Of a stretch of 32,049 nucleotides of DNA, positions 1 through 32,049 are shown piece after piece. The DNA comes from Nitrospinota bacterium (GTDB lineage Bacteria > Nitrospinota > Nitrospinia > Nitrospinales > JACRGP01): positions 1-32,049 of the forward strand of contig JACQQK010000045.1 in NCBI GenBank assembly GCA_016207065.1, in the 5' to 3' direction. The notes beneath the pieces were generated by a model. The model made no database searches, was not told the DNA's origin, and saw only the letters and a list, made by a program, of their open reading frames with translations. The first letter of the stretch is position 1; each line of letters starts with the position of its first letter. The position numbers and the translations under genes are program-made.

Positions 1-34
1 CCCAAGGGGGATACGGTCTGTCATGCCCTGAAAC

Positions 35-93
35 CAGGTCCCGCGGATCCTGTGCGAAAACGCGGAGCGTTTTCCACAAGTCCGCGGGACCTG
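35..93. repeat. Long imperfect palindrome
   Basis: Perfect 13-bp outer arms (35-47 and 81-93) enclose an internal mismatch, a 4-bp stem (51-54 with 75-78), a bulged C at 55, and an 8-bp inner stem (56-63 with 67-74) closed by a GGA loop. The whole 59 bp folds into one hairpin of about 25 bp. No T-run follows on either strand, so it is not a simple terminator. It may be a dispersed intergenic palindrome (REP- or MITE-like) or an RNA-processing structure. The rest of positions 1-242 has no gene that I can support. Confidence 0.7.
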
Positions 94-156
94 CTACCAC
101 AACTACAACAAAATTTGCTTGTTTCCAAGATACAAGGGGGATGATCAAACCTCCCC

Positions 157-177
157 CCCCTCTTTGAAAAAGAGGGG
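157..177. repeat. 9-bp-arm hairpin of the CCCCTCTTT/AAAGAGGGG type
   Basis: Arms 157-165 and 169-177 are perfect complements with a 3-nt loop, inside a longer C-rich then G-rich stretch that includes eight C at 153-160. Short palindromes of this form are a common dispersed intergenic repeat in several bacterial phyla. The element lies 66 bp past the stop of the minus-strand receiver-CheX gene and could also help end its transcript. Which role applies cannot be told from one copy. Confidence 0.5.
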
Positions 178-242
178 CCGGGAGAGATTTTGCAGGGGAA
201 AAAGCAACTACGTTTTTTGTCGTGGAATATTTCCGCGCCGCT

Positions 243-1241
243 TCAGGAGGGGTGCTTCAGGAATTGGACGACGAGGAAGATTTTCTCTTTGTCCACGTCA
301 AAGGGGACGACGAACTTCGGCGCGTTCGGGTCGGTCAACGGGACGGTGTGGCGGTCTTCCATGTGCGCCACGGGGAGCCCGAGTTGGAAGCTCAGTTTGC
401 CGCCGTCGGCTAGGCTGAGTTCCCGGTCTGGATAAACGATCCGGTAGATGTCTGGCGACAGGTCGGAAATCTTGGGTTTGACGATCCCGGCGATGATGTT
501 CCCCAGTTCCTGGACCACGCCGCAGACTTGTTCGAGGTCCACCGCCCCGAAAATGCCTTCGTAAATTTTGCACGCCGCGTTGCGCGGGAAGTATAGGATG
601 ACCTGCGATTTCACCGCGTTGTTCGCGTCCGTCAGGTCGATCGTCGAACTGAAGTCGCCGCTCAGGTCCCGGGCCGCCGTCGGCGAGCCGGGCACGGCCT
701 GGGCCATGTATTGTCCCAGCGCCTCCACCGTGCTCTCGACAAACGCCCCGACGATCTGGGGATTGAAATCGATCGCCGGGACGGCCTGCGGGGCGGCTTC
801 CTCGGGCGTTGCTTCCCTGGCTGGTCGCGCTTTCTCGCGGGCGCCGGGAAAGAAAATGTCCGTGACGACTTCCTCGAGTTGCTCGATCTTGAAGGGTTTT
901 TGCAGGTACCCGTTGCATCCCGCCTTTTCCAATTCCTGGAGGTAGTATTCTTTTCGTTCCGCGCTGATGATCAGGAACGGGATGGATTTCGTTTTTTCCT
1001 CGGAACTCCCGCGGATTTCCTTCAGCAGTTCAAGGCCGTCTTTCGCCGGGAGATGCAGTCCGGAGGTGACGAGTTGAAAGTCCTTGAGGCCCATCATCAT
1101 GGAGGCCTGGTTTCCGTCCTTGACGATCCAGACGTTTTCCTCGGCGAACCCCATCCGCGCGAGGTAGTTTTTAATCAGCCTCGCGATGACTGGCGAATTG
1201 TCCGCCACCAAGACGGACTTGTCGGAAAAACCGGGGTTCAT
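243..1241 (-). CDS. Receiver-like domain fused to a CheX-type domain
   Basis: A 332-residue cytoplasmic protein. Residues 8-130 have the response-regulator receiver fold. D14 is present, and so are the conserved S93 and K115 (in QKPF), but the phospho-acceptor Asp is replaced by Gly (G61, codon GGA, in SGLHLPAKDG), and the second acidic residue of the DD pair is N15. A proline- and alanine-rich linker (about 132-156) leads to a CheX/CheC-like domain (about 157-332) with the phosphatase signature E245-x-x-N248 in ELGNIIAG. CheX proteins dephosphorylate CheY-P in chemotaxis. Here the receiver probably cannot be phosphorylated, so it may act as a docking module. The gene is alone on the minus strand, downstream of a plausible sigma-70 promoter. 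No strong Shine-Dalgarno was seen. The domain calls are fairly sure; the biological role is inferred. Confidence 0.82.
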   Translation of the reverse strand: MNPGFSDKSVLVADNSPVIARLIKNYLARMGFAEENVWIVKDGNQASMMMGLKDFQLVTSGLHLPAKDGLELLKEIRGSSEEKTKSIPFLIISAERKEYYLQELEKAGCNGYLQKPFKIEQLEEVVTDIFFPGAREKARPAREATPEEAAPQAVPAIDFNPQIVGAFVESTVEALGQYMAQAVPGSPTAARDLSGDFSSTIDLTDANNAVKSQVILYFPRNAACKIYEGIFGAVDLEQVCGVVQELGNIIAGIVKPKISDLSPDIYRIVYPDRELSLADGGKLSFQLGLPVAHMEDRHTVPLTDPNAPKFVVPFDVDKEKIFLVVQFLKHPS

Positions 1242-1329
1242 CGGACTTTTCGGGATAACGGGTTAACGATGTTCATATGCCGAACAAACGGATTTTCAGC
1301 CAGTTTCAGACGCCGAACAGGGAAATCAT

Positions 1330-1357
1330 ATTATGCCATATGGAAACAAGATGTAAA
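1330..1357 (-). promoter_or_regulatory. Candidate sigma-70 promoter for the receiver-CheX gene
   Basis: On the minus strand, TTTACA (1352-1357) lies 16 bp from CATAAT (1330-1335), each matching 5 of 6 consensus bases. Transcription would start near 1323, giving a leader of about 80 nt before the ATG at 1241. The stretch is AT-rich against its surroundings. Confidence 0.5.
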
Positions 1358-1609
1358 GATAAACATAAAAAATCGGTTTTCATAGCTTTTTGCCATCATT
1401 CCGGCGAATTGTAGGTTAACACCTCAGATTGAAATAACAGGGGGTTACGGGAGGAGGGGTTGATTTCGGGTTTATGATCGTTTGCTCCCCTATTTCGACC
1501 CGGCAGGCGTTGTCTCCCGGTCCCAAGCGGTCTCCCGCCAATTACCCCCTTTTGTTCGTGCCATATCCGGGTTAGAGGCAAAAAGAGACTTTGTTAGGGG
1601 AGCCCAGCG
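1358..1609. other. Intergenic stretch, no gene recognised
   Basis: Together with the promoter above, this makes a 368-bp gap (1242-1609) between two minus-strand genes. One 61-codon open frame on the minus strand (1396-1581) has a low-complexity, arginine- and proline-rich translation and no ribosome-binding site, so I do not call it. No clear terminator for the SUMF1-domain gene ending at 1610 was found. Confidence 0.5.
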
Positions 1610-2356
1610 CTAGGATTTTGGCGCGTCGGCGGCGCAACGGAAGCCGAAATTACTGTTGCGGGTCGCGGGCGTGGACCAGTAACGGGTGGCGGAGGACAGA
1701 TGTTTCGTGCCGGAATACCATGAGCCGCCCCGCAGGGTCTTTTCCTCTCCCTTGTCCGGCCCCTTGGGGTTCTCCTTGGGACTGCTCTCGTAATACGATT
1801 TGCCGTACCAGTCGCCGACCCATTCCCAAACGTTGCCCGCCATGTCGTGCAATCCGTAGGGGTTGGGTTTCTTCTGGGCCACGGGATGGGTCTGCTTGTC
1901 CGCATTGTCCGCGAACCAGGCGAACGGGCCGGGCTCGCCGTCGCCCCAGGAATAGGGTCCGCCAGTCCCGGCGCGGGCGGCTTTTTCCCACTCGGCTTCG
2001 GTGGGCAACCGCTTGCCGGTCTTGAAGCAATAGGCGTTGGCTTCGTTCCAGGTGACTTGTTCGACGGGCAGGTCGGGCCCGATGAACTTGGAAGGGTTGT
2101 AGCCGCGGATCTTTTCAAACTCCTTCTGCGCGACCTCGGTCTTGTCCAGATAAAAGGCGTCCAGTTTGACTTTGTGCTGGGTTTTGTTGGAGGCCCCCTC
2201 CATTCCCATGACGAACTCGCCCTCGGGAATAAGGACCATCCCATCGGGAGGCGGCGCCGGGAATTCGGCTGATAACGCGCCGGGCTGGAAGGCCATGAGA
2301 CATAGGACCAAAATTCCGAAAAACGAAAACGATTGACTGGAAAAGTTTAGCCTCAC
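1610..2356 (-). CDS. Exported SUMF1/FGE-sulfatase-domain protein
   Basis: 248 residues. An N-terminal hydrophobic segment ending near ALSA (about residue 30) is a Sec signal peptide, so the protein is probably periplasmic. The rest is one SUMF1 (formylglycine-generating-enzyme-like) domain: opening MVLIPEGEFVMG, then RLPTEAEWEKAAR, GNVWEWVGDW, LRGGSW and the closing GFRC. True FGE needs a Cys pair just after the GGS motif. Here that stretch reads GGSWYSGTKHLSSATRY and has no Cys, so sulfatase activation is unlikely, and a binding or structural role is more probable. The start is GTG at 2356 with a strong GAGGAG box upstream. It lies 55 bp after the sulfite-oxidase-like gene and probably shares its transcript. 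Confidence 0.85.
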   Translation of the reverse strand: MRLNFSSQSFSFFGILVLCLMAFQPGALSAEFPAPPPDGMVLIPEGEFVMGMEGASNKTQHKVKLDAFYLDKTEVAQKEFEKIRGYNPSKFIGPDLPVEQVTWNEANAYCFKTGKRLPTEAEWEKAARAGTGGPYSWGDGEPGPFAWFADNADKQTHPVAQKKPNPYGLHDMAGNVWEWVGDWYGKSYYESSPKENPKGPDKGEEKTLRGGSWYSGTKHLSSATRYWSTPATRNSNFGFRCAADAPKS

Positions 2357-2411
2357 GGCAGTCTCCTCTGGTTCTTGTGGGAATGAATTGATGGATAAAG
2401 AGAGACCGGTT

Positions 2412-3107
2412 TCACGAATACCGGTCGTTCAGCCAGGGCTCGGCTGTATTGGAATAACCGCGTTGCTCCCAGAACCCGAGTTCGTCACGGTCGCGGAACA
2501 CGATTTCGCCGATCCATTTGGCCCCTTTCCAGGCGTAGAGTTGCGGGGTGATCATCCGCACTGGTCCGCCATGGTCCTTGGGCAGGGGCTTGTCTTCCCA
2601 CATATGGACCAGCAGGACGTCGTATTTCATGGCCTCCTCCAGCGGCAGGTTCGTCGAGTAGCTGTCGTAGGCCTTGATGAACACGTACCGGGCCGACGGC
2701 AGGACCTCGCACCGCTCGGCGATGTCGCGGAACCGCACGCCTTTCCAATGGTTGTCCATCCGGCTCCAACTGGTCACGCAATGGAAATCGGAAACGTCCT
2801 CCGCCTGCGGCAGGGCCATGAACTGGTCCCACGTGAATGACGTTGGGCGTTTCACCAGGCCCGACACGGTGAGGCTCCACATCTCCAGCGGCAAATCCGG
2901 CTGGATGCCGAGGTCGAGGACGGGCCAGCGGTCCACCGCCTTTTGGCCGGGCGGGAGCTTGGGGTTGCCGTCGCGGTTCAAAGGGCCTTCCCCCATGGGG
3001 AGCCCCTCGGTCCACGCTTTCTTTTCCTGCAGGGCCTTGCGATAGCGGACCAAGGCCTCTCGATTTTTTATCTTTTTGGAGTTTGGGTCAAAGGGGATAT
3101 AGCTCAT
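2412..3107 (-). CDS. Sulfite-oxidase-like molybdopterin oxidoreductase (cytoplasmic type)
   Basis: 231 residues matching the oxidoreductase molybdopterin-binding domain (sulfite oxidase / YuiH-like group). The motif DFHCVTSWS carries C110, the expected Mo-ligating cysteine. GVRFRDIAERC and the HGGPVRMITPQLYAWKGAKW stretch are also typical of the fold. There is no Tat or Sec signal, no heme domain and no C-terminal dimerisation domain, so it is the short, stand-alone type. The substrate of this subgroup is generally unknown, and calling it a sulfite oxidase would be too strong. The start ATG at 3107 has a good GAGGAT box. It is first in a likely two-gene unit with the exported SUMF1-domain protein. 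Confidence 0.88.
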   Translation of the reverse strand: MSYIPFDPNSKKIKNREALVRYRKALQEKKAWTEGLPMGEGPLNRDGNPKLPPGQKAVDRWPVLDLGIQPDLPLEMWSLTVSGLVKRPTSFTWDQFMALPQAEDVSDFHCVTSWSRMDNHWKGVRFRDIAERCEVLPSARYVFIKAYDSYSTNLPLEEAMKYDVLLVHMWEDKPLPKDHGGPVRMITPQLYAWKGAKWIGEIVFRDRDELGFWEQRGYSNTAEPWLNDRYS

Positions 3108-3360
3108 CGCTGATCCTCAAATAGAGTCTGGCATTGATGTGATTTGGGAAAACTTTTCCAAAAACGGGGAAAAAATGGGGGTCGGCCAGCCGATTCCGGG
3201 AAACCGGACCGGTCAAAACCACATGTCCATTGTATTTCGATGTTAAAAAAATCAAATAGACACAAGAGTTTATATCTTTTTTGCAATTTTTGAAAGGGAC
3301 GAGGCCAACGGCAAGGAAATTGCTTGATTTTAAAAGTTTTACCTTTCCCTGTCCCGCTGG

Positions 3361-3468
3361 CCGGGCAAATGCCCGGAGGCGACGCGGCGATGACGCCGGG
3401 GACGCCCCCGGTGGGCAAATGCCGCCCCGCGCTTGCGCCGGGGCGGTAATGAATCCGGCGTTACGCCG
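3361..3468. repeat. Row of GC-rich hairpins in a 457-bp gene-free gap
   Basis: Three hairpins lie in series: 3361-3376 (7-bp arms, AA loop); 3422-3446 (7-bp CCGCCCC/GGGGCGG arms plus a 4-bp GCGC inner stem and one bulged C); and 3456-3468 (5-bp arms, TTA loop). The word GCAAATGCC occurs twice, at about 3365 and 3415. A stretch near 3450-3471 recurs in diverged form near 3496-3515. The gap 3108-3564 separates divergent transcripts and is otherwise AT-rich at 3228-3345, where promoters for both sides could lie, although I found no convincing -35/-10 pair. The row looks like an intergenic palindromic repeat cluster. Confidence 0.6.
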
Positions 3469-3564
3469 CGCCCTCGGCGTCAGCCTGAGGCGGCATTGGA
3501 TCCAGCGGCACGCGGGCTGGAAAGAGGGTTAAAGTGATTTTTCCCAAAAACCGAAAAGACTAGT

Positions 3565-6500
3565 ATGGAGAGACCATTGACCCCCGCGAGTTCCATGAAA
3601 CTGAAAATCCTCACCTTCAATTGGCACGAGCCTTACCTTTGCTTGATGGCCAAACTCGGTCACCAGTTTTATGTTCTGGAACCGGAGATCGGTCCGGGCC
3701 ATATCCGCCGTTGGGACGAAAATATGCGTCCCCGGCCGGAAAACGTCCATCTGGTTTCGATGGAACACGCGGAGGAAATGTTACTGCAGAACGACGTTGA
3801 CCTCGCCATCGCCCATAATATAAAGGACCTCATTTGGATGATGGGTTACGATCTGCCCAAAATCGCGGTTTTTCATAACCGTCTGACTACCGAGATTGGG
3901 CTCTCTAAAAACACAATATCGGCTGATGAATATAAGGATAAAATTAAGGTGTTACTTGAAGGCATTCAAAAGGTGTTTATCTCCGAATCCAAGCGTAGAG
4001 ACTGGGGTCTGCCGGGAGAGGTGATTTTGCCCGGGCTCGATGTCCGGGATTTTGGGGGCTATACCGGCGAGCGGCCCGTCGTCCTCAGGGTTGGAAACCT
4101 GTTGCTGGAACGCGACCTGATGATGGGGTTTACCGCTGGCAACCAGGTGGTCAACGGTTATCCCGGCGTCATCTTGGGGTTGAACCCCGCCATCCGCGAC
4201 GCGCGTCTTTCGCGCGGATTTGGCGATTTGCTCGATCATTATCGCCACTGCCGGTTGTATCTGAACGCCACAACGGACGATTACGAGGACGGCTACAACC
4301 TGGCCATGCTCGAAGCCATGGCAGTGGGGATGCCCGTCGTCAGCTTGTACAACAAGACCTCGCCCATCCGCGACGGGATCAACGGTTTTATTTCCAAGGA
4401 TATTGCCTATCTGAAAAGATGCGTGGCCCTGCTGTTGGAGGACCCGGACCTGGCCCTGGCCCGGGATCTGGGCCGGAAGGCCCGCGAGACGGTCCAGGCG
4501 GAGTTCGGAATCCAGGCCTTTTTGATCAATTGGAACCGCGCGATCGAGAAAACCATCCGCGACTATTTGCGGAGCAGTGGGATTTCGCTGGATTCGGCGA
4601 CGCAAAAATTCCATGAGAAAAAGAAGAAAAACATCCTCATGGATTATGTTTCGTATCCGGCCACCACGGCTTTCTACATCGAGAGGGCATTGCGGAAATC
4701 GCACAATGTCGTGACCTGCGGCGCAACCATCACCCCGGAAATCGTCAAGCTCTGGAACCTGGAGGCGCTGAAATGGGAGGCGCTCCCGCAGGACATCTTC
4801 CGTCCCCGGCAGGGTTCGGTCCTCGAAACGATGAACAAACTGCCCGACCGCTGGCATCCGGACCTGTACCTTTGGGTGGAGAACGGCATCGATACAGTCC
4901 CGCCGGACCTGGACAGACTCAGTATTCCCAAGGCGTGCTATTTGATCGACACCCATATCCACCTCGAACAACACAAGGAAATCGCCCGGTATTTCGATTT
5001 CGTATTCCTGGCCCAGCGCCGGTACGTGGACGACCTGAAAGCGGCGGGGTCGCCAAGCGTCCACTGGTTGCCGCTCGCCTGCGACCCGGAGATCCACGGG
5101 ATGGTCGAGACCGGAAAGAAGCGCGACGTGACGTTCGTGGGTAGCGTCACGCCCGCGCATGTCCGCCGGAAACGTTTGCTGGAAACCATCGGGGGTCATT
5201 TCGACCTGCGGGTGGACCGGAAGTTCATGGACGAAATGGCGCTGGCGTTTTCTCAGTCCAAAATCGTATTCAACGAAGCCATCGATAACGATTTGAACAT
5301 GAGGGTCTTCGAGGCCCTGTGTTCCGGGAGTCTGCTGGTCACGGACGAGGCGCCGGGAAGCGGGTTGACGGACTTGTTCGCGGACGGCAAACATCTGGTC
5401 CTATACCGCGACGAAACGCTCGTCGAAACCATCGGCCATTATCTCCGGCATCCGGAGGAAAGGGAACGCATCGCCAGGCAGGGCAGGGAGGAAGTCCTTG
5501 AAAAACACACTTACGAAAGGCGCGCCGAATTCATGATTTCCACGCTGGAGGACCATTTTAGAAAACATGAAAACGATACGACCGGGCGCCGCCTCGGTGT
5601 CCAAGGCATCGATTCGGATGGCGAACGAGCGCCGGTTGAAGCCGGGCCAGTTGGCTCCGGCGCCTCGCCAGACGGGAAACCCGATTCCTATTACCGCAAC
5701 GTCCGCCACGACATTTTCCCTTTGATACCGCAAGAGGCGCGATGCATCCTCGAGGTCGGATGCGCCTCCGGATTGACGGGGCGCGCGTTGAAGGAAACCC
5801 GGGGAGCGTTCGTGGCCGGCATCGAGATGGACCCCGGTGCGGCGCGCGAGGCCCGGCGCAATCTGGACGACGTGCTGGAAGGCAATATCGAGACCCTGGA
5901 CCTGCCTTATCAGGAGAACAGCTTCGACTGCATTATCCTGGCGGACATCCTCGAGCACCTCGTGGACCCGCTGGCGGCGCTGAAAAAACTGCGGGGCTGT
6001 CTGAAACCCGCCGGGACCGTGGTGGCCAGCATCCCCAACGTGCAGTTTTTCGGGTTGATCAATAATTTGGCGGAGGGCAACTGGACTTACCAGAAAGAGG
6101 GGATACTGGACGAAACGCATTTGCGGTTTTTCACGTTCCGGGAAATCGAAAAACTGTTTCAGGACGCCGGTTTTGCGATAGAACAGGTCGACGAAACGCT
6201 GGACCCGCAATTCAAGAACGTGGAATATTCCGGGCAAAGCGTATTGAAGTTCGGACGGGTCACCATCAAGGATCTTTCCCGCGAGGAGATGCGGAGGTTT
6301 TTCGTTTTCCAATACAAAATAGCCGCCCGGCCGCTGACCGCTTTTTCGCGGCACGCAAAACAGAGAGCGGGCGCCAAGCTCGGATCGCCGGCCCTGTTGG
6401 AGGAGGCGCGGAAACTGGAGGACAAGGGGGACCACCAGGGCGCCATGGATTTATACAACGAGGCGCTCGGCCTGTTCCCCGGTTGCGCGGAGGCCCTGGC

Positions 6501-7050
6501 GGGAATCGGCAACTGTCATCTGCGCTTGCAAAATCCGCAAATGGCGAAGACGTTCTATCGAAAAGCCGTCTCAGTCGACGAAAATTCCATGGCCGGGTGG
6601 TTCGGTCTGGGTCTCGTTAGGGTCCAGTTCGCGGAATGCGAAGCGGCCATCGACGCTTTCTCCAAGGTCCTCGCCCGGGAACCCGGACACGACCGGGCCC
6701 TTTGCGGGGTGGGATTGGCCCTCTGGCAACGGAACGCGAAAAGCGAGGCCATGGATTATTTCGTCCGTTCCCTCAACGTCAACGTGGAAAACAAGACGGC
6801 GCTGAAATTCATGCTGGAGTTGGCTTACGAACTGGAACGGTTTCACGAGGGCGAGGAAATCCTGAAGAGATATCTCGAACTGCACCCCGCCCATTTGAGC
6901 ATGGTTTTCGGCCTGGCCGGAATCCAGTTCAAGATGGGCCGGTACGAACAGGCAAGGGAAAACCTGGAACGGATACTGGTTTTTCAACCCGACCGCGAAG
7001 ACGCGCTCCAACTGCTGGAACGCGTGATGGGCGCCTTGGCTTCCAAATAA
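3565..7050 (+). CDS. Four-domain protein: GT4-like, CgeB-like glycosyltransferase, SAM methyltransferase, TPR
   Basis: 1161 residues, apparently cytoplasmic. (1) About 11-340: GT4-like glycosyltransferase; the usual E-x7-E motif appears as D242-x7-E250 in DGYNLAMLEAMAVG. (2) About 355-665: CgeB-type glycosyltransferase, with DTHIHLEQH, the DLNMRVFEALCSG core and a terminal ERRAEFM helix. (3) About 705-920: class I SAM methyltransferase, motif I EVGCASG at 730-736 and DCIILADILEHL. (4) About 941-1150: roughly six TPR units. It is first in a tight operon (next gene 11 bp downstream). The start is uncertain: ATG 3565 and the in-frame ATG 3595 (MKLKILTFNWHE) both lack a well-placed Shine-Dalgarno, and 3595 fits the GT4 N-terminus better. 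The acceptor and sugar are unknown. A role in protein or surface glycan assembly with methyl capping is inferred. Confidence 0.88.
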   Translation: MERPLTPASSMKLKILTFNWHEPYLCLMAKLGHQFYVLEPEIGPGHIRRWDENMRPRPENVHLVSMEHAEEMLLQNDVDLAIAHNIKDLIWMMGYDLPKIAVFHNRLTTEIGLSKNTISADEYKDKIKVLLEGIQKVFISESKRRDWGLPGEVILPGLDVRDFGGYTGERPVVLRVGNLLLERDLMMGFTAGNQVVNGYPGVILGLNPAIRDARLSRGFGDLLDHYRHCRLYLNATTDDYEDGYNLAMLEAMAVGMPVVSLYNKTSPIRDGINGFISKDIAYLKRCVALLLEDPDLALARDLGRKARETVQAEFGIQAFLINWNRAIEKTIRDYLRSSGISLDSATQKFHEKKKKNILMDYVSYPATTAFYIERALRKSHNVVTCGATITPEIVKLWNLEALKWEALPQDIFRPRQGSVLETMNKLPDRWHPDLYLWVENGIDTVPPDLDRLSIPKACYLIDTHIHLEQHKEIARYFDFVFLAQRRYVDDLKAAGSPSVHWLPLACDPEIHGMVETGKKRDVTFVGSVTPAHVRRKRLLETIGGHFDLRVDRKFMDEMALAFSQSKIVFNEAIDNDLNMRVFEALCSGSLLVTDEAPGSGLTDLFADGKHLVLYRDETLVETIGHYLRHPEERERIARQGREEVLEKHTYERRAEFMISTLEDHFRKHENDTTGRRLGVQGIDSDGERAPVEAGPVGSGASPDGKPDSYYRNVRHDIFPLIPQEARCILEVGCASGLTGRALKETRGAFVAGIEMDPGAAREARRNLDDVLEGNIETLDLPYQENSFDCIILADILEHLVDPLAALKKLRGCLKPAGTVVASIPNVQFFGLINNLAEGNWTYQKEGILDETHLRFFTFREIEKLFQDAGFAIEQVDETLDPQFKNVEYSGQSVLKFGRVTIKDLSREEMRRFFVFQYKIAARPLTAFSRHAKQRAGAKLGSPALLEEARKLEDKGDHQGAMDLYNEALGLFPGCAEALAGIGNCHLRLQNPQMAKTFYRKAVSVDENSMAGWFGLGLVRVQFAECEAAIDAFSKVLAREPGHDRALCGVGLALWQRNAKSEAMDYFVRSLNVNVENKTALKFMLELAYELERFHEGEEILKRYLELHPAHLSMVFGLAGIQFKMGRYEQARENLERILVFQPDREDALQLLERVMGALASK

Positions 7051-7061
7051 CGGCCCGGACC

Positions 7062-8855
7062 ATGAATTTATTTGAAAAAAACATCAAGCTTCTCCGCGGA
7101 CACGATCCCGAACTGGCCAGACGAGCGAGCGAAACGTGTTCGTCCGCGGACATTGTCGCTGTCGCCGCGAAAAACGGCATGCCAGTTCCCCAGGTCCGGT
7201 CCATCCTTCTCCACAGTTCCTACGACCCCGGGCGCGAAGCGCAAAAAACGGTCTCCGGATTTGTTCCGGATAATGGGCGGAGGACGGTCGTCTTCGGACT
7301 TGGGTTTGGCTATCATGTCCTCGAACTCCTGAAAATGCAGTCCGGCGGGATTTGCGTTATCGAGCCGAGTCTGTCGCTATTCCGGGCGTTTTTGGAGCAT
7401 GTGGACCTGAAACCCTTTATTCCGGAAACGCGGTTTTTGATCGGCGAGCCGGTTCCCAAGATTCTGGCCCGGAATCGGCCTTCCGATTGGAGCCTGCTCG
7501 TCCACAAGCCGTCCGCGCAAATCTCGGACGGCTATTTCCGCCAGTTGGAGCGGGGATTGGAACTGACCCGCTACCTGGAATCGCAACGCTTGCGAATTCT
7601 GGTTGTCAACCCGATCTACGGCGGATCGCTTCCCACCGCGCGGTTTTGCGCCAAGGCCCTGGAAAATCTCGGGCACGAGGCGGAGTCCGTCGAGTGCGAA
7701 AAGTATTCCGACAGCTTTTTCGCCATAAAGGACGCGACCCCGAACAAGCAAAACTCGGAGACGCTGTACAATTCGTTCATGCTCATGATGGGCAACGTCA
7801 TCCTGGCCAAGGCGGCGGATTTCAAGCCCGACCTCGTGTTGGCCCTGGCCCAGGCGCCGTTGACCCGGGAAACCATCGCGCGGCTCAAAACCTTGAACGT
7901 TCCCGTCGCGTTCTGGTTCGTGGAGGATTTTCGGACGCTGACTTACTGGCCGGAAGTCGCCGGGGATTACGATTATTTTTTCACGATCCAGAAAGGCGAG
8001 TTTTTCGACAAGCTGGCCCGGCAAAAGGCGAAGAACGTCTATTACCTGCCTCAGGCCTGTTCGTCGGCGGTCCACCGGCCTTTGGACCTCGACGGCGAGG
8101 AGATGAGGAATTACCGGGCCGACCTTTCCTTCATGGGAGCCCCTTATTACAACCGGATCCAAACGTTCCCCCGGCTCATGGATTTCGATTTCAAGATCTG
8201 GGGAGAAGGGTGGGGTCCGAACTCCCCGCTCGGCAAGCATTTACAAAATACCGGCCGGCGCGTTTCGACCGAGGAGTGCGTCAAAATATACAACGCCGCC
8301 AGGATCAACCTGAACCTGCATTCCTCGACCTGTCATGAGGGCGTGAACCCCGTCGGCGATTTCGTCAACCCGCGGACGTTCGAGATCGCCGCCTGCTCCG
8401 CGTTCCAACTGGTGGACGAGAGGCGGGAACTGGGCGATCTTTTCAGGGTCGGCGAGGAGATCGTCGCTTTCAAGGACGTCGAGGACCTCCGGGAAAAAAT
8501 CCGCTATTACCTGGAACACGAGGAGGAACGGACGGCGATCTCCGCCAGGGGCAGGGAGCGCGTCCTCCGGGAGCATACGATGGAGCGCCGCATGAGCGAG
8601 GCGCTGATACATATCTTTTCGGACCGGTTCGCGGAATTGAAGGCCAGGGTCGACGGCCGGAGGAAACCCGTCGATCTCCATATCGAGCAGGCGGGAGCGG
8701 ACACCGAGTTGGGGCGTTATCTCGGGCGGTTCAAGGACGTCAAGAATTTTTCTCTCAAAACCGTTGTCGATGGCATTCAGGAAGGGGAGGGCGTTTTGAG
8801 CAAGAACGAACTCCTCTTGTTGATGCTCGACCAGGTGGTCAAGGAAGGGGCCTGA
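7062..8855 (+). CDS. MAF-like N-domain fused to CgeB-type glycosyltransferase
   Basis: 597 residues, starting at ATG 7062; the frame is open further upstream, but that part overlaps the preceding gene. Residues 1-165 resemble the Rossmann-like core of MAF/DUF115 proteins: VFGLGFGYHVLELL (nucleotide-binding loop, FGLGFGYH at 78-85), then CVIEPSLSLFRAFL and DLKPFIPETRFLIG. MAF proteins transfer nonulosonic acids to flagellin. Residues 178-550 are a CgeB-like glycosyltransferase: LVVNPIYGG, WFVEDFRTLTYW, DYDYFFTIQKGEFF, the conserved NPRTFEIAACSAFQLVDER core and a terminal HTMERRM helix. It sits 11 bp after the four-domain gene and 3 bp before the GT9 gene, so all three are co-transcribed. The domain calls are good; linking it to flagellin is only a hint, since no flagellin gene is present here. 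Confidence 0.85.
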   Translation: MNLFEKNIKLLRGHDPELARRASETCSSADIVAVAAKNGMPVPQVRSILLHSSYDPGREAQKTVSGFVPDNGRRTVVFGLGFGYHVLELLKMQSGGICVIEPSLSLFRAFLEHVDLKPFIPETRFLIGEPVPKILARNRPSDWSLLVHKPSAQISDGYFRQLERGLELTRYLESQRLRILVVNPIYGGSLPTARFCAKALENLGHEAESVECEKYSDSFFAIKDATPNKQNSETLYNSFMLMMGNVILAKAADFKPDLVLALAQAPLTRETIARLKTLNVPVAFWFVEDFRTLTYWPEVAGDYDYFFTIQKGEFFDKLARQKAKNVYYLPQACSSAVHRPLDLDGEEMRNYRADLSFMGAPYYNRIQTFPRLMDFDFKIWGEGWGPNSPLGKHLQNTGRRVSTEECVKIYNAARINLNLHSSTCHEGVNPVGDFVNPRTFEIAACSAFQLVDERRELGDLFRVGEEIVAFKDVEDLREKIRYYLEHEEERTAISARGRERVLREHTMERRMSEALIHIFSDRFAELKARVDGRRKPVDLHIEQAGADTELGRYLGRFKDVKNFSLKTVVDGIQEGEGVLSKNELLLLMLDQVVKEGA

Positions 8856-8858
8856 GCC

Positions 8859-10619
8859 GTGATCGAGAAGATCCTTATCCTGAATATGACGAGGATGGGC
8901 GATTTGATTCAATCGACCCCTCTGCTCGCCGGTCTGCGGAAACGCCATCCCTCGGCCAGGATCACGGTCGTGGTTTCCAGCGATTTTCTCGAATTCGCCA
9001 AAAGGATCCCGCACGTCGACGAAATCGTGGTATTCAACCTGCGCCAGTTCAACGAGCGGGAAGAGGGGACGAATTTAAGCTGGGTCGAGGTTTACCGCTA
9101 CCTGGAAAAGTTTCTGGACGACCTGGCCGCGAGCCGGTTCGATCTCCTGGTCAACTTGAGCCATTCCAAGCTCAGCGCCCTGATGATCTCCTACCTGGGG
9201 GTCAAGGAAGTCCGCGGTTTCGCCTGTCACGAGACGGGCGATCGCAAGACGGTCCATCCCTGGATGCAATATTTCGGGACGGAACCCTTCAACCGGGCGT
9301 TCAACACCTACAACCTCGTGGACATATTCGCCCGCGGGGGGGACGTCGTCCCCGACGGTCAGGGAGTCAAAATCGTTTCCGAGCCGGACGACGGGGCTTT
9401 GATAGCCGAAACGCTGGCCCGGGAAAATATTCGCGACGGCGACTTTTTGATCGGTATCCAGGCCGGTTCCAGCCTGGAGGGCCGGAGATGGCCGGCGGCG
9501 TCGTTCGCGGAACTGGCGGACCTGCTGGCCGAAAAGCTGGGCGCCCGGATCCTTCTGTTCGGGGTGGCTTCCGAGTCGGCCCTGGCGCGGGAGATCGTTG
9601 CGCACATGAGAAATAAAAACGCCGTCCTCGACCTGACGGGCAAAACGGCGATCCCGCAATTGATCGCCTGGTTGACGAAATGCCGGTACCTGGTCACGAA
9701 CGACACCGGCACCATGCACGTCGCGGCGGCGTTGGGGACGCCGATCGTCGGTCTATTCTTCGCCCATGCGCACCCGCGCGAAACGGCGCCCTACGGGGCG
9801 GGGCACGTCGTTTTTCAAGCGCGGATCCCCTGCGCGCCGTGCAGTTACGGGGTCCAATGCAACAACGTCGTATGCATCGACAAAGTCCGCCCGCGTCACG
9901 TCTATTCCATGATTTCCCGGCAGAACGAGGAGGGGATTTGGGAATTGCCGCCGGACATGGGGAACCTTGAGGGAATGAACGTCTATCAAACCAGCTTCGA
10001 CAAGGACAACCTCTTGCGGCTCAAACCCATGATCAAGCGCCCCCCGGCTCCCGAGGACCTCGTCGCCCTGGCGTACAGGAAGATGTGGCTTAAAGCGCTG
10101 GCCGGGGACGGCGGCGAAAAATCATGGAAGGATGGCGAACTGGAGGACATCGCCGATACCGTCCGCGAGGATTACGACGTCGCCTGCATGGAGCCGGCGC
10201 TCCAGGACTTGCGATCGAAATCGGAGTCGTTCCAGGTATTGCGGCGGTTGGCCGAACGCGCCGTCCCGGTGACGGACCGGATCATCGAAGCCTTCGGGTC
10301 CCGGTCGTTGAAAGCGGACCGTCTGCGACTTTGGAGCGAAACGCTAACGCAGTTGGACGACCGTATCGACGAAACGGGGCTGACGCATCCCGAGGTCAAA
10401 CCCCTGGCCGACATGTTCGCCAAACGCAAGGAGAACCTGGCGGGGGACGACGTATTGGCCCTGGCGCGGACAACGAGGAAGTATTACCGCCAAACGATCG
10501 CCGAATGCGCCCTGATGGTCGGCGCCCTGGCTTACACCGCGGATATTTTGGAGGCGCGTTCGGATTGGAATTTGAACGCGGCCCCCAGTTCCATCAAGGT
10601 GGCCGTGCCGGGCAGGTAA
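8859..10619 (+). CDS. GT9 (heptosyltransferase-family) glycosyltransferase with long C-terminal extension
   Basis: 586 residues. Residues 1-350 match glycosyltransferase family 9 (ADP-heptose:LPS heptosyltransferases): N-terminal KILILNMTRMGDLIQSTPLL, the GRRWPAASFAELADLL acceptor-side motif near 208, NDTGTMHVAAALGTPIVGLF near 280, and a cysteine cluster CAPC-x5-C-x4-C after it. Residues 355-586 form an extra, mostly helical region that ordinary GT9 enzymes (about 350 residues) lack; I do not recognise it. The start is GTG 8859, with a GGAAGGGG box inside the end of the previous gene. Its last 88 bp overlap the convergent phosphoglycerate kinase gene. The likely role is sugar transfer to LPS core or a related surface glycan, or, given the neighbours, to a protein-linked glycan. 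Confidence 0.88.
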   Translation: MIEKILILNMTRMGDLIQSTPLLAGLRKRHPSARITVVVSSDFLEFAKRIPHVDEIVVFNLRQFNEREEGTNLSWVEVYRYLEKFLDDLAASRFDLLVNLSHSKLSALMISYLGVKEVRGFACHETGDRKTVHPWMQYFGTEPFNRAFNTYNLVDIFARGGDVVPDGQGVKIVSEPDDGALIAETLARENIRDGDFLIGIQAGSSLEGRRWPAASFAELADLLAEKLGARILLFGVASESALAREIVAHMRNKNAVLDLTGKTAIPQLIAWLTKCRYLVTNDTGTMHVAAALGTPIVGLFFAHAHPRETAPYGAGHVVFQARIPCAPCSYGVQCNNVVCIDKVRPRHVYSMISRQNEEGIWELPPDMGNLEGMNVYQTSFDKDNLLRLKPMIKRPPAPEDLVALAYRKMWLKALAGDGGEKSWKDGELEDIADTVREDYDVACMEPALQDLRSKSESFQVLRRLAERAVPVTDRIIEAFGSRSLKADRLRLWSETLTQLDDRIDETGLTHPEVKPLADMFAKRKENLAGDDVLALARTTRKYYRQTIAECALMVGALAYTADILEARSDWNLNAAPSSIKVAVPGR

Positions 10620-12121
10620 ACGGCCAGCGCGGACCGGCCGCGGTCCTTTAAAAACCCCTCCATGAATTCCAAGGCCGCCCCGCCGCCCGTCGAAACGAAA
10701 AAGTTGGAAGCTAGATAATTGAAAAGGTCGTAAGTGTCGTTGGCCGAAAAGCCGATGGACATCAGTTCCCGGTTGACCGCGGGCGACAATTGTTTTTGAA
10801 TCTGGGCGCGGGCCAGCTCCTTCAATTCGCCCAGGCTGAATTTATTGAGGATGGCCGCCGAATCCCCCCCGCCGATGACCACGGAAATATTCTCGTCGCC
10901 CAACGACGCGGCGAACAAGAGTTTCGCCAGTTCCAGGGACCCCTCCGCGTAAGACCCGCAGGCGGGGTGGTCGTAGGCGCCCAGCGGCCCGTTCCAAAAA
11001 ACATTTTCCACTCCATCCAGGATGTTCTTGGAGAAGTTGGCGATGGTCTTGGGGCCCAGGTCCAGTTGCAGTTCGCGGTCGAAATCGGGAGCGCCCTTGA
11101 TTGCATAATCGGAGCTTTTGTATTCGCCCGCCACCTTGTAGTCCTCGGGTAAAACCAGGGTCACCTTTTTCTCGACCGCCAGCGCCGCGATGTCGCCCGC
11201 CATTTTGATCTCCGCAAGCAGGGCGGCGTTTTTTTCGTCGCTTTTTTCAAGCAGTTTGGCGGGGATGTCCGCGGCCGTCAGGGAATTCAGCCGGTCCCGG
11301 AACTTATTCGCAAGGAGGAAAGCGTTGACCATTTTCCCGCCGATGAAGATCAACTTGATCTCCGATTCGACGAACTGTTTCAAGATGCCGATTTTGTCGG
11401 CGATCTTGGCCCCGCCCGCGACGATCGCCGTTTTTTTTGGGTTGGCCAGTATCCTTTTCCCGAACAGGCCCAGGTAGCGGATTTCCTCGTTCAACAACAC
11501 TCCGGCGACCGCGATTTTGCCTTCCTGGCGCATGATCTGCGGAAGCATTTTGATGCTCTTGGTCAACCGGTGACTGCAACCGAAAGCGCAGTTGACGAAT
11601 ACGTCGGCGATACGGGCGAGTTCCTCGATGAATTCCTTGCGGTAGGAGTCCGGGTTCTCGGGATCCAGAAGGTATCGCAGGTTGGGAAGAAACTTGATCC
11701 CCCCCACGGGCATCCGGTGGTTGGAGCATATCTCCAGCGAATGTTTCAGGTGGGAGTCGATGATCTCGGGAGGGAAGATCGTATAGGTATCGCCGTAGGT
11801 CTTGCGGATGAGCGTGTCGAAATGGGAGCAGACGTACTGTATGTTGAAAATGCCGTCCCAGCGCGAGCGGTCTTTTTCCTTGTGCGGCCGGCCCAGGTGA
11901 GAACCGATGATCATCCGGCAATTGCCGCCCGTCAGATCGTGGATCTTCTTGAATGTGAGGTCCAGGAAACGGCGGATCCGGGTGTCGTCGGCGACGCGAT
12001 AGTAGTTGTTGCTCGTGGCTTCCACCGGCACGTTGAAGTCGCACCGGATGAAAATGGTTTTCCCAATCAAATCGTTGGAACTGAGGGAGGCGAGCGAAAG
12101 GAGCCCGGTTTCGTCTATCAT
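10532..12121 (-). CDS. pgk: Divergent, enlarged phosphoglycerate kinase
   Basis: 529 residues against roughly 400 for usual PGK. The substrate-binding basic residues are kept: R26 (RCDFNVP), R48 (DDTRIR), H75/R78 (SHLGRP), R149 (NLRY), R185 (SHR), K239 and K243 (GGAKIADK). So are the FWNGPLGAYD, GGGDSAA (417-423) and VSTGGGAALE (476-485) motifs. Oddities: the usual VNDAFG reads VNCAFG (C178); about 52 residues (424-475) sit between GGGD and VSTGGG where typical enzymes have far fewer; and the tail runs about 40 residues past the usual end. It would convert 1,3-bisphosphoglycerate and ADP to 3-phosphoglycerate and ATP, but a paralogue with a changed role is possible. No glycolytic neighbour is present. 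The start ATG 12121 has a good AAGGA box. It follows the TMTC-like gene by 92 bp. Confidence 0.85.
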   Translation of the reverse strand: MIDETGLLSLASLSSNDLIGKTIFIRCDFNVPVEATSNNYYRVADDTRIRRFLDLTFKKIHDLTGGNCRMIIGSHLGRPHKEKDRSRWDGIFNIQYVCSHFDTLIRKTYGDTYTIFPPEIIDSHLKHSLEICSNHRMPVGGIKFLPNLRYLLDPENPDSYRKEFIEELARIADVFVNCAFGCSHRLTKSIKMLPQIMRQEGKIAVAGVLLNEEIRYLGLFGKRILANPKKTAIVAGGAKIADKIGILKQFVESEIKLIFIGGKMVNAFLLANKFRDRLNSLTAADIPAKLLEKSDEKNAALLAEIKMAGDIAALAVEKKVTLVLPEDYKVAGEYKSSDYAIKGAPDFDRELQLDLGPKTIANFSKNILDGVENVFWNGPLGAYDHPACGSYAEGSLELAKLLFAASLGDENISVVIGGGDSAAILNKFSLGELKELARAQIQKQLSPAVNRELMSIGFSANDTYDLFNYLASNFFVSTGGGAALEFMEGFLKDRGRSALAVYLPGTATLMELGAAFKFQSERASKISAV

Positions 12122-12213
12122 GTGTAATCCTTATAAGGAAAATCGTTGGATCCGTACGGCGTTACGTGAAAATAATATTGCAAAAAGCCCGGTTTTTGGC
12201 AACCAAATTCACA

Positions 12214-13956
12214 TCACTCCCGAATCAATTTCTCCATGACCGCCTTGTTGGGATTGCCGGGATTCATTCGTACGGCCTGAACGAAGAAGAACCGGCCGGT
12301 TTCCTTGTCGTTCAAGTTGAAATAATAGAGCAATCCCAATTCCTGGAGAATAAAATCCGAGCTCGGTCTGACCTCCAACGCCCGCTTGAAGTAGTCGATG
12401 GACTGTTTGAAGTCCCCCAGGGTTTTATAGCACTGCGCAATGCCGATCATCGATTCCACGATGTCCGGTTTTAACAGCAAAGCTTTTTTATGCTCCTCGA
12501 TCCCGCCGTCGCAATCGCCCGCTTTAATATGGATGAGCGCGAGGTTGTGATGGGATTCGAAGTAATAGGGGTCGAGTTGTATGGATTTTTGAAAATTGAC
12601 CCTGGCTAGATCGTTTTTTCCTTGCATGGCCAGGGTGCGGGCATAGTTCGCGTATGCCCGCGCCTTGTTGGGGTTTTTTCGCGTCGCGTCCTTCCATAAG
12701 CTTTCCTCCGACAGCCAGTCTCCATTTCTATGAATGACGCCCGCGGCCAGGCAGACCGCGAGAAAAATGGGAAGGGCGGCCCATCTCCGGTTGTCGGCGG
12801 CAAGGCCGGTCAATACCAAGGCAAATCCAAAACCCGGAAGGTACAAGCGGTGCTCGGCGACCAGGTCCATCAAGGGCACAAAAGAGGATTCCGGAGCCAG
12901 GGTCAAAATGACCCACAGAAGGCCGAAAGTTACGAGCCTGGACTGTTTCCGGAAAAAAAGCAGTAGGGCCGCGAGCAGGAGCAGGGCCGAAATGAAACCC
13001 AAATCCGAAACGCTCGCGACCAGACGGACGTCGGGATCGATATTTAAATTAAAAGGGAATAACCAGATTTTTAAGTAATAAAAAACGCACCATTTGATCT
13101 GTGAAATGAAGTATTGCGACCGGCTATAGACGCTGGTAGCGGCTTCGTTGATCAACAGGAGTTTCCAGGGGGAGATCAGGGTTTTATAAAGGACAAGGGC
13201 GGATAGGACGGTCCCCGTAACGGCGAATCCGGTTTTGTGGCGGCGAACGAGTTCCGCGACATGCGTCCTGGAAACGAAAAACAACGCGCAAAAAACCAGT
13301 ATGACCGCCGGCAGGGAAACCGCGATCAACTTGACCCCCATGGCGACCCTCATGAGGACGAGGGACAAAACGATCATTCCCAAGACAAATAACTTCGTTT
13401 GAGCAGGTAAAGGGGATGGGGCGCGGGTCTTGCGGGCGAGCGCCTGTAAAAAGCAATAGAATGAGGCCAGGTACAAAAAAGCGCACAGAGAAGCCGACCG
13501 GCTCATGATGTATGTGACGGCTTGGATTTGTACTGGATGAACGGCAAAGACCAGGCTGGCGCAAAATGGCAGGTTCGCCTGCGTTTTGCGAAGGGGGACT
13601 CCCTTGAATCTCAACAATTCCAAGACCTTCTTGAGGACAAGAAAAACCAGCAAGCTTGCGGCAAAGTGTATCCCCAGGTTGACCAGGTGGTAACCCAAGG
13701 TCTGGTCTCTTCCCAAATAATAATTCAGGGTGAAAGTATAGTTTAGAAAAGGGCGGTTATTAATGTTGCCTGGGCGGTATTGCCAAAAATACGACGCATA
13801 ATCCTTTTTATCCACTAATCCTATTATGTAGGGATTTTCTTTGATATACTCCACGCCGTCGAACTGAAAGGGTACTTTCAGCGAATTGAAATAACACAGC
13901 AGGCAGATCAGGAAGAGAACGGACAGGAATCCCAGGTAGGAGGACAACCGCTTCAT
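12214..13956 (-). CDS. TMTC-like multispanning membrane protein with C-terminal TPRs
   Basis: 580 residues. About ten or more hydrophobic segments occupy residues 8-415, followed by TPR units from about 425 to 575 (NPNKARAYANYARTLAMQGK, then YFESHHNLALIHIKAGD and further units). The first loop, FDGVEYIKENPYI, and the HPVQIQAVTYIMSRSA motif match the TMTC/GT-C group (polyprenyl-phosphate-sugar-dependent membrane glycosyltransferases); the usual FDD acidic pair is reduced to FDG. Eukaryotic TMTC proteins O-mannosylate secreted proteins, whereas the bacterial members are mostly uncharacterised. It is likely an inner-membrane protein with the TPR part in one soluble compartment. It lies upstream of the PGK gene and faces the glycosyltransferase operon, consistent with a glycosylation role, which is inferred. 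The start ATG 13956 has only a weak ribosome-binding site. Confidence 0.8.
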   Translation of the reverse strand: MKRLSSYLGFLSVLFLICLLCYFNSLKVPFQFDGVEYIKENPYIIGLVDKKDYASYFWQYRPGNINNRPFLNYTFTLNYYLGRDQTLGYHLVNLGIHFAASLLVFLVLKKVLELLRFKGVPLRKTQANLPFCASLVFAVHPVQIQAVTYIMSRSASLCAFLYLASFYCFLQALARKTRAPSPLPAQTKLFVLGMIVLSLVLMRVAMGVKLIAVSLPAVILVFCALFFVSRTHVAELVRRHKTGFAVTGTVLSALVLYKTLISPWKLLLINEAATSVYSRSQYFISQIKWCVFYYLKIWLFPFNLNIDPDVRLVASVSDLGFISALLLLAALLLFFRKQSRLVTFGLLWVILTLAPESSFVPLMDLVAEHRLYLPGFGFALVLTGLAADNRRWAALPIFLAVCLAAGVIHRNGDWLSEESLWKDATRKNPNKARAYANYARTLAMQGKNDLARVNFQKSIQLDPYYFESHHNLALIHIKAGDCDGGIEEHKKALLLKPDIVESMIGIAQCYKTLGDFKQSIDYFKRALEVRPSSDFILQELGLLYYFNLNDKETGRFFFVQAVRMNPGNPNKAVMEKLIRE

Positions 13957-14334
13957 GGAATGAGCCGTATTTTTTTATTTATTAACAAATAGTTGTGATG
14001 GTAGTCTTGAGATTATTCCGCAAGCTTTTACCTGTGGGCTTCATGGCTCGGGAAAATCATCATGCTTAATTTTTAACGTATCCCTATCGATTAATCAATC
14101 AAATTACTTTCTTTGATTTCCCGCCCTCTGCCCTGCATTTAAATTTGACGATCCATGAAAATAGGCGAATAATGTCATCGAGAAGGCGGTCTTTGCGTGT
14201 CTTGCGAAAAAATACTATAACGCTTTGAAATCCCGTGGTTTTGATTTATGATGCCAGCGGCGGGATGGCCATGCGCCGGGATTTTGATGCGATCGCGGAG
14301 TCAATCGAATGTTTAGACAAAAAAGGTAAAAAAT
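13957..14334. other. 378-bp divergent intergenic region
   Basis: This AT-rich stretch separates the minus-strand TMTC-like gene from the plus-strand RNase E/G gene. It holds the candidate rne promoter at 14145-14173 and a weaker second one (TTGCGT 14193-14198, 17 bp, TATAAC 14216-14221). I could not fix a promoter for the minus-strand gene. Confidence 0.5.
14145..14173 (+). promoter_or_regulatory. Candidate sigma-70 promoter for the RNase E/G gene
   Basis: TTGACG (14145-14150), a 17-bp spacer and AATAAT (14168-14173) each match the consensus at 5 of 6 positions. Transcription from about 14180 would give a leader of roughly 155 nt before the ATG at 14335, long enough for the 5'-UTR feedback known for E. 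coli rne. Confidence 0.5.
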
Positions 14335-16437
14335 ATGTCAAAAAAGAAATTACTAATCAATGCCGATCAACCGGAAGTGTGCCGCGCGGTAATCATAGAA
14401 GACGGTAAGCTGGATGAATACATTGTGGAGCATTCCACCCAGGAACTCATCAAGGGGAACGTTTACCTGGGGGTGATAACCCGCGTTGAACCCGCCATTG
14501 AAGCCGCCTTCGTCGATTACGGCGGAAAAAAGTACGGTTTTCTTCCCTTTAAAGATGTCAGAAGAGAATCTTACCGACATACAGGCGAAAGAAAGGCGAA
14601 ATTTAGAATTCAGGACGTCCTTTTCAAAGGACAAAAGCTGTTGGTGCAAGTGGTCAAGGAAGAGCGCGACGCCAAGGGGCCCACCTTGACCAACTACATC
14701 ACCATTCCCGGAAGGTTCCTGGTATTGATGAACGGGAGCGATTCGACCGGAATATCCAGAAAAATAGAGGACGAGGAGGAGAGGAAAAAGCTTAAAAAAC
14801 TCTTGGCGGATTTGGGGGTTTCGGAAAACCAGGGCGTGATCATCCGTACGGCGGGTCTGGGAAGGACCAAGATCGAATTGCAGAAAGACTTGCACATGTT
14901 GCAGAAAATAATGGAAACCATCGAGACCACGGCCGCCGGCCATGTGGACGCTCCGGCGTTGATTCACCGCGGACCCGACATGGTGGTCCGCACGGTCCGC
15001 GACCATTATACCGCCGATATCCAGGAAATCCTGATCGATAATCACCAGTCCTACAAGGCCCTGAAGGAATTTTTCAAACTCGTCATGCCCCGCATGCAGA
15101 GCCGGGTGAAACTGTATCAGGACACAAAACCGCTGTTTTCGCTTTACAACATCGAGGACCAAATCGAATCGATTTACAACCGGCGCGTTCCGTTGCCCTC
15201 CGGCGGTTCGTTGGTGTTCGACTCCGGGGAGGCGATGGTGGCCATCGACGTGAACTCGGGGAAAACCACCGGCGCCAGCGAGTTGGAGGAAACGGCGGCC
15301 AGGACCAATATCGAGGCGGCCACGGAGATCGGCCGGCAACTCCGTCTGCGCGACTTGGGCGGCTTGATCGTGATCGACTTCATCGACATGTTCCAGAAAA
15401 AGAACAAGAGCCTGGTGGAAAAGGAACTCCGGCTGGCCTTCAAGCAGGACAAGGCCCGCGTCAATATCTCCAGGATCTCCAAGTTCGGCCTGGTGGAGAT
15501 GTCCCGTCAACGGATGTCTTCTCCGGTCAAGGAGGGCGTTTTCGAGCGGTGCCGCGCTTGCGGCGGGGCCGGCTACGTCAAATCGCAGACCGCGATCGTC
15601 CTCTCCGTACTGCGAAAAATCCAGGAGTACATCGCGAGCGGCAAGGTGAAAGTCCTGGCGGTGGAGGTCTCCACGGAGATAGGGAATTACCTTCTCAATA
15701 ATAAAGTGAAATATTTGTTGAGCTTGCAGGAAAAACACAACCTGAAGATACAGTTCTCCTGCAAGGACGGTTTGTCCCACGAAAATTTCACTTATACCGT
15801 GGCCGAGAGAAGGGAAGAAAGAGTCCCCGAGGTAAAAACCAGGGAGGAACCGGAGTTCAAGGAAGAGCCTTTGGAGGAAGAGTCCTTTCCCGAAGCGGAC
15901 GCGCAAGCCCCGTCTCCGCCTGTCAGCGAAACGCGGACCGGGCCCGTCATGCCGGGCCGGTTCGTCGAGTTCCGCGCCTTGGCGAATCGCGCGGCGGCGC
16001 CGCATTCTCCGGCGGAATATCGTCCCTATGAAGGCGGGCCATTGACGGAAACGGTAGGGGGGGGGGCGTCCGAGATCAAGGCCCCCGCTGTTGCGAATGA
16101 AAGGCCGGCTCGCCGAGACCGGCGCGACTCGCGCCGAAAGGGCGACCCGCGGAAAAGGTTCGGGAGAAGGACGTCGGGCAGAAGACCCGCGCAGAACCGG
16201 GGGAGGAGATGGCGGTCCAATAATCCGGGGCAACCGGGCGCCGAACAACGGGGGGATTCTCCGGCGGCAATTCCTCAGGAACACGGGAATAATAATTCGG
16301 TTGCCAGTCCGGGCGATCCCGTCAGGGGGGAGGAAGCCCGGCCTTCCGCTCCGCCGGAAAACCCGGCGCGGTCCGAGCCGCAACCGTTCGCGGAAAACGC
16401 CTCCGATCTGGATTTTCGGGGAAACGCGGGGACCTGA
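14335..16437 (+). CDS. rne: RNase E/G family endoribonuclease
   Basis: 700 residues. The order is a small RNase-H-like N-part; an S1 RNA-binding domain (about 37-118, with GNVYLGVITRVEPAIEAAFVD); the 5'-sensor and DNase-I-like catalytic core, with metal-binding D305 (VAIDVNSG) and D348 (VIDFIDM); and the zinc-link CxxC at C406/C409 (ERCRACGGAG) that ties the dimer. Residues about 485-700 are low-complexity: acidic first, then an Arg-rich block (about 585-625), then Pro/Asn-rich. That tail resembles the unstructured RNA- and partner-binding part of RNase E rather than the short RNase G. The enzyme cleaves single-stranded AU-rich RNA in mRNA decay and in rRNA and tRNA maturation. An AAAGGT box precedes ATG 14335. 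A ten-G run sits inside the tail. The gene ends 8 bp from the convergent SUMF1-domain gene. Whether to name it rne or rng is uncertain. Confidence 0.95.
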   Translation: MSKKKLLINADQPEVCRAVIIEDGKLDEYIVEHSTQELIKGNVYLGVITRVEPAIEAAFVDYGGKKYGFLPFKDVRRESYRHTGERKAKFRIQDVLFKGQKLLVQVVKEERDAKGPTLTNYITIPGRFLVLMNGSDSTGISRKIEDEEERKKLKKLLADLGVSENQGVIIRTAGLGRTKIELQKDLHMLQKIMETIETTAAGHVDAPALIHRGPDMVVRTVRDHYTADIQEILIDNHQSYKALKEFFKLVMPRMQSRVKLYQDTKPLFSLYNIEDQIESIYNRRVPLPSGGSLVFDSGEAMVAIDVNSGKTTGASELEETAARTNIEAATEIGRQLRLRDLGGLIVIDFIDMFQKKNKSLVEKELRLAFKQDKARVNISRISKFGLVEMSRQRMSSPVKEGVFERCRACGGAGYVKSQTAIVLSVLRKIQEYIASGKVKVLAVEVSTEIGNYLLNNKVKYLLSLQEKHNLKIQFSCKDGLSHENFTYTVAERREERVPEVKTREEPEFKEEPLEEESFPEADAQAPSPPVSETRTGPVMPGRFVEFRALANRAAAPHSPAEYRPYEGGPLTETVGGGASEIKAPAVANERPARRDRRDSRRKGDPRKRFGRRTSGRRPAQNRGRRWRSNNPGQPGAEQRGDSPAAIPQEHGNNNSVASPGDPVRGEEARPSAPPENPARSEPQPFAENASDLDFRGNAGT
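16057..16066 (+). repeat. G10 homopolymer inside the RNase E tail
   Basis: Ten consecutive G encode GGG plus the first base of an Ala codon (TVGGGAS). Losing one G moves translation into a frame open to 16540 with a very basic product; gaining one reaches TGA at 16098-16100. Runs of this length are prone to slippage, and also to sequencing error. Confidence 0.75.
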
Positions 16438-16448
16438 CGGCGCCGTCA
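16435..16448. repeat. 14-bp perfect palindrome joining two convergent stop codons
   Basis: The palindrome TGACGGC/GCCGTCA begins with the TGA stop of the RNase gene and ends with the complement of the TGA stop of the minus-strand SUMF1-domain gene. It has no loop and no T-run, so it is a weak candidate terminator at best. Confidence 0.6.
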
Positions 16449-17180
16449 CGCCGATTTCGCGCAACGAAAACCCGTGTCCAGAGCGCGGATCGTGGGAGGA
16501 GCGAAGTTCCGGTAGAACAGCATGGCGAACTCCTTCATGAATCCGTGCTCGCTCCTTTGAATGGTCCCGCCGCGGATCACTTTTAACTTATCGCCGAAAT
16601 TCGGGTCCTCGAAGGCGGCGTTCGGATAGGCCAGGTAGGAACTGGCCGTCCATTCAGCGACATTCCCGTTTAGATCGTAAACCGCGTAAGGGCTTTTGTC
16701 ATTTTCGAAACCGCCGACGCGTTGGACGCTTTTGCCCAGATTGGCGTTTTCCCGGACAAACTCGTTTCCCCACGTGAAAATCCTTCCGTCCGTCCCGCGC
16801 GCCGACTTTTCCCACTCAAATTCCGTGGGAAGGCGTTTGTTCATCCACAGACAATAGGCGTCGGCCTCGTACCAGGAGACCCCTCGCACCGGTTCGCCCG
16901 GCATACCTCTCTCGTATTTCGCTTGCGGCTTGAAACGGAGAAATTGATCGTACGTCACTTCGTAACGGTCGATATAAAACGGCTCGACTTTGTATTTCTG
17001 CTGGGGTTGGGCGTTTCTGCCGGTGGTGCGTTCCGACAGGAACTGCGGCTCCGTTTCCCCCGCATGGGCTCCCAGCAGGAATTCCCCGCCCGGTATGAAG
17101 ACCATATCGGACGGCTCTTCCCGGCAGGCGGCCCCCAAAACGAGCGGGACGATTAATAAGAAGACAGCCAGCCGGTTCAA
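16446..17180 (-). CDS. Exported SUMF1/FGE-sulfatase-domain protein (second copy)
   Basis: 244 residues from TTG at 17180. That codon overlaps the stop of the preceding gene (TTGA), and the frame places the hydrophobic segment LAVFLLIVPLVLGAAC at the very N-terminus; a longer upstream reading gives an arginine-rich, unlikely leader. C19 could be lipidated, but the lipobox (LGAAC) is poor, so a lipoprotein or an ordinary Sec substrate are both possible. The SUMF1 domain follows: MVFIPGGEFLLG, EPFYIDRYEVTYDQFLRF, RLPTEFEWEKSARG, GNVAEWTASS, IRGGT and the closing TGFRC. As in the copy at 1610-2356, the FGE active-site Cys pair after GGT is missing, so formylglycine synthesis is unlikely. It is translationally coupled to the HmuY-like gene. 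Confidence 0.83.
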   Translation of the reverse strand: MNRLAVFLLIVPLVLGAACREEPSDMVFIPGGEFLLGAHAGETEPQFLSERTTGRNAQPQQKYKVEPFYIDRYEVTYDQFLRFKPQAKYERGMPGEPVRGVSWYEADAYCLWMNKRLPTEFEWEKSARGTDGRIFTWGNEFVRENANLGKSVQRVGGFENDKSPYAVYDLNGNVAEWTASSYLAYPNAAFEDPNFGDKLKVIRGGTIQRSEHGFMKEFAMLFYRNFAPPTIRALDTGFRCAKSA

Positions 17181-17890
17181 TCGAGATCCGGTTTCGCCGC
17201 GACGGTCTCGCGCGCTACGGGGACTGGAAAAACCCGTTCTCCGTTGGGCTGACGGACGTATTCTATCGTTATGCAGGCGGCCTCGTCGCGCGGACACAGC
17301 GCGGTAGCGCAGTCCGATTCGTTTTGATTGCAATAATAGTTGAGGATACGGAATTTCACGTAGCTCTGGTCGGACATCCGCGCGACGTAAACGTTTTTCT
17401 GGGATTCGATGTTGTGCGTGCGGGTGCGGTAGAGATACCAGTTCGAAAGGGACGGATTGCTCAGTTTTCCCCAGGCGTTCGTGTCCGCAAGATATCCGGT
17501 TTCAGGCGCCTCCTTGACCTCGTCGAAATCGACTTTCCCCAGGTTGACGACGCCGACGGTCCCCTGAGAATTGGTTTCCCCGCCGTTGGCGATGATTTTG
17601 GTCCGCTGAAACCCCAGGTCCCATTGGATCTCGTTCAACCGGGCCTTCTCTTTTTCCGGATCTTGAATCGAATAGGTTTTGCCGGTGGCAAAATCCAGGA
17701 GCGTCCAGACGTCCCTCGACGTGGCATTCACCCGGACCGTTGGATTGCCGACGGCGGCGGTTTCGGTCCGTTTTGGCGGCAAGGCCACGGTTTCGAAATC
17801 GACGATATTGTCCGTCATGTAGTTCAACGCGGCGTGAAACAGAAACGTGGCCACGACCAGCATGCCGAAGATGTTTAACGTGTTGTTCAT
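17177..17890 (-). CDS. HmuY-like exported protein
   Basis: 237 residues. An N-terminal hydrophobic segment (about 5-23) acts as signal or anchor. The core has the HmuY pattern: VWTLLDFATGKTYSI, then WDLGFQRTKIIANGGETNSQG, VVNLG and later YVKFRILNYY. HmuY proteins of Bacteroidetes bind heme at the surface, but the family is wide and most members are uncharacterised, so heme binding is not claimed. A C-terminal stretch carries four Cys within about 20 residues (YYCNQ, SDCAT, ALCPR, AACIT), which could form disulfides or hold a ligand. It is first in a two-gene unit with the SUMF1-domain protein, overlapping it by 4 bp, which suggests that the two products work together outside the cytoplasm. 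The start ATG 17890 lies within the palindrome ATGACGTCAT. Confidence 0.68.
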   Translation of the reverse strand: MNNTLNIFGMLVVATFLFHAALNYMTDNIVDFETVALPPKRTETAAVGNPTVRVNATSRDVWTLLDFATGKTYSIQDPEKEKARLNEIQWDLGFQRTKIIANGGETNSQGTVGVVNLGKVDFDEVKEAPETGYLADTNAWGKLSNPSLSNWYLYRTRTHNIESQKNVYVARMSDQSYVKFRILNYYCNQNESDCATALCPRDEAACITIEYVRQPNGERVFPVPVARETVAAKPDLD

Positions 17891-17933
17891 GACGTCATTT
17901 TAGCATAGGGGGGGCCGATTGAAAAATTCCCAA

Positions 17934-17983
17934 CGCGTAAATTTTACGCGCGCGCAAGACCGCGGGTCCGCAACTCCCGCGGT
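17934..17983. promoter_or_regulatory. Two adjacent inverted repeats in a divergent promoter region
   Basis: CGCGTAA (17934-17940) and TTACGCG (17944-17950) are perfect arms around 3 nt. ACCGCGGG (17959-17966) and CCCGCGGT (17976-17983) are perfect arms around 9 nt. They lie 44-93 bp upstream of the HmuY-like gene and 91-140 bp upstream of the unknown 219-residue gene, where operators would be expected. The second, followed by an AT-rich tail, could also form a terminator-like hairpin. Confidence 0.45.
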
Positions 17984-18073
17984 TGTTTAAATTATTGCTT
18001 TTTAACGGATTTGGTTTAAACTAAATTGATTGAGGGTAAGCGTTTTTGTCATTTCATTTAGATGGGAATTTAG

Positions 18074-18733
18074 ATGGTTAAAGATCGTCAATTCGATTTC
18101 AAGAAGGCCCAGATCGAGAATTTCATAAGGGCCGAATTCAAGAAAAAATTCAGCCGGAACGCCAGGATCTCCGTCCGCAAGCGCCAGAGGTTCATGGAGG
18201 CGACGACCAGGAAAATCGCCGAGAAGTTTGGCAAGGACGTATTATGCCTGGTGGATTTCACCAAACACGGGTTTGTTTCCCTGGTCTCCCCCTCGCACAC
18301 CGAGTCCACGGACAAGGGGAGACTGTTCCGGTCATTTTCCCATCCGCAGGTCTATTACACGTCCCATTGTTTGGAACGGTTCAGCCAGCGGACCGAGACC
18401 ATGGAGAATTGCGTCATTTCCCTGGACGCCTACCTGTCCGCCGCGATGATGACTTACGGGATGTTCGACGGATACCTCGTTTGCATGGACGGGGTGTTCG
18501 CTTACGAGTTGGAGGATGAGCGCCTGATCATAAAGACGTACATCAACCACGAACTGCTTACCGACACGCAGATAGAGAAGTTTTACGGACCCGAAACGTT
18601 CTTGTGTTTTGCGGACGACGCTATTACCGGCGACAGCGGCGAAAGCGATTTCATCCTCTTGGACGAACTGTCTCTTCCAGCCGGGGAAAACCCCGGGGAG
18701 GAAGAGAAGCGCGCCGTTTCTCCCGGGAAATAA
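18074..18733 (+). CDS. Protein of unknown family, possible DUF4258-like core
   Basis: 219 residues, no signal peptide or membrane segment, so cytoplasmic. The N-terminal 50 residues are very basic and helical (FKKAQIENFIRAEFKKKFSR, then RISVRKRQRF). A central motif YYTSHCLERFSQRTE (H98, R102, R106) recalls the H-x3-R-x3-R signature of DUF4258/BrnT-like small folds. It is followed by a helix, an MDGVFAYELEDERLIIKTYI beta pair and an acidic C-terminus (190-212). I do not recognise the family and claim no function. The start ATG 18074 has a GGGA about 7 bases upstream. The next gene, ftsE, is 102 bp downstream on the same strand, so it may lead the ftsEX operon. Confidence 0.75.
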   Translation: MVKDRQFDFKKAQIENFIRAEFKKKFSRNARISVRKRQRFMEATTRKIAEKFGKDVLCLVDFTKHGFVSLVSPSHTESTDKGRLFRSFSHPQVYYTSHCLERFSQRTETMENCVISLDAYLSAAMMTYGMFDGYLVCMDGVFAYELEDERLIIKTYINHELLTDTQIEKFYGPETFLCFADDAITGDSGESDFILLDELSLPAGENPGEEEKRAVSPGK

Positions 18734-18835
18734 GCGCCTTCGTCCCGCCGGTAGCGAATCAAGATCCAATACCCCCAGGCGTAAAATTCTTCTGTCGGGA
18801 AACCTTTAATCCGCTTTGTCTCAACCCCGCGCCCG

Positions 18836-19492
18836 ATGATCCAGCTTTATAACGTTTTCAAGACCTACGGCGGGAATATTCCGGCATTGGTGGACGTGTC
18901 GCTGGTGATCCGGGAGGGGGCCTTTGTTTTCGTGACCGGTCCCAGCGGCGCCGGGAAAACCACGCTGTTGAAAATCCTCTTCCGGTGGGAAAATTTCGAC
19001 AGCGGCCAGGTCCTGGTCAACGGGATGAATATCGGCAAGATCAAGGAGCGCAACCTCTATTTGCTCCGGCGCACCATCGGCGTGGTTTTCCAGGATTACA
19101 AGCTCCTTCCGCACCGGACCGTTTTCGAGAACATCGCCCTGGTCCAGCAGGTGGTCGGGGCCAGTTACAGGGCCCTGAAAGCCAGGACGTGGGAGGCCCT
19201 CAAAAGCGTGGGACTGTCGCACAAGAAGGACGCGTATCCCCTGCAACTTTCCGGCGGAGAACAACAGCGCGTGGCCATCGCCCGCGCCCTCGTCAATTCG
19301 CCCAAAATACTTCTTGCCGACGAACCCACCGGAAACCTCGACCCGGAAATCGCCCACGACATCGTGAAACTGTTCGAGCGGGCGAACGAGCAGGGGATGA
19401 CCGTGGTCTTCGCCACCCATAACCACGAACTGATCCGCAAGACGAATTACCCGTACATCGCGCTCAACCGGGGAAACATCGTGAGGGCTTGA
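18836..19492 (+). CDS. ftsE: Cell-division ATP-binding protein FtsE
   Basis: 218 residues, the usual length. Walker A GPSGAGKTT (35-43), Q-loop FQDYKLLPH, signature LSGGEQQR (138-145), Walker B ILLADEPTGNLD and the switch His in FATHNHELI mark a complete ABC ATPase. The FQDYKLL and VFENIAL stretches are typical of FtsE rather than LolD. FtsE binds FtsX at the septum and, by ATP-driven conformational change, activates peptidoglycan amidases through EnvC. No Shine-Dalgarno is seen before ATG 18836. The gene overlaps ftsX by 4 bp (TTGA), giving translational coupling. Confidence 0.96.
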   Translation: MIQLYNVFKTYGGNIPALVDVSLVIREGAFVFVTGPSGAGKTTLLKILFRWENFDSGQVLVNGMNIGKIKERNLYLLRRTIGVVFQDYKLLPHRTVFENIALVQQVVGASYRALKARTWEALKSVGLSHKKDAYPLQLSGGEQQRVAIARALVNSPKILLADEPTGNLDPEIAHDIVKLFERANEQGMTVVFATHNHELIRKTNYPYIALNRGNIVRA

Positions 19493-20406
19493 TTCAAACC
19501 GTGCGAAACTTGGCCGTCCATTTCAGAACGACGCTGAACAACCTCAAGTCCAACAGGCAGGTTTCATTCGTCACCATCGCCACCATCGCCATCGCCTTCT
19601 CCATCCTGGGGCTTTTTCTGGTGGTTTTCGTCAATCTCGATACGTTCCTGACCACCTGGAGCCGGGAGGTCCAGTTGGTCGTCTATCTTGAAGACGCCAT
19701 CTCCGGCAAGGAACGCGAGTCGTTGGAGAGGGTCATCGCCGGAAACCCCGAGGTGGAATCCGTCGCCTTCGTTTCCCGGGAAACGGCCTGGGAGAATTTC
19801 AAAAGCACGTTTTCCGCGAAGTCCGAGTTTTTAAAAAGCCTGGAGATCAACCCCCTCCCCGCGTCGTTCAACGTCCAGTTCAAGCAGACGCGCGATCGGG
19901 TGGAGAAAATCCGCCAGTTCGCGGAGACGTTGAGGAAGAGCCCCGGCGTCGAATCCCTGGAGTACGGCGAGAAATGGATCGGCCGTTTTGAAAAATTCAT
20001 GATTTTCTTGAAAGTGTTTCTCCTGGCGATCGGGGGACTTCTGGGATTGGGCTTGATCTTCATCATATCCAACACAATCAAGCTTTCCCTTTATTCCCGG
20101 CAGGACGAAATCGAGTTGATGCTCATGGTCGGGGCGACTCACGGCTACATCAAGACGCCGTTTCTGCTGGAAGGCATGGCGCAGGCGTTGATCGGCGCGT
20201 TGATCTCGGTCGGCGTGATCAAGTTTGTCCACCTTCACATGAAATTGCAGTTCCAGGACACCCTGGAGGCCATCGCGCGGGGAGGCGGTTTCCTGTTCGT
20301 TTCCTTTTCGCAGGTCTTGTTCCTATTGCTTGCGAGCGCCGCGGTCGGGTGGGCCGGAAGCTATTTGTCCATCAATCAATTTCTGAATTCCATTCAAAAA
20401 CGATGA
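19489..20406 (+). CDS. ftsX: Cell-division protein FtsX
   Basis: About 305 residues with the FtsX plan: a cytoplasmic N-tail; TM1 (about 25-47, FVTIATIAIAFSILGLFLVV); a periplasmic loop of about 120 residues (VQLVVYLEDAISGKERESLE and later SPGVESLEYGEKW), the part that contacts EnvC; then three more TM helices around SNTIKLSLYSRQDEIELMLMVGA, a very conserved FtsX stretch. The start could be TTG 19489 (overlapping the ftsE stop) or in-frame GTG 19501; a GAGGG at 19483-19487 is too close to the first and rather far from the second. It forms the inner-membrane FtsE2X2 complex at the divisome and ends in ATGA overlap with the envC-like gene. Confidence 0.95.
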   Translation: MIQTVRNLAVHFRTTLNNLKSNRQVSFVTIATIAIAFSILGLFLVVFVNLDTFLTTWSREVQLVVYLEDAISGKERESLERVIAGNPEVESVAFVSRETAWENFKSTFSAKSEFLKSLEINPLPASFNVQFKQTRDRVEKIRQFAETLRKSPGVESLEYGEKWIGRFEKFMIFLKVFLLAIGGLLGLGLIFIISNTIKLSLYSRQDEIELMLMVGATHGYIKTPFLLEGMAQALIGALISVGVIKFVHLHMKLQFQDTLEAIARGGGFLFVSFSQVLFLLLASAAVGWAGSYLSINQFLNSIQKR

Positions 20407-21587
20407 GGACCCGCGCGCCGCGCTCCATCCCTATCGCCGCCATGGCGCTGTTGATCGTCCAGTGGGTCCCCGCTTTCGCGGGCGACAACGTGGAGCGGTT
20501 GCAAACGCGGCTACAGGAGGAAAAATCCAAGCTGGAGCAATTGCGAAGCAAGATTGAAACGCAGGAAAAGAAAATGTCCCTGGTGGCGGAAAAGGAGACT
20601 TCCCTGCTCAGGACCCTCAGCCAGACCGAGGACCGCCTGAAACTCAAGGAAAAGGAGCTTGAGGTCTATAAATGGAACATACAAATCAACCGCGCCAAGT
20701 CGTTTAACCTGGACGCCGATATTCAGGAGTCGGAGCGACTGCTCGGCAAGCAAAAACTGGTTTTGGCCAGGAGGTTGCGGACCCTCTACAAGGAGGGGCC
20801 TTTGTTTCCCATCAAGGTGTTGTTCTCCGCGGAAAACATGAACGATCTTCTGCAACGGGTCAAATACATGGAGATGGCGACCTCCTACGACGCTTCCATA
20901 TTTCAGAGGCATTACGAAACGCTCCGGTCGCTGGAAGAGGAAAAGGAGAACCTCATGCAGACCCGCGCCAAGCTACTGGAGTTGGAACAAGAGGCGATAG
21001 CCAAAAAAGAGGAAATCAATCGGGAAAAAGAAGAGAAAGCCCGGTTCATGGACAAATTGAAGAACGAGAAGTCGATGGTCTTGCTGGCGCGAAAGGAGCT
21101 GTTCGGGGCGTCCGAGTCCCTGACGGACCTCATCATGAACCTGGAAAAAAAACTAGCGGAAGGCGAGGGGCTGAATATCATCGAGTCCAAAGGTTATCTG
21201 GAAATGCCCGTCCATGGAGCGGTCTTGAACCGTTTCGGAAAAAAAAGGGACAAGGATTATGACACCTATATTGTGTATAATGGAATCGACATCCGGGTCC
21301 CCAAAGGCACGTTCGTGCGCTCCGTTTTTGACGGCAAGGTGTTGTATGCCGGTTCCCTCGACGGGTATGGCAACATTATTATCGTCGGACACGGCGAAAA
21401 CTTCCATACCCTTTACGGGCATTTGGACGAGATCGTCACCGCCGTCGGCAAAAAAGTCCGGTCCGGGCAAATTATCGCCAAATCGGGCGATTCCGGCTCC
21501 CTGGTCGGCGAAGCGTTGTATTTTGAATTGCGCAAGGACGGAAAACCCATCGAACCCACGAGTTGGTTTCGAATGGCGAAAAAATAA
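20403..21587 (+). CDS. envC: EnvC-like murein hydrolase activator with degenerate LytM domain
   Basis: 394 residues from ATG 20403, which overlaps the ftsX stop. A signal peptide ends near WVPAFA (about 25). A long coiled coil follows (about 27-260), then a LytM/M23-like domain (about 275-394). The metalloprotease residues are largely gone: Y292 stands where the first Zn-ligand His of HxxxD should be (D296 kept), and the final HxH reads A371-L-Y373 in ALYFELR; H340 in LYGHL remains. This matches E. coli EnvC, whose inactive LytM domain switches on the amidases AmiA and AmiB, with the coiled coil held by FtsX. It is therefore an activator, not a hydrolase. No amidase gene is in the window. Gene order and overlaps support one FtsEX-EnvC complex made from one transcript. 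Confidence 0.93.
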   Translation: MRTRAPRSIPIAAMALLIVQWVPAFAGDNVERLQTRLQEEKSKLEQLRSKIETQEKKMSLVAEKETSLLRTLSQTEDRLKLKEKELEVYKWNIQINRAKSFNLDADIQESERLLGKQKLVLARRLRTLYKEGPLFPIKVLFSAENMNDLLQRVKYMEMATSYDASIFQRHYETLRSLEEEKENLMQTRAKLLELEQEAIAKKEEINREKEEKARFMDKLKNEKSMVLLARKELFGASESLTDLIMNLEKKLAEGEGLNIIESKGYLEMPVHGAVLNRFGKKRDKDYDTYIVYNGIDIRVPKGTFVRSVFDGKVLYAGSLDGYGNIIIVGHGENFHTLYGHLDEIVTAVGKKVRSGQIIAKSGDSGSLVGEALYFELRKDGKPIEPTSWFRMAKK

Positions 21588-21599
21588 TCCCCCTTGGGG

Positions 21600-21605
21600 T
21601 ATAAT
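21600..21605 (+). promoter_or_regulatory. Perfect -10 box upstream of ctpA
   Basis: TATAAT lies 13 bp after the envC-like stop and 36 bp before the preferred ctpA start, but no good -35 box is found at 16-18 bp. It may give ctpA-tsaD an internal promoter, and it supports the TTG start at 21642 over the earlier in-frame TTG at 21594. Confidence 0.3.
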
Positions 21606-21641
21606 GACGGACGTGACAAACCTTTTAGCGGAGAAGCCATC

Positions 21642-23096
21642 TTGAATCGTCGCACAAACAAAATCCCCTCAAAAACTTCCGCGGTCCTCGCCTTTCTGGG
21701 CGCGGCATTCGTTGCCGCCGGCTTGGTTTTCGGGCCGGCGTCTTTTGTTTACGCCGCGGACGAGGCCCCGAAGGAAACCGCGAAAAAGAAAGACACCTAC
21801 GAGCGGTTGAAAGTCTTTTCCGAGATCCTTTCGCTCCTCGAGACCAGTTATGTAGAGGAAGTGAACAACGAAAACCTGGTCAACGGCGCGATCCGCGGAA
21901 TGCTGAGGACCCTGGACCCTCATACCTCGTACCTGCCTCCGGAATCCTACAAGGAGATGCAGGTGGAGACCTCCGGAAAGTTCGGAGGCTTGGGCATCGA
22001 GATCGGCATTAAAAACGGCCTGTTGACCGTCGTGTCGCCGATCGACGGGACCCCCGCCTCCAAGGCCGGGATCCTGGCGGGCGATAAAATCATCAAGATC
22101 GAGGACGAATCGACCGTCGATATGACGCTTGCCGATGCCGTCAGCCATCTCCGCGGGGAAACCGGGACGCCGATAACCATCACCATTTTCCGCGACTCTT
22201 TCAAGGAGCCCAGGGATTTTACGCTGGTGCGCGATATCATCAAGGTGCAGAGCGTCAAGAGCAAGATGTTCGCCAAGGACGTCGGATACGTCAAAATCAG
22301 GAGCTTCACCAAGACCACCAGCGGCGACCTGGACAAGGCCCTGGAGGACCTCGGGAAACAGGGCATAACTAAATTGGTGCTCGACCTGAGGAACAATCCC
22401 GGCGGCTTGCTCAATCAGGCCGTGGAGGTTTCCGACCGGTTTTTGGACAAGGACAATCTGATCGTTTACACCAAAGGCCGGGCCGAGGAACAGAACATGC
22501 GCTTCACCACCCACGAAAAGGTCCAGAGGGTGAATTATCCCATGATCGTCTTGGTGAACGGCGGTAGCGCCAGCGCCTCGGAAATCGTCGCCGGCGCCTT
22601 GCAGGACCTTGGGCGCGCCGTGGTGCTGGGGACGTCGACGTTCGGGAAAGGTTCCGTCCAGACCATAATTCCGTTGAGCGACGGGTCGGCCCTGCGCCTG
22701 ACCACCGCCCGCTATTACACGCCCAGCGGACGAGTGATCCAGGAGAACGGCATCATGCCGGATATCGTGGTGGAACAGACTCCCCAGGTAGAGGAAACAA
22801 AGGAAAAAGAGGACAAGGAATCCGAAAGCGACAAAAAGGCCCAGTCCGAGAAGGAGAAGATGCGCAAGTTTCTCCGCGAAATCGACCTGAAAAAACATCT
22901 CAAGGGAAAAAAGAGCGAAGAGGAGCCCGTTGAGGAGGAACCCCTGAAAAAAGACTCCGAAATGGAGCAAAAAGGACGGTTGGTCGCGGCCCTTGACGAG
23001 GAGCTGGAAAAAGACGGCCAACTGCGCCAGGCGGTATCCCTGCTGTCTGGATGGGAGGTCATGAGTAGCGCCCTGGCCGCCAAGGCGAAACAGTGA
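21642..23096 (+). CDS. ctpA: C-terminal processing peptidase (S41 family)
   Basis: 484 residues from TTG 21642, chosen for its GGAG box 8 bases upstream and because it puts the signal segment (ending near VYAAD) close to the N-terminus. Domain order: a conserved helical part (FSEILSLLETSYVEEV, TLDPHTSYLPPE), a PDZ domain (about 85-165, GGLGIEIGIKNG and GDKIIKIEDE), then the S41 core (NNPGGLLN, NGGSASASEIVAG, FGKGSVQ). Spacing to the Lys points to S311 and K336 as the catalytic dyad. Beyond about residue 375 there is a highly charged Lys/Glu tail of roughly 60 residues and a short helical end. It is a periplasmic serine protease that trims protein C-termini and, in many species, controls cell-wall hydrolases, which fits its place after ftsEX-envC. 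Three bp separate it from tsaD. Confidence 0.95.
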   Translation: MNRRTNKIPSKTSAVLAFLGAAFVAAGLVFGPASFVYAADEAPKETAKKKDTYERLKVFSEILSLLETSYVEEVNNENLVNGAIRGMLRTLDPHTSYLPPESYKEMQVETSGKFGGLGIEIGIKNGLLTVVSPIDGTPASKAGILAGDKIIKIEDESTVDMTLADAVSHLRGETGTPITITIFRDSFKEPRDFTLVRDIIKVQSVKSKMFAKDVGYVKIRSFTKTTSGDLDKALEDLGKQGITKLVLDLRNNPGGLLNQAVEVSDRFLDKDNLIVYTKGRAEEQNMRFTTHEKVQRVNYPMIVLVNGGSASASEIVAGALQDLGRAVVLGTSTFGKGSVQTIIPLSDGSALRLTTARYYTPSGRVIQENGIMPDIVVEQTPQVEETKEKEDKESESDKKAQSEKEKMRKFLREIDLKKHLKGKKSEEEPVEEEPLKKDSEMEQKGRLVAALDEELEKDGQLRQAVSLLSGWEVMSSALAAKAKQ

Positions 23097-23099
23097 CCG

Positions 23100-24104
23100 G
23101 TGTTGATCCTTGGAATTGAAACGTCCTGCGACGAAACGTCCGCCGCCGTCTTGAAAGACGGCAGGACGCTTCTGTCCAACGTCGTCAGCAGTCAGGTCCC
23201 GATTCACGCCAAATACGGCGGCGTCGTCCCGGAACTGGCGGGCCGCGCCCATATCGAACGGGTCCATGAAGTCGTCCAGCAAGCCTTGGAGCAAGCGGGG
23301 ACCCGTATTGAGCAAATGGACCTGATCGCCGTCACGGCCGGCCCCGGCCTCGTCTGCTCCCTGCTGGTGGGCGTCAACGCCGCCAAGGGAATCGCTTATG
23401 CCTTGAGGAAACCGTTGGTCGGCGTCAATCATCTCGAAGGGCACCTCCTCGCCATTTTCCTCGAGGCCGAAGTCGCGTTCCCGTTCCTGGCCCTGATCGT
23501 CTCCGGCGGCCATACGGACCTCTGCCGGGCGGACGGTTTTGGAGAATACCGTTTCCTCGGGCGTACCCGCGACGATGCCGCGGGGGAATGCTTCGACAAG
23601 GTCGCGAAGATGATGGGGCTCGGGTATCCGGGCGGCCCCGCCATCGAGGACTTGGCCCGTTCGGGAAATTCCGGAGCGCACCGTTTTCCGAGGTCGTGGT
23701 TGGAGGCGGGGTCGCTGGATTTCAGCTTCAGCGGTTTGAAAACCTCCGTCAGGAACCTGCTTCTAAAGCGGGAAACCGGCGGCGGGACGCGGTTGTCGGA
23801 CGCCGACATCGCGGCGAGTTTCCAAGATGCCGCGGTTGACGTTCTGGCCGGGAAGGCAATGGCCGCCTGCGAGCGGGAAGGGTTGCGCCGGGTCGTGGTT
23901 ACGGGCGGCGTCGCCGCCAACGGACGGTTGCGGGAGAAAATCCGCGAGGAAGCCGGAAAACGAGGGATCGAATGTCTCGTGCCGAGACCCGTTCATTGCA
24001 CCGACAACGCCGGCATGATCGCCTGCGCGGGCTATCATCGCTTTCTCAAGAACCCCGCGGACGAACTCATGACGGTCGACGCGAGCGCCAGCCTGCCGTT
24101 GTGA
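23100..24104 (+). CDS. tsaD: tRNA N6-threonylcarbamoyladenosine transferase TsaD
   Basis: 334 residues, the normal length for TsaD (Kae1/Gcp, ASKHA fold). ILGIETSCDETSAAV opens the protein; H111 and H115 in NHLEGH bind the metal; SGGHTDL, GYPGGPAIE, DFSFSGLKTSVRN and VTGGVAANGRLRE are all present, as is the terminal CTDNAGMIA motif. With TsaB and TsaE it moves threonylcarbamoyl from TsaC product to A37 of ANN-decoding tRNAs. The start is GTG 23100, directly followed by an in-frame TTG. It is the last gene of the plus-strand run and stops 21 bp from the convergent glutamate dehydrogenase gene, with no obvious terminator between them. Confidence 0.97.
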   Translation: MLILGIETSCDETSAAVLKDGRTLLSNVVSSQVPIHAKYGGVVPELAGRAHIERVHEVVQQALEQAGTRIEQMDLIAVTAGPGLVCSLLVGVNAAKGIAYALRKPLVGVNHLEGHLLAIFLEAEVAFPFLALIVSGGHTDLCRADGFGEYRFLGRTRDDAAGECFDKVAKMMGLGYPGGPAIEDLARSGNSGAHRFPRSWLEAGSLDFSFSGLKTSVRNLLLKRETGGGTRLSDADIAASFQDAAVDVLAGKAMAACEREGLRRVVVTGGVAANGRLREKIREEAGKRGIECLVPRPVHCTDNAGMIACAGYHRFLKNPADELMTVDASASLPL

Positions 24105-24125
24105 CTGGCAAATAGCGTTTCCTCC

Positions 24126-25406
24126 TCACGGGTACAAGCCGCGTACCCGCATGCCTTCCGCCACCCTTTTGACGCCAAGCATCAACGCGGCGGTCCGCAT
24201 CCCCACTTTCCTTTGGATTTCCAGGTCGCAGGTATCCAAAAACGCCCGCTTGATGATGTTTTCCATCCGCCGGTTGATCTCGTCCACTTCCCAGAAGAAG
24301 TTCTGCAGGTCCTGGACCCATTCGAAATAGGAGACCACCACGCCGCCGGAATTGCAGAGGATGTCGGGTATCATGAAAATGCCCTTGTTTGTCAATATTT
24401 CGTCGGCATCGGGGGTGGTGGGGCCGTTCGCGCCCTCCGCGTAGATTTTACATTTCACCTTGTCGGCGTTCTCCCTCGTTACCTGGTTTTCCAGCGCCGC
24501 GGGGATCAGGATATCGCACTCCAGGGCCAGCAGTTCCTGGTTCGTGATTTTTTCCGCTCCCGGGAAATTCGCCAGGTCCCTGTTTCCCTCGGCGTACTTA
24601 CGGAGGGCTTGGACCCGCAAACCGTTTTTATTGTACACGCCGCCCATGGAGTTGCTGACGGCCACCACCTTCGCGCCTTTTTGTTGCAGGATTCGCGCGG
24701 ACTGGTATCCCACGTTTCCGAAGCCTTGGACGGCGACGGTGGCGCCCTCGATGGACAGGTTGATTTTTTTCGCCGCTTCCTGGATCGTGAACACCACTCC
24801 CATCCCCGTGGCTTCCTCCCTTCCCAGGGAACCGCCCATGATGGGAGGTTTGCCGGTCACGACGCCCGTGGTGTGAAATCCGGTCTGCATGCAGTAGGTG
24901 TCCATGATCCAGGCCATCGTTTGCGCGTTGGTCCCGACGTCCGGCGCGGGGACGTCTATTTCCGGGCCGATGAGGGGCGAAATTGCGTGGGTGTACCGCC
25001 GCGTCAATCTTTCGAGCTCGTGTTCGGACAATTTTTTGGGGTCGCAGGCGACGCCGCCTTTGGCGCCGCCCAAGGGGATTCCCATCAGACCGCCTTTCCA
25101 CGTCATCCACATGGCCAGCGCCGCGACTTCGCCCAAATTGACGTTCGGATGGTACCGGATGCCGCCCTTGCCGGGTCCGAGGGCGTCGTTGTGCTGGACC
25201 CGGTATCCGTGAAACGTCCTGACCTTGCCGTCGTCCATCAATACGGGCAAACTGACGACCAGGCAACGGTCCGGGGTCTTGATCCGCTCGATCAAGTTTG
25301 GGTCCAACTCCAACTTTTCAGCCGCCCTGTTAAACTGTTTCAACGCCATTTCGTACACGGGTGAGAAATATTCCGGGTTCTGCCTTTTTTCATCGGTCGC
25401 GCGCAT
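24126..25406 (-). CDS. gdhA: Glutamate dehydrogenase (Glu/Leu/Phe/Val dehydrogenase family)
   Basis: 426 residues, the size of the catabolic-type hexameric NAD-linked enzymes. K80 (GPGKGGIRYH), K104 and catalytic K116 (PLGGAKGGV) are kept, along with the PAPDVGTN motif that holds the active-site Asp and a Rossmann loop GFGNVG (228-233). ILIPAALENQ, AEGANGPTTP and DILCNSGGVVVSYFEW are typical of glutamate rather than leucine dehydrogenases. It interconverts glutamate and 2-oxoglutarate plus ammonia in the cytoplasm; the coenzyme cannot be fixed from sequence alone. An AGGAA box precedes ATG 25406, and a good promoter lies upstream. It is a single-gene unit. Confidence 0.95.
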   Translation of the reverse strand: MRATDEKRQNPEYFSPVYEMALKQFNRAAEKLELDPNLIERIKTPDRCLVVSLPVLMDDGKVRTFHGYRVQHNDALGPGKGGIRYHPNVNLGEVAALAMWMTWKGGLMGIPLGGAKGGVACDPKKLSEHELERLTRRYTHAISPLIGPEIDVPAPDVGTNAQTMAWIMDTYCMQTGFHTTGVVTGKPPIMGGSLGREEATGMGVVFTIQEAAKKINLSIEGATVAVQGFGNVGYQSARILQQKGAKVVAVSNSMGGVYNKNGLRVQALRKYAEGNRDLANFPGAEKITNQELLALECDILIPAALENQVTRENADKVKCKIYAEGANGPTTPDADEILTNKGIFMIPDILCNSGGVVVSYFEWVQDLQNFFWEVDEINRRMENIIKRAFLDTCDLEIQRKVGMRTAALMLGVKRVAEGMRVRGLYP

Positions 25407-25455
25407 AGTCGTTCCTGGTGGTGGATTTGTGTTTGTTCACGAGTCGTGCGTTTAA

Positions 25456-25484
25456 AATATAAGGCCTGTTTAAGTCCGATTCAA
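25456..25484 (-). promoter_or_regulatory. Sigma-70-type promoter for glutamate dehydrogenase
   Basis: On the minus strand, TTGAAT (25479-25484), a 17-bp spacer and TATATT (25456-25461) lie 50-78 bp upstream of the ATG. Transcription would begin near 25449, giving a leader of about 43 nt. Confidence 0.6.
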
Positions 25485-25536
25485 TATATTAAGATTGGGC
25501 CGGATCTTGAGAAGCCCAATTGAGGGACAAATCAAT

Positions 25537-26538
25537 ATGCGCGTATTGGTCACGGGCGGAGGCGGTTTTCTAGGCGGCGCCATCGTTCGGAAACTCCATG
25601 AACGCGGCGACCGGGTCCGCGTTCTCGGGCGGCGGAAATACCCGTCGTTGCCCGAGGGCGTGGAATCCATGCAAGCCGATTTGCGGGACCGGGAAGCCGT
25701 CTTCAAAGCTTGTGAAGGGAGGGACGCGGTGTTCCATGCCGCCGCCGTTCCGGGGATCTGGGGCGACAGGCGCGAATTTTTCGGCGTCAACGTCGAGGGG
25801 ACCCGGAACGTCATCGACGCTTGTCTCCGGGCCTCGGTGAAAAAGTTGGTTTTCACCAGTTCTCCCAGCGTCGTGTACGACAACCGGGACATGGAAAACG
25901 TGGACGAGAGCGTCCCGTATCCCCGGTCCTACCTCTGCGATTATCCGCGGACCAAGGCCATCGCCGAGCGCATGGTTGTCGAGGCGAACGGCAAGGACGG
26001 TCTGCGCGCGGTTTCCCTGAGACCGCATCTGATATGGGGTCCGGGGGACCCGCATCTGATTCCCCGGATCCTGGAGAGAGCGGGCAAGGGCCAGTTGGTC
26101 AGGGTAGGGGACGGGCGCAACAAGGTGGACCTCATTTACATAGACAACGCCGCGTTGGCGCATGTCCGCGCGTGCGACTTCCTGGAGCCCGGTTCTCCCC
26201 TGGAAGGGAAATGTTATTTCGTCAGCGACGGACAACCGGTGGTCCTCTGGGATTGGATCGGGCGTCTCCTGCAAAAGATGGGGATTCCTCCGGTTCGGCG
26301 TTGTGTCTCTTATCGGACGGCGTACGCGATGGGCGCCCTTATGGAGACAGTTTACAAGGCGTTCAAACTGCCGGGAGAGCCGCGGATGACCCGGTTTCTC
26401 GCATCCCAACTGGCGACGTCGCATTATTTCGACATCGCGCGGGCGCGGCGCGATTTCCACTACGAGCCGGAGGTTGGACCGGAGGAAGGGATGGAAAGGC
26501 TCATTCGGTATCTTCTTCGGGCTCGCCCAGGAGATTGA
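25537..26538 (+). CDS. NAD(P)-dependent SDR-type dehydrogenase, OleD-like
   Basis: 333 residues from ATG 25537, which has a GAGGGA box 9 bases upstream; an earlier in-frame start lacks one. It is an extended short-chain dehydrogenase: TGGGGFLG (6-13) binds the cofactor, TSSPSV supplies the catalytic Ser region, and Y136-x3-K140 is the catalytic pair. The HAAAVPGIWG, SLRPHLIWGPGD, LIPRIL, YIDNAALAH and LPGEPRMTRFLASQL stretches resemble the 3-beta-HSD branch, especially OleD (2-alkyl-3-oxoalkanoate reductase of long-chain olefin synthesis). No oleA, oleB or oleC is nearby, so the substrate is open; a sterol- or hopanoid-type oxidoreductase is the alternative. Its 3' end overlaps the convergent larB gene by 38 bp. 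Confidence 0.85.
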   Translation: MRVLVTGGGGFLGGAIVRKLHERGDRVRVLGRRKYPSLPEGVESMQADLRDREAVFKACEGRDAVFHAAAVPGIWGDRREFFGVNVEGTRNVIDACLRASVKKLVFTSSPSVVYDNRDMENVDESVPYPRSYLCDYPRTKAIAERMVVEANGKDGLRAVSLRPHLIWGPGDPHLIPRILERAGKGQLVRVGDGRNKVDLIYIDNAALAHVRACDFLEPGSPLEGKCYFVSDGQPVVLWDWIGRLLQKMGIPPVRRCVSYRTAYAMGALMETVYKAFKLPGEPRMTRFLASQLATSHYFDIARARRDFHYEPEVGPEEGMERLIRYLLRARPGD

Positions 26539-27274
26539 TCTTGTGCGCGAGGCAACCCGCGCCGAAGCCGTTGTCAATGTTGACCGTGGCCACGCCCGCG
26601 GCGCAACTGTTCAACATGGCCAACAGGGCCGAGAGGCCTTTGAACGAAGCGCCGTAGCCCACGCTGGTCGGAACGGCGATGACCGGTCTGTCGATCAACC
26701 CGCCCACCACGCTGGCCAGCGCCCCGTCCATGCCCGCCACGACCACGACCGCCCGGGCCTGGCGAAGCCGGTCGATCTTGTCCAGCAAGCGGTGGATGCC
26801 CGCGACTCCCACGTCGAAAATCTTTTCCACCCGGCTTCCGAGCAGGTCGGCGGTGACCGCCGCTTCCTCGGCCACGGGGATGTCCGACGTGCCCGCGGTG
26901 GCGATGACGATCGAGCCGATCCTCCTTGTCCGCCGTTTCTTCCTTACGACCAGGGCGCGGGCCAGGGCGTTGTACTCGCCGTGGGAAGGGACGGAGCGCT
27001 TGATGGATTCGTAAACGCCGCGGTCGAGGCGCGTCGCCAGGATTTCGCTTCCCGCCCGCCGCATCTTTTGTATGATCAAGGCCACCTGTTCGGCGGACTT
27101 GCCCTCGCAGTAGATCACTTCCGGGACGCCGCCCCGGAGCGCGCGGTGGTGGTCGATCCGCGCGAAACCCAGGTCCTCGTAGGGCAGGCGCTTTAATTGC
27201 TGAAGGGCTTTCCCGGGGGTCGTCTTGCGCCGGTAAATATCGTCCAGAAGTTTTTTCAGCGCGTCTTTATTCAT
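26501..27274 (-). CDS. larB: Nickel-pincer cofactor biosynthesis protein LarB
   Basis: 257 residues, typical for LarB. The N-part has GGVPEVIYCEGKS; the C-part has the PurE-like core with TAGTSDIPVAEEAA, VVVVAGMDGALASVVGGL, PTSVGYGASFKGLSALLAMLNSCA and VNIDNGFGAG, all near-diagnostic. LarB carboxylates nicotinic acid adenine dinucleotide and releases AMP, giving the first intermediate of the nickel-pincer nucleotide used by lactate racemase and related LarA enzymes. LarC and LarE, needed for the later steps, are not in the window. ATG 27274 overlaps the gpsA stop (ATGA), so the two are translationally coupled. Confidence 0.95.
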   Translation of the reverse strand: MNKDALKKLLDDIYRRKTTPGKALQQLKRLPYEDLGFARIDHHRALRGGVPEVIYCEGKSAEQVALIIQKMRRAGSEILATRLDRGVYESIKRSVPSHGEYNALARALVVRKKRRTRRIGSIVIATAGTSDIPVAEEAAVTADLLGSRVEKIFDVGVAGIHRLLDKIDRLRQARAVVVVAGMDGALASVVGGLIDRPVIAVPTSVGYGASFKGLSALLAMLNSCAAGVATVNIDNGFGAGCLAHKINLLGEPEEDTE

Positions 27275-28293
27275 TCCAGGCCCTTGACGCCGGCGAACTC
27301 GGTTGAAATCTCCACTTTCAAGAGGTCCGTCAGGGCCTGCCGCGCGGGTTTCTCCTCATAGAGCACCCGGAAGGTCTCTTGAATGATGGAGGCCTGGATG
27401 CCCAGTTTCTCTTTCAGGCGGTAGGCCGATTTCACGGTCAGGACGCCTTCGGCGACCCTCTTCATGCCGGAGACGAGATCGGCGAGTTTTTCGCCCCGTC
27501 CAAGCTTGATCCCCACCGTCCGGTTGCGGCTGAGGTCCCCCGTGCACGTAAGGACCAGGTCGCCCATCCCGGACAAGCCCGAGAAGGTTTCAGGCCGCGC
27601 GCCGAGGGCCGTGCCGATGCGTTTCATCTCCACCAGGCCGCGCGTGATCAAGGCGGCGCGGGCGTTATATCCCAGTTCGAGGCCGTCGGAAATTCCCGTG
27701 GCGATGGCGATGACGTTTTTCAAGGCGCCGCCCAGCTCGACCCCAAGGAGGTCGGAGCTGGCGAATACCTTCAAGGTCGGCGTGGAAAATATTTCCTGGA
27801 CGGCCCGCGCTGTCGTCAGGTCCTCGGCCGCGGCGACCAGGGCCGAAGGGCAATGGCGGGCGATCTCCGCCGCGAACGTGGGGCCGGAAATCGCCGCGAC
27901 GGAACACGGGACGCCGATCGATTCCCGCAATATCTGATGGACCGTGAACAGACTGTCGTTTTCAATCCCCTTGCTGGCGTTGACGATCAGACAGCCGGGG
28001 CGCAGGTGGGGAACAAGGTCTTTGACGGTTTGGCGCGTCACGTGCGTGGGTAGCGCGAGGACCAGCGTTCGCTTGTCGCGCGTCGCCATCGCAAGGGAAT
28101 TCGTGGCCCGGATTTTTTCCGAGAGACGTAGCCCCGGCATGAACATGGAGTTTTCGCGGTCCCGGTTGATGGTCTCGCAGAGGTCCGTTTCGTACACCCA
28201 CAAGTCTACATAACAACCTCTTTCCGCCAGCAGTTGCGACAATACCGTGCCCCAGCTTCCGGCGCCCACGACTCCGATTTTATTTGTGTCCAT
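27271..28293 (-). CDS. gpsA: Glycerol-3-phosphate dehydrogenase [NAD(P)+] GpsA
   Basis: 340 residues, normal length. The N-terminal Rossmann loop GAGSWGTVLSQLLAERG, then NASKGIE, SGPTFAAEIA, the catalytic region GVELGGALKNVIAIATGISDG (with the active Lys) and SGMGDLVLTCTGDLSRNR identify it clearly. It reduces dihydroxyacetone phosphate to sn-glycerol-3-phosphate for phospholipid synthesis. It is first in the gpsA-larB unit. No Shine-Dalgarno is visible before ATG 28293; a perfect -10 box lies 46 bp upstream. Confidence 0.97.
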   Translation of the reverse strand: MDTNKIGVVGAGSWGTVLSQLLAERGCYVDLWVYETDLCETINRDRENSMFMPGLRLSEKIRATNSLAMATRDKRTLVLALPTHVTRQTVKDLVPHLRPGCLIVNASKGIENDSLFTVHQILRESIGVPCSVAAISGPTFAAEIARHCPSALVAAAEDLTTARAVQEIFSTPTLKVFASSDLLGVELGGALKNVIAIATGISDGLELGYNARAALITRGLVEMKRIGTALGARPETFSGLSGMGDLVLTCTGDLSRNRTVGIKLGRGEKLADLVSGMKRVAEGVLTVKSAYRLKEKLGIQASIIQETFRVLYEEKPARQALTDLLKVEISTEFAGVKGLE

Positions 28294-28338
28294 GATTATA
28301 CGATGAAGTGTTGAACTGTAGTGACGGATCGATCCAAC

Positions 28339-28344
28339 ATTATA
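28339..28344 (-). promoter_or_regulatory. Perfect -10 box upstream of gpsA
   Basis: TATAAT on the minus strand, 46 bp before the gpsA ATG. No clear -35 hexamer lies at 16-18 bp, so support is partial. It sits in the 193-bp divergent gap shared with the YfgM-like gene. Confidence 0.35.
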
Positions 28345-28404
28345 ACCAAACGCCGATCGTTAAAATCGAATTTTTCGGAAAAATATCGAGGGGGTAGAAA
28401 TCCC

Positions 28405-28434
28405 TTGTATGTAAAAATCCTTTGTGCTTATAAT
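28405..28434 (+). promoter_or_regulatory. Candidate promoter of the YfgM-like gene
   Basis: TTGTAT (28405-28410), an 18-bp spacer and a perfect TATAAT (28429-28434). Transcription from about 28441 lies downstream of the earliest in-frame ATG (28424), so translation most likely begins at 28487 or 28493. Confidence 0.5.
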
Positions 28435-28486
28435 AAATTCACATGTTCTCCCTCGGAAAATTCGGACGATTCCAACCATATTTTTC

Positions 28487-29182
28487 ATGGCCATGGTTAC
28501 CCGCGTCAGGCTTTCCAGAAAACAATTGATCAAGGAGCCGGACCAGTTCCTGACCGCGTCGGACAAGGTCCTGGGGTTTTGCAGGAATAATCGGACTCTC
28601 GTTGCGTCCGCGGCCGCGGGGTTGATCGTCCTTCTAGGCGCTCTCTGGGTTTACCGGTACAACCAACAAGTTCAGGTTGTCCGGATGGAATCCCTGTTGT
28701 TTGAAATGAAACAAAAACTTCAGGAGGATTTCGATAAAAGTCCGGAGCAGGCCATCGCGGACTTGAATGAACGGGTGGAGAAAATCGCCCCGGGCAGGCA
28801 AAAACAGCGCGCTAAATTGATTCTGGCCGACGCTTATTACCGGTCCCGGCAATTTGAAAAGTCCGGACAGATATACTCCGAGGTTGCCGGAGCGACCGGG
28901 ACGGGAGACCTGTATCACGGCCTCGCGCAATTGGGGTTGGCATACTCCCACGAGGCCGGTAGGAATTTCAAGAAAGCCATCGATCTGCTCAAGTCGATCG
29001 TGGAACAAAATGCCTCATTGCCTCTCTTTCCCATTTACCTCGATTTGGTCCGGTGCTACGAACTGGATAACGACCCCAAAAACGCCTTGCTGGTCCTTAG
29101 AGAAATGAAAAGTAAATTTCCCGGCAACCAGGACATGAGCAAGGTGGACCGATGGATCGAAAAGCTGGAAGGACGCGCCTGA
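28487..29182 (+). CDS. YfgM-like membrane-anchored TPR protein
   Basis: 231 residues from ATG 28487 (ATG 28493 is equally possible). A basic N-tail (TRVRLSRKQLIKEPDQF) leads to one membrane segment (about 37-55, TLVASAAAGLIVLLGALWVY), after which the chain is helical with TPR-like units (AKLILADAYYRSRQFEKSGQIYSE and following). This plan matches the YfgM/TPR_21 group. E. coli YfgM is an inner-membrane protein linked to the Sec translocon and to periplasmic chaperones; the same role here is inferred from architecture only. The start was chosen because the promoter lies just upstream. It is followed at 116 bp by an exported M48 protease, and the pairing suggests envelope protein quality control. 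Confidence 0.75.
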   Translation: MAMVTRVRLSRKQLIKEPDQFLTASDKVLGFCRNNRTLVASAAAGLIVLLGALWVYRYNQQVQVVRMESLLFEMKQKLQEDFDKSPEQAIADLNERVEKIAPGRQKQRAKLILADAYYRSRQFEKSGQIYSEVAGATGTGDLYHGLAQLGLAYSHEAGRNFKKAIDLLKSIVEQNASLPLFPIYLDLVRCYELDNDPKNALLVLREMKSKFPGNQDMSKVDRWIEKLEGRA

Positions 29183-29298
29183 TTTTCAGCGGCCCTCTCT
29201 GAGAAGACAAGAGCGGCGTTTGCAAGGGAGGCGGTGGAAGAATCGGGCCCGCGCGGCCCACGTCCTTTTTTTTAACTTTCCCAAACCCACAAGACCCG

Positions 29299-30378
29299 AT
29301 GTCGATTCCCGGCTTATTTTTTATTTTCAACCGAAAGCTGATTTGCGCGGCCAGTATCGGTATCGCGGCTGTTTTGATTTTGTCTCCCGCCGCTTTCTCC
29401 GTCCCGTTTATCGACGAGGAAACCGAATTGTCGATCGGTAAGGGGGCGGACAAGGACGTCGCCGAATTTTACGGGATTTATCAGGACAAATCCCTGCAAC
29501 TCTATGTCGATGGAGTCGGACAAAAGCTGACCTCTCATCTTGCCGACAAGGTGTTCAGTAAGTATTTTTTCAAGGTGGTGGACAGCTCCGAGATCAACGC
29601 CTTTGCCTTGCCGGGCGGATACATTTACGTCACGCGCGGCATCCTCGCGACGCTCAATAGCGAAGCCGAGTTGGCCGGGGTCATGGGGCATGAGATCGGG
29701 CACGTCACCAATCACCACGGCGCGAAAATGATGCTCCGTTCCATCGGCGCCGCCATCCTGAGCGTCGGGGGCGCCATCGCCAGCCCGCAAAATGCTTCCA
29801 AGTGGCTCCTGGTGAGCACCCAGATGTTTCAACAGATCAACCTCGGATACGGGCGCGACGCGGAGTTGGAATCCGACGCGCAGGGGATGATGAACGTGAC
29901 CGATGCCGGTTACGACCCGCAAGGGATGGTCAGTTTTCTGAGAGCGCTGAGGCGGCAGGAAATCTTTTCCGGGCAGTCGTATCATTCCTTTCAGGCATCG
30001 CATCCGGAAACCAGGGAAAGGATCATCAAGGCGGAATCGCTGTCCACCTCGCTTCTGGCCCGGGAAAGGCGATTGGAGGAAGGCAGGGAAACCTATCTCT
30101 CCCGCCTCGAGGGTCTGCCCTTTGGCGGCAAGCGAAACAAAAACGACAAGCAGAACTATAAAGACGAATACATCGATATTTACAAAGTCAAGTCCGGCGA
30201 CACCTTTCACGGCATCGCCGTCAACGAACTCGGCGACAAAAAGCGCGACCTGGAGATCGCCGTTCTCAACGGCATGAAGGAGACCGACCCGCTGGTCCCG
30301 GGCGAATTGTTAAAGCTTGTGAAAAGCGGGAAATATGATAAAAATAAAACTCTGAAACTGGCCCCCGAGAACCCTTGA
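29299..30378 (+). CDS. Exported M48 metalloprotease with C-terminal LysM-like region
   Basis: 359 residues. A long signal peptide covers about 1-36 (ILSPAAFS), so it is periplasmic or outer-membrane-associated. The M48 catalytic centre is intact: H131-E132-I133-G134-H135, with E191 (ELESDAQG) as the third zinc ligand. INAFALPGGYIYVTRGIL is the usual M48 substrate-groove stretch, and ASHPETRERI the usual later motif. Residues about 300-345 (YKVKSGDTFHGIAVNELGD and then LNGMKETDPLVPGELLKLV) look like a LysM domain, which would bind peptidoglycan. BepA/YfgC-type M48 proteins degrade misfolded outer-membrane proteins, but those carry TPRs instead. No Shine-Dalgarno precedes ATG 29299. A 64-residue SH3-like gene starts 8 bp after its stop. 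Confidence 0.93.
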   Translation: MSIPGLFFIFNRKLICAASIGIAAVLILSPAAFSVPFIDEETELSIGKGADKDVAEFYGIYQDKSLQLYVDGVGQKLTSHLADKVFSKYFFKVVDSSEINAFALPGGYIYVTRGILATLNSEAELAGVMGHEIGHVTNHHGAKMMLRSIGAAILSVGGAIASPQNASKWLLVSTQMFQQINLGYGRDAELESDAQGMMNVTDAGYDPQGMVSFLRALRRQEIFSGQSYHSFQASHPETRERIIKAESLSTSLLARERRLEEGRETYLSRLEGLPFGGKRNKNDKQNYKDEYIDIYKVKSGDTFHGIAVNELGDKKRDLEIAVLNGMKETDPLVPGELLKLVKSGKYDKNKTLKLAPENP

Positions 30379-30385
30379 CCTTGCC

Positions 30386-30580
30386 ATGGAAAAGGGTATT
30401 ATTCTCGACAAGACCCGCTACGTTCATTTGAAGGTAAACGGAGAGAAATGCAACCGCTTGCCGCGCGGGACATTGGTGTTCCCCGTCGAACGGAAAGGCG
30501 AGTGGATCAAAGTCGTTTGGAGGAACGGCAAGAAAAAAGGCTGGATCCATCTGGCGGATGACGAGAGGTGGATCTCCTGA
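30386..30580 (+). CDS. Small SH3-like protein
   Basis: 64 residues. From about residue 10 the chain follows the bacterial SH3 pattern: a beta strand, KCNRLPRGTLVFPVER, then GEWIKVVWRNGKKKGWIHL. No signal peptide is visible, so it is probably cytoplasmic unless exported otherwise. It begins 8 bp after the M48 protease stop and is likely co-transcribed; an interaction with the protease or its LysM-like tail is possible but unproven. Short length and weak ribosome-binding site limit confidence. Confidence 0.65.
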   Translation: MEKGIILDKTRYVHLKVNGEKCNRLPRGTLVFPVERKGEWIKVVWRNGKKKGWIHLADDERWIS

Positions 30581-30675
30581 AACCCCGCTCTCCAAGATCT
30601 GGCGTAAGGTTGTATGCCGGATTCCCTCGGTCCGGATCCGGTAAAAAGCGTTTAACCACCAAAATAACTATTCTC

Positions 30676-30870
30676 ATGAATCTCAAGAATATTGAAGATA
30701 TCGACGACGAAGAACTGCTCTGTCTTTACGAGTCCACCAAGAAACTGCTGGAGTCCAGCATGAACCAGGGAAATAACCCCTCCAGCAAGAAAAAGGTCCC
30801 CATCCTCAAGCAGAAGATCGAAACCATCGAACAGGAGTTGAAGGCCCGGAGTCTCTGGGAAGGCGATTGA
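30676..30870 (+). CDS. Small helical hypothetical protein
   Basis: 64 residues from ATG 30676; an earlier in-frame start at 30568 would overlap the previous gene and adds a low-quality leader. The product is acidic at the N-terminus (NIEDIDDEELLCLYESTKKL) and has a second helix (KVPILKQKIETIEQELKARSL), so it is probably a two-helix or coiled-coil protein. I do not recognise a family. It lies between the SH3-like gene and the convergent aconitase gene. Confidence 0.5.
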   Translation: MNLKNIEDIDDEELLCLYESTKKLLESSMNQGNNPSSKKKVPILKQKIETIEQELKARSLWEGD

Positions 30871-30872
30871 AT

Positions 30873-30902
30873 AAAAAAAACCGGGTCCCTTTCGGGACCC
30901 GG
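30873..30902 (-). terminator. Rho-independent terminator of the aconitase gene
   Basis: Read on the minus strand: a perfect 9-bp stem (CCGGGTCCC with GGGACCCGG, 30881-30902) with a 4-nt loop, followed by eight T (30873-30880). It lies 36-65 bp past the aconitase stop. On the plus strand the stem has no T-run, but it could still shield the end of the small-protein transcript. Confidence 0.92.
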
Positions 30903-30937
30903 CTCCTGAGGAACTGAACTCTTCCGATCCCCCCTTG

Positions 30938-32049
30938 TCAAGCGGAGGCCGTTTTTGCCTTTCTTCTCTGCTCGCCGACGTAGTTGAGCGCCGATCCGGC
31001 GTAGAACCATTGGATCTCATCCTGATTCAGAGTGTGCGACAGCGAGATGGTGTCCTTGCCGCCGTTCTGATGCGTCACCGTCATGCTCACCGGTTTGCCG
31101 GGAGCTAGTTTGTCCAGATCGTTCAAGGCGATCTTGTCGGTTTCCTGGATCTTGTCGTAGTCGTCCTTGTTGGCGAAGGCGAGCGGCAGGACCCCCTGTT
31201 TCTTGAGGTTGGCCTCGAAGATGCGGGCGTAGGACTTGGCGATAAACGCCCGTCCCGCCATATGCCGGGGCTCCATCGCCGCATGTTCGCGGCTGGAACC
31301 TTCGCCGATGTTTTCGTCCGCTATGACCACCCAGCCTTTGCCCTGGCCCTTGTAATGCCGGGCGGCCTGGTTGAGCTCGACGCCTTTCTCCCCGGTCAAC
31401 AAGTTATTGCCTTTTCCGGCGCCTTCGGCGAAAGTGTTGGTCGCCCCCAGGAACATGTTCTTGCTGATGTTGTCGAGGTGGCCGCGGTAGTCCAGCCACT
31501 TGCCGGCGGGAGAGATATGGTCCGTCGTGCATTTCCCCTTGGCCTTGAACAGCACTAGAAGGTCCCGGTAGTCCTTGACCGGATCTTGCTTGGGAAACGG
31601 GGACAGAAAGGAAAGACGCTCGCTCTTCGAGTCGATAATGACCTCCCCGGACAGGGTCGGAGTTTCGTAACCGCTGTTCTTGGAGGCGAAGCCGTTCGCG
31701 GGCACGACGTCCCCGGCGGGCGGCGCGAACTTGAAGTCCTTGCCGTCCTTGTCCTTGATGGCGTCCGTGATGGGATTGAACTTCATCGAGCCGGCGAAGG
31801 CCAGGGCGACGACCACCTCGGGACTGCTGATGAACGAAAGCGTGTCGGGGTTCCCGTCGTTGCGCGCCTGGAAATTGCGGTTGTAGGAGGTGATGATGCT
31901 GTTTGGCTCCCCCTTGGCCACTCCGTCGCGCTTCCACTGCCCGATACAGGGACCGCAGGCGTTGGCCAGCACGACCCCTCCGGCTTCCTGAAATTCCCTC
32001 GAAATACCGTCCCGCTGAATCGTCTCGAAGATTCTCTCCGAACCGGGGG
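30938..32049 (-). CDS. acn: Aconitate hydratase, mitochondrial type (3' part)
   Basis: The gene runs off the window; about 370 C-terminal residues of a protein usually near 750 are present, and the frame stays open to the last base (ending in SERIFETIQRDG). Two of the three Fe-S cluster cysteines appear in ANACGPCIGQW. The swivel domain carries the active-site loop GEGSSREHAAMEPRHMAGRA, plus CTTDHISPAGKWLDYRGHLDNI and NLKKQGVLPLAF. These features fit the mitochondrial-type aconitase of some bacteria rather than AcnA/IRP1 or AcnB. It isomerises citrate and isocitrate in the TCA cycle, or its reverse. A strong terminator follows. Confidence 0.96.
   Translation of the reverse strand, partial: PGSERIFETIQRDGISREFQEAGGVVLANACGPCIGQWKRDGVAKGEPNSIITSYNRNFQARNDGNPDTLSFISSPEVVVALAFAGSMKFNPITDAIKDKDGKDFKFAPPAGDVVPANGFASKNSGYETPTLSGEVIIDSKSERLSFLSPFPKQDPVKDYRDLLVLFKAKGKCTTDHISPAGKWLDYRGHLDNISKNMFLGATNTFAEGAGKGNNLLTGEKGVELNQAARHYKGQGKGWVVIADENIGEGSSREHAAMEPRHMAGRAFIAKSYARIFEANLKKQGVLPLAFANKDDYDKIQETDKIALNDLDKLAPGKPVSMTVTHQNGGKDTISLSHTLNQDEIQWFYAGSALNYVGEQRRKAKTASA

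Follow-up and report, generated by a model that had tools for sequence, protein, structure and literature searches.

P0001 of Nitrospinota, a four-module protein of two glycosyltransferases, a methyltransferase and TPRs, is most likely a flagellin-glycosylation enzyme

P0001 is a four-module chain

The window analysed here is the whole 32,049-nucleotide stretch of Nitrospinota DNA, which is contig 165 of the 190 in its source genome. An open reading frame at 3565–7050 on the forward strand encodes P0001, a protein of 1,161 amino acids containing two glycosyltransferases (GTs), a methyltransferase and TPRs. The gene can be annotated from 3565, but its true start is probably M11, giving a coding region of 3595–7050, because many orthologues begin at M11 and because a promoter-like site upstream ends at 3557, so that the transcript would start at around the 3565 ATG. 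From the N terminus, module 1 is a GT4-like GT-B domain with D242/E250 (3595–4575, residues 11–337), and module 2 is a CgeB-like GT made of DUF3880 and Glyco_trans_1_2, with the motif DLNMRVFE (4618–5580, residues 352–672). A variable disordered linker (5575–5685, residues 671–707) leads into module 3, a class I SAM methyltransferase (5686–6348, residues 708–928), and module 4 consists of six TPRs and a cap helix (6385–7044, residues 941–1160), all on the forward strand.

Pfam, an AlphaFold model and comparison with solved structures agree on this order, and together they bear out what an initial annotation of the window had described, two GTs, a methyltransferase and some six TPRs on a single chain. 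Pfam places Glyco_trans_1_4/Glycos_transf_1 at residues 221–308, DUF3880 at 459–528 (28.8 bits, cut-off 25.2), Glyco_trans_1_2 at 555–658 (118.8 bits, cut-off 25), Methyltransf_23 at 713–874 and many TPR models inside 944–1154. The AlphaFold model, built from 32 sequences (mean pLDDT 81.1, pTM 0.52), recovers all four modules: a GT-B domain at 10–337, a second GT-B-like unit (GT2) at 352–672 whose C-terminal half is of low confidence, the disordered linker at 671–707, the methyltransferase at 708–928 and 13 helices at 941–1160, forming the six TPRs and the cap helix. Against the PDB, residues 10–333 match BshA (Z 26.5), with its two-Rossmann GT-B fold, residues 712–928 match the methyltransferase 3cc8 (Z 26.1), with the class I fold, and residues 939–1161 match the TPRs of O-GlcNAc transferase (Z 21.6).

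The motifs lie where they were first placed, with D242/E250 in module 1, DLNMRVFEALCSG starting at residue 576 and EVGCASG starting at residue 730. E241, D242 and E250 are invariant in 32/32 aligned sequences, where the place of the EX7E motif reads D242-X7-E250; the earlier suggestion that an Asp in place of the first Glu may weaken this domain thus loses its footing, the Asp being no sign of decay. D576, R580 and E583 are invariant in all 30 aligned sequences that have GT2, as is E754 in 32/32. The glycine-rich motif I (E730-G732-G736) is mostly kept, departing in one of the 32, an orthologue with degenerate methyltransferase motifs (G007); in another genome, G042, the TPR end of P0001 is altered.

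The fusion recurs and its modules vary

Strong matches to P0001 (E below 1e-100) were present in 39 of the 61 genomes searched, its own included, and a wider search of the phylum at E 1e-60 found it in 43/77. By hand count, 30 of the other 38 strong-match Nitrospinota genomes hold a single open frame of at least 1,123 amino acids; contig ends truncate four matches (G039, G040, G052, G054), the frame of another, in G020, changes near residue 114, and three are without the second GT (G037, G048, G055). A contig scan with P0001 alone, which reaches close relatives only, reached 15 loci, every one of them under the name Nitrospinae, Nitrospina, Nitrospinaceae or Nitrospinota, and plasmid searches returned partial matches only. 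A source genome that is in 190 contigs and 80% complete invites the suspicion of a chimeric assembly or a gene-prediction artefact, an explanation to which we give practically no weight: the same fusion stands in those 30 genomes and in named independent assemblies from several genera and families, and the picture of separate genes with assembly breaks at the junctions, which would have spoken against a single chain, does not hold for this protein. The chain of four modules is genuine, and misassembly is rejected.

Outside this core, whole modules are missing. In genus g9 (G037, G055, G064), the first GT is joined straight to the methyltransferase and TPRs, with GT2 absent (Pfam was run on the G037 protein); in a further member, G048, the contig ends within the match. 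In the outer family f9, the homologue in G071 has 960 amino acids and the order GT1–GT2–TPR, with no methyltransferase by Pfam. The G072 homologue, cut at its start, aligns like that of G071, also without a methyltransferase, and the G076 homologue is cut before the methyltransferase region. In a Planctomyces plasmid protein, a CgeB-like GT likewise precedes a methyltransferase, with 38% identity over residues 433–923 of P0001; for this reason, f9 may have lost the methyltransferase or other lineages may have gained it, with about equal likelihood. The modules of P0001 are not obligatory, and come and go between lineages.

P0001 opens a conserved three-gene operon

P0001 is the first gene of a conserved operon, P0001–P5–P6. 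Its insertion site is flanked on the left by an MsrP-like molybdopterin oxidoreductase (cluster c5; 2412–3107, reverse strand) and on the right by a PGK-like protein (cluster c6; 10532–12121, reverse strand). P5 (7062–8855, forward, 597 amino acids) is a Maf N-terminal domain of about residues 1–165 fused to a CgeB-like GT, and P6 (8859–10619, forward) is a heptosyltransferase-like GT9 with about 240 extra C-terminal residues. P5 follows P0001 in 25/25 loci and P6 in 23/25, the two loci without P6 (L084, L085) ending there. By genome, 37 of the 39 with P0001 also have P5, and the two misses (G039, G040) are contigs that end at P0001.

The Maf assignment of the P5 N terminus comes from Pfam (PF20157, 26.2 bits, cut-off 23.5) and from hhalign, in which the first 165 residues score 99% against a Maf from the Nitrospinales and 97% against that of f9. 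Pfam did not find the MptE-like catalytic domain PF01973 in P5, and the best 50 listed whole-protein fold matches of P5 are GT-B enzymes only, with no Maf among them. PF01973 is present in the Maf of the f9 operon, which runs from a P0001-like gene through a full Maf of 641–643 amino acids and a separate CgeB-like GT to a GT9, the last visible in G072, where the contig extends that far. Because a complete Maf and then a separate CgeB-like GT occupy this position in f9, P5 looks like a Maf head fused with the following gene.

A sigma-28-like site precedes P0001

Promoters of sigma-28 have a form like TAAA-N14-16-GCCGATAA. Our first promoter scan used the sigma-28 consensus, and the motif of the second was seeded with that consensus and fitted on 44 flagellin upstreams only, giving TAAAGTTA-N11-TCCGATAA, which we take to be sigma-28-like. 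Scored with this flagellin-trained motif, the window has a candidate sigma-28-like promoter, TAAAGTGA-N12-ACCGAAAA (3530–3557, forward strand), 37 bp before M11. Most P0001 orthologues have a similar promoter-like site 37–41 bp upstream. Upstreams of 20/36 orthologues exceed the 95% level of shuffled sequence and 16/36 fall below it, compared with 8/211 above it for 13 other gene clusters (P0001 against other upstreams, Mann–Whitney p ~1e-16, with orthologues that are not independent). In 24 hand-chosen P0001 sites, T..AAG and CCG are fixed and the spacer varies; the −10 element of P0001 is CCGAAAA with N12, that of the flagellins CCGATAA with N11. FliA-type sigma factor genes follow flhA–flhF–flhG in all three module- or flagellin-bearing genomes covered by this check (G003, G006, G013). 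The predicted site is one of four lines that point to a tie between the P0001 operon and flagellin.

The gene module is lost with flagellins and tracks Maf and a CMP-sugar synthetase

The P0001–P5–P6 gene module is not adjacent to the flagellins in the Nitrospinales. In f9, contig 53 of G076 carries on one strand genes for a Gfo/Idh/MocA protein, a cytidylyltransferase (CMP-sugar synthetase), flagellin, FlaG, FliD, FliS and the P0001 homologue. This linkage is seen in one of the three f9 genomes with the gene, the other two having contigs without such a view; in G071, the 627 bases that precede the homologue show no fliS.

Assembled sites without the gene module tell of its loss. In G031, on a single contig, a relic of the start of P0001 adjoins the end of P6 between the kept flanks c5 and c6; this genome has one weak PF00669 match and an intact FlhA, beside which flhF, flhG and fliA were not found. 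In G028 and four g8 genomes c5 adjoins c6, and in G008 c10 adjoins c6, all with the gene module absent from an assembled site, and G008 and G028 have no flagellin. In G005 and G012 the contigs break off at the insertion site; FlhA is interrupted in G005, and G012 holds broken remnants of a CMP-sugar synthetase and NeuB. This joint loss of gene module and flagellins, once with a deletion scar, points to a tie between the two.

Co-occurrence was counted in the 28 genomes with a completeness of 90% or more (both/module only/gene only/neither), with Fisher p-values that ignore shared ancestry. The gene module tracks the CMP-sugar synthetase (19/1/0/8, so in 19/20 genomes with the gene module and 0/8 without) and MptE-like/Maf proteins (19/1/0/8), and gives 20/0/4/4 for flagellins (at least two PF00669 matches), 20/0/5/3 for FlhA and 18/2/3/5 for NeuB. 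As a marker NeuB is weaker than Maf or the CMP-sugar synthetase and was set aside, the module-less g8 genomes G013, G015 and G017 also carrying it. In all 61 genomes the flagellin count is 39/0/10/12. Four of the ten flagellin-only genomes (G001, G045, G059, G060) are also without the PGK-like flank gene and the rest belong to g8 or g11; absence of the gene module is uninformative in those four and in G053, where this flanking gene was likewise not found at E 1e-40. The gene module is not required for flagella as such, because genera g8 and g11 have flagellins without it. Ser/Thr enrichment of the flagellins, considered as a sign of glycosylation, barely separates the groups: the Ser/Thr fraction is 0.248 in 39 module-type flagellins and 0.209 in 5 from g8, out of 45 aligned, the last being from G042.

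In most of the module genomes examined, genes for a CMP-sugar synthetase and a Gfo/Idh/MocA oxidoreductase are found at the flagellin cluster, and NeuB operons also hold a Wzx-like flippase and a paralogue of the P0001 methyltransferase. The main exception is G042, which at 97% completeness has the gene module, with Maf, the CMP-sugar synthetase and a strong NeuB absent; this suggests either that the gene module can act without nonulosonic acid or that it is decaying there.

Alternative functions

The operon could instead make part of the LPS core or O-antigen, where CgeB-like and GT4 domains are common. P6 is heptosyltransferase-like, matching a heptosyltransferase II model below that model's cut-off, and GT–methyltransferase fusions occur outside flagellar loci, as on the Planctomyces plasmid. 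The O-antigen ligase Wzy_C, our control for this possibility, does not follow the gene module, however, either in the 28 genomes (18/2/5/3, p 0.12) or in all 61 (33/39 with the gene module, 16/22 without, p 0.32), and genomes including G031, G005 and those of g8 keep Wzy_C with the gene module absent. An LPS role, which would account neither for the sigma-28-like site nor for the Maf domain or the linkage in f9, is therefore disfavoured and seems to us very improbable.

Hardly more probable is service to another flagellar or surface protein, such as hook-associated proteins or pili. Co-loss and promoter imply a late flagellar role and not strictly flagellin, and G031 has lost the gene module with FlhA intact. 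That same genome has nonetheless lost its flagellins and, at the FlhA locus, flhF–flhG–fliA, and the gene module occurs together with flagellins, with Maf and with the CMP-sugar synthetase adjoining flagellin genes. A role on flagellin itself leaves the target of the methyltransferase to be weighed. Lysines or termini of the protein, which would make the chain a combined glycosylation and protein-methylation enzyme, are an unlikely target, if slightly less so than the preceding alternatives are to hold. Methylation of flagellin protein is known, with a mention in PMC7591256, and the methyltransferase is fused to TPRs presumed to hold flagellin; its paralogues beside NeuB and a Wzx-like flippase have a sugar context, however, and the related fusion on the Planctomyces plasmid has no flagellar gene annotated nearby.

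A probable flagellin glycosylation module

We conclude that the P0001–P5–P6 operon is probably a flagellin glycosylation module (probability about 0.78); its link to flagellin is well supported. The three genes would be transcribed with late flagellar genes from the candidate sigma-28-type promoter. The C-terminal TPR superhelix of P0001 would most likely hold unexported cytoplasmic flagellin, including several paralogues, as the TPR domain of FlmG does; TPRs as the acceptor-binding part, proposed in the initial annotation, fit the flagellin link and this precedent. The two GT-B domains would add or extend an O-glycan on flagellin, and the methyltransferase would methylate a sugar, presumably, rather than the protein; the original sequence of two sugars followed by a methyl cap is a guess. 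P5 and P6 would add further sugars, and the Maf-derived N-terminal domain of P5 is a possible second flagellin-recognition part. The linking sugar is likely a nonulosonic acid from the NeuB pathway, which the CMP-sugar synthetase encoded at the flagellin locus would activate and separate Maf proteins would transfer first. A Maf-made linkage, with extension and methylation by P0001–P5–P6 on TPR-held flagellin, is suggested because of the FlmG and Aeromonas precedents and of the NeuB operons with their methyltransferase paralogue and Wzx-like flippase.

More speculatively, and at somewhat less than even odds, P0001 might work as an assembly line in one chain: nascent flagellin would dock on the TPRs and stay bound while its glycan is built, extended and methylated. 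The Maf remnant of P5 would provide a second dock, and the flagellar glycan would be tuned from lineage to lineage through deletion or gain of entire modules (GT2 in g9, the methyltransferase in f9).

Our literature search found no paper on flagellin glycosylation in Nitrospinota. The proposed function predicts glycosylated, probably methylated, flagella in this phylum, which includes marine nitrite oxidisers, and its natural series of module deletions could show which domain adds which part of the flagellar glycan.

Comparison with known systems

The closest comparison by domain make-up is FlmG of Caulobacter crescentus, whose TPR domain binds flagellins for its GT-B domain in the cytoplasm, according to the sections of PMC7591256 used here. 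As described there, FlmG and P0001 each combine TPRs and GT-B in one chain proposed to serve several flagellins, and both Caulobacter and the Nitrospinota genomes have nonulosonic acid genes. FlmG has 596 amino acids, with the TPRs first and one GT, whereas P0001 has its TPRs last, two GTs and a methyltransferase; Caulobacter has no Maf, unlike the Nitrospinota module genomes. P0001 would thus represent a second TPR–GT architecture beside the FlmG type.

P5 shares the Maf N-terminal domain with the Maf flagellin glycosyltransferases (PMC4065374 and others) but not their MptE-like domain; the f9 operon holds a full Maf, and P0001 itself has no Maf part. In Aeromonas, as PMC7874193 describes, the linking nonulosonic acid comes from Maf and is then extended by a further GT. 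That GT, Fgi-1, resembles the proposed system as an extra GT extending a nonulosonic acid linking sugar on flagellin, with methylated sugars also in Aeromonas, but is given there as a single-domain GT-2/GT-A enzyme of 327 amino acids, unlike the multi-domain P0001. The Planctomyces sp. SH-PL62 protein WP_082859083.1 has the CgeB-like GT–methyltransferase order and TPRs at its end, as in P0001, but has no GT4 module in front, and a GT2-family domain separates its methyltransferase from the TPRs; its plasmid has no annotated flagellar gene within about 12 kb. CgeB-like GTs (DUF3880 and Glyco_trans_1_2) are shared by module 2 of P0001 and the C-terminal part of P5, and stand alone in CgeB. P0001 is most likely a flagellin-glycosylation enzyme whose combination of domains is new, within a family for which there are precedents.

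Organization of the module and its flank

The second gene of the module, P5 (window 7062-8855), encodes a Maf N-terminal domain and a CgeB-like glycosyltransferase in one protein. This fusion apparently arose from two genes that stand apart in the outer family f9. The module site is adjoined in every locus compared by the PGK-like gene, which in the window (10532-12121, minus strand) encodes a 529-aa protein, longer than the 379-position Pfam model. Further along the window, on the same strand, lies a gene for an HmuY-like protein (17177-17890; Pfam HmuY, 60.9 bits).

Flagellar and sugar-pathway loci

The loci L097-L103 carry 4 to 7 flagellin-type genes, for the most part in tandem; in most of them a cytidylyltransferase gene lies on one side of this array and a Gfo/Idh gene on the other. 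In genome G005 (98% complete), FlhA is split over two frames with an internal stop (L133, C5:285000-300000), a sign of recent loss of flagella.

A methyltransferase related to that of P0001 forms a conserved operon with a Wzx-like flippase and NeuB at L134-L139 and L143; this operon is broken in G012. At L087 (G007) the methyltransferase domain is kept, with degenerate motifs in the residues aligned to P0001 730-852. Finally, at L142 (G000, C45:32001-48000) the NeuB gene is grouped with genes for GNAT, GT28-C, CBS plus epimerase, a cytidylyltransferase and Gfo/Idh, a combination like that of a legionaminic-acid-like pathway.
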